60,321 bases of DNA. Source: Terriglobia bacterium (GTDB lineage Bacteria > Acidobacteriota > Terriglobia > UBA7540). A program made the position numbers and the translations under genes. A model generated the notes under the pieces. It was not told where the DNA came from. It saw only the letters and a list, made by a program, of their open reading frames with translations, and made no database searches. Where the stretch lies: assembly GCA_030041095.1 (NCBI GenBank), contig JASHON010000026.1, positions 1 through 60,321 of the forward strand. The letters run 5' to 3'. Shown one piece after another: positions 1 through 60,321 of this stretch; positions within the stretch are counted from its first letter, which is position 1; each line of letters begins with the position of its first letter.

Positions 1-146
1 TACCAGCCTCCGGTTCTCCCACAGAGCGACGTTTGCTCGTTCGGGTACTCATAGAGAAAATGAACCACAGATCGGCCGACAAGGCAGGCCGGGATGAACC
101 GGTCCAATGAAGCATCAAAGGGAGCCTTGAGCTGCAGATTGCGCAT
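1..146 (-). CDS. Partial hypothetical protein running off the left edge
   Basis: An open frame of 48 codons begins with ATG at 146 and is still open at base 1. A purine-rich ribosome binding site (GGAGAGGG) lies 7 to 8 bases before the ATG, which is the main reason to take it seriously. The visible residues (beginning MRNLQLKAPF, with DASLDRFIPACL and VVHFLYEYPNEQ) match no family I recognise. Only the N-terminus is visible, so no function is proposed. It could be a chance frame; the SD spacing is the only positive sign. Confidence 0.35.
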   Translation of the reverse strand, partial: MRNLQLKAPFDASLDRFIPACLVGRSVVHFLYEYPNEQTSLCGRTGGW

Positions 147-456
147 CACTTTTCCCTCTCCATTCCTCTGTGCCGCTTAGCTCGGCGAAGTCTTTCGAAG
201 AGACTCCAGGCCTTGAGCGGAGATACCTTTTTCGCAGCTATGTGGTTGTGGGGGATTGACTTACCGTGGCGAGTCAACTTGTTGTGGGTCACCGCCCGAT
301 CCGGACCCAGAAGTTCGATCACCGTCTGGCGCTAAAAATGAGCGCTATAGCTGCCTGCCTCGTTCGCGTAAGAAATTGACTGATTGCGCAGCCACAACAG
401 TGAGCTGCAGCACGCTCCGCCGACGAGATGGGTGATGCGCAGGCGTACAGGTCGAA
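147..456. other. Intergenic stretch with no recognised feature
   Basis: About 310 bases between the partial left-edge gene and the toxin remnant. I see no tRNA-like cloverleaf, convincing promoter or conserved frame. A 63-codon minus-strand frame partly overlapping it has no SD and low-complexity composition and was not accepted. Confidence 0.5.
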
Positions 457-783
457 TCACTCGCCCGCAGCGGCGACCAACTTAGCTTCAAGAGAAGGCG
501 CGATGAAGAATCGGGCCCTGTTGCGGAGGGACTCAATCTCGGGCTTCAACGCACGGATCTCGCCGAGACGTTTTGCACGTAGCAGAATTCCTAAGACTCC
601 CGTCACCTGAAGTCCCATAGCGACGGCGACCTTGCGGCCTTCCTGCTCATCAACGATGACAATCTCAGCGTCCACATCAGCAGCGAGTGCGATGGTTTCG
701 GCCTCGCCTCGGTGCAAATGCAAAGACAAGACGTCCGCCAGGCGAGACGCTGGCCTAGGAGAAGTATTACTGACGGCGCGCAT
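457..783 (-). pseudogene. Truncated DUF3368/PIN-type toxin (VapC-like)
   Basis: The 108-residue product starts with VSNTSP, the typical start of DUF3368 PIN-domain proteins, then jumps to LHRGEAETIALA and IVIVDEQEGRKVA, which normally come about 50 residues later in a family of roughly 150 to 160 residues. The C-terminal part (VTGVLGILLRAKRLG, then the helix ending VAAAGE) is intact. The segment that normally carries the second acidic residue of the PIN active site is therefore missing through a frame-preserving deletion. The ATG at 783 overlaps the last 17 bases of the upstream antitoxin gene, the usual arrangement of such pairs. An active enzyme would be a metal-dependent RNase; this copy is probably inactive (inference). 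Identification of the family is from recognisable motifs only. Confidence 0.7.
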
Positions 784-1021
784 AGGCGAGGTCTTGCGCC
801 AGATCTTCGTTACTGTAATGCCGCGGGACATTTCGTTGGCTAAGAAGGTCAGCGAAGGCGGTACGGGAAACTTCAGCAAGCTCACTCGCCTTTCCAAACG
901 AGATGATGCCTTGGGCGTATAGAGCGACGGCGAGCTCAGCTCGCAAGCGAGGCTCGATCTCAGCGGCCGGGAGCTTCAGGCTCTGGACGATGGACTCTGG
1001 GATATCGAGGTGTAATGGCAT
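767..1021 (-). CDS. UPF0175 family antitoxin-like protein
   Basis: The 84-residue protein begins MPLHLDIPESIVQSLKLP and contains ELAVALYAQGIISFGKASELAEVSRTAFADLL, the typical layout of UPF0175: a short N-terminal strand followed by a helix-turn-helix-like segment. Members are usually encoded directly before DUF3368 PIN proteins and are taken to be their antitoxins and probable autorepressors. Here the downstream frame (457-783) is such a toxin, overlapping by 17 bases. The start at 1021 was chosen because the family begins at this Met; a longer open frame reaching 1534 crosses the first ATP synthase gene on the other strand and is not credible. The antitoxin looks intact although its partner is damaged. 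Confidence 0.75.
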   Translation of the reverse strand: MPLHLDIPESIVQSLKLPAAEIEPRLRAELAVALYAQGIISFGKASELAEVSRTAFADLLSQRNVPRHYSNEDLAQDLAYARRQ

Positions 1022-1108
1022 ATTTTTGTTCCCCGCCTGCATTGTTTTCACCCTAACTTTACGCCATAGACACTCGCTTGTCACCGTCTGACCTGCACGC
1101 CACGGTTC

Positions 1109-1138
1109 TTGACACTCAGTTTCGGCGCATGCTAGCGT
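1109..1138 (+). promoter_or_regulatory. Candidate promoter of the ATP synthase operon
   Basis: A perfect TTGACA (1109-1114) is followed after 18 bases by TAGCGT (1133-1138), a weak -10. It lies 54 bases before the first atp gene in a 171-base gap that separates the divergent antitoxin gene from the operon. No better promoter is visible in the gap, but the -10 match is poor. Confidence 0.4.
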
Positions 1139-1192
1139 ATTACATCGGTGTAGGTCCAGCCGGAGCCCAATAGTCAGGATCATCAGCTCACG

Positions 1193-1666
1193 ATGAATAG
1201 TGTTTCCGGGATGCTTGAGCAGCTTTATGTCCAGAGCATCCCCACCATTCTTTTCGTTCTGGTTCTGCTCGTCATTCTGGACCGTCTGTTCTTTCGTCCG
1301 ATTGCACGGGTGACCGGCAAGCGCGCGGAGGCGACGATTGGCGCGTTGGATCGCGCCAAAAAGCAGGTCGGGGAAAGTGAAGCGCGTTCCCAAGAGTATG
1401 CCGCTGCGCTTCAGGCGGCGCGTCTGGAAATCTATACCACCCGGCAGGACGACCGCCGAAAAGCCCTGGCTGAGCGTGAACGTGCACTCGAAGTGGCGCG
1501 GGAGGAAGCTGCCAGGCTTGTGAAAGAGGCGCAAGGCACGCTGGCCTCTGAGGCAGACGCCGCGCGATTGGAATTACTAACCGTTAGCCGGACACTCGCT
1601 GCCGAAATTACCGAAAAGATCCTGGCGCCGGAGCCGCCACGGGATGGCGGGAGGATACGAGCGTGA
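1193..1666 (+). CDS. atpF: ATP synthase F0 subunit b (first of two b-type subunits)
   Basis: The 157-residue protein has one N-terminal membrane segment (about residues 17-31, IPTILFVLVLLVILDRL), the FFRPI element typical of b subunits, then a long Ala/Glu/Arg-rich coiled coil to the end. This is the peripheral stalk subunit that ties F1 to subunit a in the inner membrane. It is the first gene of the operon and overlaps the next b-type gene by four bases (GTGA), implying translational coupling and probably a b/b' heterodimer. The annotated ATG is preceded by only a weak SD. No atpI, atpB or atpE precedes it. Confidence 0.88.
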   Translation: MNSVSGMLEQLYVQSIPTILFVLVLLVILDRLFFRPIARVTGKRAEATIGALDRAKKQVGESEARSQEYAAALQAARLEIYTTRQDDRRKALAERERALEVAREEAARLVKEAQGTLASEADAARLELLTVSRTLAAEITEKILAPEPPRDGGRIRA

Positions 1667-2295
1667 ATCGGAGGATCGGGTGGTGGTTGGCCACGACCCT
1701 GTTCGCCGGCTTGCTGGCCGGAGCGTCCGTCATGGGCTGTGCGGCGGAGCCGGCCCGGGCTCCCCTAGCCGTCGTCGTGCTTGCCACCAGTTCCCCAGCA
1801 AACGGCCACGAGAACCTCTTTGATTTGATCAATCTGGTCTTGCTCATCGTCGTTCTGGTTTACTTCCTGCGCAAGCCGCTCGGACAATTCTTCAAGGCGC
1901 GATCGAGCGAAATCGAACAAGGCTTGGAAAAGGGACGAAAGGCGCTCGAATCAGCGCAGGCGCAACTCGCCGCGGCAGAGGAAAAGTTGCGGAACGTGGA
2001 AAGCGAGATTGTGGCGTTCAAGGAGGCGGCGGTGCGGGAGACCGAAGCGGAGCGCGACCGAATGCGGCGCGCGGCGGAACAAGAAACGCAGAGAATCATC
2101 GAATCGGCGCACAGCGTGATTCAATCGAGCGTGCAAGCAGCAAAGCTGGAGTTGAGAAGACTTGCGGCGCGGCAAGCGAGCGAACTGGCAGAAAAGCTCC
2201 TGCGACAGCGCCTGGACGATGCCGGCCGCGACCGGTTGGTGGAGCGGTTCCTGGAGGATTTGCCAAGTCCTCCCGATCACAAACCCCCGGCGTAA
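1663..2295 (+). CDS. atpF: ATP synthase F0 subunit b with an extra N-terminal hydrophobic segment
   Basis: The 210-residue protein starts at GTG overlapping the stop of the preceding gene. It has a first hydrophobic stretch that looks like a signal peptide (residues 7-25, ending VMGC, a poor lipobox), a loop, a second membrane segment (about 55-69, LINLVLLIVVLVYFL) followed by RKPLGQFF, then a long coiled coil. The second segment and the coiled coil are classic b subunit. The N-terminal extension makes it longer than the usual 155 to 170 residues, and its cleavage would leave a normal b topology. With the upstream b protein it would form the peripheral stalk. SD-like GGAGGATACGAGC precedes the GTG. 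Confidence 0.88.
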   Translation: MNRRIGWWLATTLFAGLLAGASVMGCAAEPARAPLAVVVLATSSPANGHENLFDLINLVLLIVVLVYFLRKPLGQFFKARSSEIEQGLEKGRKALESAQAQLAAAEEKLRNVESEIVAFKEAAVRETEAERDRMRRAAEQETQRIIESAHSVIQSSVQAAKLELRRLAARQASELAEKLLRQRLDDAGRDRLVERFLEDLPSPPDHKPPA

Positions 2296-2311
2296 TCAAG
2301 CAGGACGTTCC

Positions 2312-2851
2312 ATGCCCCAGGCAGTGACACAACGGTATGCGCGCGCTTTAGCCGGCGCAGTCGAGCGCCAGGGAAAATACCGCGAAGTTGCGGAAGAGGT
2401 TGGCAGCTTCGCGCGCTGTTACCGTGAAAGCATCGAGTTGCGAGAAGTTCTAGAGAGCCCGGCGGTGCTGCCCCAGGCGAAGCTGCGGGTGCTCGAAAGA
2501 GTCATGGCGCTGCTGGAGCTTTCACCCATCGTCCGGAACTTTCTCCGGGTCCTTCAGTCCCACTATCGCCTGCACCTCATCAGCGAAATCCAAGACGCCT
2601 TCGAGCGTGTTGTGGACGACCGGATGGGCGTTGTACGCGTGGCGGTGGTTTCCGCCTCGCCACTTCCGCCGGAACAACAAACCGCCCTGGAAAATCGGTT
2701 TGTCCGCTTGACGCAGAAAGCGCCGGCTATTGAATACCGCGTGGATCCGAATCTCCTGGGAGGTGTCCGGGCCTCCATCCAAAGCACGGTATACGACGGA
2801 ACGATACGCGGAGCGTTGGACCGGATTCGGATGCAGATGGAAACTGCGTAG
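2312..2851 (+). CDS. atpH: ATP synthase F1 subunit delta
   Basis: The 179-residue product has the family's usual length and signatures: N-terminal QRYARAL, a helical domain to about residue 105, and the C-terminal VDPNLLGGVRASIQSTVYDGTIRGALDRIR, which matches the delta/OSCP signature. It connects the b-type stalk to the top of the alpha/beta ring. ATG at 2312 was preferred to upstream starts because family members begin within a few residues of the YARAL motif and AGGAC lies about 7 bases upstream. It sits 16 bases after the second b gene and 9 before atpA. Confidence 0.93.
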   Translation: MPQAVTQRYARALAGAVERQGKYREVAEEVGSFARCYRESIELREVLESPAVLPQAKLRVLERVMALLELSPIVRNFLRVLQSHYRLHLISEIQDAFERVVDDRMGVVRVAVVSASPLPPEQQTALENRFVRLTQKAPAIEYRVDPNLLGGVRASIQSTVYDGTIRGALDRIRMQMETA

Positions 2852-2860
2852 GAGTGAATC

Positions 2861-4402
2861 ATGCCGCAAATCAGAGCTGACGAAATCACCAGCATTATCC
2901 GCGAGGAGATTGAAAATTTCGACCGCAGCGTCACGGTGAGCGAAGTGGGAACGGTCATGTCCGTGGGCGACGGGGTGGCGCGAATTCACGGCTTAGACAA
3001 TGTCATGGCAGGCGAGCTACTCTCTTTGCCGCGCGACGTGGCGGGGCTGGCGCTCAATCTGGAAGAAGACCAGGTGAGCGCGGTGCTGCTGGGCGATACC
3101 GCGGAAATCAAGGAAGGAGATGTGGTGACGCGAACGCGGCGGCTGATGTCCGTGCCAGTCGGCGATGCGCTGGTGGGCCGCGTGGTGGATCCGTTAGGGC
3201 GGCCGCTCGACGACAAAGGGCCGGTCGTCACCCAGGAGTTTAATCCGGTCGAGCGGCTGGCTCCAGGTGTCGTGGACCGCCTGCCCGTCCGCGAGCCTCT
3301 TCAGACCGGTATCAAGCCGATCGACGCCATGATTCCCATCGGCCGGGGACAGCGGGAATTGATCATCGGCGATCGTCAAACCGGCAAGACGGCCCTGGCC
3401 ATCGATACCATCATCAACCAACAGGGCGGCGACGTCCTATGCATCTATGTGGCCATCGGCCAAAAGCTTTCGACGATTGCGCAAGTGGTGGCGACGCTCG
3501 AAGCGTACGATGCGATGAAATACAGCATCGTGGTGGCAGCATCGTCTTCGCTCCCGGCGCCCATGCAATACCTGGCGCCTTATGCGGGCTGTGCGATGGG
3601 TGAATACTTCCGCGACCGTTCGCGCCACGTGCTTTGCGTTTACGACGATCTATCGAAGCACGCAGTTTCCTACCGGGAGATTTCCCTCCTGCTGCGCCGC
3701 CCGCCCGGCCGCGAAGCTTATCCCGGCGACGTTTTTTACCTCCACTCGCGCTTGTTGGAGCGTGCGGCAAAACTCAACAAGGAGCTTGGCGGGGGGTCGC
3801 TGACGGCCTTGCCGATTATTGAAACCCAAATGGGAGATATTTCCGCCTATATTCCGACCAACGTTATTTCGATCACAGACGGCCAGATTTACCTGCAATC
3901 GGATCTCTTCAACTCCGGCGTGCGGCCGGCGGTGGACGTCGGTCTTTCCGTCTCGCGCGTGGGAGGCAACGCGCAGGTGAAGGCGATGAAGCAGGTGGCG
4001 GGAACGTTGCGGCTGGATCTTGCACAGTACCGCGACCTGGCGGCATTTTCTCAGTTCGGCAGCGATCTGGACAAGGCAACCGTAGACCAACTGAACCGCG
4101 GGCGCCGGCTGACGGAGATCCTGAAGCAGGATCAATACCAGCCGCTTCCGGTGGAAAAGCAAATCCTGGCGATTTTTGCGGGCACCAACGGCTTCCTTGA
4201 CGATTTGGAAGTGGCGGAATGTCGTGCTTTTGAGAAAGGACTCTACGACTACATCGAAACCGTTTGCCCACAACTGCTCGAGAAGCTCGCTCAGAAAAAA
4301 GCGCTCGATGACGAGTTGCGCGCTGAAATTAAGAAGACGCTCGGCGAATACAAGGAGAAATTCCTCGCGGAGCGTGCTGCAGCAGAGAAAGTTCCGGCTT
4401 GA
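2861..4402 (+). CDS. atpA: ATP synthase F1 subunit alpha
   Basis: This 513-residue protein is full length. The nucleotide-binding P-loop GDRQTGKT is at residues 170-177, and the alpha signature [14 protein letters not shown] lies near residue 356. It is the non-catalytic nucleotide-binding subunit of F1. The N-terminus ([20 protein letters not shown]) is the standard alpha start, with a GGAG SD ahead. It forms part of a tight same-strand run with delta and gamma. Confidence 0.97.
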
Positions 4403-4421
4403 TTTCCGAGGTGGAAGGATC

Positions 4422-6735
<2,314 letters not shown>

Positions 6736-6741
6736 ACCTGC

Positions 6742-7176
6742 ATGGACCCAGAACTCCCCACCATCCTCGAGCTGCAGGTGGTGACACCGGAGCGGTTGCT
6801 ACTTTCGGAAAGGACGACCTCCGTCTCGCTGCCTGGCAAAAGCGGACGTATGGGCATCCTGCCAGGGCACGCGCCATTGGTCTCTGAATTGGCGACAGGT
6901 GTGCTCTTTTTTGAGCAAGGAACGCAGACACGCTTTGTCGCCGTTCAAGGCGGGTTTGTTGAAGTGTTGCCCGGCCGCGTTCTCGTGCTCGCAACAAGAG
7001 CGGAGCGCGGCGAAAGCGTCGATCTCGAAGGCGCTGGCCGCGCGCGGAACGAGGCGGAGCAAGCGTTGAAGAAGTCATCCGCCGATCAAGCGGAATCCCA
7101 AAGGGCGCAAGAAGAGATCGATTGGTCCAGAGCTTGCCTTGATGCGGCGGACAGTAAGCGCGATTCTAACTCGTAG
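6742..7176 (+). CDS. atpC: ATP synthase F1 subunit epsilon
   Basis: The 144-residue product has the epsilon beta-sandwich signatures LELQVVTPERLLLSE, GRMGILPGHAPLVSEL and FVEVLPGRVLVLATRAER, followed by an Ala/Glu-rich helical tail (about residues 90-144). Epsilon regulates rotation and ATP hydrolysis. The gene ends the operon; 11 bases further on lies the stop codon of a convergent gene, and no T-rich terminator fits in that gap. The C-terminal helical part is somewhat longer than in minimal epsilon subunits. Confidence 0.93.
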   Translation: MDPELPTILELQVVTPERLLLSERTTSVSLPGKSGRMGILPGHAPLVSELATGVLFFEQGTQTRFVAVQGGFVEVLPGRVLVLATRAERGESVDLEGAGRARNEAEQALKKSSADQAESQRAQEEIDWSRACLDAADSKRDSNS

Positions 7177-7187
7177 TGTCCGGAGTC

Positions 7188-8465
7188 TTAGCCCGGGACG
7201 GCAAGGTCAGGGCCGGCTGCGGTGCCTCCAAGGCGAGCGGTTTGCATCATCAGGTAATTGCGCTCCGGAATGTTCGTCGCTCGACTGGCGGCAATCCGAT
7301 ACTCTTCGATCGCTCCGTCACGATTACCCGCCATCTCCAGCAGGTGAGCGCGGACTGCGCTCAGCCGGTGATGGCCACCGATTCGCGCGTCCAAATGGAG
7401 AGAATCAAGAAGTTCAAGTCCCTTTGATGGCCCATGCACCATGGCTGTGGCAATGGCGTGGTTGAGGACGATCATAGGATTATCGGAGATTCGTTTAAGG
7501 AGTTCATAGAGCGCCAGGATCTGCGGCCAGTCCGTATCCTCAAATCGAGCTGCCTCGTCATGAACCGCGGCGATGGCAGCCTGCAACTGATAAGGTCCGA
7601 CTGAACCTTTGGGCAATACAGCGGAAAGAAGCGCTACGCCCTCTCTAATCTGCGCTTGATCCCAGAGTGATCTGTCCTGCTGAGCGAGTGGAATCAAGTT
7701 CCCGGCGGGGTCCGTTCGCGCTAACCGGCGAGCATCCGTCAGCAGCATGAGCGCGAGCAATCCGGCCACTTCCGGCTGATGCGGCTGAAGATGGCGCATC
7801 ATTCTGGCCAGCCGGATCGCTTCATGCGAAAGATCATCGCGTCGAACATGAGCCCCAGCGCTGCTTGTGTAGCCCTCATTGAAAATGAGGTAAAGCACAT
7901 GCAAAACGGAGCGCAAACGCTCGGCTTGCTCTTCAAAGGTGGGCGGTTGGAAGCGGATGCCCGATTCCTTGATGGTTTGTTTGGCGCGGCTGATCCGTTG
8001 CGCCATGGTCGCTTCGGGTACGAGAAACGCGCGGGCAATTTCTGCTGTGGTCAGCCCACCCACTGCCCGCAGAGTTAAGGCAATCGCGGATGCCGAAGTC
8101 AAGGCAGGATGGCAGCACATGAAAAGCAAAGTGAGTCTGTCGTTATCCTCCGGATCGTTCTCAGCATCCGATCGGGGCGCAAGATCACTGGCCTCTGTAG
8201 CTGCCTTTTCTTCCCGATGCCGCCGCGCCGCTTCGCTGCGGAGGTAGTCCGTCATGCGCCGTGAGGCCACTTGAATGAGCCAACCGCGGGGATTTCCAGG
8301 CAAGCCATCGCGCGGCCACTCGAGAGCGGCGGCGAACAACGCCTCCTGGACCGCGTCCTCGGCGGCGGTAAAGTCATGGAAGCGTCGAGCGACGGCGCCG
8401 AGCACCTGCGGCGCGAGATCGCGCAGCAGGCGCTCAGACGGGGCGTCGAGGAATTGCTCAGTCAT
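7188..8465 (-). CDS. ECF sigma factor of the ECF42/DUF6596 type
   Basis: The 425-residue protein has a sigma-2 region (about 10-80, with FTAAEDAVQEALFAAALEW and PRGWLIQVASRRMTDYLR), a sigma-4 region (about 115-170, with GLTTAEIARAFLVPEATMAQRISRAK) and then about 250 helical residues containing LYLIFNEGYTSS, PEVAGLLALMLLTDAR and LNHAIA. This long helical extension marks the ECF42 group, which lacks a classical anti-sigma partner. The start codon overlaps the stop of the upstream YCII/DGPF gene (ATGA), matching the known ECF42 gene pair. It would direct RNA polymerase to a small regulon that usually includes the DGPF gene itself; that last point is family knowledge and is not visible here. Confidence 0.9.
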   Translation of the reverse strand: MTEQFLDAPSERLLRDLAPQVLGAVARRFHDFTAAEDAVQEALFAAALEWPRDGLPGNPRGWLIQVASRRMTDYLRSEAARRHREEKAATEASDLAPRSDAENDPEDNDRLTLLFMCCHPALTSASAIALTLRAVGGLTTAEIARAFLVPEATMAQRISRAKQTIKESGIRFQPPTFEEQAERLRSVLHVLYLIFNEGYTSSAGAHVRRDDLSHEAIRLARMMRHLQPHQPEVAGLLALMLLTDARRLARTDPAGNLIPLAQQDRSLWDQAQIREGVALLSAVLPKGSVGPYQLQAAIAAVHDEAARFEDTDWPQILALYELLKRISDNPMIVLNHAIATAMVHGPSKGLELLDSLHLDARIGGHHRLSAVRAHLLEMAGNRDGAIEEYRIAASRATNIPERNYLMMQTARLGGTAAGPDLAVPG

Positions 8466-8857
8466 GCCGGTTCGCTGGTTCTTCTGCCCATGATCTGCCG
8501 TACTTCAATCGGCATGGTCAACGTGATTCCTCCAGGGCCGGGCCCGCCTGACAAGCGGGCTGCGATCTCGCAGGCTCGTTCCGGGCTTTCGACATCCACA
8601 ATCCAGTAACCCAGGAGAAACTCCTTAGCCTCCGGGAAGACACCGTCTGTGACCGGGGTACCGTTCTTCCCGGCCCGCACGACTATGGCCTGTTCCGGTC
8701 CGGCCAGCCCTTCATTGGCCACGAACTCTCCGGATTCAGTCAAATCCTTGTTGAGATTCTTCAAAAACGCAAAATGGGCCTGCATGTCGCTCTGAGACCA
8801 TGCGCGATACCCGTCCACACCCACCTTCGTACCCGTCATTAACAAAATGTATTTCAT
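8462..8857 (-). CDS. YCII-related (DGPF domain) protein
   Basis: The 131-residue protein begins MKYILLMTG and contains DGVFPEAKEFLLGYWIVDVESPERACEIAAR and IEVRQIMG, the typical features of YCII/DGPF proteins that accompany ECF42 sigma factors. The biochemical role of the family is unsettled. ATG 8857 was chosen over a start 15 codons upstream because it has a perfect SD (CGGAGGAAACGAC then ATG). Its stop overlaps the sigma factor start by four bases, so the two are translated together. Confidence 0.88.
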   Translation of the reverse strand: MKYILLMTGTKVGVDGYRAWSQSDMQAHFAFLKNLNKDLTESGEFVANEGLAGPEQAIVVRAGKNGTPVTDGVFPEAKEFLLGYWIVDVESPERACEIAARLSGGPGPGGITLTMPIEVRQIMGRRTSEPA

Positions 8858-9229
8858 GTCGTTTCCTCCGTTTGATTTTTGCACAACCTCGTGCGGTTGC
8901 ACACATAGGTCGGAGCGGAGAGCGCGTTCTCGACATCCCGGACAACAAATTACTTCGAACTAAAGACCCCCTACTCGATGCGGCTTTCGAGCGTTGAGGT
9001 CCGGCTGAAGGGTGGAGGCGTAAGAGGACGAACAGCGCATGGCTCGTGGACGTAAACCAGGATTGGGCGCTTGCCTGCGACGTCCAGCGGCGCTTCATGC
9101 AATGCTTGGACGCGGCGCCGGAAGGTCTGGATTACGGCGCACGATGCCGCCAACTTCGCGCGCTCGGAGGCGACGGCTATGGGTTCACAAGGCTTCGGCC
9201 ACCCTATTCTTTCACACGCTCCAGGCGGT
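8858..9229. other. 372-base gap without a supported gene
   Basis: This lies between the MetE-like gene and the DGPF gene, both on the minus strand. The promoter of the DGPF/sigma pair should be here, but I cannot assign -35 and -10 boxes with confidence. Frames on both strands lack SD sites and family motifs. Confidence 0.4.
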
Positions 9230-10453
9230 TTAGCTGCCGGCGCTGCCCGCATGCGCAGCTTCGCGGCCCGGCACAACGTCAATTTGAAGTTTGGGATTGG
9301 CAGCCGGAACGTCGGTGATGGGAAGGCCAAGCTCGCGACGGACGATATTCGCACCTTGCGCGATCGCACTCGCCTTATAAAAGGCGATTTCGCGGTTGGC
9401 GCCCTGGCGGCCGAAGCCGCAGTCGCTGGAAACGATGAGGCGCTCCGGAGGAATATAGCGGAGCGCCTTGCGGATTTCCGCCGCTACTTCTTCGGGCCGG
9501 TCCGCTTGCAGAGTGCGATGGCTGACCACGCCAATGGCGATCTTTTTCTTGAGGTCGTGTTTCAAGGGCTCGAACAATTCCAAGTCCCTCTGATTGCGGT
9601 CTTTCATTTCCAGCGTCCAAACGTCACCCCGGCAGCGCTCGAGGTAGATTTCCATGGAGTTGGCGTAGCTTGTATCTTCCATGACCCGCTGCATGTTGGG
9701 GTTGCCCCAGCAGGTGTGAATCCACAACTCTACATCGTCAAGCCCTTGAACCTCCCGGTTGAAGGCTTCGATAAGGAACTTCACTTCCTCATGATCCTTG
9801 CCGAAGGTGTTCGCCATGAAATGGAAAGTCGGCTCCTCAGTCTGAATGCACCGGCAGCCCGCGTCGCGCAGGGCCAGCAGCTCCTGGTTCATCGCCACGG
9901 CCATGTCCCAGATGACTTCACGCTTGTCCTTGTACTTGGGTGTGTGAACGTCCAGGAACAGAGCCATCACCTGAGAACAGCACGTTCCGAATTTAACAGG
10001 CTTGCGAGCGCGCGATTGAGTGATTCGCCAGATCTTGGCGTAATCGAGCGGGCGATGCTCAATCTTATCCACCACGTGCGGCCACCGCCAGCCCGTATAG
10101 ATCTCGTTCAACAGCGTGCCGGGCGGATAATGAAGCCATGGCGCAGTGGTTTCTTCCGGCTGCAGGTAGTCACCTTCAAATCCGGCCCAGCGCTGAAGCG
10201 GATAATGATGCCAGGCGCGGCCCGCCAGGTCCTCGTCAACGTGGAAGTCGCCGTGAGTGACAATATCCAGTCCGGCGCGCTCCTGATCGCTGACGACGAC
10301 GGCTATAGCATCCTGGAACTTCTCGCGAAAGCGCACGTCCATCATGCAGGTGTCGAGTGGCCGCCCCCACATCGAAAGGTCGAACCATCGCGGCCGCGGA
10401 AACGACCCGATCACCGTGCTGGGAAGAATTAAATTGGAAGTGGCCGTAAACAT
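9230..10453 (-). CDS. MetE C-terminal-like, zinc-dependent methyltransferase
   Basis: This 407-residue protein resembles the C-terminal catalytic barrel of cobalamin-independent methionine synthase: STVIGSFPRPRW at the N-terminus, TEEPTF, IHTCWGN (His246, Cys248) and SSDCGFGR (Cys345). Those three residues plus a Glu are the zinc ligands that activate the thiol acceptor in the family. The N-terminal half of a full MetE (about 750 residues) is absent, so it belongs to the stand-alone cobalamin-independent methionine synthase II family; the methyl donor and acceptor cannot be read from sequence. ATG 10453 has a strong SD (GGAGGATCCC). A longer start at 10513 adds 20 unrelated residues. It is divergent from the HAD gene. 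Confidence 0.85.
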   Translation of the reverse strand: MFTATSNLILPSTVIGSFPRPRWFDLSMWGRPLDTCMMDVRFREKFQDAIAVVVSDQERAGLDIVTHGDFHVDEDLAGRAWHHYPLQRWAGFEGDYLQPEETTAPWLHYPPGTLLNEIYTGWRWPHVVDKIEHRPLDYAKIWRITQSRARKPVKFGTCCSQVMALFLDVHTPKYKDKREVIWDMAVAMNQELLALRDAGCRCIQTEEPTFHFMANTFGKDHEEVKFLIEAFNREVQGLDDVELWIHTCWGNPNMQRVMEDTSYANSMEIYLERCRGDVWTLEMKDRNQRDLELFEPLKHDLKKKIAIGVVSHRTLQADRPEEVAAEIRKALRYIPPERLIVSSDCGFGRQGANREIAFYKASAIAQGANIVRRELGLPITDVPAANPKLQIDVVPGREAAHAGSAGS

Positions 10454-10660
10454 GGGATCCTCCACTGGGAGCCTGGCATCCTTGCCGTTGTAAAAGTGAA
10501 ATATACCACTCAAAACATCTTTTAGCAGAATTCAGAGATGGCTCATTCTTGGCGCATCCTACCCAAGCCGGCGGGAAATGCGACGGCGCCAGCCCGGCAC
10601 GTCACCCAATTATGAGATACTGCGTGTTAGCGCAGATTGCCAGCCACCTCAGCTTGAACC

Positions 10661-11389
10661 ATGCCTCAAGGAATTCGGGCCATTCTGTTCGACGCCGGTA
10701 ACACCCTGATCTTTCCCCAGATTGATGAAGTTGTGCCGGAACTTACGAAGCTCGGCTATCCGGCTACGGTGGAGGATTTTTACGCGGCCGATCGCGTGGG
10801 CAAGCAGAAGCTCGATGCGTGGCTCTGGCCGCTCTTACGCAGCTCCAACGTTCCCCAGAAGGCGGATTATTACTACTGGAAAGAATATCTGCAGGCGCTT
10901 GTGGAGCGCGTGGGAGTTCCCCGTGAAAAGCAGCAGGAAGTGGGCTTGCGCGTTGGAACCACTTTCAGCCAGATCGGCATTTGGTCTCGCGTGTTTCCCG
11001 GCACCCGGGCGTGCCTTGAAAGATTACGAGCCAAAGGATTCTTCCTGGCCGTCATCTCCAACTCCCTGGGGTTGATTGAGGCCCAGCTTCAGCGAGTGAA
11101 CCTGGCTCGCTATTTTGAGTTCATCTTTGATTCCCACAACATCGGCATTGAGAAGCCCCATCCGGAAATCTTTCGCATGGCGCTCGCCCGTTGCGGCTGC
11201 GCACCCTCCGAAGCGATCTTCGTGGGCGATCTCTATTCCACGGATATCGGCGGGGCCGCCGGCGCCGGGATGAGAGGAGTGCTGCTCGACTGGATCGGCG
11301 CGTACCCGGACGCGCGCGTTCCCCGCATCGAATCTCTGCGCGAACTGGACGACGCCCTCGCCGCACTTGAGGGCGCCGTTCCTGCGTAA
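10661..11389 (+). CDS. HAD-superfamily hydrolase (phosphatase-like)
   Basis: The 242-residue protein shows all four HAD motifs: FDAGNT with nucleophile Asp11, VISNS (motif II), GIEKPHPEIF (motif III Lys) and FVGDLYSTDIGGA (motif IV acids). The helical insert between motifs I and II is a C1-type cap. It probably dephosphorylates a small metabolite, but the substrate is not identifiable. It precedes ileS, which has its own promoter. The SD before ATG 10661 is weak. Confidence 0.88.
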   Translation: MPQGIRAILFDAGNTLIFPQIDEVVPELTKLGYPATVEDFYAADRVGKQKLDAWLWPLLRSSNVPQKADYYYWKEYLQALVERVGVPREKQQEVGLRVGTTFSQIGIWSRVFPGTRACLERLRAKGFFLAVISNSLGLIEAQLQRVNLARYFEFIFDSHNIGIEKPHPEIFRMALARCGCAPSEAIFVGDLYSTDIGGAAGAGMRGVLLDWIGAYPDARVPRIESLRELDDALAALEGAVPA

Positions 11390-11390
11390 A

Positions 11391-11420
11391 TGGACACCTT
11401 ATATTCCCATTCTCTATAAT
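11391..11420 (+). promoter_or_regulatory. Near-consensus promoter of ileS
   Basis: TGGACA (11391-11396) and a perfect TATAAT (11415-11420) are separated by 18 bases, starting just after the HAD stop codon. The TATAAT ends 28 bases before the ileS ATG, so the leader is only about 20 bases and leaves no room for a T-box. This indicates independent sigma-70-type transcription of ileS. Confidence 0.7.
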
Positions 11421-11448
11421 CGGTTTTGTATCCTGCTGCGGAGGAAGA

Positions 11449-14277
11449 ATGGAGAAAACTCTCGACGTCAAGAGCACGTTGAACCTGCCCCACACGCGGT
11501 TTCCGATGAAGGCCAATCTGCCGCAAACCGAACCTCCGCGGCTGGCACGATGGCAGGAAATGGACCTCTACGGGAAAATCCGGGAAGCCTGCCAAGGCTT
11601 GCCGCTTTTCACGCTTCACGACGGTCCTCCTTATGCCAACGGACGGCTCCATCTGGGCACAGCGCTGAACAAAATCCTCAAGGATTTGATCGTCAAAACG
11701 AAGACGATGGCCGGATTCAATGCGCCGTTCCTTCCTGGTTGGGATTGCCACGGATTACCCATCGAAATCAACGTGGACAAGGAGCTGGGGCCGCGCAAGG
11801 CCCGAATGACTCCGCATGAAATCCGAGCGGAATGCCGGCGGTACGCAGAAAAATACGTGGAATTGCAGAGGCAGGATTTCAAACGGCTCGGCATTCTGGG
11901 TGAATGGGAAAAGCCTTACTTGACCATGTCGTTTGCGTACGAGGCGTTCATTGCAGAAGTGTTTCTGAAATTCCTGGCGCAGGGATACGTTTATCGCGGC
12001 CGCAAGCCGGTGTATTGGTGTATGCGCGACCGTACGGCACTGGCCGAAGCGGAAGTGGAATACGAAAGCCATCGCAGCCCGTCGATTTATGTGAAGTACG
12101 CCTTGGTTTCGGATCCGGCGCAGCTCGATCCCAAGCTATCCGGCCGGCAGGTTTCCGTCGTGATCTGGACGACCACGCCCTGGACGCTTCCTGCCAGCAT
12201 GGCCGTGGCCTTCCACCCGGAGTTTGAATATTCCGTGGTGGCGGATGGAAAAGGGAATGCCTACGTGCTTGAAAGCCGGCGTGCGGCGCCGGCGCTGGCG
12301 GAGATGGGAGCCCGAGCTGAGTCTGTGCTGGCTCGCTTTCCTGGCCGCCGCCTGGAGCACATCGAGCTGCAGCATCCTTTCCTCGATCGCAAACTTCCCG
12401 GGGTTCTGGCGGACTACGTGACGGCTGAGGACGGTACCGGCTGCGTGCACACGGCTCCAGGCCACGGCCTTGAAGACTACCAGACCGGCATGAAGTACGG
12501 ACTGGAAGTTTACAGCCCGGTAGGTGACGGTGGTGAATTTCTGGAAGGAGAATTCAAAGGGCAGAAGGTCTTTGACGCGAATCCCGCCATCATCAAGCTT
12601 CTGGAGCAACGCGGCGCGCTCGCGGGACCGGCCGGGACCATCGAGCATTCTTATCCGCACTGCTGGCGGTGCCATCAGCCGGTGATCTATCGCGCCACCC
12701 AGCAATGGTTCGTGAGCATGGAACACGATGGTTTACGCCGCCGCGCTCTCGAGGCCGTTAAGAAAGTGGCGTGGTCGCCCGAGGGTGGCGAGGACCGCAT
12801 TTCCAACATGCTCGCCACGCGGCCGGATTGGTGCATTTCGCGCCAGAGGGTATGGGGCGTCCCTATCATTGTTTTCATTTGCGAAGCATGCGACAAGCCG
12901 CTGATGGATGCGTCCGCCGCGCAGCCCGCGCTCGAGCTTTTCCGCAAAGAAGGCGCGGACGCCTGGTACACGCATCCGGTTGAGGAACTCGCGGCGAAAG
13001 AAGCCCGCTGCCCGGATTGCGGCGGAACGAAGCTGCGCAAAGAAATGGCGATTTTAGACGTGTGGTTTGACTCCGGGTCAAGCCACTATGCCGTCCTCGG
13101 CCGCCGGCCTGATCTGCCCTGGCCCGCGGATGTCTATATCGAAGCCGGGGACCAATATCGCGGATGGTTTCATAGCTCGCTCCTGGTGGGCCTGGTCACT
13201 CACCGCGCCGCGCCGTACCGGCAAGTGCTGACGCACGGCTGGGTGGTGGACGCTTCCGGCCAAGCCATGTCCAAATCGCTCGGCACGGGCGTCAGGCCGG
13301 AAGAAGTGATCAAAACCCACGGCGCTGAGATTCTGCGGCTTTGGGCGGCTTCGGTTGACTTCCGCGAAGATGTGAGCCTTTCGCCGGAAATGCTGGCACG
13401 CCTTTCTGAGGCTTACCGGAAGGTACGCAACACGTTTCGCTACTGCCTTGCGAATCTCTATGATTTCGATCCAGAGCGAGACTTGGTCAGGGCCAGTGCG
13501 CTTGAAGAAATCGATGCGTGGGCTTTGGAGCGAACGGCCCAGGCGCTCGATCGGGCTTATGCGGCCTATGAGGAGAACGCGTTTCATCGCGCCTATCGGT
13601 CGCTTCTGGAGCTTGCAACGGTCGATTTGAGTGCCTTCTATTTCGACATACTTAAGGACCGTCTGTATACCGCGCCGGCCCGTTCCGAACGGCGTCGCGC
13701 CGGCCAGACCGCGCTCTACCGCATTCTCGATGCTTACCTGCGCGCCGCCGCGCCGATTTTTTCTTTCACGGCTGACGAAGCGTGGCAGCACATGCCTTCG
13801 CCTCATCTTCGCGAGCCTAGCGTTCATCAGGCGCGCTTCGTCGCCAGCCATGAGCTGCGCGAGGGCCTGCCCGGTTCGTTAGCGGCGAATCTTAAAAACT
13901 GGGACCGCTTGATTGCTGTCCGGAATGATGTGCTCAAGGTCCTTGAGACCGCGCGCAAGCAAAAGGATATTGGCAGCGGGCTTGAAGCGAAAGTTTATCT
14001 TGAGCCCCAGGGCCTGCTGAAACCGCTGCTCGAAGAGTATCGCGGCCTGCTTCCTGCGCTCTTCATCGTTTCCCAGGTGGTGGTGGGTGAAGGCTGGAAG
14101 GCTGACCTGGTGGAATCGCAACTTCCAGGGCTCAGAATCGGCGTCGCGCGAGCGGCAGGCAGAAAATGCGAGCGATGCTGGAACTACTCAGAGCGCGTCG
14201 GTGAGGATGCCTCTTTTCCCTCGCTCTGCGAGCGTTGTACCCGCGCTCTGGCTGAGATTGATCTGTTGAGCCGGTGA
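11449..14277 (+). CDS. ileS: Isoleucyl-tRNA synthetase
   Basis: The 942-residue class I synthetase carries the HIGH-type motif as HLGT (in PPYANGRLHLGTA, near residue 68), the PGWDCHGLPIE segment, the editing (CP1) domain in the middle, the KMSKS-type motif as AMSKS near residue 606, the anticodon-binding helical domain, and a C-terminal zinc finger with two CERC pairs near residues 907 and 927. It charges tRNA-Ile in the cytosol. GGAGGAAGA immediately precedes the ATG. lspA follows 50 bases downstream, a common ileS-lspA order. Confidence 0.97.
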   Translation: MEKTLDVKSTLNLPHTRFPMKANLPQTEPPRLARWQEMDLYGKIREACQGLPLFTLHDGPPYANGRLHLGTALNKILKDLIVKTKTMAGFNAPFLPGWDCHGLPIEINVDKELGPRKARMTPHEIRAECRRYAEKYVELQRQDFKRLGILGEWEKPYLTMSFAYEAFIAEVFLKFLAQGYVYRGRKPVYWCMRDRTALAEAEVEYESHRSPSIYVKYALVSDPAQLDPKLSGRQVSVVIWTTTPWTLPASMAVAFHPEFEYSVVADGKGNAYVLESRRAAPALAEMGARAESVLARFPGRRLEHIELQHPFLDRKLPGVLADYVTAEDGTGCVHTAPGHGLEDYQTGMKYGLEVYSPVGDGGEFLEGEFKGQKVFDANPAIIKLLEQRGALAGPAGTIEHSYPHCWRCHQPVIYRATQQWFVSMEHDGLRRRALEAVKKVAWSPEGGEDRISNMLATRPDWCISRQRVWGVPIIVFICEACDKPLMDASAAQPALELFRKEGADAWYTHPVEELAAKEARCPDCGGTKLRKEMAILDVWFDSGSSHYAVLGRRPDLPWPADVYIEAGDQYRGWFHSSLLVGLVTHRAAPYRQVLTHGWVVDASGQAMSKSLGTGVRPEEVIKTHGAEILRLWAASVDFREDVSLSPEMLARLSEAYRKVRNTFRYCLANLYDFDPERDLVRASALEEIDAWALERTAQALDRAYAAYEENAFHRAYRSLLELATVDLSAFYFDILKDRLYTAPARSERRRAGQTALYRILDAYLRAAAPIFSFTADEAWQHMPSPHLREPSVHQARFVASHELREGLPGSLAANLKNWDRLIAVRNDVLKVLETARKQKDIGSGLEAKVYLEPQGLLKPLLEEYRGLLPALFIVSQVVVGEGWKADLVESQLPGLRIGVARAAGRKCERCWNYSERVGEDASFPSLCERCTRALAEIDLLSR

Positions 14278-14327
14278 TTCATCGGATCGTTGACGCGGTG
14301 AAACCGTGAATCGAGGGCCAGGTTTTT

Positions 14328-14828
14328 GTGTCCGAAATCTTGACGGTCCGCATTCAACACTACACGCGTGCGATGTTGGTGGCGATTGCCGGTGTGGTGT
14401 TTGCCGGCGACCAGTTGACTAAGGCGCTGGTGGTGCGGTCGATTCCGCGCCACGCCATCGTTACCGTCATTCCTCATTTCCTGAATCTGACGGACACGAG
14501 CAATCCCGGCGCGGCGTTCGGGCTGTTTTCGCAATCCACTTCGCCGTGGCGCTCTGCCGTTCTTATCGCCGTTTCCGTGGCGCTTCTGGTGGTAGTGATT
14601 GCGGTGGTCTTGAGAAGCCGTGGGCTGCAGTGGGAGGCGGGTGTCGCGCTGTCTTTGATCATCGGCGGAGCGGCCAGCAACCTGACGGACCGCATCCACA
14701 ATGGCAAAGTGACGGACTTCCTGGATTTCCATATTGGAAACTTCCACTGGTTTACGTTTAATCTTGCGGACAGCGCGATCGTCGTGGGCGCCCTGATTCT
14801 GGTTCTCTACTTGATGACCGGCGAGTAA
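14328..14828 (+). CDS. lspA: Lipoprotein signal peptidase (signal peptidase II)
   Basis: The 166-residue membrane protein has four hydrophobic segments and the two catalytic Asp signatures, GGAASNLTDR (Asp near residue 121) and FNLADSAIVVGA (Asp near residue 148). It cleaves prolipoprotein signal peptides in the inner membrane. The start is GTG 14328 with GAGGGCCAGG upstream; the first membrane segment follows about 15 residues later. It sits between ileS and the rluD-type gene. Confidence 0.93.
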   Translation: MSEILTVRIQHYTRAMLVAIAGVVFAGDQLTKALVVRSIPRHAIVTVIPHFLNLTDTSNPGAAFGLFSQSTSPWRSAVLIAVSVALLVVVIAVVLRSRGLQWEAGVALSLIIGGAASNLTDRIHNGKVTDFLDFHIGNFHWFTFNLADSAIVVGALILVLYLMTGE

Positions 14829-14837
14829 GAGGGGATC

Positions 14838-15821
14838 ATGCTTGATGCCTTTCGAGTGAAACGCCACTCTCCTTCAGAAACACTAGCCTTGACGGTGGAA
14901 GCGGAAGAGGCCGGTCTGCGTCTGGATGTATTTCTTGCGCGGCGATTGCCCGCCTGGAGCCGCAGCCAGATCCAGAAACTCATTCGTTCCGGCCTGGTTA
15001 CGGTTGACGCTCGCATTGCCGCTAAAGCAGGCGAAGAGATTGCCGCTGACTCGCGTGTTCAGGCCACGCTGGAGAAAGAAAGTCTCAACGCGGATCCGGA
15101 AGACATTCCACTCAAGGTGCTTTACGAAGATGACGATCTCGCCGTGGTGGATAAGCCCGCCGGCATGGTCACCCATACGGGCGCCGGCATCGCCCACGGA
15201 ACGCTCGTCAACGCTCTGCTCCATCATTTCAGCCAGCTTTCCTTGGCTGGAGGCGAGGGTCGGCCGGGCATCGTTCACCGGTTGGACAAGAACACTTCCG
15301 GCGTGATCCTTGTTGCTAAAAACGATGACGCCCATCGCTCGATGAGCGCGGCCTTCAAAGGCAGACTCATCCACAAGACGTATCTTGCCTTAGTTCACGG
15401 CCGAGTGGAAAAGATGGAGGGGGAGATTTCAGCTCCCATCGGACGCGATTCTGTGCGCCGTTTCCGCATGAGAACGGGCGGAGCCGCGTCGCGGGAAGCG
15501 CTTACCCGTTATCGCATTCTGTGCCGCTACTCGACCTTTACGCTACTGGAGGTTTCGCCGCAAACGGGCCGGACGCACCAAATCCGAGTCCATCTGGCTT
15601 CCCTCGGCCATCCGATTGTCGGCGACGTGACTTATGGCGCTCCTGGCCGGCTCGGCATCAAAGGCTGGGAGCGAACGACGCTTTCCCGGACGTTCCTTCA
15701 CGCCTCTTCCCTCGAGTTTCAGCATCCACGCACCGGGCGGCCGATGCACCTCGGAGCTCCACTCCCCGCCGAACTTGATATTTTCCTCCGCAATCTGCCG
15801 GCCGCAGAACAGGAACGGTAA
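14838..15821 (+). CDS. rluD: RluD-family 23S rRNA pseudouridine synthase
   Basis: The 327-residue protein has an N-terminal S4 domain (about residues 25-75, GLRLDVFLARRLPAWSRSQIQKLIRSG) and the RluA/C/D catalytic domain with HRLDKNTSG, catalytic Asp150, and GRTHQIRVHLASLGHPIVGD. The S4 domain plus this length point to the RluD subtype acting on helix 69 of 23S rRNA. The exact sites cannot be proven from sequence. GAGGGG lies 3 bases before the ATG; lspA ends 9 bases upstream. Confidence 0.9.
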   Translation: MLDAFRVKRHSPSETLALTVEAEEAGLRLDVFLARRLPAWSRSQIQKLIRSGLVTVDARIAAKAGEEIAADSRVQATLEKESLNADPEDIPLKVLYEDDDLAVVDKPAGMVTHTGAGIAHGTLVNALLHHFSQLSLAGGEGRPGIVHRLDKNTSGVILVAKNDDAHRSMSAAFKGRLIHKTYLALVHGRVEKMEGEISAPIGRDSVRRFRMRTGGAASREALTRYRILCRYSTFTLLEVSPQTGRTHQIRVHLASLGHPIVGDVTYGAPGRLGIKGWERTTLSRTFLHASSLEFQHPRTGRPMHLGAPLPAELDIFLRNLPAAEQER

Positions 15822-15933
15822 GGATTCGGCGATTCGGCGCATATGCTTGATTTCCAAGGTTGGTTTTGCTAACTTGAAGCTGAGCACCGAAACCCCGACC
15901 GATTTGCGGTGCACCGACAGGAGGCGCGTTGAT

Positions 15934-16266
15934 ATGGCGATTTCGTTGGAGTTAACACCCATGGCTGTGACGAAGGTCAAAGAGATTCTGGCTGAACAAG
16001 AGCCAAAGCCGGTAGGTTTGCGGCTGGCCGTGGTGGGAGGCGGGTGCTCCGGATTCTCTTACCAGATGAATTTCGAGAATGAGACCAATCCGATTGATAA
16101 GATGTTCGATTTTGACGGCCTCAAGGTCTTTGTGGACCAGGCGTCACTGATGTACCTTAAGGGAACCAAGGTGGACTACATCGAGAGCCTGGCGGGCTCC
16201 GGCTTTAAGTTTGAGAACCCTAACGTAAAATCCACCTGCGGTTGCGGCAGCTCGTTCACGGTATAG
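15934..16266 (+). CDS. erpA: Iron-sulfur cluster insertion protein (HesB/IscA family, ErpA-like)
   Basis: The 110-residue A-type carrier has the three conserved cysteines at Cys38 (GGGCSG), Cys102 and Cys104 (TCGCG) that hold or deliver an Fe-S cluster. ATG 15934 has the SD AGGAGG 10 bases upstream; a frame extending back to 15634 overlaps the rluD-type gene and is discarded. ErpA and IscA cannot be separated reliably by eye. ErpA-type carriers serve IspG in other bacteria, and ispG is in this window, but not adjacent. Confidence 0.88.
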   Translation: MAISLELTPMAVTKVKEILAEQEPKPVGLRLAVVGGGCSGFSYQMNFENETNPIDKMFDFDGLKVFVDQASLMYLKGTKVDYIESLAGSGFKFENPNVKSTCGCGSSFTV

Positions 16267-16347
16267 CGTCTTCAACGGGTTCGTGCGATTCCGGCGCTGC
16301 ATCATAAGGTTGCGGCGCCGGTTTATTATTTCAGGCCTGCAAATTGC

Positions 16348-16370
16348 CCATGTCCGCGAAATGGACATGG
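16348..16370 (+). terminator. Inverted repeat after erpA, possible terminator or operator
   Basis: CCATGTCC (16348-16355) and GGACATGG (16363-16370) form a perfect 8-bp stem with a seven-base loop, 82 bases after the erpA stop. No T-run follows on either strand, so a factor-independent terminator is uncertain and an operator for the downstream permease is an equal alternative. Confidence 0.4.
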
Positions 16371-16408
16371 ACCCTTCCACAAACGGAGTTCAGAGCTTCA
16401 ATCACGCT

Positions 16409-16477
16409 TGCTGAGCGTTGGGTAACAGAGTGACGCCACCTCGCGCAACGGGTCACCCAACACTGCAGCGCTCAGCA
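16409..16477 (+). promoter_or_regulatory. Structured 5' leader before the NCS1-type permease gene
   Basis: TGCTGAGCG (16409-16417) pairs perfectly with CGCTCAGCA (16469-16477). Directly inside, TTGGGT (16418-16423) pairs with ACCCAA (16455-16460), leaving an eight-base bulge on the 3' side and a 31-base apical region. The structure ends 20 bases before the ATG and just before the SD GAGGAA. Fifteen paired positions in 69 bases are well above what one expects by chance. I could not match it to a known riboswitch class (no TPP, purine or guanidine consensus seen), so the ligand or even the regulatory role is open. Confidence 0.5.
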
Positions 16478-16497
16478 CAGCGACCCGAGGAAACACC

Positions 16498-17826
16498 ATG
16501 CCGATTTCCGTGCCCGGCTACGTAAGCTCCTCTGTCCCGAATTCGCTTTCGAATCGCGCCCCCTGGTACAGGAATACATTCCCATCTTATGCGGGCATTT
16601 TCCTGTGGGTAGCTTTTTACCTGGGTCTCGCATCCCCATCAAGCATGCCGCCTCCTCTAAGCGAGGCTGGCGCGGGGCTTTGCCTCTTAGCGCTGGCCGT
16701 TGCCGGCCTCCTCTGCTTTGCACTTTATTATTACGCTCCCGGAATGCTGGGAATGCAGACCGGACGGCCCCTTTATATCGTCGGAACTTCCACCTTCGGG
16801 ACGAAGGGCGGCTACGTGATGCCGGGCCTGCTGATGGGAGCGCTGCAGGTGGGATGGTTCGCGGTGGCAACCGCCGTGGCAAGCAACTTCATTATGCAAG
16901 GACTCCACGTGCAATCGAAGGCATGGTACGGCGTCACTTGCGTGTTATGGGCCTACGGCCTGGCTTGGATCGCGATTAAAGGCATCTCCTACGTGGCGCG
17001 CGTGGCGCAATTCCTGAACTGGGTGCCACTCGCCATGATTGCGATCATTTTCTGGGTCAACCGGAACGGGATTCACGCTTATCGGCCCGCGCACGCAGAC
17101 TCCTTCGGTGGATTTCTCGACATTCTCGCCATCGTGATCGGATTCTTCGCAACAGCGGGGGCGGCGGGAGCGGATTTTTGCATGAATAATCGCAACCGCA
17201 GGGACGTTGTGCTGGGTGGGCTTACCGGAATCACTCTGGCGGTGCTGATCGCCGGCGGCTTGCCGCTGCTTGCAGTGGCGGGCTATATCGGCAGCCACGG
17301 CAGCGCGACTTATGATTACAGCCACGTGATCGCCAGCGTGAAGGGGTTGGCGGCGGTTATGTTTTTCCTTTTTGCTGCCGCCTCCGTCGCGCCAACCTGC
17401 TTTTGCACGTTCATCGCTTCGAACAGCTTCACAACCATGCTTCCACGCATCCCGCGCTGGCTCTCCACGTTCGTTGGCGTAACCGCCGGCATGTTGCTTG
17501 CGCTCACTGGCGCGGCGCAGCACCTGGTTGAGTTCTTCACGATTGTCGGAGCCTCATTTGGTCCCATTTGTGGCGCGATGGCCGCGGACTATCTATTGGC
17601 AGGCAGGAAGTGGTCTGGCCCACGCGGGGGGATCAATGTGGCAGGCTACGCGGCGTGGGCTGTTGGATTCGTGATTGGCATTCTTGGCTACATTCCCGGC
17701 GTTCCTGCCTTGTGGGTGAAGGCGGACCGGCCTGCCGTCTTGTTTTCGTTCGTTTTCGGTTTTGTCACGTATTGGGTGCTTGCCAAAGCGGGCGTGCGGC
17801 CGCCCGTCGTTGCTCTTGAAGGGTGA
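16498..17826 (+). CDS. NCS1-type permease (purine-cytosine permease family)
   Basis: The 442-residue protein has about 12 hydrophobic segments. Features typical of the nucleobase:cation symporter-1 family are NRAPWYRNTFPSYAGIFLWVAFYLGL near the N-terminus, the ADFCMNNRNRRDVVLGG loop in the middle and GASFGPICGAMAADYLL late in the protein, as in CodB-like transporters. It should carry a nucleobase or related heterocycle across the inner membrane; the substrate is not readable. It stands alone behind a structured leader and ends 4 bases before a convergent gene. The SD GAGGAA fits ATG 16498. Confidence 0.82.
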   Translation: MPISVPGYVSSSVPNSLSNRAPWYRNTFPSYAGIFLWVAFYLGLASPSSMPPPLSEAGAGLCLLALAVAGLLCFALYYYAPGMLGMQTGRPLYIVGTSTFGTKGGYVMPGLLMGALQVGWFAVATAVASNFIMQGLHVQSKAWYGVTCVLWAYGLAWIAIKGISYVARVAQFLNWVPLAMIAIIFWVNRNGIHAYRPAHADSFGGFLDILAIVIGFFATAGAAGADFCMNNRNRRDVVLGGLTGITLAVLIAGGLPLLAVAGYIGSHGSATYDYSHVIASVKGLAAVMFFLFAAASVAPTCFCTFIASNSFTTMLPRIPRWLSTFVGVTAGMLLALTGAAQHLVEFFTIVGASFGPICGAMAADYLLAGRKWSGPRGGINVAGYAAWAVGFVIGILGYIPGVPALWVKADRPAVLFSFVFGFVTYWVLAKAGVRPPVVALEG

Positions 17827-17830
17827 TCCT

Positions 17831-18745
17831 TCACGGCATCAGTTTATGGGTAGCGCCGGATTCTGCGCCCTGAAGCACCTTATGCAGAAAACCCGGCCCC
17901 TTCTTTTCTTTTGCCATCGCTCCGTTCGCTGAATCAATTCCGAAATCCCACACGTTCAGGTTCAGCTTGTTGTCGCTGATTTCTCCAAGAGCATATTCGC
18001 CAGGAGTCAAAGACGATGCAGGGGTCAGCTTCAAGAGGCCGGTGTGAATCTGCGTGACCTTGAGCGGCAGCACGGCGCGCAGCTCACTCACCTTGCCATG
18101 CCTCCCAGCATCAAGCTTTTCCACAGTGCGATCCTGCTTGCCGCGATCGAGCCGAAGCAGGACAAGGTCTGATCCCCCGGCGTCCGCGACCTGCGCATAA
18201 AACGTGGGCGTCGAAGAAAAGACCCGGACCCCAGCCTCCAGGCCCGGGAGAATCGCTAGCGCACGGCCCTTGAGCAACGGGCCCGGAACCGCCATGCGAA
18301 GAACCATGCGCTTTTTGTCCCGCACCAGCGAACATTGGGAGCGAGACAGCGTGATCAACCGCGCCCCATCATAGGTATAGACGCCCTCGCTGACAGGCAG
18401 CCGCACGCCTGGCGCGATGGTGTAGCCCGCGTTAGCCGGCATTTCATAGCTTGTCTTGGCGGTCTCTGGCGCTTCTTCCAATAGTTTCTGTTGCTTGATT
18501 TTTTTCTGTTGCTCCCACTGTCGCGTGGCGTTCCAGTCAACCAGCGTCACCGGCATTTCTTCCCACTGCGAGTCCGCCACGCTGTAGTAGCGCACGCGCT
18601 CCCCCTGGATGGAATAACTCGTGACCGTGAGGTAAGTGCCGTCTTTCAAATAGAGGCGGGTCTGAGCGCAAAGCGGGAAGGAAGTGACAAGAAGCGCGAC
18701 GGCGGTGGTCAGCAGAAGAAGCCAGGGCAGCTTGAACCACTTCAT
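17831..18745 (-). CDS. Secreted hypothetical protein
   Basis: The 304-residue protein has a clear signal peptide (basic MKWFK, hydrophobic core, cleavage near SFPLCAQ about residue 28). A small beta-rich segment follows (TRLYLKDGTYLTVTSYSIQGERVRYYSVADSQWEEMPVTLVDW), then a Lys/Glu helix, then a beta-rich domain. The first segment resembles small SH3-like or PilZ-like barrels found after signal peptides in Acidobacteriota, but no family assignment is secure. It lies between the permease and the oxidoreductase pair. Function unknown. Confidence 0.75.
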   Translation of the reverse strand: MKWFKLPWLLLLTTAVALLVTSFPLCAQTRLYLKDGTYLTVTSYSIQGERVRYYSVADSQWEEMPVTLVDWNATRQWEQQKKIKQQKLLEEAPETAKTSYEMPANAGYTIAPGVRLPVSEGVYTYDGARLITLSRSQCSLVRDKKRMVLRMAVPGPLLKGRALAILPGLEAGVRVFSSTPTFYAQVADAGGSDLVLLRLDRGKQDRTVEKLDAGRHGKVSELRAVLPLKVTQIHTGLLKLTPASSLTPGEYALGEISDNKLNLNVWDFGIDSANGAMAKEKKGPGFLHKVLQGAESGATHKLMP

Positions 18746-18829
18746 GCCTTCATGCTATCGCCGCGTTCAGTGGGAGACAAGGGCTGGAATCACCTTGCCG
18801 TGATGCAATCACGTGGTAATTTTGCAAGG

Positions 18830-19534
18830 TTAGTCGTGGGCCTTTCCGTGCATCCAGTCGTTGTTGTAAGAGACACCAAGCTGCTCCAGGTCAGCTTGCG
18901 GGCAGCCTGCCCAATCCGCCACGACGCGGTTTCCCAAATAAGGCAGATCGTTCACCCCCATTTTGCTGGAGAAAAATCCGCCCACAACAAGATCGCGGAT
19001 GCGATTGAACGCTGCGGCGGCATTCACGTCCGCGGCTGCGGCGTTCTTCGGGTATGCGATCCGGTCCAGTAGCTGCTTCTGCTCTTCGAGGGCGCAAAGA
19101 ATGAAGTCACGGTTGAAAAGGCGGTTCGATTGGAGATCGATCCAGGTGAGGCATCCCTGGACTTCTATCCCCATACCGTACCAACCCAGCGGACCGATAA
19201 CCCTCACCGGCATCTGACCGCCCGTTGCAGCGAGCAAGGCGTCAATGAATTCCGGCACGCCCGCTTGCGTCGCGCTACCTGAGCGTTTGTCCGCAGGAAT
19301 AATGAGATCGCTCAGTACGGCAAGTGTACGGTACTGATGCGGGTTGAAGAATTTGGGCTGATACGGTCCATCCTGCGAAGTTTCGGCGGAGCTGCCGGGA
19401 GCAGCCAAAGGAGGTGACGTTGCTCGTCCGGCCACAGCAGGAGCTATTGCCGCGACCGGCGCGGCCGTCATCAGCTTGAACCAGTCTCGCCGATTCAATC
19501 CGTCCGTCTTCCCATCATTTTTCGCGCTCGCCAT
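18830..19534 (-). CDS. Gluconate 2-dehydrogenase subunit 3 family protein, Tat-exported
   Basis: The 234-residue protein begins with a twin-arginine signal (LNRRDWFKLMTAAPVAAIAPAVAG). The mature part contains FFNPHQYRTLAVLSDLIIPADKRSGSATQAGVPEFIDALL, the hallmark of the subunit 3 family, which accompanies membrane-bound sugar and polyol oxidoreductases. ATG 19534 has the SD GGGAGG, and the Tat motif begins 14 residues later. It follows the GMC oxidoreductase gene by 154 bases on the same strand. In the family the small subunit is needed for export or assembly of the flavoprotein, which often has no signal of its own, as here. A cytochrome c subunit is not visible. Confidence 0.87.
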   Translation of the reverse strand: MASAKNDGKTDGLNRRDWFKLMTAAPVAAIAPAVAGRATSPPLAAPGSSAETSQDGPYQPKFFNPHQYRTLAVLSDLIIPADKRSGSATQAGVPEFIDALLAATGGQMPVRVIGPLGWYGMGIEVQGCLTWIDLQSNRLFNRDFILCALEEQKQLLDRIAYPKNAAAADVNAAAAFNRIRDLVVGGFFSSKMGVNDLPYLGNRVVADWAGCPQADLEQLGVSYNNDWMHGKAHD

Positions 19535-19688
19535 AGCTGCCTCCCGTTGTCTCTTCCTCGCTCTTACCGCTGAATTCCGCACTTTTGAGTGACGACGCCT
19601 TGAGGCAACGCCGCTTTCCCGGCATTTTTCAAGGCCGCCAAGACGCCGGCGCTTCTCGAAGCGTCACTCCATCTCGCGCAGCATCTTT

Positions 19689-21380
19689 CTATGCCTGCCG
19701 CGCAGCATATTCCGATGTTCTCCACGCCAGCGCCAAGATGGTGAGTGTGGGATTCTTGTCTGCATTGCTCACGAACGGAGACCCGTCGGTGAGAAACACG
19801 TTTTTGCAATCCCACAACTGGCAGTAAGGATTCGCCACAGACTTGTTACGGTCCGAGCCCATCCGGCAGGCGCCAACTTCGTGAATGATCTCACCACCGC
19901 GAGAAATTCCCCAATTGTTTTCGGAGCTGTAAGTGCCCTGCGACTCGCCTCCGGCGGTCAGAATGATTTCACGAAAAGCTTCACGCGCAAACTTGGCCAT
20001 CTGAATTTCTTCGTCGCTCCACTTGAAGTGGAATTTCAGCACAGGGATTCCCCATTCATCCACTGTGTTCCGATCGATCTCGCAGAAACTCTCGTCGTTA
20101 GGAATCATCTCACCCCGGCAGGAGAACCCGATGAAGGCTCCGTAAATTCGCCGGATGCCCTGCTTTAATTCCAACCCGTAGCCACCACCGAGAATTTGCT
20201 CCGACCCAAAAAAGTCGCCAGCATGCGGCATACCGTGACCACCACCAAACTCGATATGAAAGCCGCGCGAAAAGGGAAGCTCGTGCCGGAACTGCTTCTG
20301 GTAGTTCCACCAGGGCATATAGAGGTGCATCCCGCCGACGCCGTCTTCATTGTGCGGCGGCATCGAAGTCATCGCCGGGAAATAGCCCGCAGAGCCATCC
20401 GCGCCTACTGTATCCATGAGGTATTTGCCCACGCAGCCATTCGAATTGCCGAGCCCGTCGGGATGAGCGGGGCTTTTGGAATTGAGGAGGAGCCGCGCTG
20501 TTTCACAACTGCTGGCGGCCAACATCACCATCTTGCCGCGCACCTGGTATTCGCGACGTGTCTTCTTATCAATATAGGAGACGCCCTTGGCCAAACCGTC
20601 GCGCCCCATGATCACTTCGCGCCCCATCGCATTGCAGCGCACTTCCAGGTTGCCAGTTGCCATGGCGGGCGGCAGCAGGACCGTGGGTGAAGAGAAATTG
20701 GATGACGTACCGCACGAGCGTCCGCACTGTCCGCAGTAATGACAGGGCGGGCGTCCATGGAGGGGCTTGGTCAAAATCGAAAGCCGCGATGGAATGCACG
20801 GAATTCCCAGCTTTCGGCACGCCTTCTGCACGAGCAACTCATAACAGCGGGGGCGTGGCGGCGGCAGGAACTTTCCATCCGGCGTGTTTTCGAGACCTTC
20901 GGCGGTGCCGAAGACGCCGATCAGCTCTTCTGTCTTGTCGTAATACGGGGCCAGATCTTCGTAGCTGATGGGCCAATCGAAGCCTTTTCCGTCCCGCGAA
21001 TAAGGCTTGAAGTCATAGGGTCCCCATCGCAGCGAGATGCGTCCCCAATGGTTGGTTCGCCCTCCGAGCACGCGGCTGCGCCACCAAAGCCAATCGCTGC
21101 CTGGAGCGTTTGTGTAAGGCTCGCCCGGGATGTGCCAGCCGCCATAGCCGGGGTCGAAATAACCATTGGGCTTGCCGGGATCATAAAGGCCGCGCTGCGG
21201 AACGTTATAAGGCCACTGGAACATCGTGGACTCTTTGGCTGTGTCATACCAGTCGCCAGCTTCGAGCAACAGGCACTTCGCGCCCGCTTGGGTCAAAACG
21301 TAGGCTGCCATCCCGCCGCCCGCTCCTGAACCCACAATGATGGCATCGTAAACCTTGGGGCTTCGGATGACCTCAGGCAT
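19689..21380 (-). CDS. GMC-type FAD-dependent oxidoreductase
   Basis: The 563-residue flavoprotein has the ADP-binding motif VGSGAGGG (residues 16-23), the LLLEAGDW segment at the end of the second strand, GGRTNHWGRISLRW and the C-terminal VFLTDGSPFVSNADKNPTLTILALAWRTSEY. A cysteine-rich stretch (CHYCGQCGRSC, about residues 217-227) is typical of the gluconate-dehydrogenase-like subgroup. It should oxidise a sugar or polyol alcohol group and pass electrons to a cytochrome. It has no signal peptide and is paired with the Tat-bearing subunit 3 downstream. The SD AGGAGG sits 9 bases before ATG 21380. Confidence 0.9.
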   Translation of the reverse strand: MPEVIRSPKVYDAIIVGSGAGGGMAAYVLTQAGAKCLLLEAGDWYDTAKESTMFQWPYNVPQRGLYDPGKPNGYFDPGYGGWHIPGEPYTNAPGSDWLWWRSRVLGGRTNHWGRISLRWGPYDFKPYSRDGKGFDWPISYEDLAPYYDKTEELIGVFGTAEGLENTPDGKFLPPPRPRCYELLVQKACRKLGIPCIPSRLSILTKPLHGRPPCHYCGQCGRSCGTSSNFSSPTVLLPPAMATGNLEVRCNAMGREVIMGRDGLAKGVSYIDKKTRREYQVRGKMVMLAASSCETARLLLNSKSPAHPDGLGNSNGCVGKYLMDTVGADGSAGYFPAMTSMPPHNEDGVGGMHLYMPWWNYQKQFRHELPFSRGFHIEFGGGHGMPHAGDFFGSEQILGGGYGLELKQGIRRIYGAFIGFSCRGEMIPNDESFCEIDRNTVDEWGIPVLKFHFKWSDEEIQMAKFAREAFREIILTAGGESQGTYSSENNWGISRGGEIIHEVGACRMGSDRNKSVANPYCQLWDCKNVFLTDGSPFVSNADKNPTLTILALAWRTSEYAARQA

Positions 21381-21468
21381 GAACCCGTTCCTCCTTGCGA
21401 AGGCTGCGCTCCGCGGTGAATCTCGCTATTCTATACCCGACTGTTTTACTGGAGGAAATAGTTTCTCA

Positions 21469-22266
21469 ATGCCCTACCGCCGGCCTAAACTGGGCCAACA
21501 CTTTCTCAGGGACGCACGTTTCTGCCAAAGGATCGCGGATTCACTGGCGATTCACCATGAGGAGCTGGTGATAGAGATTGGCGCGGGCGCGGGCGTTATG
21601 ACTCGCCTGCTCGCCGCGCGAGCGCGCTCACTCATAGCGATTGAAATTGATCAATCGCTGGCGGCAAAGTTGGAGTCCGAATTTGCAGGAACAGAAAACG
21701 TGCGAATCCTGCAACGGAACGTTCTGGAGCTTGACCTACACGCGCTGGTTGCGAGCCGCACGGCCGCAGGCTGCTATGTATTCGGCAATTTGCCCTATTA
21801 CATCACGTCGCCCATTCTTCATCATCTTTTCAACGCTCACGCATCAATCCGGCACATGACGCTGATGATGCAGCGGGAAGTAGCGGAACGTGTTTTAGCA
21901 AAGCCGTGCTCGCGCGCTTACGGCGTTCTCAGCGTGCTCACGCAGTGCTGGTCGAAGCCGGCGATCTTGCTCGCTGTTCCACGCGGGGCATTTTCTCCTG
22001 CCCCGCGTGTGGACTCCGCGCTCGTGGATTTTCCTATGTCCCAACATTTTCCGGAATGGGAGGATGAAAGGCATCGAGCTTTTCTCGATTTCGTCCAACA
22101 GTGCTTTCGGCTGAAGCGGAAAAGTCTCCTCAACAATCTTTCAGGCGGCATGGGCCGCGCGCGCACGGAGCGCGCTCTTGAAGCGCAAAACCTTGATGCC
22201 CGCGTGCGCGCCGAGCAGCTCAGCCTGGATCAACTCGCAACACTGTTCAGCAATATTTTCGATTAG
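21469..22266 (+). CDS. rsmA: 16S rRNA dimethyladenosine transferase (KsgA)
   Basis: The 265-residue protein has the KsgA start PKLGQHFLRD, the SAM-binding EIGAGAGVMT (residues 36-45), the catalytic FGNLPYYI (residues 105-112) and C-terminal FRLKRKSLLNNL. It dimethylates two adjacent adenines in helix 45 of 16S rRNA. ATG 21469 has the SD TGGAGGAAA; an earlier in-frame start at 21355 overlaps the divergent GMC gene. Its TAG stop overlaps the TAA of the convergent sulfatase-superfamily gene by four bases. Confidence 0.95.
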   Translation: MPYRRPKLGQHFLRDARFCQRIADSLAIHHEELVIEIGAGAGVMTRLLAARARSLIAIEIDQSLAAKLESEFAGTENVRILQRNVLELDLHALVASRTAAGCYVFGNLPYYITSPILHHLFNAHASIRHMTLMMQREVAERVLAKPCSRAYGVLSVLTQCWSKPAILLAVPRGAFSPAPRVDSALVDFPMSQHFPEWEDERHRAFLDFVQQCFRLKRKSLLNNLSGGMGRARTERALEAQNLDARVRAEQLSLDQLATLFSNIFD

Positions 22267-24566
22267 TGATAAGGGAGGCTACGAAGCAGGTTGCGCTCTG
22301 CGGGGCTGGGCCTGCTCAGCTTAGAGGGCTCCCGAGCGCTGAAATACGCTTGCGCCGTTCCCAGCGGCAATGGCTGTTTGTCCTGCGTGGGCCGGGACTC
22401 CTTCTGGCCGAAAAACCGTTGCGCGAAACTTTCACCCGGCCGGTCAAACGGGGAAAGGTACTGCGGGGCATGCCAGGGCAGCACGGAATATCCAATGCGC
22501 GCCTCGAGTTCGGCCTTCAGTCTTGCTGCTACCGCTGCTGCGCCGGGCTCACCACCCGCCTCAGATGCTTCGCGCGGATCCTTTTGCAGGTCATAGAGCT
22601 CAGCGCGACCGTTCGACCGCAGGATGTATTGCCAGTGGGATGTAGTCAGACTCAGTGATGTCTCGAGTGGGCCTCGGCCATTACGCGCGGCGAGCTCCGA
22701 GACCACAAGAAGGGGCGAGCGACGAGAAACCGGCGTTCTCGCTCTCGCGGAAGATCCCGTTTCAAATCTCGATTCCGGTGGCGAGTGGTTCGCTGCGTAT
22801 CTCGCGGTCGCCGCGTTAAAGAATCGCGCGAGGCTGGACTCGGCTAATGGTCCCTCGTTTCCGAGGGCAAAATTCAGCACGGTTGCAAACAACTGCCGGT
22901 TGCTGACGAGCTCCGGGACTTTCAGTCTTGCCGGAATGCCTCCACCTTCCATAATGAGCGGCACGCGCAGCACGTCCTGGTACAAATTCCAGCCATGATC
23001 GTAAGTGCCGTGCTCGCCGAAGCCTTCTCCATGATCGGAAGTCACGATGATGACCGTGTTCCGCATGCTTCCTGGTCTGCCGGCGTCCGTCACCTTCAAA
23101 GAATGGAATAAATCGCCAATCTCGTTGTCAAGATAGGAGAGGCTGTTATCGTATCCGTCGATCATCGCCTGGCGGTCGCGTGCGGTGTAAGGTTTGGCCG
23201 GGTAGCCGGCTTTGAGCGGCGCTTCCAAGCTTGGCAGCAGCACGTGGGGAATGGTCCCGAAGCGACGGTCATAAGGACTCGGCGGAAGATAGGGCCGGTG
23301 GGCATCCATGTAATTGATAAAGAGGAAATACGGCCGCTTTTTGCCGCGCGCTTGGCGGGTCCTTAGCGACGCATGCCAACGCATCACGTCGCGGTTTAAG
23401 TCGGCTGCGGTACGGTGATCGAACTGGTTGTAACGGATCAGGCGCTCGTACGCGGATCTCAAAACTGATTGGCCAATCCAAGTGGCATCAAGATTGTGCC
23501 GGACGGAGTAACTGTCGTCAATATAGACGTCAAAGCCTTCGTTCAATCGCCAGCCAGCCATACCATAGAAAGAGTTTGCGTTGAAACCCGCAGTCGCGTA
23601 GCCATGGGAGCGCAGGATTTCGGCGAGCGTCACTGGGCCGGGATCGATGGGCGCCTGCCAATCCGAGCCGTTCTGATGCGGCACGAGCCCGGTGAAAATG
23701 GAAGCGATTGAGGCGAGCGTCCACGAAGACGCGCTCAGCACGCTTTCAAAAAGGGCTCCGTGACGCGCCAGCCGGTCGAGATTGGGAGTGGTGGGCCGGG
23801 AATAGCCGTAGCAGGAAAGATGATCAGCCCGAACGGTGTCAAGGACGATAAGAATAATGTTGGGCCGGCGCGCAGTACTGGAAAGCAGCTTCCGATTCTC
23901 GAACTTTGCTGCATTTCTTTCAGGCCGCGCACCAGAGTTTTGCCCGTCAACCATCGATCCCGAGAGCCGGTCCACATACGGATACGGCGGATGAAATCTA
24001 TAAAACCCCACTGCACCGGCAAATGCGCACATGGCAATCAGAGCTGCGATCCGCCAGCGCAGGCGAGGCCACGCATTTTCGAATCTAAAAAAACTCGTCC
24101 CGCGCCGCGCGCGAAAGCTAAGAACGAGAAGTGACGCGATGGATACCGCCGCAAAGGATTCAACCCAGGTCAGAATTCCAGGCCTCGCCGGAAAGATAGT
24201 TCCCGCGCCAACCCTGAACCAATCGAGATTCCACGCCACGTAGGAACCGGCAAAGCCAAGCCCGGCAGCCACAACAGCAATCATGATGGATGAGCGGCGC
24301 TTGGAGGTCGGGCCCGTTCCCGCTGCAGCCAGACCAACCACTGCCATGATGCCGAGTACCAAGCCGGCGAGTCCGCCGAATATTCCGTCGACCAGCGGCG
24401 CAAGAAACAAGACAACGTATTGAACGTCGGGCTGCAGGAGGCCGGAGAAGCGAGGCAGAAAATAGAGCATGGCGCCCTCGAGAATGCCGGCTGCCACGCC
24501 GACCATGATCCCTGCCCATAAAAAGCGGGAAACGACGCTGCGACTTATTTGTTGTTTGCCACTCAC
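22263..24566 (-). CDS. Membrane-anchored sulfatase-superfamily enzyme with Thr at the nucleophile position
   Basis: The 767-residue protein has about five hydrophobic segments in residues 12-190, then a large alkaline-phosphatase/sulfatase-fold domain: PNIILIVLDTVRADHLSCYGYSRPTTPNLDRLA with metal ligands Asp243 and probably Asp248-His249, and SDHGEGFGEHGTYDHG later. The canonical C-x-P-x-R that is converted to formylglycine is absent. Aligning on FTGL puts Thr283 (SASSWTLASIAS) at that place and Ile at the Arg. A Thr nucleophile is used by lipoteichoic-acid synthases and phosphoethanolamine transferases, so a phospho-transferase or hydrolase role at the membrane is as likely as sulfate-ester cleavage. 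GTG start overlaps the murB stop (GTGA), implying coupled translation. Confidence 0.85.
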   Translation of the reverse strand: MSGKQQISRSVVSRFLWAGIMVGVAAGILEGAMLYFLPRFSGLLQPDVQYVVLFLAPLVDGIFGGLAGLVLGIMAVVGLAAAGTGPTSKRRSSIMIAVVAAGLGFAGSYVAWNLDWFRVGAGTIFPARPGILTWVESFAAVSIASLLVLSFRARRGTSFFRFENAWPRLRWRIAALIAMCAFAGAVGFYRFHPPYPYVDRLSGSMVDGQNSGARPERNAAKFENRKLLSSTARRPNIILIVLDTVRADHLSCYGYSRPTTPNLDRLARHGALFESVLSASSWTLASIASIFTGLVPHQNGSDWQAPIDPGPVTLAEILRSHGYATAGFNANSFYGMAGWRLNEGFDVYIDDSYSVRHNLDATWIGQSVLRSAYERLIRYNQFDHRTAADLNRDVMRWHASLRTRQARGKKRPYFLFINYMDAHRPYLPPSPYDRRFGTIPHVLLPSLEAPLKAGYPAKPYTARDRQAMIDGYDNSLSYLDNEIGDLFHSLKVTDAGRPGSMRNTVIIVTSDHGEGFGEHGTYDHGWNLYQDVLRVPLIMEGGGIPARLKVPELVSNRQLFATVLNFALGNEGPLAESSLARFFNAATARYAANHSPPESRFETGSSARARTPVSRRSPLLVVSELAARNGRGPLETSLSLTTSHWQYILRSNGRAELYDLQKDPREASEAGGEPGAAAVAARLKAELEARIGYSVLPWHAPQYLSPFDRPGESFAQRFFGQKESRPTQDKQPLPLGTAQAYFSAREPSKLSRPSPAERNLLRSLPYH

Positions 24567-25864
24567 GTCAGCGCCAGATATCCCTCCAACTCTTCAGGAG
24601 TGAACCCAACGAGCTCCGGCTCAACAGGTACGCGCATTCCCGTCCGGGAAAAGACCGTCTGGCGCACTTTCTGTGCTAACCGCATCACGTCATTCGCGGT
24701 AGCCCCGCCCCGGTTGAGCAGGACTAACGGCTGAGTTTCATTCACCATCGCGCCGCCCACTGAGCATCCTTTCAGGCCGCAAATTTCGATCATGAACGCC
24801 GTGGGAATCTTGATTCGCTCGCTGGCAGGCACGATGCCCGGCGCGCCGTTGGCTTCGCCACCCTCCTTCCCACAAGGCTGAGCAGTTGAAGAGACAGCCG
24901 AAAAACGTGTTCGTAGATCTCGCAGACGGTCCACTTCCCCTGCAGTGAAATCCCGCTGAATCCGGCTTTCGAGCTGCTCGACCTCTTCGCCCGTGAGCGC
25001 GAGATTTTTGAAGAAAGATCCCGCATTTCCCCCCTTCTCTTCACGCGGAAAAGGGAACTTGCCGTCACGGATGCTGATGATTGCGTTGCGCACCTGGCTA
25101 AGCGATGGCTCAGAGTTGCCAAACGAGGCGCGAAGGCCAGGGTAGCTGAGGTTGGGCCGGCCAAGCCTGCTTAGGCGGAGGGTGATGTTAAGGATGAAGT
25201 AAAAACCTTTATGCGTCGTATTGAAGATGCTCCTGCGGTAACCCATCCCACAGTCTTCTTTGCTGAGGGTTCTTACGTCGCCGGGTTGCGAGGGAGCCGT
25301 ACCTTCGTTGCTGCTCTTTGGCTCATTCCGGCGCAGTTCCGCCACTTCCGCTTTCTCAAGAACGTCACTGATCTGCTGGCCGTAAGCGCCGATATTCTGA
25401 ACGAGCGCTGCTCCTGCCTGCCCGGGAATGTGTGAGAGATTTTCAATGCCCCAAAGCCCACGGTCAACCGTCCACGCCACCAAGTCGTCCCAAGTCTCTC
25501 CAGCTTCCGCCCGCACCCATACTGTCTCCGGGTTTTCGCAAAGGATGGAGATTCCCTTCATGGCAGGGTGCAGAACCATCGCCTCGAGGCCGCGGTCGCT
25601 GATCAATACATTGCTGCCACCGCCCAGCACGAATGCTGGCAGGCGTTCAGCATCTGCAAAATCCAGAGCGAGGGTCAGCTCTTGAACGGAGTTGACGGGA
25701 GCCCAGTAGCGCGCTGGACCGCCAATCTTGAACGTGGTATACGGCTTGAGGACGTGCTGGCTTATGATGAAAGCGGGCCGCTGCAGCCCGGGATTCGGTT
25801 TGGCGGCTTTTCTTTTTTCGACGTTTGGTTCTCTCGGGTGGCTCTCAGAGCCTCGGACCGCCAT
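24563..25864 (-). CDS. murB: UDP-N-acetylenolpyruvoylglucosamine reductase (MurB), with extra segments
   Basis: The enzyme makes UDP-MurNAc, the second committed step of peptidoglycan synthesis. Visible signatures: TTFKIGGPARYW, VLGGGSNVLISDRG (FAD binding), GYRRSIF (catalytic region Arg), GGNAGSFFKN with the proton-donor Ser, and VEPELVGF with the C-terminal Glu. It is longer than usual (about 430 residues against 300-350), with a polar insert before GYRRSIF and another before the GCSVGGAMV segment. The start is uncertain: ATG 25864 was taken because the upstream frame would run over the divergent gene's start, but ATG 25960 or 26017 are possible and none has a good SD. Its stop overlaps the downstream gene's GTG. 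Confidence 0.9.
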   Translation of the reverse strand: MAVRGSESHPREPNVEKRKAAKPNPGLQRPAFIISQHVLKPYTTFKIGGPARYWAPVNSVQELTLALDFADAERLPAFVLGGGSNVLISDRGLEAMVLHPAMKGISILCENPETVWVRAEAGETWDDLVAWTVDRGLWGIENLSHIPGQAGAALVQNIGAYGQQISDVLEKAEVAELRRNEPKSSNEGTAPSQPGDVRTLSKEDCGMGYRRSIFNTTHKGFYFILNITLRLSRLGRPNLSYPGLRASFGNSEPSLSQVRNAIISIRDGKFPFPREEKGGNAGSFFKNLALTGEEVEQLESRIQRDFTAGEVDRLRDLRTRFSAVSSTAQPCGKEGGEANGAPGIVPASERIKIPTAFMIEICGLKGCSVGGAMVNETQPLVLLNRGGATANDVMRLAQKVRQTVFSRTGMRVPVEPELVGFTPEELEGYLALT

Positions 25865-25951
25865 ACTAATTAGTTTATCAGGAGCGCGAGGCCGGCGTGG
25901 CGCCCGTTCCAGCCCAGAAATCAGACCTGCTTTCTGATAACTTAAGATTAT

Positions 25952-26875
25952 ATGCGCCATCGTTCTGAGGGCATCGCGACGCTGTGGCTCCGCGTTTCTC
26001 GAGAATTGAGAATCCAAGATCGAGGTTGCAGGCGGGAAAACCGCTGCGGCCCGGCTGCACTCTTCTCAGTCGGAAGCCCGCGAAAAAGAACGCCCTGCCG
26101 GCGTTATGGTATTGTCCTCGTTGCGTTCATCCTGCTGTCGCTTCCATCGGCTTTTGCGGAAAAAGTTTCCCAACTTAACCCGCAAGGCTACGTCAACGAC
26201 TTTGCGCATGTACTGAACCCGTCCACTGCGGCGAATCTGGAGGCGCTCTGCCAGGAAGTGGACCAAAAGGCCCACGCGCAAATAGCCGTGGTCACGGTTG
26301 ATTCGCTCGGCGGTGAGCCCGTGGACATGTTCGCCAACGATCTTTTCACAAAGTGGCGCGTGGGATATAAAGGCACGGATCGCGGAGTGATGCTTTTGGT
26401 ATCCATCAAAGACCGCCATTACAAGACTGAGGTCGGCTACGGGCTTGAACCGGTTCTGACCGATGCTTTGACAGGACGGTTTGGCCGGGAAGCGGTGCCG
26501 CTATTCCGCGCCGGAAACTACGACGGGGCAATTGCGTTGATGACCTCACTGATTGCCAGGGCCATCGCGCAGGCAAGCCATGTGAACCTGACAGCGCCCC
26601 TGCCGCAATACGAGGAACGGGCGCAGCAACCCCATCATGGCTTCCCTTTGCTTCTCGTTATCATCGTTGCGCTCTTGATCCTCAGTTCGCTAGGACGCTT
26701 TGGAGGAGGTCGGGGCGGAGGATGGATATTGCCCTTCTTCTTGGGCGGGATGATGGGAGGAGGCTTCGGGCGCGGAGGGTTTGGAGGATTTGGCGGCGGA
26801 GGATCTGGCGGTGGCGGATTCGGAGGATTCGGCGGAGGGTTATCCGGCGGTGGCGGAGCGAGCGGAGGGTGGTAA
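25952..26875 (+). CDS. TPM-domain (YgcG-like) protein with Gly-rich tail
   Basis: From residue 70 the frame encodes a TPM domain (LNPQGYVNDFAHVLNPSTAANLEALCQEVDQKAHAQIAVVTVDSLGG, TDRGVMLLVSIKDRHYKTEVGYGLE), then one membrane segment (FPLLLVIIVALLILSSLG, about residues 230-247) and a tail of about 55 Gly/Phe residues. The domain is presumed to sit in the periplasm; its activity is unsettled (phosphatase or assembly roles proposed for relatives). A signal peptide is visible at residues 52-69 (YGIVLVAFILLSLPSAFA), so the true start probably lies well after ATG 25952. The only in-frame alternative I see is TTG 26006, and neither has an SD. Members are typically encoded next to lemA, as here. Confidence 0.8.
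   Translation: MRHRSEGIATLWLRVSRELRIQDRGCRRENRCGPAALFSVGSPRKRTPCRRYGIVLVAFILLSLPSAFAEKVSQLNPQGYVNDFAHVLNPSTAANLEALCQEVDQKAHAQIAVVTVDSLGGEPVDMFANDLFTKWRVGYKGTDRGVMLLVSIKDRHYKTEVGYGLEPVLTDALTGRFGREAVPLFRAGNYDGAIALMTSLIARAIAQASHVNLTAPLPQYEERAQQPHHGFPLLLVIIVALLILSSLGRFGGGRGGGWILPFFLGGMMGGGFGRGGFGGFGGGGSGGGGFGGFGGGLSGGGGASGGW
26697..26872 (+). repeat. Low-complexity GGA/GGC-rich tract coding a Gly tail
   Basis: The end of the TPM gene is built from irregular GGA-GGN triplets coding GGFGGFGGGGSGGGG-like units. It is a coding low-complexity tract, typical of TPM proteins, and could be length-variable between strains. Confidence 0.75.
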
Positions 26876-26992
26876 AAACCCGGTAGTTGAGACCGGTGGT
26901 TGCTGGCCGGCGTTCAGGGCCCGAACGTCTTTCCTAAGCGCCAGGCTCTAGTCGCTCAACTCCAAATGCTGCCGTGCGGGGAGGGTTCGTGA

Positions 26993-27712
26993 ATGCAGAA
27001 AATACTTGACGGTCTTGTGGAGAGGCTCAAGGCGGGTGCAGAAGAAAATCTCCGCTCTGTGGTGCTTTATGGCTCGGCGGCTGGCGGAGAATACCATGAG
27101 AAGCATTCCGACTTGAACGTCCTTTGCTTGCTGCATTGTATGGATTCGGGCAAGCTCGCGCGGTTGCACGGCGCGGCTCGCTGGCTCGCGAAGAAGGGAC
27201 ATCCCATGCCCGTCGTTTTCACACTGGAGGAGCTTAAGCGCGCTGCTGACATTTACGCCATCGAGCTGCTGGAAATCAAATCGAAGCGCCGCGTGCTTTA
27301 CGGAGAAGACGTTTTCGATTCGATCGAGGTTCCCATGCAACTTCATCGGCTGCAGGTGGAGCGGGAACTGCGGCACAACCTGATTCGGTTTCGCCAGGCG
27401 TTTATTGCGGCTGACAATCGGAAAGCTCTCCTCTCACTTCTGACTCGTTCAGCCTCTACATTTGCTCTCCTTTTTCGCCACGCGCTGATCGCATTGGGCG
27501 CTGAGTCAGGGGACTCCAAGCGTGACTCCGTGGAACGGCTGGCTGAAGTTTTGAAGTTTGACCCCTCCAGCCTGATCGCGTTGTTCGAAATCAGGGAGGG
27601 GCGGCGCGAGCCAAAGACGGTTGACATCCAGGAGACTTTCCACAAGACTCTGGAAGCCGTGACGCAGGCGGTGAACGCCTTTGATGAAAGGCTGGAAGAA
27701 TTGAATCATTGA
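26993..27712 (+). CDS. Nucleotidyltransferase-domain protein
   Basis: The 239-residue protein has the minimal nucleotidyltransferase motif VVLYGSAAGGEYHEKHSDLNVL: Gly27-Ser28 and Asp40, with Asn42 at the place of the second Asp. A helical C-terminal half follows (about 130-235). Substrate unknown; relatives include antitoxin-type and adenylyltransferase-like proteins. It lies between the TPM gene and lemA on the same strand, a set I believe recurs in Acidobacteriota (from general knowledge, not checked). ATG 26993 follows GGGGAGGGTTCGTGA, a good SD. Confidence 0.82.
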   Translation: MQKILDGLVERLKAGAEENLRSVVLYGSAAGGEYHEKHSDLNVLCLLHCMDSGKLARLHGAARWLAKKGHPMPVVFTLEELKRAADIYAIELLEIKSKRRVLYGEDVFDSIEVPMQLHRLQVERELRHNLIRFRQAFIAADNRKALLSLLTRSASTFALLFRHALIALGAESGDSKRDSVERLAEVLKFDPSSLIALFEIREGRREPKTVDIQETFHKTLEAVTQAVNAFDERLEELNH

Positions 27713-27847
27713 GCTATTGCGTCACCGGATCGCCGGGCGATTGAGTCACGGAACGACTGGACCAACCGGGAAGAGGGCTCAAGAACGGGCCGATGGCCTC
27801 CGAAGCGTTTAATGCCGGAAACAATGAGACAATAAATCAATGACCCG

Positions 27848-27869
27848 GTGATTCTATGAATCACTTTTT
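27848..27869 (+). terminator. Stem-loop plus T-run just upstream of lemA
   Basis: GTGATTC (27848-27854) and GAATCAC (27858-27864) form a perfect 7-bp stem with a TAT loop, immediately followed by TTTTT (27865-27869). The lemA SD (AAGGAG) starts two bases later. It looks like an intrinsic terminator for the preceding gene or an attenuator for lemA; the stem is AT-moderate, so its strength is uncertain. Confidence 0.5.
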
Positions 27870-27881
27870 GAAGGAGCAGAT

Positions 27882-28472
27882 ATGAAGAAGTGGCAGATCG
27901 TTGTTATCGTTGTGCTCATTGCCGTGCTGGTGAGCATTGGCTCGTTTGTGAGCACGCGAAACAACCTGGTGCGGAAGAAAGAACAGGTGAACGCGGCATG
28001 GTCGCAGGTTGACGTGGTCATCCAAAGGCGCGCAGACCTGATTCCCAACCTGGTGAATACAGTGAAGGGCTTCGCAGCCCACGAGACCGTGGTATTTGGA
28101 GACGTTGACCGCGCACGCGAAGCGTTGCTGAACGCTCATACCCCTGCGAGTCGCATTCAAGCGAATTCGCAGTTGGATGGCGCCCTGGGAAGACTGCTTG
28201 CTGTCGTGGAGAATTATCCCCAGCTCAGGTCGAACGAAAACTTCCTCGAGTTGCAGGACCAGTTGGAAGGAACGGAAAACCGCATTGCAGTTGAGCGGCG
28301 GCGGTATAATCTGGCGGTTCAGGATTACAACACTTACCTTGGACTCTTCCCGAATAACCTGGTGGCGTCGATGGAGGGTTTCGCGCGCGACAACGATTAT
28401 TTCAAGGCGTCGCCGGCTGCTCAGCAGGTTCCCAAAGTCCAGTTTCCGACCGCGCAGGCAGGCGGAAATTGA
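27882..28472 (+). CDS. lemA: LemA family protein
   Basis: The 196-residue protein has one N-terminal membrane anchor (residues 5-24) and the LemA core: RNNLVRKKEQVNAAWSQVDVVIQRRADLIPNLVNTVKGFAAHE and the second signature ENRIAVERRRYNLAVQDYN. LemA proteins are membrane-anchored helical bundles of unclear role, commonly encoded with TPM proteins. The SD AAGGAG is 5 bases before the ATG. Confidence 0.93.
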   Translation: MKKWQIVVIVVLIAVLVSIGSFVSTRNNLVRKKEQVNAAWSQVDVVIQRRADLIPNLVNTVKGFAAHETVVFGDVDRAREALLNAHTPASRIQANSQLDGALGRLLAVVENYPQLRSNENFLELQDQLEGTENRIAVERRRYNLAVQDYNTYLGLFPNNLVASMEGFARDNDYFKASPAAQQVPKVQFPTAQAGGN

Positions 28473-28513
28473 ATCCAGAATCGGGAAGCTAAGAATTCAA
28501 GGGGTACGTCGAA

Positions 28514-29389
28514 TTGATCGTTAACGGCTTTCGATTGCCGCTTAGGAAGCTGGCCCTGTGCTTTTGTATCTGTTCCTGCTGGCCTGCTGTGACGCCTGCT
28601 GCGCAACCTGTCACCGTTCCTCCCTCCGCTGTCTATATACGACAACTTATGCGCGACGTCGCCTGGAATGAGATGCAGGCGCAATTGCGTCCCGAGCATT
28701 ACTACGAGTACCTGCTGACGGAACAAACTCCATCCGGGGAACACAAGACTCTCCAAATCGGTTCCCCACAGGGAACCGTTGGTCTCCTGCTCTTCGTCAA
28801 TGGGAGGCCTCCGTCAGAGAAGCAGTGTCACCACAGCCGGAACCTGCTGCGCCAAATTGCGAGCAATAAAAACCTACAGGAAACCCGGCTGAGAAATCAG
28901 CGAGCCGACGAAGCCCGGCGAGCGCAACTTTTCTCCGCCATGCCGCACGCCTTCCTTTACGAATATTCGGGAGTGGAAAAGGGGACAGGCTGGCTTCGCC
29001 TGAGATTCCGGCCCAATCCGAATTTCCGTCCGCGCACGCGTGTAGGCGGTGTTCTGCCCGGGCTGCAGGGGGAGCTTTGGGTCGATCCCGCAACAAAGAG
29101 GCTTGCCCGCATCGAAGGGCGGCTCATTCATAACGTAACGTTTGGCTGGGGCATTCTGGCGCGTATTCACAGCGGCGGGCGTTTCCTTCTGGAACAGGCT
29201 CGCGCGCCCGACGGGAGCTGGCAAGTGGCATGCCTCTCGGTCAACCTGGAGGTAAGGGTTTTGCTTTTCAAAAAGCTCGATGTTGACATGACGAACTCCT
29301 ACGCGTCTTACAAGCCCATGCCGGAGAGCATCACCCTGAACGAAGCGATCAGCGACCTCGAGCAACGGGAAACGGTGTGTAGACCGTGA
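28514..29389 (+). CDS. Secreted hypothetical protein
   Basis: The 291-residue protein begins at TTG 28514 (AAGGGG about 9 bases upstream) with a signal peptide (LRKLALCFCICSCWPAVTPAAQ, cleavage near residue 31). The rest alternates helices and strands: VYIRQLMRDVAWNEMQAQLRPEHYYEYLLTEQ, then a region ending GGVLPGLQGELWVDPATKRLARIEGRLIHNVTFGWGILARIHSGGRF, which resembles the C-terminal sheet of outer-membrane lipoprotein-sorting or LolA-like folds. That resemblance is only by eye. It follows lemA by 41 bases. Function unknown. Confidence 0.7.
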   Translation: MIVNGFRLPLRKLALCFCICSCWPAVTPAAQPVTVPPSAVYIRQLMRDVAWNEMQAQLRPEHYYEYLLTEQTPSGEHKTLQIGSPQGTVGLLLFVNGRPPSEKQCHHSRNLLRQIASNKNLQETRLRNQRADEARRAQLFSAMPHAFLYEYSGVEKGTGWLRLRFRPNPNFRPRTRVGGVLPGLQGELWVDPATKRLARIEGRLIHNVTFGWGILARIHSGGRFLLEQARAPDGSWQVACLSVNLEVRVLLFKKLDVDMTNSYASYKPMPESITLNEAISDLEQRETVCRP

Positions 29390-29507
29390 AAAGCCGATAC
29401 CGCTTCGTTCGATGAAACCTTTCACATACATGCGCAAGGCGGGGATGAGGCCGAGCTCGTGCAGCAGTGGGGGATGAAGCAAATATCGTCGTAACTCTTG
29501 GAGTAAC

Positions 29508-32500
29508 GTGGAGTACGATTTCATCATGAAGAGTGAAACGCCGGGTTGCAACCCCGGCATTTCGCGACGGAACTTTTTAAGCTGGATCGCAGCGGCGCCC
29601 CCTGTTTTTCGGGCGGCGCGCCTGTTCCAACCTCCCAACACGCACAGCCAGAAAATGATTGAGGACGGCTCCGATCCTGAGAGCTCCGCCGGATCACTCG
29701 TTCGCTCCACGATCGTTTACCAGCCCCATTATCCGCTCCGGTCAGACCTGGACGCGATTATGGAGATGGTTGATCCAGAGCGCGACGTTTTCCCCATCGA
29801 GAAGCATGTTGCCCGAATCAAATCCGTTCTGACACTCTGGCGCGGGGTATTTCTTAGCCGTGATGTCTCTCCGATGCGCCGCTATCTTGGCTCATCATTT
29901 ACCGGCGGATCGTTCGAAAGCTATCGTGAGCGGCTGGTCCGGAGCAAACCCGGGGTGGAGATTCGCGCGCGCGAGTACAGCGGGAAAAATTCGCTGAGCG
30001 CAGATCGCTTCCTGGCTAAGGTTGCAGCTTGGATGCGATCGCCAGGCCCTATTACGGTGGCAGAATTTCAAGTGGGCGAAGCAGTGGTGATCGAGAACAG
30101 CCCGTTGCTCGTGAGGACCAAAGTGTCTTTCCGCTTGGCTGGGTCTGCCGGGTCCGGCGGCCACTTTCAGCGCGCCGGCGACTGGCAAATCGACTGGACG
30201 GAAGCCGGCGCAACTTTTAACGTAAGTGCTTGGCTGCCCTTGAAGGAAACTCTAAGCTACGCGCCCAAGCCTGCATTCGTCGAGATCACACAAAGTGCCC
30301 TCAACGGAGTGAGGTCCTATCGAGAGCAGTTCTTGCCCTCCATCACGGCCTGGCGTACGAGGCTCGACAGCACATTGGGGATGGACGTCTATGGCAACAC
30401 GGGTATTTCCGCAGGTGATTTTGACGGAGACGGGCTAGATGATCTTTACATTTGCCAGCCCTCGGGCTTGCCTAACCGGCTCTATCGAAATTGCGGAGAC
30501 GGGACGTTCGAGGACGTGACGGAAGCTGCGGGTGTCGCCGTACTGGACGACACGCCCTGCGCTCTTTTTGCGGACATCAACAATCGCGGTCGCCAGGACC
30601 TGGTTGTTGTGACCGCGACCAGCCCGCTGCTGTTTGTAAACCAGGGGAACGGCACGTTCCGCTTGAAGCCGGACGCGTTCCAATTTACCCAGCCGCCTCA
30701 AGGAACTTTTACCTGCGCTGCGATGGCCGATTACGACGGTGACGGCAGGCTCGACATCTATTTTTGCCTTTACAGCTACTATCGAGGTCTGGATCAATAT
30801 CAATATCCGTCGCCCTACTTTAATGCAAAAAATGGCCCGCCCAATTTTCTATTTCACAACGAAGGCGAGTGGGCGTTCCGGGACGTGACGGCGGAAACGG
30901 GAATGAGCCAGAACAATAATCGTTACAGCTTTGATTGCCATTGGTGCGACTTCGACGACGATGGATGGCCCGATCTTTATGTGGTCAACGACTTCGGCTC
31001 AAAGAACCTTTACTACAACAAGGGCCACGGGATTTTTACCGACATTGCCGAGTCCGCCGGCGTATTGGACATTGGACCCGGAATGAGTGGTTGCTGGTTC
31101 GACGCCAACAATGACGGACGCATGGACTTGTACGTCTCGGACATGTGGGAACCGGCGGGTATGCGCCTGAGCGCTCAGCCAGACTTCATGCCCCACGCGC
31201 CGGAAGCGGTGCGTGCGCTCTATCGCCGCCACGCTCGCGGCAACTCACTTTTTCTGGACGAAGGCAGCCGGCGATTCCGCGATGACACAGTCAGAGCAGG
31301 GGCAGAGCGCGCCGGCTGGTCATGGTCAAGCTTTGCCTGGGACTTCGACTACGACGGTCACGAGGATGTTTACGTCTGCACCGGCATGATTTCCGGTCCC
31401 GACCAATACAATCTGGACAGCTTCTTCTGGCGTCGCGTGGTAGCGCAATCGCCCATCACGGCGCGTTCATGGCGGCCATATGAGCTGGGCTGGAACGCCA
31501 TCAACGAGCTCATCCGCTCCGACGGCACCTGGGCAGGATACGAATCCAATGCATTTTATTGCAATCACGGAGATGGCACTTTTTCTGAAGTTGCAGGAGC
31601 CATAGGCATGGATTTCCTGGACGACAGCCGTGCGTTTGCCCTTGCCGACTTCGACCACGACGGGCGGCAAGAGGTCTTCCTCAAGAGCCGCACGAGCCCG
31701 CAAATTCGTTTGCTTCGAAACGCGATGGCAAACCCTGCTGAGGCGATTGCCTTTCACCTGCGGGGCGAGAGAAGTAACCGCGATGCAGTCGGGACCGTAG
31801 TGCGACTTAGGACCAATCTCGGAGAACAGGTGAAATTCGTGGAGTGCGGCGCCGGCTTCGCCTCCCAACATTCCCGTGAACTGTTCTTCGGTCTGGGCGA
31901 ATCTGCGGGACCCGTGGAAGCGGCGGTCCGCTGGCCGAGTGGTCTGATGCAGCATTTTGTGAACCTGCCGCGCGGATGCCGGGTCTTCATCCGAGAAAGC
32001 CAGGAGGGATTTCTCACTCGTCCCTTCGCCGAGCCACCCAAAATATGGCTCGAAAACCGCCCGAATGTGTCGCCGGAGCCGCTGCCCGTGCGCAGTGAAA
32101 CCTGGCTGGCCGCTCCTCTCGCAGCGCCGGATTTCATCCTTAACGATCAGCATGGCCGGCCGTTGCAGCTTGCCAAAGCCCGCGGAGTGCCCGTGTTGCT
32201 CTTGTTTTGGAGCATGGAATCCACAGATTCTCGCACGATGCTGGCAGACTTTCATCAGACTTTGGCCCGTAAGTCTTCCGCGCCACCGTTTTCGCTGGTG
32301 GCCGTCAGCCTCGACCGCCCGCCGGCCTCCAATCAGGTGAATCCGTTTGCCATTGGCAGTTCCTTTGCATTTCCCGTTGTGATTGCCACGGATGAAGTTG
32401 GCGGCGTCTATAACCTGCTCTTCCGTTATTTATTCGATCGCCATCGGAATCTGCCTCTGCCCGTGCTTTTCTTGCTCGACGGTGATGGAATGATCGTGAA

Positions 32501-33377
32501 AGTGAACCTCGGTTTATGGAAGGCCGAAGCGATGCTGGCCTCCCTATCACAAATTCCCAGAACCGCTGAAGAGCGCGGGAGAAAGGCCTTGCCGTTTCAG
32601 GGCAGAGCTTACGGCCTGGATTTCTCTCGCGATCACCTTACTCCAGCCATCGCTTTTGCCCAACACGGCTACGTTCAGACCGCGGAGAATGCGTTCTATG
32701 AGGCTCTCCGCCAGCGGCCTAACTCGTGGCTGGCCGAATACAGCCTGGGGACCCTCTATTTGAAGGACCAACAATGGGCCAACGCCCGCCAGCATCTGCT
32801 GCGGGCCCTGCAATTGAACCCCGACTACGGACTTTGCTTGACGAATCTTGGCGTGCTGTCTGCGCAATTGGGCGAATACAGAGAGGCGGAATCCTACTTC
32901 GACCGCGCGCTCGGCATTAACCCGATCGATACGCTCGCGCTACAGAACTTGGCGGAAGTTTACCGGGTCGAGCACCGTTGGAGCGATGCCGAACGGCTCT
33001 TGGCGCGCGCCATGCAGGTGGCTCCCAACAACGCGACGCTTAGCTACATTCTGGGCATGGTTTATGCTGACCAGGGTGACAAAGACCGTGCAGGCCAGTA
33101 TCTGGAGCAGGCACTCAAACTTCGCCCCGATTATCCACAGGCGCTCAATAATCTTGGCGTCATCGAAATTCTGAACGGTCAACCGAGCGCGGCTCGCCAA
33201 GATTTCGAGCGATGTCTCCGCATCGATCCCGGATTCGATCAGCCTTACGTCAACCTCGCACGAATGGACGCTTTGGCTGGCAGGCGAGGCGAGGCTGTAG
33301 CCTTACTAAAAGAACTTTTGAAGCGGCAGCCCGATCATGCCGTCGCACGACAACTGCTGCGCGAGCTGCAGCGTTAA
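29508..33377 (+). CDS. Giant exported FG-GAP/UnbV, thioredoxin-like and TPR fusion protein
   Basis: At 1289 residues this is the largest gene of the window. In order: a twin-arginine-type signal (SRRNFLSWIAAAPPVF, residues 20-35); an unassigned alpha/beta domain (about 60-260); FG-GAP/VCBS calcium-binding repeats from about 300 (DFDGDGLDDLYI, DYDGDGRLDIYF, DFDDDGWPDLYV, DANNDGRMDLYV, DFDHDGRQEVFL) to about 730; an ASPIC/UnbV segment (about 750-820); a redoxin-like domain (about 870-1015) without a CxxC pair (WSMESTDS in its place); and TPR repeats (about 1045-1285). CRTAC1-like proteins with TPRs occur in Acidobacteriota. A periplasmic or surface scaffold role is inference. GTG 29508 or ATG 29526 may be the start. 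A TPR gene follows after 7 bases. Confidence 0.88.
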   Translation: MEYDFIMKSETPGCNPGISRRNFLSWIAAAPPVFRAARLFQPPNTHSQKMIEDGSDPESSAGSLVRSTIVYQPHYPLRSDLDAIMEMVDPERDVFPIEKHVARIKSVLTLWRGVFLSRDVSPMRRYLGSSFTGGSFESYRERLVRSKPGVEIRAREYSGKNSLSADRFLAKVAAWMRSPGPITVAEFQVGEAVVIENSPLLVRTKVSFRLAGSAGSGGHFQRAGDWQIDWTEAGATFNVSAWLPLKETLSYAPKPAFVEITQSALNGVRSYREQFLPSITAWRTRLDSTLGMDVYGNTGISAGDFDGDGLDDLYICQPSGLPNRLYRNCGDGTFEDVTEAAGVAVLDDTPCALFADINNRGRQDLVVVTATSPLLFVNQGNGTFRLKPDAFQFTQPPQGTFTCAAMADYDGDGRLDIYFCLYSYYRGLDQYQYPSPYFNAKNGPPNFLFHNEGEWAFRDVTAETGMSQNNNRYSFDCHWCDFDDDGWPDLYVVNDFGSKNLYYNKGHGIFTDIAESAGVLDIGPGMSGCWFDANNDGRMDLYVSDMWEPAGMRLSAQPDFMPHAPEAVRALYRRHARGNSLFLDEGSRRFRDDTVRAGAERAGWSWSSFAWDFDYDGHEDVYVCTGMISGPDQYNLDSFFWRRVVAQSPITARSWRPYELGWNAINELIRSDGTWAGYESNAFYCNHGDGTFSEVAGAIGMDFLDDSRAFALADFDHDGRQEVFLKSRTSPQIRLLRNAMANPAEAIAFHLRGERSNRDAVGTVVRLRTNLGEQVKFVECGAGFASQHSRELFFGLGESAGPVEAAVRWPSGLMQHFVNLPRGCRVFIRESQEGFLTRPFAEPPKIWLENRPNVSPEPLPVRSETWLAAPLAAPDFILNDQHGRPLQLAKARGVPVLLLFWSMESTDSRTMLADFHQTLARKSSAPPFSLVAVSLDRPPASNQVNPFAIGSSFAFPVVIATDEVGGVYNLLFRYLFDRHRNLPLPVLFLLDGDGMIVKVNLGLWKAEAMLASLSQIPRTAEERGRKALPFQGRAYGLDFSRDHLTPAIAFAQHGYVQTAENAFYEALRQRPNSWLAEYSLGTLYLKDQQWANARQHLLRALQLNPDYGLCLTNLGVLSAQLGEYREAESYFDRALGINPIDTLALQNLAEVYRVEHRWSDAERLLARAMQVAPNNATLSYILGMVYADQGDKDRAGQYLEQALKLRPDYPQALNNLGVIEILNGQPSAARQDFERCLRIDPGFDQPYVNLARMDALAGRRGEAVALLKELLKRQPDHAVARQLLRELQR

Positions 33378-33384
33378 GCGTAGA

Positions 33385-34611
33385 ATGTTTGACGTGATCC
33401 GGTTTCCCAGGTCAGAGGGAGATGGGAAAAGCGTCTGCGTAGCGTCCAGCGGTACGACGATGAGCGTAAGACCAGCGCCGGAGATTCGGAACCACAGGTC
33501 GCAGGCGATCCGCGCACGGTTGCAGGTCGCACTCGTCATGGCGCTCGCGGTCGGGGTGGCAATGGTGGTTCGGGCGAAGTGGGTTGCCGCGGAAAGTGGC
33601 GTCGCGCTGGCGGCTCAAAACACGGCGCAGCAGGCTGCGCCTGCGACTGCGCCGTCCAATCATGTGACTTCAGCACCCACGTCGTCATCCGCAAGTCACA
33701 GCTCTCCAGCCCATCCTGTCAAAACGCATGAGCAGGAAGCAACCAAGCAACTTCTGCAACTTCAACTCGACGAAAAGCCACAATTCCAGACCGGACGCTT
33801 ATCGAATCCGTCGGCTGGCGCCGGATACAGCGACTCCGCCACAGTGGAAAGCCGCACGATGCTGGAAGAATATCTGCGGTCGCATTTCGACAGCGGCGTT
33901 ATCCCAGCATTCAGTCGTGGGGCGACCTGCTCCGGTCTGAAGCCCCTGGAGATCGGAAGCACCGTCAAGGAATCCGTTTTTGAAAAACAGGGCACAGCGT
34001 TCCTTGCCTGCAGGAGGTTTCAAGCGGCGGCCAAGGTGTTTTCCCTGGGTCTTGGCCGATATCCGCATTCTGCGGACCTTGAAGAAGGATTAGGGATCTC
34101 CCTTTTCTCAGCGGGAAAAATTGACGATTCGGTTAGGGCGCTGATTGCGGCCTCAGACGAAGCTCCTTCCAGTCCCACACCTTACTCTCTTTTGGCTCGT
34201 GCCTGCCGTCTCTCTCATAAGGAGCAGCCAGCGGCCCTCGCTCGCCTTCAGCGTTTTGCCATGCTCCAGCCGCGAAATCCGGTGGCACTGTACGAGTATG
34301 CAAGTGCGTTGTGGTCGAGCGGCGCACGTACTCCGGCCGCGGCTTCGCGCGTGAAACTCTTACTCGAACGGGCTGTTCGGCTCAACCCGAACGATGCTGG
34401 CGTCCGGCTCTCCCTGGGCAAGGTTTATGCGCAAGAAGATCAATGGGCGCGTGCAATTTCAGAATTCAAGCGCGCCATCGAGCTTGACCCGACCTTGACC
34501 TTGTGCCATTACGAGCTGGCGTTAGCCTATTCGCGCAGCGGCCAAAAAGAAAAAGCTGAGGCGGAGATGGCGCTTTATCAGCGGCAGCGAGCCAACACGC
34601 ATCACCCCTGA
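33385..34611 (+). CDS. TPR-repeat protein, membrane-anchored or exported
   Basis: The product (408 residues from ATG 33385) has one hydrophobic segment (VALVMALAVGVAMVV), a Pro/Thr/Ser/Ala-rich linker, then TPR units, the last two being clear (ERAVRLNPNDAGVRLSLGKVYAQEDQWARAISEFKRAIELDPTLTLCHYELALAYSRSGQKEKAEAEM). ATG 33460 would place a normal signal-length n-region before the hydrophobic segment and may be the true start; neither has a strong SD. It starts seven bases after the FG-GAP/TPR giant and may act with it. It is convergent with serS, 22 bases away. Confidence 0.82.
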   Translation: MFDVIRFPRSEGDGKSVCVASSGTTMSVRPAPEIRNHRSQAIRARLQVALVMALAVGVAMVVRAKWVAAESGVALAAQNTAQQAAPATAPSNHVTSAPTSSSASHSSPAHPVKTHEQEATKQLLQLQLDEKPQFQTGRLSNPSAGAGYSDSATVESRTMLEEYLRSHFDSGVIPAFSRGATCSGLKPLEIGSTVKESVFEKQGTAFLACRRFQAAAKVFSLGLGRYPHSADLEEGLGISLFSAGKIDDSVRALIAASDEAPSSPTPYSLLARACRLSHKEQPAALARLQRFAMLQPRNPVALYEYASALWSSGARTPAAASRVKLLLERAVRLNPNDAGVRLSLGKVYAQEDQWARAISEFKRAIELDPTLTLCHYELALAYSRSGQKEKAEAEMALYQRQRANTHHP

Positions 34612-34633
34612 CGACATGTTGCTCAGCAACCTG

Positions 34634-35923
34634 TTAGAGATGATGTGTTTGTGGGATGATTTTCTGCAGTCCGCCCAGGTAAGGCTGCAGCACCTCCGGG
34701 ACGCGGACGGAACCATCACTTTCCTGACAGTTTTCGATAATGGCCAGCCAAGTTCGTCCGATCGCCACGCCGCTGCCATTCAGCGTGTGAAGCAGCGCCG
34801 TCTTCCCTCCCTTACCACGCCGAATACGGATGTTGGCACGCCGTGCCTGAAACGCCTCACAATTCGAGCACGAGGAAATTTCGCGATAGCCTTCGCTCGA
34901 AGGGAGCCAGACTTCCAGATCGTAAGTTTTGGCGGAACTGAACCCAAGGTCACCCGTAGAAAGTGCCACCACCCGATATGGCAACCCGAGAAGCTCCAGC
35001 ACTCGGCCGGCATCGCGCGTGAGCGATTCAAGCTCATCATACGAACTCTCCGGCGAGGTGAGCTTCACCAATTCCACTTTCTGAAATTGGTGCTGGCGGA
35101 TGAGGCCACGTGTGTCTTTTCCATAAGACCCAGCCTCGCTGCGAAAGCACGCCGTCCAGGCACAAAGCTTTATCGGGAGCGATTCCTCGAGCAAAACCTC
35201 ACCTGCATAAAGATTCGTCAGAGGAACCTCCGCCGTGGGGATCAGCCAATAATCGGAGCCTTCCAGCTTGAACAGGTCTTCCTTGAATTTGGGCAATTGG
35301 CCCGTACCGAACAGGGTGGCCGAGTTGACGATGAAAGGAGGAAAGATTTCCGTATAACCGTGCTCGCGCGTGTGAACATCGAGCATGAAGTTCGCGAGCG
35401 CGCGCTCAAGCTGGGCGCCCACCCCGGCATACACGGCGAATCGAGCGCCGGCAATTTTTGCAGCCCGGTCAAAATCTAAGATTCCCAGACTGGGCCCAAG
35501 CTCCCAGTGGGGCTTCGGCTCAAATTCGAATTGGCGCGGCTCACCCCAACGCCGAATTTCCACATTCTCTTCGGCGCTCTTGCCCACCGGGACGCTTTCG
35601 TGCGGAAGGTTGGGAATTCGCTCGAGCACGGCCCTCAACGTCTGGTCCCGCGCTGCGGCTTCCCGATCGAAATCATCAATTTCCGCTCCCAACAGTTTCA
35701 TTTCCGCGACGAGTGAAGCAGCATCACCGCCCTGCTTCTTCAGAACGGCAATTTCACCGGACACCTGATTTCGGCGTGCCTTGCGTCTCTCAGCTTCCAC
35801 GAGGTATTTGCGCCGTTCATTATCGACAGTCTCGAAATCCGCCAGCAGACCGCTAACGCCTCGGTCGTTCAGTTTTCGACGAACGAGTTCCAGATTCTGG
35901 CGGACGTAGCCAAGATCGAGCAT
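34634..35923 (-). CDS. serS: Seryl-tRNA synthetase
   Basis: The 429-residue class II synthetase has the N-terminal coiled-coil arm (about 1-105, starting MLDLGYVRQNLELVRRKL), motif 2 (CFRSEAGSYGKDTRGLIRQHQFQKVE) and motif 3 (NGSGVAIGRTWLAIIENCQ). It charges tRNA-Ser and tRNA-Sec. ATG 35923 was taken because the family begins MLDLxxVRxN and AAGGAG lies 7 bases upstream; a frame reaching 36217 is spurious. Confidence 0.96.
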   Translation of the reverse strand: MLDLGYVRQNLELVRRKLNDRGVSGLLADFETVDNERRKYLVEAERRKARRNQVSGEIAVLKKQGGDAASLVAEMKLLGAEIDDFDREAAARDQTLRAVLERIPNLPHESVPVGKSAEENVEIRRWGEPRQFEFEPKPHWELGPSLGILDFDRAAKIAGARFAVYAGVGAQLERALANFMLDVHTREHGYTEIFPPFIVNSATLFGTGQLPKFKEDLFKLEGSDYWLIPTAEVPLTNLYAGEVLLEESLPIKLCAWTACFRSEAGSYGKDTRGLIRQHQFQKVELVKLTSPESSYDELESLTRDAGRVLELLGLPYRVVALSTGDLGFSSAKTYDLEVWLPSSEGYREISSCSNCEAFQARRANIRIRRGKGGKTALLHTLNGSGVAIGRTWLAIIENCQESDGSVRVPEVLQPYLGGLQKIIPQTHHL

Positions 35924-36017
35924 GAACACTCCTTCTGGGTGACCTGGATTAGGGATTGGAGGTTGGGTCCAGCGCGTTGAACAATATCGAGTGTGTTCCG
36001 TGCCGGACCGCGGGATT

Positions 36018-37727
36018 TCAGCCGCGTGGCCGCTTCTTCGCGCGGGCGGAGGACTTTGGCTTATTTTTCTGGCGAGCGGCCGCCTTCTTCTTGGCTTGGC
36101 CTGCAATGGAGCTGCCGCCCTGAAGGGCGGCAAGCAGCCCTGCCCCATTGGGGCTGCCCCAACCGGTGCAGGCATCCCATCCTGGTCCGGCAGAGTAACC
36201 AGGAACGCCTGACACAATTTCGTTGTTCCCGCTCACGATATCATTGAAGGCGCCGTGAGATTCGCTCAAAGGATAAATCAGCGGATTCAGAAATCCGACT
36301 GGCTTTCCGAGCTCCTGATTCACACATGCAATCAGCCCAGCCCAGAGCGGCGTGGCAGCGCTCGTTCCGCCCACCACTTCCTGCTGCCCGTCGGAGAGGA
36401 TTTGGATGCCGGTATTCGGATCCGAGTCTGCGGCCACATCCGGGACTCCACGGCCAATGTGACCGCCAGGATTTGCGGAAGGCGGCACACCGGCCGAGGT
36501 TTGCCAGGAAGGGAGAGGAAACACGTCGCTCACGCCGCCGCCCGTAGCGCCTCCCTGCTCGCCATCGTTCCACACGACTTCACTGGTGATCGTTCCGTTG
36601 GAAGAAACGAGCGTCGTGCCTCCGCAAGCCAGAGTGTATGGACTGGAGGCTGGAAAATCCACGTGCGCGAGTCCATCGCTCACTTCGTCTCGCGAGCCGT
36701 CATCGCCCGCGGCAAGGCAAAGGGTAATTCCGGCCGCTGTGGCCGTCTGGAACGCGTCGCTCACAGCCTGCATCGCTTGCTGGGTCCAGACATCCTGTCC
36801 TTCCGGATAGCCCCAACTGACCGAGATAACGGATGGGTTGTGCAGGGTGTCATGCACGGCCGTCGTGATGGCGTCTACCCAACCCTGCTCGGTGAAATCA
36901 GAAAAGTAGACCACGATGCTGGCGCCGGGAGCCACGGTTCCGGCAACTTCGATGTCCAGGTCAACTTCCGTGTCGGGGCTGTCCGAGCCCGGCGATGGAG
37001 AATTCTGCACGCCATCGACCGACACTGCCGTCACCGACGGCTGGGGAATGCCCAGTTGTGAAAAGTAGGCTGCAAGGTCCGACGTCTGATAGCCACCGCC
37101 AAATTCGATAATCCCAATGCATTGGCCCGTGCCGTTGCTTCCGGCGGGAAACTTGTAGAGTGACGCGAGTTGATTGGCCGTATAGACCGTATCATCGGCT
37201 GGGTTCGCAGCCTGGCTTGGCCGCCGAATTCGACAGCGCGGCCGCGCCTGACGGCGATTGTCCAGTCCAAAAACACCCCGCACGATGCCGTCGAGCTCTG
37301 CAGGGACGGTGAGCGGTCCGGTGCGCCCGCGGAACGTTTCGCCTTCGCGTGAGTAAGCAGAAAGTTGGGCCTCAAAGGCTGCAGAGAGTTGGGCCACACT
37401 ACCCGAGAGAACTATGGCTCGGCGAGGGAGGCTTACCTCCATCACGGTCAGGTTATGCTCGTGGGCGAATGCCTCGATTTTGCGAACGTCGCGAGGGTCA
37501 GCACCGTAATCTCTGGCCAATTCCTCGCGGCTCAGATACTGCCGATCGCGAGGAGGGACAGCCTTGAAAGCGGACGATGATTGCAGGCCACGAAGTGACC
37601 TTCTGGGGCGCAGAATGACGGAAACCCTGACCCGCTCATCCGGGCGGACATCACCAACGCGATCAGCGCCGCGCGGCGCAGATCGCTCGCTTCCGGGAAC
37701 GGGAACACGCTTGGTCTTCTTAGGCAT
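36018..37727 (-). CDS. S53 family (sedolisin/kumamolisin) serine-carboxyl peptidase
   Basis: The 569-residue protein has a pro-kumamolisin activation domain (about 50-165), then the S53 catalytic domain: DTEVDLDIE (catalytic Glu and Asp, about residues 250-257), SVSWGYPEGQ, the oxyanion region AAGDDGS and GGTSAATP with the catalytic Ser (about 453). The calcium-binding FNDIVSGNN follows near residue 510. Such enzymes cut proteins at acid pH outside the cell after losing the propeptide. No Sec or Tat signal is visible: the N-terminus is MPKKTKRVPVPGSERS, and the last 25 residues are Lys/Arg-rich. The SD AAGGAG precedes ATG 37727. It stands alone between serS and the GH2 gene. Confidence 0.92.
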   Translation of the reverse strand: MPKKTKRVPVPGSERSAPRGADRVGDVRPDERVRVSVILRPRRSLRGLQSSSAFKAVPPRDRQYLSREELARDYGADPRDVRKIEAFAHEHNLTVMEVSLPRRAIVLSGSVAQLSAAFEAQLSAYSREGETFRGRTGPLTVPAELDGIVRGVFGLDNRRQARPRCRIRRPSQAANPADDTVYTANQLASLYKFPAGSNGTGQCIGIIEFGGGYQTSDLAAYFSQLGIPQPSVTAVSVDGVQNSPSPGSDSPDTEVDLDIEVAGTVAPGASIVVYFSDFTEQGWVDAITTAVHDTLHNPSVISVSWGYPEGQDVWTQQAMQAVSDAFQTATAAGITLCLAAGDDGSRDEVSDGLAHVDFPASSPYTLACGGTTLVSSNGTITSEVVWNDGEQGGATGGGVSDVFPLPSWQTSAGVPPSANPGGHIGRGVPDVAADSDPNTGIQILSDGQQEVVGGTSAATPLWAGLIACVNQELGKPVGFLNPLIYPLSESHGAFNDIVSGNNEIVSGVPGYSAGPGWDACTGWGSPNGAGLLAALQGGSSIAGQAKKKAAARQKNKPKSSARAKKRPRG

Positions 37728-38052
37728 GACATGCTCCTTATGCTTTACCTGGGCGGCATAACATCAGTGATGGCCCCGTCAAAAACGTCGCAGAAAAAGG
37801 TAAGAATCACCGACGCGCTGACCTTCAGCCCGACGCGCGATCACGCCTCCTCTACAGCGAATCGCAAATCCCTGGCTTCGCGCCATACAGTTTCACGACC
37901 CGAGCGGATGGCTATCTGATTATACTTCGTATCCGTCACCAGGTGGGCGCGCCGAGAGAGCTGGATGGCGAGCAACCGCCTTCAAGCGCCGCCTTCGACG
38001 CACAGGTTCAGCCCCCTTCAGAGGAGACGTTCTGAACTGGCTGCGGCGGATG
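37728..38052. other. 325-base gap with one possible -10 element
   Basis: This separates the S53 gene from the end of the GH2 gene, both on the minus strand. A perfect TATAAT reads on the minus strand at 37919-37924, about 190 bases before the S53 start, but no -35 partner is placed properly. Nothing else is recognisable. Confidence 0.35.
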
Positions 38053-40734
38053 CTAATCGTTGGGCACAACATTCCAGCCGCTTACTTTGACGAACGGCTT
38101 CGCAGCGCCGAGGTCACGCGCATGGTAGGTGGCCGTGATATTCCGTTTTTCTCCTGGCATCAGCTCAAAATCGTTGGCACTCCAGACGATCGGATGCACG
38201 TCGCTGCCGCCCTTCCCTTTCAGCACATCAAGATGCACGAAGAACGCGAGATGCGGCGTGGGATTCATAACGGCCACTCGCTCCACGCCTTTCTCGCCAG
38301 CAGGAGCCGATCGCTCATCTTCACGCGACTTCACCACAAGTTTGACCTTCGGGAGTTCCTGCAGTCCTTGAAAATCTGCGAAAGACTGAAGCGGAGTGAA
38401 ATACCACGTAGAAGCGTTCCAGTTGTAAACGTCCGGGTGAGTCGAGAGCCAGTAAAAGTTTCGGTCCACAACTCGGCCCGAAGGGCTTTCCAGGCGGAGG
38501 CGAACGAAGTAAGTTTTCGACAATCCGTTCAGATCAGGAATGATGAAGGCCCGAGTGGAGCTGTTGGCCGGTAGGTTCAGTGTCATTGTCTTGCTGAACT
38601 GGCGCGCCAGGTCGAGGTTAAAAACATCTGCGACGACTTTGTAACCCGTAATGGGGTGAAAATAAGAATTCACGACCACGATCGACCGATCGTCATAAGA
38701 GTATTGAACGTGGAGCGGCTTGCAGGCCTCCTGCGTTCCGTAGAACCCGCCCCCGGGCCGTAAATAGTAGTCGTAGAGGTGCCAAATGATGGATGGCCAG
38801 CCATTATTGAGCATCCATTGAATGACGCCCGTCGAAGTGAATTTGTTGCGGCCATAGGCTTCGAACATAGCGCGCTCACCTTCATAATCCATCACCTGTG
38901 CTTCTTCCGCGTAGCCAGCCAGATTTTTTGCTTTTCCGTAACGATTGTCCATAGCTTGCGTGTAGACGTCGAGGGTGGTAAACGCTCCTCCGCCTGCATG
39001 GGCATCCCATGCGTAATCGATCGGCCAAAGATGATCCGCAGGAAACATTTGCTTAAGGCTGGCGAGCACAGGAATGGCAGGACCGGGGCTGGTTTCCGTA
39101 TTGAATCCGAAAGCGCCGCCATGGCGCGTGTCCAGATACCAATAAGACGGGCCCACGTATTGGTAAGGTCCCGTCATCTTTACGCCCGTCCAGCCTGCAC
39201 CCGCCGTATAACGCGAGGAAGCGCCGGCGATGTAAGGATTGGGCCAGCGCTGGGCTTTCAATACGCTGAGGTAAATGTCTTCAGCCTTCGGTGGCGGCGT
39301 ACCATCGCTTCCGTAGAGCCAGGCCAGCATGCAGGGGTGGTTACGAAGCCGGCGAAGCTGATCTCGCAGAGATTCTCCCGCGATTTCGTAATCAGCCGAT
39401 CTCCACCTGTTCCAGCGCTCCCAGTGCGAACAGCAGCACCAGCCGGCCAGCACCAGGATGCCGTACCGGTCGCAAAGACCGAAGAAGTGGTCGTTCATCA
39501 GTTTCCCTTCCAGGCGTACTGCGTTCAAGCGCATCGCCCGCACGTAAGCCAGTTCGTCAGCTTCACGCCGGCTGGACCATCGCTCAAGCATGTCCGGAGC
39601 CCAGCCCCCGCCGCGAATGAGGATTCGGTGCCCGTTCACAAGAAAGACGCGATGGTTCTGCGCATCGAGCTGCGAAGTGATTTCCCGGATTCCAAACTGC
39701 ACGGCTTCCTGGTCTGAGACTTGCCCACGCATTTCGAACTCCACGCGCAGGGTATAGAGATTTTGCGGCCCGTAAAGATAGGGCCACCAGAGTTCAGGGT
39801 GGGCCAGATTAAGCTGAGGGTGGTCGGCCGGCGACAAGACAACCCGCATCATTTCACCGGCGGTCAGCCGAACAGGCGTTGTCACCTCGACCGGCCCGAC
39901 GAATGCCTTCAAGTCTCCCGAAACCGTTTCATGGCTCACGTTGTGGAGAACAGCCGAGATCGTGAGATGAGCCTGCGCGAGCGAGGGCAGATCGAGGCTC
40001 GTCATCGCCTGCGGATAACGCACTGTGACGGGTCCGCTTGTCGTCAGAAACACGCTCCGGTAGAGGCCCATGTCTTTGTCGGGCGGCAGCGGCATCCAAT
40101 CGACAAAACTGATCGAGAGGTCGGACGGGGTGGGTGCGAACACCTCCACGGCCAATGTGTTCACCGCACCCGGCATCAAGGCTTGGGTTACGTTGAACTC
40201 ATACTCGCGGTACATCCCTGAGACTTCGTCCGGGCCGGCAATCTGGTGACCGTTCAGCCACACATCGGCGCTGTTATTGATGCCATGGAAATGCAGCCAC
40301 ACTTGCCGGCCGCGGACGCTCGTGGGAAGACGGAATTGCGTGCGGTACCACCAGCCCACAGCGAAAGGACTATCGGGCGCCATTGGAATCATCGCGAAGT
40401 TCGCGCCGACCGGATAAGTGACGGAGGGAATCCTGCGGAGGTTCATGCCGAAATCAGGATCGGGATACACGTGATTTCTGACGAGCGCAGCGAATACCGT
40501 GGTCGGAACAGAGGCAGGATACCAGCCGTCCGGATGAAAGCCGGCAGTCGAAATCTCGGCTCCGCTCTCCGGAACCTTCGCGGATGACTCGATGAGCCAT
40601 CCTGATCTCAGGACCGTTCTCGACCCTGGAAGGGCAAGGCCTTGAGCAGCCGGCTGCGCTCTTAGAACCTGCGATCCCGGCGCGCCCATGAGTAAAGCGA
40701 GGAAGATGCAAGGTAGCGTTCTCATAGGGGTCAT
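38053..40734 (-). CDS. Glycoside hydrolase family 2, exo-beta-D-glucosaminidase-like
   Basis: The 893-residue protein has a signal peptide (about residues 1-26, ending VLRAQ), a GH2 sugar-binding jelly-roll (about 45-200, WLHFHGINNSADVWLNGHQIAG), an immunoglobulin-like domain (about 230-350) and a TIM barrel with HRILIRGGGWAPDM. The acid/base region reads WLYGSDGTPPP (Asp477) and the nucleophile region FGFNTETSPGPAIP (Glu547), 70 residues apart. Asp rather than Glu as acid/base after GS is the mark of exo-beta-glucosaminidases (CsxA type), which trim chitosan oligomers. The C-terminal part has further beta domains. SD GGAGG lies two bases before ATG 40734 and eleven before an in-frame ATG at 40725, so either may start. 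Confidence 0.87.
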   Translation of the reverse strand: MTPMRTLPCIFLALLMGAPGSQVLRAQPAAQGLALPGSRTVLRSGWLIESSAKVPESGAEISTAGFHPDGWYPASVPTTVFAALVRNHVYPDPDFGMNLRRIPSVTYPVGANFAMIPMAPDSPFAVGWWYRTQFRLPTSVRGRQVWLHFHGINNSADVWLNGHQIAGPDEVSGMYREYEFNVTQALMPGAVNTLAVEVFAPTPSDLSISFVDWMPLPPDKDMGLYRSVFLTTSGPVTVRYPQAMTSLDLPSLAQAHLTISAVLHNVSHETVSGDLKAFVGPVEVTTPVRLTAGEMMRVVLSPADHPQLNLAHPELWWPYLYGPQNLYTLRVEFEMRGQVSDQEAVQFGIREITSQLDAQNHRVFLVNGHRILIRGGGWAPDMLERWSSRREADELAYVRAMRLNAVRLEGKLMNDHFFGLCDRYGILVLAGWCCCSHWERWNRWRSADYEIAGESLRDQLRRLRNHPCMLAWLYGSDGTPPPKAEDIYLSVLKAQRWPNPYIAGASSRYTAGAGWTGVKMTGPYQYVGPSYWYLDTRHGGAFGFNTETSPGPAIPVLASLKQMFPADHLWPIDYAWDAHAGGGAFTTLDVYTQAMDNRYGKAKNLAGYAEEAQVMDYEGERAMFEAYGRNKFTSTGVIQWMLNNGWPSIIWHLYDYYLRPGGGFYGTQEACKPLHVQYSYDDRSIVVVNSYFHPITGYKVVADVFNLDLARQFSKTMTLNLPANSSTRAFIIPDLNGLSKTYFVRLRLESPSGRVVDRNFYWLSTHPDVYNWNASTWYFTPLQSFADFQGLQELPKVKLVVKSREDERSAPAGEKGVERVAVMNPTPHLAFFVHLDVLKGKGGSDVHPIVWSANDFELMPGEKRNITATYHARDLGAAKPFVKVSGWNVVPND

Positions 40735-40925
40735 TACCTCCGATGGGGGTTGCGGCTGGCCTGCGTTCCAGGCAATCCGGCGGCCTGTATCTCAATAATT
40801 CCGACTTTGTAAACAACGTTAACGAACGCTCTAAGGTACTCGAAACTGCGTAGGTAATCAACAGCCGGATTTCCGCTCAGTTGACCTCATGGGGGGCGAG
40901 TGGCATCATACCTAGTAAATGCGCC

Positions 40926-40940
40926 GAGGAGGGCGCCTCC
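40926..40940 (+). promoter_or_regulatory. SD-overlapping inverted repeat before the VWA gene
   Basis: GGAGG (40928-40932, the SD) can pair with CCTCC (40936-40940) across a three-base loop, directly next to the ATG at 40941. A competing stem, GCGCC (40921-40925) with GGCGC (40932-40936), would leave GAGGAG in the loop. The two folds exclude each other and would hide or expose the SD. Translation control is inference. Confidence 0.35.
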
Positions 40941-42095
40941 ATGATGCTCAGCAAAATGTCCCGTTTTGTGGCGATCATTGGGCTGGCAAGTCTACTGGTA
41001 CTCGTGGGAGTCGCTGCGGACTTTGCTTGGGCGACGCCTCGGCCCGGGGCCACGCCAGGCCCGGACCCACGCGAAGAGGTGCCAATTCCTCAGCAGCAGG
41101 GCCCTGCTCAACAGCCGGGCGAGACGGTGATTGTTCCCAAAAAACAGGCTCCGCCGCCCACTCAGCCAACGAAACCACTCAAGATTAACCCCAACTCCGT
41201 TTACTCGATTTCTACACAGTCCAACCTTGTCAATATGAGCGTGTCAGTCCAGGATGCGAACGGAGATCCGATTCCCAATCTTCAGAAAGACAACTTCAAG
41301 ATTTACGATGACGGCGTCCAACAGTCTGTAACGAACTTCGCCGCAGTCAAGGCTCCCATTACGGTCTGCATGCTGGTTGAATTCAGCAACGAATTCTGGA
41401 CTCTGCTCTACCAAGCTCTTGAGTCTGCCTATACATTTCTCAATTTCATGCAGCCGAAAGATTGGGTGGCTGTAGTTTCCTTTGACTTAAAGCCCCGGAT
41501 TCTTACCGATTTCACGCATAGCCGAGCGGGAGTACAATCGGCGCTCAGCACGCTCGTGTTCCCAGGGTTCTCAGAGGATAATCTTTACGATGCACTGGCT
41601 TTTTGCATCGACAGGATGAAGAATGTCCAGGGGCGGAAAGCCATCCTCGCTATCGTCAGCGGTTACGACACGATGAGCAAGCTGACCTATAGCCAGATGC
41701 TGAAAGTGGCCAAGGCTTCCAGCACGCCCATTTATGCCGTAAGTATCCTCGAATGGACGGCGGTTCGCATGCCCAACGGCTACAACAGCAACTACTGGGT
41801 CGCTCGCAACGGCCTGACCTACATCACGAAGTATTCGGGTGGGCTAGCCTACTTCCCTCGCTTTGAGGGCGAATTGCCGAGCATTTACCGGCAGATCGCC
41901 TACCAACTCCGCTCAGAGTACAGCATCGGATTTGCGCCGTCGGATCCTACGCTGAACGGAAAGTACCATAAACTAAAGGTTGACTTGGTCGACGCGCAAG
42001 GGAACCCGCTGCGAATCGTAAACCAAAAGGGAAAAAACGTGAAGTACAAGCTGGTTTACCGCGATGGATACTACGCGCAGCAGAACCAGCAGTAA
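40941..42095 (+). CDS. Secreted VWFA-related domain protein
   Basis: The 384-residue protein has a signal peptide (MSRFVAIIGLASLLVLVGVAADFAWA), a Pro/Gln-rich linker to about residue 80, then a von Willebrand factor A-like domain of the type widespread in Acidobacteriota: VNMSVSVQDANGDPIPNLQKDNFKIYDDGVQQSVTNF followed by TVCMLVEFSN and AILAIVSGYDTMS. The metal-site DxSxS is altered: Glu147 and Ser149 occupy it, so metal-dependent binding may be lost. Extracytoplasmic protein-protein contact is the usual role. ATG 40941 was chosen over 40881 for its AGGAGG SD. It is divergent from the GH2 gene. Confidence 0.85.
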   Translation: MMLSKMSRFVAIIGLASLLVLVGVAADFAWATPRPGATPGPDPREEVPIPQQQGPAQQPGETVIVPKKQAPPPTQPTKPLKINPNSVYSISTQSNLVNMSVSVQDANGDPIPNLQKDNFKIYDDGVQQSVTNFAAVKAPITVCMLVEFSNEFWTLLYQALESAYTFLNFMQPKDWVAVVSFDLKPRILTDFTHSRAGVQSALSTLVFPGFSEDNLYDALAFCIDRMKNVQGRKAILAIVSGYDTMSKLTYSQMLKVAKASSTPIYAVSILEWTAVRMPNGYNSNYWVARNGLTYITKYSGGLAYFPRFEGELPSIYRQIAYQLRSEYSIGFAPSDPTLNGKYHKLKVDLVDAQGNPLRIVNQKGKNVKYKLVYRDGYYAQQNQQ

Positions 42096-42140
42096 GTCTT
42101 CAGGGATAAATCCCGGTTGATTTCCGTTAGAAAAAGCCTT

Positions 42141-42887
42141 ATGACGACCGATGTGGTCTCAGAGAGGGCTGTGCTGGCGCAAATTAAGCGAAATCGCCTG
42201 CCTCGGCACATTGCCATTATCATGGACGGCAACGGCCGCTGGGCCCAGAAGCGTAAATTACCCCGGATTGCCGGTCATCGCGCCGGCATGCGGGCCGTGC
42301 GCCAGGCCTTGGAAGGCTGCTCGCAACTTGGCGTCCCTTTTCTGACCCTTTACGCCTTCTCCGTCGAAAACTGGAAGCGTCCGCAGAGAGAAATCAGCTT
42401 GCTGATGTCTCTGCTGCGCGAATACCTCAAGAAAGAACGGGCGGAGCTCAAGCGCCGGGACATTCAGCTACGCGTGATCGGACGCGTCCACGAGTTGCCT
42501 CACGCCGTTCAGAAGGATTTGGAGACGGCGCTCACCGCAACCCGTGACAACAGCGGTCTCACGCTCACGCTCGCCCTCAATTATGGCGCTCGGACCGAGC
42601 TTGTGGATGCGTTCCGCAAAATGGCTGAAGAGGGGGTGCGGAACGGGAGCGTTGGCTGGGACGAGGCTTCCATTAGCCGCAACCTTTATACCGAGGGAAT
42701 GCCTGATCCCGACCTCCTCATTCGCACGAGCGGCGAAATGCGCCTCAGCAATTTCCTTTTGTGGCAAGCCGCCTATGCGGAGCTGTGGATCACCGAGGTC
42801 TTGTGGCCGGATTTCACGCGTAAGGACCTTTTTCGGGCGGTCTCCGATTTTCAGAAGCGTGAGCGGCGATACGGCGGCCTCGGATGA
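42141..42887 (+). CDS. uppS: Undecaprenyl diphosphate synthase
   Basis: The 248-residue cis-prenyltransferase has the signature HIAIIMDGNGRWAQKR with catalytic Asp29, YAFSVENWKRP, and the C-terminal DPDLLIRTSGEMRLSNFLLWQ. It makes the C55 lipid carrier for peptidoglycan and other envelope polymers from isoprenoid units. ATG 42141 was used; TTG 42117 is in frame with AGGGA upstream and would add eight residues. It heads a same-strand run with cdsA, dxr, rseP and ispG, a common bacterial order, though 190 bases separate it from cdsA. Confidence 0.94.
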   Translation: MTTDVVSERAVLAQIKRNRLPRHIAIIMDGNGRWAQKRKLPRIAGHRAGMRAVRQALEGCSQLGVPFLTLYAFSVENWKRPQREISLLMSLLREYLKKERAELKRRDIQLRVIGRVHELPHAVQKDLETALTATRDNSGLTLTLALNYGARTELVDAFRKMAEEGVRNGSVGWDEASISRNLYTEGMPDPDLLIRTSGEMRLSNFLLWQAAYAELWITEVLWPDFTRKDLFRAVSDFQKRERRYGGLG

Positions 42888-43077
42888 ACCTGGGTCGCCG
42901 CCGGACGTATTCTCTGCCGTGAGCCTCCTCATCGCAATTCAGCAGAAGGCGGATTAAAAGGCGCACGACTCGCCGTTCCCCAATTCCTCTGGCAACTCAC
43001 ATTTTCCACCAGGAGACTTTCAAGATCACCGCAACGCACCGGAGCACCGAGCATTGGTGGTCGGACACGACCCTTCC

Positions 43078-43905
43078 ATGAAAGCACGCGTCCTCACCGG
43101 CATCGCTTTGGCCATTCCAGCGGCGTATCTGATTGGCTGGGCTCCGAAGTGGCTTTTCATGATCGCGCTGATCGTTTTATGCGAGCGTGGGCTTTACGAA
43201 TACTTCCTGATCGCGCGGCAAACAGGTGTCAAGGCGCTATCATGGGCGGGGTATATCGCTGGCGCCGGCATTTGCCTGGCCTGGGCCTTCAGTGGCGGCC
43301 CGTCTGTAATTCTGGGCGCACTCCTCGCATCCATCCTGATCGTATCCTCCCTGGCCCTCTGGTTTGCGCGCGACCTGAGAGATTACTTGACGATGGTTGC
43401 GGCCACGCTTTCTGGATTGTTCTATGTTGCTTTTGCGTTTTCGTTCGTCTATCCGCTTCGCTTCTTTGGTTTAGGATCGAGCCTGGCCAACGGCCGGCAA
43501 ATGCTGTTCTTTCTCGTTTGCGTGATTGTTGCTGGTGACATCTTTGCCTATCTCACGGGCAGACTGGTTGGACGAAGGCTCCTGTTTCCCCGCATTTCGC
43601 CGAAGAAGACGTTTGAAGGAGCGGCGGGTGGATTGGCTGTGGGCATCGGCGCCGGCTGGGTGTACTCGATCGCGTTCTGGCGGACAAGCGACTGGAAAAC
43701 CGTTATCCTATTAGCAGGCTGTATCGCCGTGGCCGGGCAGTTCGGCGATTTGTGCGAATCCGCCTTAAAGCGCGGCGCAAACCTGAAGGACTCGGGCGAA
43801 CTTCTTCCGGGCCACGGCGGGCTTCTAGACCGTATCGACAGCCTGCTTTTCGGCGCACCTCTCTTGTGGCTGGTGCTGCTGGTGGAAGCAGGGATTCACA
43901 AGTGA
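43078..43905 (+). CDS. cdsA: Phosphatidate cytidylyltransferase
   Basis: This 275-residue membrane protein has about eight hydrophobic segments and ends with the CdsA signature SALKRGANLKDSGELLPGHGGLLDRIDSLLFGAP (Ser, Lys-Arg, Lys-Asp, PGHGG, DRxDS all present). It makes CDP-diacylglycerol for phospholipids in the inner membrane. ATG 43078 begins the family-like MKARVLTG; an in-frame GTG at 43054 is possible, and neither SD is strong. dxr starts 19 bases after its stop. Confidence 0.93.
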   Translation: MKARVLTGIALAIPAAYLIGWAPKWLFMIALIVLCERGLYEYFLIARQTGVKALSWAGYIAGAGICLAWAFSGGPSVILGALLASILIVSSLALWFARDLRDYLTMVAATLSGLFYVAFAFSFVYPLRFFGLGSSLANGRQMLFFLVCVIVAGDIFAYLTGRLVGRRLLFPRISPKKTFEGAAGGLAVGIGAGWVYSIAFWRTSDWKTVILLAGCIAVAGQFGDLCESALKRGANLKDSGELLPGHGGLLDRIDSLLFGAPLLWLVLLVEAGIHK

Positions 43906-43924
43906 CGGAGTGGTCGCCCTATCT

Positions 43925-45112
43925 ATGAAGGGACTGTGCATTCTGGGCTCAACCGGTTCCATCGGACAGAACTCGCTGCGAGTGGCGAGAACCCTGCCGG
44001 ATCGTTTTCGAGTGGTTTCGCTTTCGGCAGGCAAGAACATCGAGCTCCTGGCCCAGCAGATTGAGGTTTTCAAGCCTCGCCTAGTTTCCGTCATGTCGTC
44101 CGGCTGGGCGGAATCGTTGCGCGCATTATTGCAGTCGCGCGGTTATCGCGAACCAATTGAAATCAGGACGGGCGACGAGGGCAGTATCGAAGCGGCCTCA
44201 CATCCTGAAGTCGACATCCTCATTTCCGGCTCCCACGGCGTCACGGGATTGCTCGCGACGTTTGCCGCGGTGTGCGCCGGCAAGCGAGTGGGGCTAGCCA
44301 ACAAGGAAACACTCGTGGCGGCCGGCGAGCTTGTGATGAAGGAAGCATCCAGAAACGGCGCCGAGCTTCTTCCCGTCGATAGCGAGCACTGCGCCCTCCA
44401 CCAATGTCTCCGATCAGGTGAGCCTCGGGAGGTTGAACGATTGATCCTGACAGGGTCTGGAGGGCCATTCCTGAAGACGCCTTTGCGTGCCTTCGCCGCC
44501 CTCACGCCCGAGCAGGCGCTGCAGCATCCTGTCTGGCGAATGGGTGGCCGCATCACGATCGATTCGGCCACCATGATGAACAAAGGATTGGAGATCATCG
44601 AAGCGTCGTGGCTCTTCGGGCTCCAACCCCAAGCGATTGAGGTCGTGATCCATCCCGAATCCATCATTCATTCGATGGTAGAATTTAAAGACCGTTGCGT
44701 ATTGGCTCAACTGGCTGTTGCTGATATGCGCATTCCCATCCAATACGCCCTTACCTACCCTGAGCGACTCACCGCTGGCGAAGACGGACTCAACCTTGAC
44801 TTGCTTGCCCGCCGCCGCCTGCAATTTCGCCGTCCGGATATCCGCCGGTTCCCATGCCTGGAGTTGGGCAGGGCGGCGATCGAGGCCGGAGGCGCCATGC
44901 CTTGTGCGCTGAACGCCGCGGACGAAATTGCTGTGGCGGCGTTCCTGGAGCGCCGTCTGCCTTTTACAGGGATTCCCAAGGTCCTGGAAGAGGTCATGCG
45001 GCGAACGCCGGGCGTGCATCTAAGTTCCATGGCAGAAGTTCTGGAATGTGACCGCGAGGCTCGGCGGCAAGCTGCCGATGCGGTTGCTACAACCTGGGCG
45101 TCAGGAGCGTAA
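43925..45112 (+). CDS. dxr: 1-deoxy-D-xylulose 5-phosphate reductoisomerase
   Basis: The 395-residue enzyme has the NADPH motif LGSTGSIG (residues 7-14), GLANKETLVAAGE, LLPVDSEHCALHQCL (metal and substrate site) and TIDSATMMNKGLEIIEA. It makes methylerythritol phosphate, the first committed MEP-pathway step. ATG 43925 was chosen as nearest to the Rossmann start; GTG 43910 has GGAG directly upstream and would add five residues. The neighbours uppS and ispG use or make isoprenoids, so the grouping is functional. Confidence 0.95.
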   Translation: MKGLCILGSTGSIGQNSLRVARTLPDRFRVVSLSAGKNIELLAQQIEVFKPRLVSVMSSGWAESLRALLQSRGYREPIEIRTGDEGSIEAASHPEVDILISGSHGVTGLLATFAAVCAGKRVGLANKETLVAAGELVMKEASRNGAELLPVDSEHCALHQCLRSGEPREVERLILTGSGGPFLKTPLRAFAALTPEQALQHPVWRMGGRITIDSATMMNKGLEIIEASWLFGLQPQAIEVVIHPESIIHSMVEFKDRCVLAQLAVADMRIPIQYALTYPERLTAGEDGLNLDLLARRRLQFRRPDIRRFPCLELGRAAIEAGGAMPCALNAADEIAVAAFLERRLPFTGIPKVLEEVMRRTPGVHLSSMAEVLECDREARRQAADAVATTWASGA

Positions 45113-45122
45113 GCCAGACAGC

Positions 45123-46448
45123 ATGCTTTCGCACATTGCGACAGACGCGGCGGTCGTCGCCGTAGTGCTCGGCTTTCTGATCTTCATTCACGAGCTCGGC
45201 CACTTCACGGCGGCGAAGTGGTTTGGCGTAGGCGCTCCGGTGTTCTCCATTGGGTTTGGTAAACGTCTGGTCGGCTTCGAAAGAGGCGGGACGGATTACC
45301 GTATAAGCTTGCTACCGTTTGGAGGATACGTCCGCCTGATGGGAGAAGATCCAACCGATCCCAACAGCCGGAACGACCCGGGCAATCTGCTCGCTCATCC
45401 GCGCTGGCAGCGATTTATCATCTCGTTTGCGGGTCCGGCGGTCAATATTCTCGCGGCGGTCCTGCTGCTTACGGCGCTGTACAAGTTTCATTATGTAAGA
45501 CCCCTTTACGAAGGGCAGCCCGCACAGATCGGAGCCGTGGATCCTTCTTCACCGGCGGCGCGAGCAGGAATAGAGCCTGGAGATCTGATTGTTAGAATGG
45601 GTAACGAGATAAGGCCGACCTGGGAAAACATCGAGATGAAGGTGCTTCTTACCACTCGCGAATCCATACCTCTCGAAATTCGCCGAAATGGAGAGCTGAT
45701 CCGCCTTTCCTTGAAGCCGCGTGCGGAGGGGGAGGGTGGAGGCGGCTACGCGGGTATCTATCCGTGTCTCTCGAACGTAGCCGCACAGGTGGAAGCGGGT
45801 TCTCCTGCAAGCCGCGCCGGGTTGGAACCAGGGGATCAGCTCTGGGCTGTCGATGGCCACCGGACTCCTTGCTTCGAGCAGATTTCTACAGCGATTCAAG
45901 CGAGACGCGGCAATGCAGTGGATTTGACAGTGGAACGGAAAGGCCATTTCCTGCACTTCGCCATTCAGCCAATGAAGGATACAGCCGGTGGCGAGACGCG
46001 GTGGATTATCGGCGTGAGAAGACGAGACGAAATGGCCGTAAGACACCTTGCCCTGGACAAGGCCTTCGCTGCTTCGGTAAGAAAGAATGTGAGCTTCGCT
46101 GTGCTGGAGTACACGGCGCTGAAGGAAGTTCTCACCCGTCAATTGTCGGCGCGATCGATGGCGGGTCCGGTCGGCATCGCCCAGATGTCCGGGGAAGCGT
46201 ACCGTGCCGGCTTTGCGGACTTAGTGGGATTTGTGGCTTTTATCAGCCTCGACCTCGCGATTGTGAACCTCTTGCCGATCCCAGTGCTGGACGGTGGCAC
46301 GATCTTGCTGCTCATCATTGAAGGCGCTATGCAGCGAGACTTGAGCGTTCGCCTCAAGGAGCTGATCCTGCAGGCGGGAATATTCTTGATTCTCATCGCG
46401 TTCGTGCTGATCACTTATAATGATATTGTAAGGGCGTTGGCCCATTAG
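45123..46448 (+). CDS. rseP: Site-2 zinc metalloprotease RseP
   Basis: The 441-residue protein has the zinc motif HELGH (His23 to His27) in the first membrane segment, two PDZ domains (about 120-195 with SSPAARAGIEPGDLIVRMG, and about 205-285 with GSPASRAGLEPGDQLWAVDG) and the second catalytic segment NLLPIPVLDGG. It cleaves membrane-embedded anti-sigma factors or leftover signal peptides. ATG 45123 is ten bases after dxr; upstream in-frame starts lie inside dxr. GGAGCG lies upstream at a rather long distance. Confidence 0.95.
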   Translation: MLSHIATDAAVVAVVLGFLIFIHELGHFTAAKWFGVGAPVFSIGFGKRLVGFERGGTDYRISLLPFGGYVRLMGEDPTDPNSRNDPGNLLAHPRWQRFIISFAGPAVNILAAVLLLTALYKFHYVRPLYEGQPAQIGAVDPSSPAARAGIEPGDLIVRMGNEIRPTWENIEMKVLLTTRESIPLEIRRNGELIRLSLKPRAEGEGGGGYAGIYPCLSNVAAQVEAGSPASRAGLEPGDQLWAVDGHRTPCFEQISTAIQARRGNAVDLTVERKGHFLHFAIQPMKDTAGGETRWIIGVRRRDEMAVRHLALDKAFAASVRKNVSFAVLEYTALKEVLTRQLSARSMAGPVGIAQMSGEAYRAGFADLVGFVAFISLDLAIVNLLPIPVLDGGTILLLIIEGAMQRDLSVRLKELILQAGIFLILIAFVLITYNDIVRALAH

Positions 46449-46475
46449 TGAAAATTCCTGGATTCCGGTGATGTC

Positions 46476-47648
46476 ATGAATTTCAGCGAAACTGAACATT
46501 TTCCTCCTCGTCGGAAAACGCGTCCAGTCAAAGTGGGGCGCTTCACGATCGGCGGCGACGCGCCTATTGTGGTCCAGTCGATGACGAAGACGGACACCAG
46601 AGACATTGATGCGACCGTCCGGCAGATTCAGGAGATGGAAGCGGCGGGATGCGAGATCGTCCGGCTGGCTGTTCCCGATCTCGATGCAGCGAAGGCCCTC
46701 GCGGAAATTCGCCGGCGCTGTCCCGATTCTGTGCTGGTCTCCGATATTCATTTTCAATACAAATTTGCGTTGATCGCCCTTGATGCGGGAATCGACAAAT
46801 TGCGCATCAATCCAGGAAACATCGGTGACGCGGAAAAGGTCCGGACGGTGGTGCGGAGGGCGCAGGAGCAGCATGTGCCGATACGGATCGGCGTGAACGC
46901 TGGCTCGCTCGAACGGCGGCTGCTTGAAAAGTACGGCTACCCGACGCCGGAGGCGATGGTCGAAAGCGCCATTTACCACATACGCATTCTGGAGGATCTC
47001 GGATTTGGCGATACCATCGTTTCGCTTAAGGCCTCGAATCTGCGGCTTTGCGTCGCGGCCTATCGACTCCTGGCCCGCCAGGTCGATTATCCGTTCCACG
47101 TAGGCATTACCGAAGCCGGGACCCAGTTCTCCGGTACCGTGAAATCGTGCGCAGGAATCGGCATGCTGCTTGCTGACGGCATTGGTGACACAATCCGAGT
47201 CTCTCTCGCGACGAACCCTGTGGAAGAAGTGCGCGTGGCCTACGAACTGCTCAAGGCGCTGGAGTTGCGCAGCCGCGGCCCGATGGTGATCGCTTGTCCC
47301 ACGTGCGGCCGGCTTGAAGTGGATTTGTTCAAGATCGCCGGTGACATCGAAAAGGCCACGGCGCACATTAAAATGCCCGTGAGTCTGGCAGTGATGGGGT
47401 GTGCGGTGAATGGCCCCGGTGAAGCACGAGAGGCGGATTTGGGGGTTGCCGCCGGCCGAGGCAACGGCATGATTTACCGCGAAGGGAAAGCGATCCGCCG
47501 TGTGAAGGAAGAAGAAATTGTGCCCGCGTTGCTCGAAGAAATTGAGAGATTTGTGGCGGAAAAAACATCCGGCATTCCTTCATCACCACCGGCGCTCGAT
47601 CCGGAGCCAGCGGAGACTTCAGCGAACCCGCTGACCGTCCTTCGATAG
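46476..47648 (+). CDS. ispG: 4-hydroxy-3-methylbut-2-enyl diphosphate synthase
   Basis: The 390-residue protein starts with the GcpE barrel (RPVKVGRFTIGGDAPIVVQSMTKTDTRDIDAT, residues about 12-43) and ends with the [4Fe-4S] domain, where ACPTCGR and MGCAVNGPGEA supply the three cluster cysteines. It performs the next-to-last MEP-pathway step. The ATG lies 27 bases after the rseP stop, in the same direction, closing the uppS-cdsA-dxr-rseP-ispG run. The next gene is convergent. Confidence 0.95.
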   Translation: MNFSETEHFPPRRKTRPVKVGRFTIGGDAPIVVQSMTKTDTRDIDATVRQIQEMEAAGCEIVRLAVPDLDAAKALAEIRRRCPDSVLVSDIHFQYKFALIALDAGIDKLRINPGNIGDAEKVRTVVRRAQEQHVPIRIGVNAGSLERRLLEKYGYPTPEAMVESAIYHIRILEDLGFGDTIVSLKASNLRLCVAAYRLLARQVDYPFHVGITEAGTQFSGTVKSCAGIGMLLADGIGDTIRVSLATNPVEEVRVAYELLKALELRSRGPMVIACPTCGRLEVDLFKIAGDIEKATAHIKMPVSLAVMGCAVNGPGEAREADLGVAAGRGNGMIYREGKAIRRVKEEEIVPALLEEIERFVAEKTSGIPSSPPALDPEPAETSANPLTVLR

Positions 47649-47705
47649 CAACCCACAGAGCGAAAGCGGCGTCCCTGAATCTCGACGGGTGCAAAACCTG
47701 CAAGG

Positions 47706-47732
47706 CTCGCGATCGCGAGGGGCGTTTCGCCC
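47706..47732 (+). terminator. Palindrome and hairpin between convergent genes
   Basis: CTCGCGATCGCGAG (47706-47719) is a perfect 14-base palindrome. It runs directly into GGGCG-TTT-CGCCC (47720-47732), a 5-bp stem. They lie midway between the convergent ispG and nuclease-like genes, so a bidirectional terminator is plausible, although there is no T-run. Confidence 0.4.
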
Positions 47733-47759
47733 ACCCCTTGATGCGCGCACCCTCTCTTG

Positions 47760-49289
47760 TCAGCCCTCCGTTGCTGCGCGATCCCGGAACAATACTTTAA
47801 CAGCCTCCCGCCAGGACTGATTCAGCCCCACCAGGATTACTTCAATCGACGGGTTGAAAAACTGCAGGATTTCGCGGGTGGTCGAATGGAAGCGAAATGC
47901 CGGAGAGACGAGATAAAGAAGCGGCGCAGCGGGGGAAAGATCGAGACCGTGAAAATAACCGAACGGCTGGAATTGCCGGCGGTCATTCAGCCATTTCACC
48001 CGCAACCAATAATCCAAACCTTGCACGGGCAGAGTAATTTCCTCGTATAGCTTCAGTTCAATTACCGCCAGCCGGCCGCCGGCCGTGACGCTCAGGATAT
48101 CGACGACACCGCGATCTCCTCCCGAAAAGGCAGGGACCTGCGAGTAAGCGAATTCAGCGCGGATCGCGGGATCGAGTTGGCTGAGGTCGCGGAGCAGGAG
48201 GCTCTCAAGCCATCGCTCGGGCTGTAGCCTATAATACGGATGATCCTTACGTTCACTATCCGCGCGCCGCGTCTCAAGCACTTCGCGGAGGAATTCATCA
48301 AACTGCTTTCGCTCGCCTTCGCGGAACACTCTGCGATCATTTCCGGTTCCCCAAGTGAGCCGAGGCGCAAGCTCGCCGTAGAGCTGAGCGATTTCAAGAC
48401 CGTGGATCCGCAGTGAAAGCGCATTCCCGGAGGCGTCAGGAACGGCGTCCAGGCGCTCGATCCAGCCGCTTAGCGCTCCTCGCAAAACGTCCTCCGTCCT
48501 TTTCAGCCACAGGTCCGCCTGACGACGGGGTGTGAGGCGTGTCTCCACGTTTCCATAATCCTTCAAGTCGATCGGCTTCCACGGCTCGTCATCGGACGGC
48601 CACGCGAATATCTCGATGTTTGCGCTGCGCGGGTCGAGACACACAGCACGATGCGCAGCAAGCGGCACGGCGCAGAAAGGAAGAAACAACTTCAGGCCTG
48701 ATACGTGGCCACTCTTAAGATTTCGGCGGAGCCAGTCAAGCCAGATGAGGCCGTACGACACAGCGGCGTCTGCCGCCGCCGGCGTTTCCTCTTCGCCAAG
48801 ACCGAGAAACGCCCACCCATCGCTCCCGCACCTTGCCAGACCGCGCGTATACCACGTGGAGAATGAATGCTCGCGGTCTGAGCGGTTGCTGACCCGTTCA
48901 AAACTCCAGCCGGGAAAGTGTCGCCGCAAGTTCTCGATCAGCGCGTGGCGAACCCTTGCTCGCTCATCGCTCTTGGAAAGTGAGACGCTCGCACCGCTTT
49001 CGCGCAGCTCTAAAGTGGTCGTTTCACGCGCGCCGGGCTTGTGAACGAAAAGCCCTAACCGCCCATCGTCGCGGTACGCTACGGAGTCTATGCGCCAGGC
49101 AAACGAGGAACCAGGCCGCCAAATCTCCAGCAGCAGCTTGCCGAACTGCAAACTCACTTTCCAGTCGTGGTGGGCGAGATTGAGAAACGGGTCGCCAGCC
49201 TCAACTACCACCAGGCTCTTTCCGCGCCGGATGAAATCTTCAAGTTCCTGCTTGGTTTGTTCGGGCTTGTCGTTGTCGAATGAGGTCAT
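47760..49289 (-). CDS. PD-(D/E)xK nuclease-like hypothetical protein
   Basis: The 509-residue protein is unknown apart from its C-terminal third. Residues about 360-450 (ERWLESLLLRDLSQLDPAIRAEFAYSQVPAF, GGDRGVVDILSVTAGGRLAVIELKL) fit the PD-(D/E)xK nuclease layout with Asp397, Glu411 and Lys413, similar to the NucS/DUF91 type. The N-terminal 340 residues include a beta-rich start (WKVSLQFGKLLLEIWRPGSSFAWRIDSVAYRDDGRLGLFVHKPG) and a helical part. DNA cleavage or binding is inference from the fold pattern. It is divergent from glpK and convergent with ispG. No restriction or repair partner is adjacent. The SD before ATG 49289 is weak. Confidence 0.7.
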   Translation of the reverse strand: MTSFDNDKPEQTKQELEDFIRRGKSLVVVEAGDPFLNLAHHDWKVSLQFGKLLLEIWRPGSSFAWRIDSVAYRDDGRLGLFVHKPGARETTTLELRESGASVSLSKSDERARVRHALIENLRRHFPGWSFERVSNRSDREHSFSTWYTRGLARCGSDGWAFLGLGEEETPAAADAAVSYGLIWLDWLRRNLKSGHVSGLKLFLPFCAVPLAAHRAVCLDPRSANIEIFAWPSDDEPWKPIDLKDYGNVETRLTPRRQADLWLKRTEDVLRGALSGWIERLDAVPDASGNALSLRIHGLEIAQLYGELAPRLTWGTGNDRRVFREGERKQFDEFLREVLETRRADSERKDHPYYRLQPERWLESLLLRDLSQLDPAIRAEFAYSQVPAFSGGDRGVVDILSVTAGGRLAVIELKLYEEITLPVQGLDYWLRVKWLNDRRQFQPFGYFHGLDLSPAAPLLYLVSPAFRFHSTTREILQFFNPSIEVILVGLNQSWREAVKVLFRDRAATEG

Positions 49290-49438
49290 AGGCGGAACGC
49301 CCCATTATAATGAATCGGCCTTCTTGCAGAGAGTGACGCTGTGCCGTAATATCGGTGAGGCTATGGCTGAACGTGTTTGTTCCTCGTGACTAGGTTCTTT
49401 TGATCAGCCCTTTCCGGAGAACGCTGCAAGACGCCACT

Positions 49439-50947
49439 ATGCCTGCTCGTTACATCCTCGCCCTCGACCAAGGAACCACAAGCTCGCGCGCCATCCTCTT
49501 TGATCGTGCAGGGGCGATCATAGCGTCTGCTCAACGCGAACTAACTCAGCACTATCCGCAACCCGGTTGGGTGGAACACGACGCGAACGAGATCTGGTCA
49601 GGACAGTGGGCGGTGGTGGAACAGGTTCTTGCTGAAGCGGGAGCGCGGGCGAGTGACATTGCCGCCATCGGCATTACCAATCAACGCGAGACGGTTGTCG
49701 TTTGGGACAGGGAAACGTCGCAGCCCATCCACCGCGCCATCGTGTGGCAATGCCGGAGGACGGCAGCTCATTGCGACCGAATTCGCCAGGATGGTTTTGA
49801 GAGAGTCTTGCGCGCGAATACCGGCCTTGTGGCAGATGCCTATTTCTCTTCCACGAAAATCGTCTGGCTGCTCGAGAATGTTCCGGGAGCGCGCGACCTG
49901 GCCGCGCGGGGCCGGCTGGCTTGCGGGACGGTAGATAGCTGGCTTGTGTGGAAGCTCACACAGGGCCGTGTCCATGCCACGGACGTTTCCAATGCCTCAC
50001 GCACGCAGCTCTTGAGCCTGCGCTCTCTCACCTGGGATGATGAAATCCTTCGTTACTTCTCGATTCCTCGCTCTTTGCTGCCGGAGCTGAAACCGTCGAG
50101 CGGAATTCTGGGCGAGACGGATTTGCTGGGCGGGCACGCCATCCCAATTGCCGGAGTGGCCGGAGACCAGCAGGCATCGCTGTTTGGCCAGCGGTGCTTC
50201 ATTCCCGGAGCGGCGAAAAACACTTACGGCACTGGTTGTTTTCTTCTGATGAACACAGGCGATCACTTTGCCGTCTCTCCCCCCGGACTGCTTTCGACTG
50301 TTGCCTGGCAGCGCAGGGGCGCAGCGACCTATGCTCTGGAAGGAAGCGTCTTCATCGCCGGCGCTGCGGTGCAGTGGCTGCGCGACGAGCTGGGGTTGAT
50401 TGCGACAGCCCACGAGTCCGAAGAGGCCGCTCGCTCCGTGCCGGATAATGGAGGGGTTTATTTTGTCCCGGCGCTGACGGGGCTCGGAGCGCCCTATTGG
50501 AACCCGCACGCACGGGGCGCGATTCTGGGACTTACTCGTGGAAGCAACCGCAATCATCTTATTCGCGCCGCGCTCGAATCCATGGCTTACCAGACGCGTG
50601 ACGTGACGGATTGCATGGCTCAGGTTTCCGGCTTTCATCCCACGGACCTGCGGGTGGATGGCGGGGCTGCGCGAAATGACTTTCTCCTGCAATTTCAGGC
50701 GGACATTCTGGGCATTCCCATCGAGCGGGCACCGCTTGCTGAATGCACGGCTTTGGGTGCTGCGTTGCTCGCAGGCCTAGCTGTCGGGTTCTGGAAGGAG
50801 AACGAGATTGTAAGCAGCGAGTTTGCGTCTGGTTCGGACAGAGCGAGGCAACGAAGGTTTGAGCCCTTGATGGAGCCCGCGCGACGCGAGGAACTATGGT
50901 CGGGCTGGCGCCGTGCTGTCGCGCAGGTGCTGTTTCGCGGCGATTAG
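49439..50947 (+). CDS. glpK: Glycerol kinase
   Basis: The 502-residue FGGY-family kinase begins YILALDQGTTSSRAILFD (phosphate-1 motif) and carries GWVEHDANEIW, AIGITNQRET, FGQRCFIPGAAKNTYGTGCFLLMN and DGGAARNDFLLQFQADILG. These assign it to glycerol kinase rather than to other FGGY sugar kinases. It makes glycerol 3-phosphate in the cytosol. ATG 49439 gives the standard family N-terminus; a start at TTG 49400 adds 13 unrelated residues. No glpF or glpD is adjacent. The stop lies eight bases from a convergent gene. Confidence 0.95.
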   Translation: MPARYILALDQGTTSSRAILFDRAGAIIASAQRELTQHYPQPGWVEHDANEIWSGQWAVVEQVLAEAGARASDIAAIGITNQRETVVVWDRETSQPIHRAIVWQCRRTAAHCDRIRQDGFERVLRANTGLVADAYFSSTKIVWLLENVPGARDLAARGRLACGTVDSWLVWKLTQGRVHATDVSNASRTQLLSLRSLTWDDEILRYFSIPRSLLPELKPSSGILGETDLLGGHAIPIAGVAGDQQASLFGQRCFIPGAAKNTYGTGCFLLMNTGDHFAVSPPGLLSTVAWQRRGAATYALEGSVFIAGAAVQWLRDELGLIATAHESEEAARSVPDNGGVYFVPALTGLGAPYWNPHARGAILGLTRGSNRNHLIRAALESMAYQTRDVTDCMAQVSGFHPTDLRVDGGAARNDFLLQFQADILGIPIERAPLAECTALGAALLAGLAVGFWKENEIVSSEFASGSDRARQRRFEPLMEPARREELWSGWRRAVAQVLFRGD

Positions 50948-50955
50948 AAGCCTTG

Positions 50956-51693
50956 TCAGTGGGTTGTTCCGCTTGCGGCCTTGTGAGATGGATCGGTTTG
51001 GTTTCTGAGCATGTTGGGCGGTAAGTTGATCGTCACGTCTTCATCAAGCCGCATGCCCAGCAGCGAGCCTGCCAGGAGAACTGCCGCCTTTCCTTTCGGA
51101 ATCACGAGAGCTGCAACGCCGCTGGCAACACCCACCGCGATCCCCGGTCCCAAGCCGCCGGCGCCCGCGAGAAGAGTGGGAAGGGCAAATATGGCCAATT
51201 GCTTTTTGTGTGACGGTCCGCCGCCTTTCAGGTCACCCTCCGGTCCCACATCATAGCTTCCGTTTTCCGCGCTGGAAAAAACTTCCGTCAGGGACCCGAG
51301 AATTGCCACCTTTTCTCCGTTCGGCAATTCAACCTGGTTGAATTCGACAGCCAAGTATCCGGACTTTCCCCGGTGGCCAGCATGCTTAATCTGGGAAATG
51401 CGGCCGTAGACGCGCACGCCTTTCGGCAGGACGGTCATATCCTCTACGTCAACCGGCTCAATCAGGGTACTGATGAGGATATCTCCCACTTTTGAGGTTT
51501 TTGAGCTGATCGAGGTGTGCAACTGGAGCTTGAATTCAGTGCCTTCAGGAATAGTGATTTCGTTGAGGCTGGCCTGGAGGGCTGCCTGGTCCTGCGGCGT
51601 CAATTTACCTTCAAGAGGCTGCTGCGCCGGGAGGCTAACGGCGAACACAAAAGCGCCCAGCAACACCGCGACGCAAGTTATCGGTTTCTTCAT
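50956..51693 (-). CDS. Secreted hypothetical protein with TrbI/VirB10-like segment
   Basis: The 245-residue protein has a signal peptide (MKKPITCVAVLLGAFVFAVSLPAQQ, cleavage near 23). The core has IPEGTEFKLQLHTSISSKTSKVGDILISTLIEPVDVEDMTVLPKGVRVYGRISQIKHAG, a beta pattern like the TrbI/VirB10 C-terminal fold and other periplasmic beta proteins. It then has a Gly/Ala/Leu-rich hydrophobic stretch (LPTLLAGAGGLGPGIAVGVASGVAALVIP). The C-terminus returns to DEDVTINLP. No type IV secretion genes are near, so only the fold resemblance is suggested. GGAG lies nine bases before ATG 51693. A structured leader lies just upstream. Confidence 0.72.
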   Translation of the reverse strand: MKKPITCVAVLLGAFVFAVSLPAQQPLEGKLTPQDQAALQASLNEITIPEGTEFKLQLHTSISSKTSKVGDILISTLIEPVDVEDMTVLPKGVRVYGRISQIKHAGHRGKSGYLAVEFNQVELPNGEKVAILGSLTEVFSSAENGSYDVGPEGDLKGGGPSHKKQLAIFALPTLLAGAGGLGPGIAVGVASGVAALVIPKGKAAVLLAGSLLGMRLDEDVTINLPPNMLRNQTDPSHKAASGTTH

Positions 51694-51708
51694 CTTGCTA
51701 ACTCCACA

Positions 51709-51775
51709 AGCTTGCTATGCTGCTGGTCCCAACGTCCATTGTCTCCACAGCAGCCCGCAAGCTACCCCCGGGGGT
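51709..51775 (-). promoter_or_regulatory. Strong two-part stem-loop leader of the 50956-51693 gene
   Basis: AGCTTGC (51709-51715) pairs with GCAAGCT (51757-51763), and inside it GCTGCTG (51719-51725) pairs with CAGCAGC (51748-51754): 14 perfect base pairs around a small internal loop (3 by 2) and a 22-base apical loop. Next to it is ACCCCCGGGGGT (51764-51775), a perfect 12-base palindrome. On the transcript of the minus-strand gene the palindrome comes first, then the stem-loop, which ends 2 bases before the SD GGAG. A regulatory leader is likely; the mechanism is unknown. Confidence 0.5.
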
Positions 51776-52331
51776 TACTCCCCCGACTTTCACGCTCTAT
51801 TTCATCACCAACCCCGTTTCACGTCAAAGAGAAAATCCGTTTGAAGGTGAGGAAACAAGCCTGTTCGGCTGGTATGAAGATTAAAAATCCGCCGCCTTAC
51901 TTTTCAATCAGTTGACGGCTTTCGAAACTAGTAACCACATTTGTTTTCATTAGTATAACGGCTTTCACGGCTTCGTTTTTGGTTAAGCTTTTCTCATGTG
52001 GCTGATTCCACGTAGCTTAACGGCTTCGCTCGTCAAAAAAAATTTTGATTTTCGAGCTGAGCGAACCAATTTCTAATCTTCGCCCCTGTGTGGTCATTTG
52101 TCCGCTTTCCCTGGTCATTTTGCTCTTTGCCTTCCGCATTATGCTTCGTGCGGGTCGCCTGCGGCCTACTGGCCCTCCCTGAATTTCCCGGCTGGCCGGC
52201 GTCTCTTGTCCGTAGCCTGTCTCCTTCAAACGTTCGACCGCTACCGGCCGCTTCCCGTCCACACCTCACCACGGACCACGAACAACGGTCCACTGACACT
52301 ATGTCACATCCGAGTGAGACGGTGGGGACAA
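51776..52331. other. AT-rich intergenic spacer with repeated ACGGCTT
   Basis: About 550 bases between bshA and the secreted protein gene, both on the minus strand, hold no supported gene. The part from about 51,880 to 52,080 is clearly more AT-rich than the rest of the window. It carries four copies of ACGGCTT (51915, 51958, 51967, 52020) and a run of eight A's followed by four T's (from 52036). The promoter of the secreted-protein gene should lie here. A degenerate stretch around 52265-52300 (CACGGACCACGAAC, GGTCCACTGACAC) resembles the GTCCGTGGTC-type spacer repeats seen in some GC-rich genomes. Confidence 0.45.
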
Positions 52332-53453
52332 TTACTGTCCCAAGACACGTTTGTAAAGCTGCTCGTAGAGAGGAATAATGTTGGCACTGCAGAAGCATTG
52401 TAGAGCGCGGGCGCGGGCGGCGCGCCCCATGCTTTCGCGCTTTGCGGGATCGGTGAGAATTTCGGTGGCGCGTGCAGCCATCGACTGAATATCGTGCGGA
52501 ACAACGAGGAATCCGTCGATTCCGTCGCGAACCACTTCAGGCAAGCCACCGACGCGCGAGCATACCGGAGGCACGCCGCAAGCCATCGCTTCGAGCGCCG
52601 CTAATCCAAAAGATTCCAACGTGCTAGGCAGTAGCATTACGTCGGCGCAGCTCAGCAGTTCCGGCACGTCATTCTGCTTGCCCAGGAAGAAGACGTCAGA
52701 GGCCAAACCTTTTTCCCGCACTTTCCATTCCGCGATCGTTCGCTCCGGGCCATCGCCGATCATCAGAAGCTTGGCCCGAACGTCTTTCCGAACCATTCCA
52801 AAGATTTCCACAACGTCCGTGACGCGCTTGACGGGGCGAAAGTTCGAAAGATGAACTAGAATCCGCTCGTCGGATTTCGCGAACTCCTTCCGACGGGAGC
52901 GGCCGTCCGCGGGCTGAAACACTTCGCAATTCACGAAATTTGGAATCACCTCCACGTTTTTGCGCACATGCAGCTCATCGTCCGTCACCCTTTTCAGATA
53001 GTTGGAAATGGCGGTGACAGCGTCACTCTCCTCAATGGAGAACCGCGTGATCGGAAGGTAGGACCGATCGCTTCCCACGAGCGTGATGTCCGTGCCATGA
53101 AGCGTGGTGACGAAGGGAAGCTTGCGAGGGCCGACCATCGCACGCGCGAGATAGGCGCTAACCGAATGCGGAATGGCGTAATGCACGTGGAGAAGATCGA
53201 GCGACTCGTTGACCGCGACGTTATACATTTTGGTGGCTAGCGCCAAAGTGTAAGGAGGATGATCGAAGAGCGGATAATCCGTCATCTCCACTTCGTGGAA
53301 GCGAATCCGGTCGGAGGCGGCGGACATTCTTACGGGAACGGCGTAGCTGATAAAATGCACGTCGTGGCCGCGCTGCGCCAACTCCAGTCCCAGTTCCGTC
53401 GCCACCACTCCGCTGCCACCGTAGGTGGGATAACACGTAATTCCGATTTTCAT
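52332..53453 (-). CDS. bshA: N-acetyl-alpha-D-glucosaminyl L-malate synthase
   Basis: The 373-residue GT4 glycosyltransferase begins MKIGITCYPTYGGSGVVATELGLELAQRGHDVHFISYAVP, the characteristic BshA N-terminus, and has HYAIPHSVSAYLAR, VHLSNFRPVKRV and the donor-site ESFGLAALEAMACGVP. It joins GlcNAc from UDP-GlcNAc to malate, the first step of bacillithiol synthesis. ATG 53453 fits the family; the frame extends to 53504 without support. bshB and bshC are not in the window. Other GT4 enzymes are the alternative, but the N-terminal match is specific. Confidence 0.9.
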   Translation of the reverse strand: MKIGITCYPTYGGSGVVATELGLELAQRGHDVHFISYAVPVRMSAASDRIRFHEVEMTDYPLFDHPPYTLALATKMYNVAVNESLDLLHVHYAIPHSVSAYLARAMVGPRKLPFVTTLHGTDITLVGSDRSYLPITRFSIEESDAVTAISNYLKRVTDDELHVRKNVEVIPNFVNCEVFQPADGRSRRKEFAKSDERILVHLSNFRPVKRVTDVVEIFGMVRKDVRAKLLMIGDGPERTIAEWKVREKGLASDVFFLGKQNDVPELLSCADVMLLPSTLESFGLAALEAMACGVPPVCSRVGGLPEVVRDGIDGFLVVPHDIQSMAARATEILTDPAKRESMGRAARARALQCFCSANIIPLYEQLYKRVLGQ

Positions 53454-53695
53454 GGCAACCGCCTCATCCAATTCTATCAGGTTGCATCGGGCGGTTCGCG
53501 TCACTCAGTCTTGTGAAACCCGCAGGGCGATCTACACCGAACCGGGGCTCCAAAACATAGACGCCCAATCCGCCGGTTTTCAGTTTAGCGAGTGTCTGCC
53601 GGCAGGTATCTTCCTCGCTCCACGAAATGCCGGCGAGCAGGCCCGTGGGGCAGCGTTTTAACCCTAACAGATCGAATCCGCCATGGGAAATCCGC

Positions 53696-56218
53696 TCATT
53701 CAATCCTCAATGCCTGCATCGGGTCAATCGAGGCGGCGCGCCGGGCAGGCACCACAGCAGCCGCTATGGCGCATCCGGCCAGAACACATACTGCCAACGC
53801 CAAAATAAGGGGATTATAGCTCTTGACGCCGTAAAGCAGGGTTGCCATCAACCTTCCGCCGGCGAGCGTCACCGGAATTCCTATTGCAAGTCCGACGCCC
53901 ACTTGAAACAGTGCGTCGCGCAGAATAAGCCACAAGACGTTCGCACGATTCGCGCCCAGTGCCATGCGTAAACCGATTTCGCCCCTGCGCCGCGCCACGA
54001 AGTACGAAGTGACTCCATACAACCCAACGCAGGCTAGGATTAGCGCAAGCAGCCCGAAAAGCTCCGTGAGCCGTGCGACCAGTTCATCCTGATTGAAATT
54101 CCGGTCGAGCTGCTCCTGCAGGGTCACCATTTCGAGCACCGTAAGATTGGGGTTGATGTTGGCCAGCGCGCGGCGAATGGCGGCCTCGAGATTTTCCGGC
54201 CGGCCGGCCACCCTTAACTCGATGTCGCCAATGTATTGCGAGCTTGCGAGCCAGTAGAGCTTGGGATCGTTCGTGGTTTGCAGGAACGGCAGGAAAAATG
54301 TGGGATAGGCAGGCGCGCGGGCGTCCTGATATTTTGCATCTTGAACGATGCCCACAATCTCAAAATCGCCCGCATGGCTTTCACCTCCGATGCCAAAGTG
54401 CTGGCCGATGGGATCTTGCTTGGGGAAGAATTTCTTGGCAAAGGCTTGATTGATCACAACGACTCTTTGCGACGCCGGCGTATCCTCAGCATTGATGGCG
54501 CGTCCGCGCAGCAATCGCGTGCCGATGGTTTGGAAATAATGCGGCCCGACGCGATCGAAAGAAGCGCCATCGCGTTCTTCAGGCGGCCGGCCTTCAATGT
54601 GGATGCTGTAGCCCCAGTTGTCGCCACGCATGGGGCTGTAAAGCGAGTAGCTGGCGTCGAGCACGCCGGGAATGCGGGGAAGCTGATCCTGAAGCTGTTG
54701 ATAAAGTCCATAGAGCTGATCGGGTTTGTATCCGGCCAGCGCCGGATCTACCCTCACAATCAGCCGCCCGCGGGCGTCGAAGCCGAAGTTCTGATTCTCG
54801 ATGTTCCGCAGGCTTTGAGTCAGCAGGCCGGCGCCGACGAGCAGCGCAATGGAAAGCGCAACTTGCAGAACTACAAGCGACTTCTGTGGCACCGACGTTC
54901 GGTCGCGCGCGGAGCGGCCGGCCCCGTGCAGAGCGTCAGCGGGCTGGGAGTGCGAAGCCACCCACGCCGGCGCCGTTCCGAACAAGACACCGGTCGCCAG
55001 CGAAACCAGGAAAGCGAACCCCAGCACCGTAAGAGAAGGCGTGGCGCTGATGGGAACGAAGCGAGCGCCGCGAAAAGCGACCAACAAAATAGCACGAGCG
55101 GCAACGAAAGCCACTGCGAGTCCCGAGAGGCCGCCGAGGATTGCGAAGACCACGCTCTCGGTAATCACCTGGCGGACGAGCCTCACTCGCGATGCGCCGA
55201 GGGCCAGACGGATGGCAGTGTCCGCGCGAGAGGCTGCGCCGCGCGCCAGGAATAGATTGCCGATATTGGCGCAAGCGATCAGCAGCACGAATGCCGCGAC
55301 AATCACCAGCAGGCGAAGGCCCGATTCTGTCTGGCTCTGCATGTCAGTGACGCCTGCGCCGCCCGGCGCGATGATAATCCGCTGCTTGGGAACTTGTGAG
55401 CGGTCGAAAGCCGTGAGATCAGGCTGTGCGCCGAGCCATCTCTGCAGCTCGAGCGTCACTTCTGCCTGGACCCGTGCAGGCCACGCGCCTGGTTTCAACC
55501 GTCCGATCACATGCAGCCAATGGGCGTCCGCGTGGTTGAGGAGCTCATTCTGCCCGTCCAACGCAGGCTCGGTGGAGAGCGGCAGCCAGAAATCCGGCGG
55601 ATCGGGCCGCAACGTGTCACCGAAAAATCCCGGCGGGGCAATTCCCACTACGGTGTACGGCATCGTGTTGATGACGAATGTGGCGCCGATAACAGAAGGA
55701 TCGTGGCCGAAATGTTCTTCCCATGCGCGGTAGCTCATCACCGCGGCGGGCGGGGCGCCCGGCCGGTCGTCTGCAGGCGTTATCATCCTTCCTGCAAAAG
55801 AGTTGATGCCGAACATGGAGAAGTAATTGCCTGAAACGAACTCTCCCAGATATGCTTGCGGCAGGCCGGAGGACGAGCTGCGGCGCACGCTGAGGTTGGG
55901 CAATGCAGCTTGAAATGCGGCCATCTGGCTGAATTGAGCTGTGTGATCGCGGAATTGCTTGTAAAGAGCGGTGGAATATAGATCCCAACTACCCTGCATT
56001 CCGCTTAGCACGCAGCAGTTGTTGGCATTGCCGATGCGATAGAGTTGTCCCGGATCAGCCACCGGAAGGCTTTTGAGGAGCACTGCGTTGACCAGAGTGA
56101 AAATGGCGGTGTTCGCGCCAATTCCCAGCGCCAGAGTGACGATGCAAACGACGGCGAAGCCGGGCGAAAGTCGCAGGCGGCGGAAAGCGTAACGAAGATC
56201 CTGCAGAAGTGCAGACAT
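53696..56218 (-). CDS. ADOP-type ABC transporter permease (duplicated MacB/FtsX-like)
   Basis: The 840-residue protein has [56 protein letters not shown] at the N-terminus, a large MacB-type periplasmic domain, three membrane segments around residues 300-430 (FtsX domain), a second FtsX-like membrane segment and periplasmic domain, and three more segments at the C-terminus ending with [18 protein letters not shown]. This eight-segment duplicated form is expanded in Acidobacteriota and usually sits behind a PadR regulator, as here. No ATPase gene is adjacent. It may export a small molecule or act mechanically on an envelope partner; the substrate is unknown. Confidence 0.9.
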
Positions 56219-56339
56219 CTCAGCTCCACGGACCGGGCGATGCCGAAATCGGCACGGCAGATTGGCCTTCTCAGTAACTTTAAGTAAGACGTGGTTTGCT
56301 GCGGGAGGTTAGCGTGGCAAGAGCCCCGCTCCCAGCGCG

Positions 56340-56531
56340 TCAGGAGCCTCTCCTCACCGGCTCCTGCTGCCGCTTCTCTTTGCACATCAGGAGATTCTGG
56401 CGGGCGAGATCGTCGGCAGGATCCATGGCCGCTGCACGTTCGAGGACTTCTTGGGCTTCATTGAAGCGGCCTGCGAGCAAAAGGCTCCGGCCCAGATCGT
56501 TGACGAACTTCTGAGGCTTGCATCGATGCAT
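56340..56531 (-). CDS. Small TPR-like protein or TPR remnant
   Basis: The 63-residue frame between padR and the ADOP permease contains one TPR-like unit (DLGRSLLLAGRFNEAQEVLERAAAMDPADDLARQNLLMC). It begins 23 bases after the PadR stop with only GGA before the ATG. A single repeat is unusual for a folded TPR protein, so it may be a degraded remainder of a longer gene or a small partner in the padR-permease unit. It is on the same strand as both neighbours. Confidence 0.4.
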   Translation of the reverse strand: MHRCKPQKFVNDLGRSLLLAGRFNEAQEVLERAAAMDPADDLARQNLLMCKEKRQQEPVRRGS

Positions 56532-56554
56532 TCCAAGTTCGCAGCAACTGTGCC

Positions 56555-56896
56555 CTACACTTGCTCCAGCCGGGCGCTCAGAACCCTTCCGATCGCGGCG
56601 ACCAGGCGGTTCCAGCCATCCTCTTCCTCGCGCAAGTGCGTTCTGCCTGCCTTGGTGAGCTCGTAAAACTTCGCGCGCTGATTGTTCTCCGAAACGCCCC
56701 AGGCAGCTTTCAAGAAGCCCTTGCGTACCAATCGAAACAAGGCTGGATAAAGCGCGCCTTGCTCGATCACCAGTGCGCCTTTGGAAATCTGGCCAATCCG
56801 CAGGAGAACACCATAACCGTGAAGAGGACCGAGAGAGACAGCCTTGAGGATTAGGAGATCGAGAGTGCCGGGCAGGATTTGAGCGCGCTTCTCCAT
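56555..56896 (-). CDS. PadR-family transcriptional regulator
   Basis: The 113-residue winged-helix protein has the PadR layout: LPGTLDLLILKAVSLGPLHGYGVLLRI (recognition helix region), VIEQGALYPALFRLVRKGFLKAAWGVSE (wing) and a C-terminal dimer helix (LREEEDGWNRLVAAIGRVL). It usually represses its own operon. The gene is first in the minus-strand unit padR, TPR fragment, ADOP permease, and a strong promoter lies 23 bases before its start. AGGACACAGC before ATG 56896 is a fair SD. Confidence 0.93.
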   Translation of the reverse strand: MEKRAQILPGTLDLLILKAVSLGPLHGYGVLLRIGQISKGALVIEQGALYPALFRLVRKGFLKAAWGVSENNQRAKFYELTKAGRTHLREEEDGWNRLVAAIGRVLSARLEQV

Positions 56897-56918
56897 GCTG
56901 TGTCCTAAGATGATTATG

Positions 56919-56948
56919 ACTATAGAGGCGGATTCATGCGTCTGTCAA
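56919..56948 (-). promoter_or_regulatory. Near-consensus promoter of padR
   Basis: On the minus strand TTGACA (56948-56943) and TATAGT (56924-56919) stand 18 bases apart; only one -10 base deviates from consensus. It lies 22 bases upstream of the padR ATG. The region just downstream of the -10, CATAATCATC, is AT-rich and could hold the PadR operator. This predicts strong expression that PadR would be expected to repress. Confidence 0.75.
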
Positions 56949-57244
56949 GCCGAAACTTCCGGCCCGCGGTGAATCGGCTGCCCATCCGGCGTTGTGGGAC
57001 CCCGAAGACACTGCAACCTGGCCCGATCCGCGGCGATAAGAAGCGCAAAGAGAAACTCAAGCCGTTTGTGACCTGGATCACTGACGCTACAGCCTCGGGA
57101 TCGCAAAATCCGGAAAGCTTGCGCCGCACTCAGGATGGCACATGCCAGGCCGCGGAGGCGTCCAGGACCGCGGCGTGACTGGCTCCTGCGTGCTCTTCGA
57201 GGAGGTGGAGCGGCTGCCGGCAGCGCGGAATCCAGGAGGAATGC
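56949..57244. other. Gap between padR promoter and the small gene
   Basis: With the promoter this gap between start codons is about 350 bases. An 80-codon plus-strand frame inside it has Arg/Lys-rich nonsense composition and no SD. The last bases hold AGGAGG, the SD of the following gene. Nothing else is recognised. Confidence 0.4.
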
Positions 57245-57496
57245 TTGGGAATTGTCATCGAGCTAAATGAGATCACAGACGGAGAAGTGAAGCGGCAGGC
57301 AGAAGAGGTGATTCTTGGCTGTATCGGCAGTCGCCCGGAGGAAGAAAAGTGGCAAGTATGGATTCATGCCTCATATTTCTATTCCCGTGTCGTAGTCAAG
57401 GGTCCGAAGCAAACTCGTGATCGATACTTTTTTGAAGATCACCGCGCACTGCCCGAAGCCATCCGCAACTGGCTTGATCTTTATCCGCTCAAGTGA
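57245..57496 (+). CDS. Small hypothetical protein
   Basis: The 83-residue acidic protein (IELNEITDGEVKRQAEEVILGCIG, then VWIHASYFYSRVVVKGP, ending HRALPEAIRNWLDLYPLK) starts at TTG 57245, which has AGGAGG five bases upstream. An ATG at 57241 is out of frame and opens only nine codons. The even helix/strand pattern and SD support a real gene. The fold is not recognised. Its end overlaps the convergent glycosidase-like gene by eight bases. Confidence 0.6.
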   Translation: MGIVIELNEITDGEVKRQAEEVILGCIGSRPEEEKWQVWIHASYFYSRVVVKGPKQTRDRYFFEDHRALPEAIRNWLDLYPLK

Positions 57497-60056
57497 CGAG
57501 GAGTTCGAGCTGAGTTCTGTTTCCAAGCAAGGTGGGCGGCAAAATGACCCGATCCTTTTGCAACACGCCTATCGACGCGCTTTCGAGCGGCACGCGACCT
57601 GGAGTGTGAATATGGACGATAAGATCGGCCTTAAATGGGTTCTCGAATTGAACCGTTACGCGCCACCGAACCGCGCCACCTTTCCGCGATTCTGAAGCTG
57701 TGGTCCAACTGATAAGCCCAAAACGCGTGGGACAATGCCAGACGCGAATGTTTTGCCCTGCAGCAAACCATTCTTTTGGCGCAGCCTTCTGCAAATGAAC
57801 CACCTTACGGTGATGCTCTTCGTAGCAAAGGAGCCACCGTAAGCCCATCGCCGGCTGAAGCACGCTATTTACCACCGCAGACCAACCGTAAGGGCTTCCT
57901 TCGCCCGGCCAACTTCCCGGCAGCAGCGCGTCTTCGGGCGAGTACCGGCTGCCGCCATCCATCGTGTAGCAGCAGAGGCTATAGAGCGTCAGCAGGAAAG
58001 GGCGATAATCTTCCTGACGGATGCGGCCCGCGAGCGTCCCGTGCGACATAAAATTTGACGTACGCGGGTAAGCGCCGTCGGTATTCAATCCGAGAATCTG
58101 CTCGCCGGCAATCTGCCGATGGCGGAAATGGCCTTCGTCGATCTCCGGAACGCCCCAGTCGCTTGTCCACCAATCCATCATGTAGCGATGATTCTCATAA
58201 CTTGAAAGCTCAGTTGGCTTCCGTTTGGTATCGAAGGGGGTGAACGGCGTGATGCCGGCTGCTTTCATGGCCGGATTGCGGTCCGCGAGGGCTATCGCAA
58301 GAGAAGACTCAATATCCGCTCGCATTTGCGCCGCTAGTCGCGCCACACTTGCGGATTCCCGGCTCAGCGCCGCATCGTTGTGCTCGCTCGACGCACGTTT
58401 CAGGCAGCGCGCGTGCTCCTGCAGGCCGCGCCACGTCCAGGAGGCGTTCTGGTAGTAATAAGGATGGGATTCCGGAAAGTCATCGTCTGGCTCGCCCTTA
58501 TCTGCTTCCGGGGAACCCCAAATTAAGCCGTGGCGCGGATCACTTTGGGGAAAAGTTTGCTTTGAGTATTCGTAGCGTTTTACCACAAAGTCCATCATTC
58601 GGCGAAGCGTGGGCAGGCGGCGCCGGAGCGCGTCTACGTCATGGGTGTAGTCGTAAGCGCGCGCGGAGTTTTCCAGGAAAACTCCTGCGTTGAGAGGCGC
58701 TTCCACCTGGTCTTGCGTGTTGTAAAGGAAATTGCCGTCCGGCAGGATGTAGTTCTCGAGATAGCACTCGAAGTAGGGTTCGACTTCTTCACTCAGGTTC
58801 CAGAGTTGATGCGCCCAAACGAATTCGTAGTGAGCAACAGGAAACAAGGCGTGGCTGCGCTCCGGAATTTTGGTGTAGGCGCCTTCACCGATTTGGTAAG
58901 TGGGATGCAATCCGCGATAGCTGCAACGGCACATCACGATGCCCGCGCGTGCGGCATCGAGCAGCCACTCATCCGGAATTTCCACTTGCATTTTATGATT
59001 GAAAAAATCGTGCCAGTGATTCCAGATGCCCACCAAAGCTGAAAAACATTCGTTCCGGGAGCAGTTCCAATACCGGTCTTCGAAGGAGGGACCGCCAGTG
59101 GATGCAGCTTCCTCTTCCGGCACCGGCCTTCGTTGCGCCCGAATACGGCCGAGGGGCGTCGCGTTCAGGCCGGGAGGTAAAAGCAGCATCACTTCATACC
59201 CGGTCTTGTAACGTGGATTCCACACGCCAATGTCCGCGACCGGCAGATAACCTCCCAGCAAGGTTCGTTTGCTATATCCACGAATGTAATCGTACTGATA
59301 TTCACCCGGCAGAAAGCGCCGTGGGTCAAACAGGCTTCCGGTGAGGTCCGGCGCCCAGAGCGATTGAGGATCGTCCGGCAACTGCCGCGAGACACCCTCC
59401 GCTTCGAGCCATAGCGATTTTTCCGGGCCAGCCTCCTCATTGGCTACCAGCGTCCAGCCAATGTATTCGGGGCCGAGGGCGGCGATATTCTCAAACGATG
59501 GGTCGTCAGAAGATTTCAAGATAAAGTCGCCCAGGCGATCCGGGCCGGGGATATATTGAGCCGGGCGTCTGAATTCGAAGCCAGGAGGGGCATTGATTGG
59601 CCGCGGTTGGATTTTGGAAAGCTCGCCGATACGTTTGGGGATATGCGCCATTTCGCCTTCAACCGTTACGTAAGCCAAAGCTCCCTGATGCGTCACGTGT
59701 TTCTCAAATACGGCCGTAGCGACGCCCTTGAGCCCCGGGACGATGGTCAGCAAGCGCCACCCTTCGATGGAGTCGCCAGGATGCAGCGTCTTGGTTTCAG
59801 AACGGATTCGCGCCGTGACGGCGTCAGCTTCAATGGCGAGAGCACGAGGAACGGCGTGCAATGCATCGCGCTCACCCGGAAGAAGCAGTGCGTACTCGTT
59901 CGGGATGCGGTATGGAGACGGAATACGCTTTCCTTCTCCGGCGCTGACCGCACGCGGCGGTTCGGAAGCGCTGCCGGCGCCGCTTCGCGCCGCCGCACCC
60001 ATAACCGGCAATGCGGCCGCGCGTTTCAAGAATGCTCTTCTCTTGAAGGTTGCCAT
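57489..60056 (-). CDS. Tat-exported six-hairpin glycosidase-like protein
   Basis: The 855-residue protein begins with a twin-arginine signal (FKRRAFLKRAAALPVMGAAARSG). After a beta-rich N-terminal part (about 50-370), residues about 380-750 are alpha-helical and Trp/Tyr/His-rich (GIWNHWHDFF, AHYEFVWAHQLW, LIWGSPEADKGEPDD, YYYQNASWTWRGL, MMDWWTSDWGVPEIDEGHF), as in (alpha/alpha)6 six-hairpin glycosidases. A C-terminal beta domain closes it (TVQFENPFKADLIVHI). Acidic residues in EADKGEPDD or PEIDEGH could be catalytic, but I cannot assign a family or substrate. ATG 60056 was chosen for the Tat motif; a frame to 60278 is unsupported. TACAAT upstream may be a -10. Confidence 0.72.
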   Translation of the reverse strand: MATFKRRAFLKRAAALPVMGAAARSGAGSASEPPRAVSAGEGKRIPSPYRIPNEYALLLPGERDALHAVPRALAIEADAVTARIRSETKTLHPGDSIEGWRLLTIVPGLKGVATAVFEKHVTHQGALAYVTVEGEMAHIPKRIGELSKIQPRPINAPPGFEFRRPAQYIPGPDRLGDFILKSSDDPSFENIAALGPEYIGWTLVANEEAGPEKSLWLEAEGVSRQLPDDPQSLWAPDLTGSLFDPRRFLPGEYQYDYIRGYSKRTLLGGYLPVADIGVWNPRYKTGYEVMLLLPPGLNATPLGRIRAQRRPVPEEEAASTGGPSFEDRYWNCSRNECFSALVGIWNHWHDFFNHKMQVEIPDEWLLDAARAGIVMCRCSYRGLHPTYQIGEGAYTKIPERSHALFPVAHYEFVWAHQLWNLSEEVEPYFECYLENYILPDGNFLYNTQDQVEAPLNAGVFLENSARAYDYTHDVDALRRRLPTLRRMMDFVVKRYEYSKQTFPQSDPRHGLIWGSPEADKGEPDDDFPESHPYYYQNASWTWRGLQEHARCLKRASSEHNDAALSRESASVARLAAQMRADIESSLAIALADRNPAMKAAGITPFTPFDTKRKPTELSSYENHRYMMDWWTSDWGVPEIDEGHFRHRQIAGEQILGLNTDGAYPRTSNFMSHGTLAGRIRQEDYRPFLLTLYSLCCYTMDGGSRYSPEDALLPGSWPGEGSPYGWSAVVNSVLQPAMGLRWLLCYEEHHRKVVHLQKAAPKEWFAAGQNIRVWHCPTRFGLISWTTASESRKGGAVRWRVTVQFENPFKADLIVHIHTPGRVPLESASIGVLQKDRVILPPTLLGNRTQLELLVT

Positions 60057-60321
60057 CGGCAAAGTAGATGCTATTGTACCTTGTGAAAGGCTTTTGAACT
60101 CACGCTGCCACGATGGGCTTCGACCCAGGGCTGTCCAAATTAGCTTCGGGCCAGCAAACCGCTTGTTGATTCTATTGAACAAACTTCGCCCCTGAAGGCT
60201 GGTTTGAAAACCAGGTTCCCCCGGCGGCGGAGGGGAACGGGTCGGCAGGGGCACGGAATTTTTCACGGTGCTGTCCAATTAAACCGGGCTAAAACCGAGA
60301 GAAAGTTGAGTGTCATGAATT
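60057..60321. other. Right-edge region without a supported gene
   Basis: 265 bases upstream of the exported glycosidase-like gene. A minus-strand TACAAT lies about 15 bases before its ATG. No further gene, repeat or RNA is recognised before the window ends. Confidence 0.35.

Follow-up and report, generated by a model that had tools for sequence, protein, structure and literature searches.

Threonine at the nucleophile position of PF00884 proteins is already known as a phenomenon. In the excerpted part of a classification of sulfatases (PMC5066984), 30 of the 59 seed sequences of this family hold Thr in place of Cys or Ser. According to the same excerpts, a Thr at this site would yield a ketone upon oxidation and not formylglycine, and proteins with a TxNxE motif are not to be counted as functional sulfatases without experiment. 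Many proteins are named "sulfatase" from their match to PF00884, though they are unable to carry formylglycine. In MCR-1, as described in excerpts of the corresponding report (PMC5031297), zinc is held by Glu246, phospho-Thr285, Asp465, and His466, with His395 and His478 nearby, and the threonine is phosphorylated in the crystal.

The Thr-type protein described here is encoded beside murB in a stretch of 60,321 nucleotides (contig JASHON010000026.1 of assembly GCA_030041095.1, from a Terriglobia bacterium), hereafter the window. The host is a soil acidobacterium, whose genome of 4.88 Mb in 207 contigs is 95.5% complete, the window being its contig 4. The enzyme appears to be a variant, so far unstudied, of an established type of enzyme, set in a murB and pentofuranose-lipid context; none of the titles and abstracts listed in a literature search dealt with its LPY[HQ] subfamily or with its pairing with murB.

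The murB–enzyme gene pair

The features of the locus are collected in Table 1. The window MurB scores above the equivalog cut-off of TIGR00179 (197.6 versus 144.5 bits), with both PF02873 and PF01565 over their cut-offs in a Pfam scan, and the enzyme scores above the gathering cut-off of PF00884 (152.1 versus 25 bits).

Table 1. Coordinates of the murB–enzyme pair and of the proposed functional residues in the window
Feature	Positions	Strand	Evidence
murB, UDP-N-acetylenolpyruvoylglucosamine reductase, 433 aa	24563..25864	-	ATG start, family profiles
Thr-type sulfatase-fold (PF00884) membrane protein, 767 aa	22263..24566	-	GTG start, Pfam, model
GTGA, murB stop TGA sharing bases with the enzyme GTG start	24563..24566	-	
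Five predicted N-terminal membrane segments, residues 11–191	23994..24536	-	hydropathy, charge count, model helices
PF00884 catalytic domain, residues 235–567	22866..23864	-	Pfam
Asp243 codon, proposed metal ligand (EptA Glu244; common to C-type sulfatases)	23838..23840	-	
Thr283 codon, proposed nucleophile (Cys in CxPxR sulfatases)	23718..23720	-	
His423 codon (pairs with EptA His385; common to C-type sulfatases)	23298..23300	-	
Asp511-His512 codons, proposed metal ligands (EptA Asp455-His456; mostly common to C-type sulfatases)	23031..23036	-	
His524 codon (EptA His468; Lys in C-type sulfatases)	22995..22997	-	
C-terminal LPYH, motif of the close subfamily	22266..22277	-	

The GTGA junction between both genes, the starting point of the original prediction, is present as claimed. 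The coupling that was deduced from it is possible for the window and for one relative with a four-base overlap (G014, ATGA), but is not a general feature, because three of the five genomes with the enzyme next to murB show gaps instead of an overlap (approximately 91–237 bp, varying with the start chosen). The GTG is the putative start of the enzyme; no well-placed Shine-Dalgarno sequence was seen by eye upstream of it. A promoter and terminator scan gave 4 promoter-like signals versus 1.1 expected and 7 terminator-like signals versus 5.5, none of which was used, and a phage collection returned 12 records (5 of them listed), whose partial matches stay below 60% identity and in no case span more than 80% of the query.

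At its other end, the enzyme gene (minus strand, ending at 22263) converges with a gene named by eye as rsmA/ksgA-like (plus strand, ending at 22266), and the stop codons of both genes overlap. The window MurB, for its part, is longer than many of the ORFs of its relatives (approximately 365–380 residues, some longer), whose matches are interrupted near residues 323–347, where the window protein probably holds an insert.

Active site, topology, and fold of the enzyme

In the site region of the enzyme, SWTLASIASIFTG, Thr283 heads an eleven-residue stretch that closes with TG; in CxPSRxxxxTG, this first position is a Cys. TLASI is found at this position and no CxPxR, nor the (C/S)xPxR pattern of the S1 and S1_0 enzymes, is present at the active site, in agreement with the earlier claim that the formylglycine motif is missing. 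The assignment of Thr283 to the nucleophile position, made originally from a shared short motif, is likewise upheld by two alignments: it falls in the Cys column when aligned with CxPxR sulfatases (MAFFT), and it pairs with Thr282 of Escherichia coli EptA (hhalign, probability 97.2%). The latter alignment also pairs Asp243 with Glu244, His423 with His385, Asp511 with Asp455, His512 with His456, and His524 with His468. As read from this alignment, the enzyme holds the Thr nucleophile, the acidic, Asp, and His ligands, and the two additional His residues of EptA and MCR, with Asp in place of Glu at the first ligand. Asp243, Thr283, His423, Asp511, His512, and His524 are invariant in 19/19 close homologues. 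In addition, 17 of these 19 end in LPY[HQ], and among 2566 ORFs of at least 150 residues, this end is found in 20, all of them the Thr-type enzyme; it could act as a localisation or interaction signal.

The distribution of residues at these positions separates the enzyme from the sulfatases. At position 283, the 149 sulfatase-like ORFs in the fetched loci (counted with duplicates) show T in 137, S in 5, and C in 2 (one protein present in two loci), with 5 unaligned. After removal of most duplicates, 139 of 153 rows hold letters at both 283 and 524 (133 T/H, 5 S/H, and 1 C/K), the window protein being counted twice. As this set was gathered by similarity to the query, a control set was fetched with a choline-sulfatase model (32 ORFs from 30 loci, MAFFT-aligned to the query). 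It comprises 23 C/K rows, 8 T/H rows (two of them close homologues already in the earlier counts), one fragment without position 283, and no mixed row. The 23 C-type rows also hold Asp or Glu at 243, His at 423, Asp at 511, and His at 512 (Asn in two); only positions 283 and 524 discriminate the two types, and His423 does not. The pairing of Thr283/His524 versus Cys/Lys, with no mixed case in the 31 control rows that have both letters, offers a simple rule to separate probable phospho-enzymes from sulfatases.

The same genome encodes a second Thr-type sulfatase-fold protein (L066; G000:C6:7625-9745), whose C-terminal part resembles the tetratricopeptide repeat part of another protein of the window. 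The latter (29508–33377, 1289 aa) was named by eye from its sequence, and holds FG-GAP/ASPIC-like repeats, a redoxin-like part, and tetratricopeptide repeats.

A tree of 39 rows groups all 11 C-type rows in a single clade (100/98), with the window enzyme outside. It gives no single clade for the T rows (5 changes, of which at least 3 are forced); three S rows are scattered between these, and the placement of EptA is weak, on a long branch. The separate C-type clade and the clean split at positions 283 and 524 make a decayed sulfatase unlikely, as do the invariance of the site residues and the predominance of Thr across the wider set. A working sulfatase with Thr in place of formylglycine would be compatible with the overall fold, with an SGSH_C match in the C-terminal part of the enzyme (best over residues 652–689), and with the several site residues common to C-type sulfatases. 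This reading was nevertheless rejected, and its probability is close to nil, given the absence of CxPxR, the His instead of Lys at 524, the exclusion of the enzyme from the C-type clade, and the ketone expected from a Thr, as reported in the excerpts of PMC5066984.

Five N-terminal membrane segments had also been predicted, and this number is matched by five hydropathy peaks (residues 11–29, 62–80, 93–111, 131–149, and 173–191) and by five long N-terminal helices in an AlphaFold2 model built with 19 sequences (pLDDT 76.7, pTM 0.79), whose confidence falls below 50 at residues 517–520, beside the active site. The K+R counts of the loops are 3, 1, 3, 2, and 7 from the inside, alternating in and out, and, by the positive-inside rule, the catalytic domain is predicted to face the periplasm. 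This predicted topology, with five N-terminal helices and the catalytic domain outside, is that of EptA and MCR.

The body of the domain is sulfatase-like, with two discriminating site residues that are EptA-like. S1 sulfatases and phosphonate monoester hydrolases make up most of the best 50 fold matches of the model, which range from Z 37.7 to 30.7. EptA, MCR, and LtaS are not among these 50, an absence that excludes nothing, and a sequence search of solved chains hits phosphoethanolamine transferases and MCR chains (6bne, E 5.4e-10). Phosphonate monoester hydrolases/phosphodiesterases 2vqr, 2w8s, and 4uph, included in the fold matches listed, are consistent with the main rival of a transferase, in which the same phospho-threonine chemistry would have water as the acceptor. 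The protein would then trim an envelope lipid or glycan in the periplasm, as a phosphatase or phosphodiesterase. Mg-dependent phosphatase activity has been reported for YejM, which is a membrane relative of the Thr type (excerpts of PMC7576196). However, His524 fits the phosphoethanolamine-transferase pattern, this position being Lys in 23/23 C-type controls, and hydrolysis is regarded as rather unlikely, although it is weighted slightly higher because His423 does not discriminate.

PbgA/YejM is also found among the fold matches listed: 6xlp, with Z 32.0, is aligned from model residue 1 over 493 residues, but with an rmsd of 15.1, and the periplasmic domain 6vat has Z 31.5 and 3.0 Å over 326. 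The former match would suit a membrane protein that acts as a regulator or binds lipid without being catalytic, like LapC/YejM/PbgA. Such a role is improbable, as the site residues are invariant in the close homologues, whereas E. coli LapC has Gly450/Arg451 opposite Asp511/His512, and as the enzyme reaches 23 of 825 bits with the LapC model.

Gene neighbourhood of the enzyme in the Acidobacteriota

In a family set of 39 genomes, a close enzyme (called at E ≤1e-50) is found in 19, and a murB match (E ≤1e-20) in 27, one of which (G035) holds a fragment only; 12 genomes hold both. In five of these 12 (the source genome, G014, G010, G029, and G023), which span three genera, the enzyme gene immediately follows murB and shares its strand. 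Four genes separate them, on the same strand, in G031, and the remaining six genomes have the two on separate contigs, of which some are short. An adjacency unique to this genome is thereby ruled out, and its recurrence, proposed as a check of the original prediction, is seen in this family; neither of the outcomes named as refuting that prediction was encountered.

The adjacency could still be functionally meaningless, whatever the reading of the enzyme itself, and reflect either shared descent or a frequent landing site for envelope genes. In favour of this explanation, which is possible but falls somewhat short of an even chance, both genes are not adjacent in 7 of the 12 genomes, they overlap in two genomes only, other relatives have other genes after murB, and 77 fetched loci contain no murB ORF except in two loci that are G014 and G029 again. 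By contrast, two separate subclades preserve both the order and the strand of the pair, and the surrounding genes of the window (ORFs of at least 150 residues) have no match at three of four relatives' loci (L036, L040, and L046) and one partial match at the fourth (L041, to the window ORF 53696–56218). In a further 68 loci (L079–L146; 67 more distant, plus the close homologue L089), murB, DprE1, UbiA, and YfhO-like neighbours were not found at the limits used, and the matches comprise one weak DprE2/SDR, two weak ligases, and two weak transporters.

Regarding the nature of this context, the presence of murB had been read as a link to peptidoglycan and, from there, to the modification of an envelope polymer or lipid carrier. 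Nothing beyond murB sustains the first part: no other mur gene is present among the identified neighbours of the enzyme and murB (10 by Pfam, others by similarity), and murB is frequently preceded by an acyl-CoA ligase gene in relatives, so that a peptidoglycan cluster was rejected. As for the second part, we still infer that the enzyme modifies an envelope polymer or lipid, with a lipid carrier as a mere candidate.

The acyl-CoA ligase (PF00501) upstream of murB, found in many relatives, is preceded in several by a transporter. Downstream of murB, other relatives hold a lactate permease, UbiA, a DprE1-like oxidase (PF01565 and PF04030), a DprE2-like dehydrogenase (PF00106), and a YfhO-like protein, named from 32.0 and 33.1 bits versus a cut-off of 28.5 in two proteins, a third (L158) being without a Pfam match. 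In 20 fetched murB loci, the ligase is directly upstream in at least 8 and the lactate permease directly downstream in at least 7, both counts being lower bounds, with two loci without a murB ORF kept by the ORF picking. UbiA, DprE1, and DprE2 are presumably pentofuranose-lipid enzymes, as judged from their Pfam matches and from what is known of these families. The order murB, lactate permease, UbiA, DprE1 (and DprE2) occurs in L166 (G031:C23, 1814–8076), L158 (G034), L153 (G003), and L155 (G016). Judged by gene content, the loci where murB is followed by UbiA, DprE1, and in some cases DprE2 are a gene set of the polyprenyl-phospho-pentofuranose type joined to murB in the Acidobacteriota, the pathway of these enzymes being that described in excerpts of PMC11127046.

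The enzyme is itself found within this block. In G031, the lactate permease, UbiA, DprE1, and DprE2 are the four genes between murB and the enzyme; the orders DprE2–enzyme–YfhO-like, ligase–permease–enzyme–YfhO-like, enzyme–YfhO-like, and transporter–ligase–enzyme are found in G035, G007, G036, and G025, respectively, and G034 holds the block without a close enzyme. By hand count, 10 of 25 enzyme places with examined flanks have murB or another block gene as a neighbour, and the other 15 have varied neighbours. These 25 are drawn from 26 places, G062, with a DprE1 match on the same contig as the enzyme, being left out; G030 is not among the 10, its DprE1 and UbiA lying approximately 4 kb away beyond other genes. 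Because the 10 block-linked enzymes fall in separate subclades of the tree (the window enzyme with G014; G010, G023, and G029 with G025; G031, G035, and G036; and G007), the simplest interpretation of the gene order is that the enzyme sat in the block ancestrally. Thus, murB probably stays beside the enzyme through descent from a larger envelope block, and not through an action of the enzyme on peptidoglycan precursors. The shared block of murB, acyl-CoA ligase, and pentofuranose-lipid enzymes offers a concrete envelope context in which to search for the substrate in the Acidobacteriota.

A strict dependence of the enzyme on DprE1 is not supported, as DprE1 is matched in 12 of the 39 genomes (8/19 with the enzyme versus 4/20 without) and in neither the source genome nor the other four with the enzyme next to murB. 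Since DprE1 was not matched in any of the five, and no such neighbours, one weak SDR match apart, were found in L079–L146, the enzyme does not appear to need the pentofuranose-lipid pathway everywhere. In the source genome, an acyl-CoA ligase is encoded on another contig, and a search for the YfhO-like protein gave no match at 1e-5, which shows little, as it had no positive control. A more specific proposal, of low probability, is that the Thr-type enzyme would represent the decorating step of an as yet unrecognised envelope-glycan pathway on polyprenyl-phospho-pentofuranose carriers (UbiA, DprE1, DprE2, and the YfhO-like protein), adding a phospholipid-derived phospho group to the glycan or to its lipid carrier; in lineages where DprE1 was not found, like that of the window, it would have stayed next to murB and turned to a different acceptor in the envelope.

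Proposed mechanism and comparison with known systems

The preferred reading, with a probability of roughly 55%, is that of an enzyme in the alkaline phosphatase/sulfatase superfamily that is anchored in the membrane and whose periplasmic domain would transfer a phospho group through phospho-Thr283 to an envelope glycolipid or glycan. By analogy with EptA, MCR, and LtaS, on which the metal, the phospho-threonine chemistry, the direction of transfer, the donor, and the acceptor are modelled, Asp243, Asp511, and His512 would bind a divalent metal that activates Thr283. The attack of this Thr on a phospho-substrate, probably the head group of a phospholipid, would give a phospho-threonine intermediate. 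The phospho group would afterwards be handed to the envelope glycolipid or glycan, a step in which His524 and His423 would help, as proposed for EptA and MCR-1.

The original prediction likened the enzyme to lipoteichoic acid synthases and phosphoethanolamine transferases. This likeness holds for the Thr and for an EptA-like set of residues, but not for membership by curated cut-offs, nor for the C-terminal part and the nearest solved folds among the matches listed, which are of the sulfatase and phosphonate monoester hydrolase kind. EptA and MCR-1 share with the enzyme the position of the Thr nucleophile, the Asp/Glu-Thr-Asp-His set, the two further His residues, an identical spacing of 12 residues between the metal His and the last His (H512 to H524), and the predicted five N-terminal membrane helices with an outward catalytic domain. 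They differ from it in the Glu replaced by Asp243, in its length of 767 residues, in its sulfatase-like C-terminal part, and in its LPYH end, and the NCBIfam models for phosphoethanolamine transferases (domain or equivalog) give at best 55.2 of 500 bits, far below the cut-off.

LtaS, which we take to carry the TxNxE motif at its nucleophile, has no chain under its name among the matches listed in the searches with the enzyme. Like the enzyme, LtaS and the phosphoglycerol transferases are membrane proteins of the same superfamily with an extracellular Thr-type domain (excerpts of PMC7576196), but the window enzyme holds TLASI from the Thr onwards and not TxNxE, a motif taken from the excerpts of PMC5066984.

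On the other hand, S1 sulfatases and S1_0 phosphonate monoester hydrolases hold the closest folds among the matches listed (Z up to 37.7), belong to PF00884, and have an SGSH_C-type segment, with Asp243, His423, Asp511, and His512 common to most C-type controls. The window enzyme differs from them in having Thr for Cys/formylglycine and His for Lys at 524, in its predicted membrane anchor, and in its place outside the C-type clade. YejM/PbgA/LapC also combine five membrane helices with a sulfatase-fold periplasmic domain bearing a site Thr (excerpts of PMC7576196); in E. coli LapC, however, the Asp511/His512 pair is replaced by the two residues given above (hhalign, read by eye), and the score with the LapC model, NF038282, lies below its cut-off. 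Taken together, the enzyme may work like EptA or LtaS, though it is not a member of either group by the curated cut-offs.
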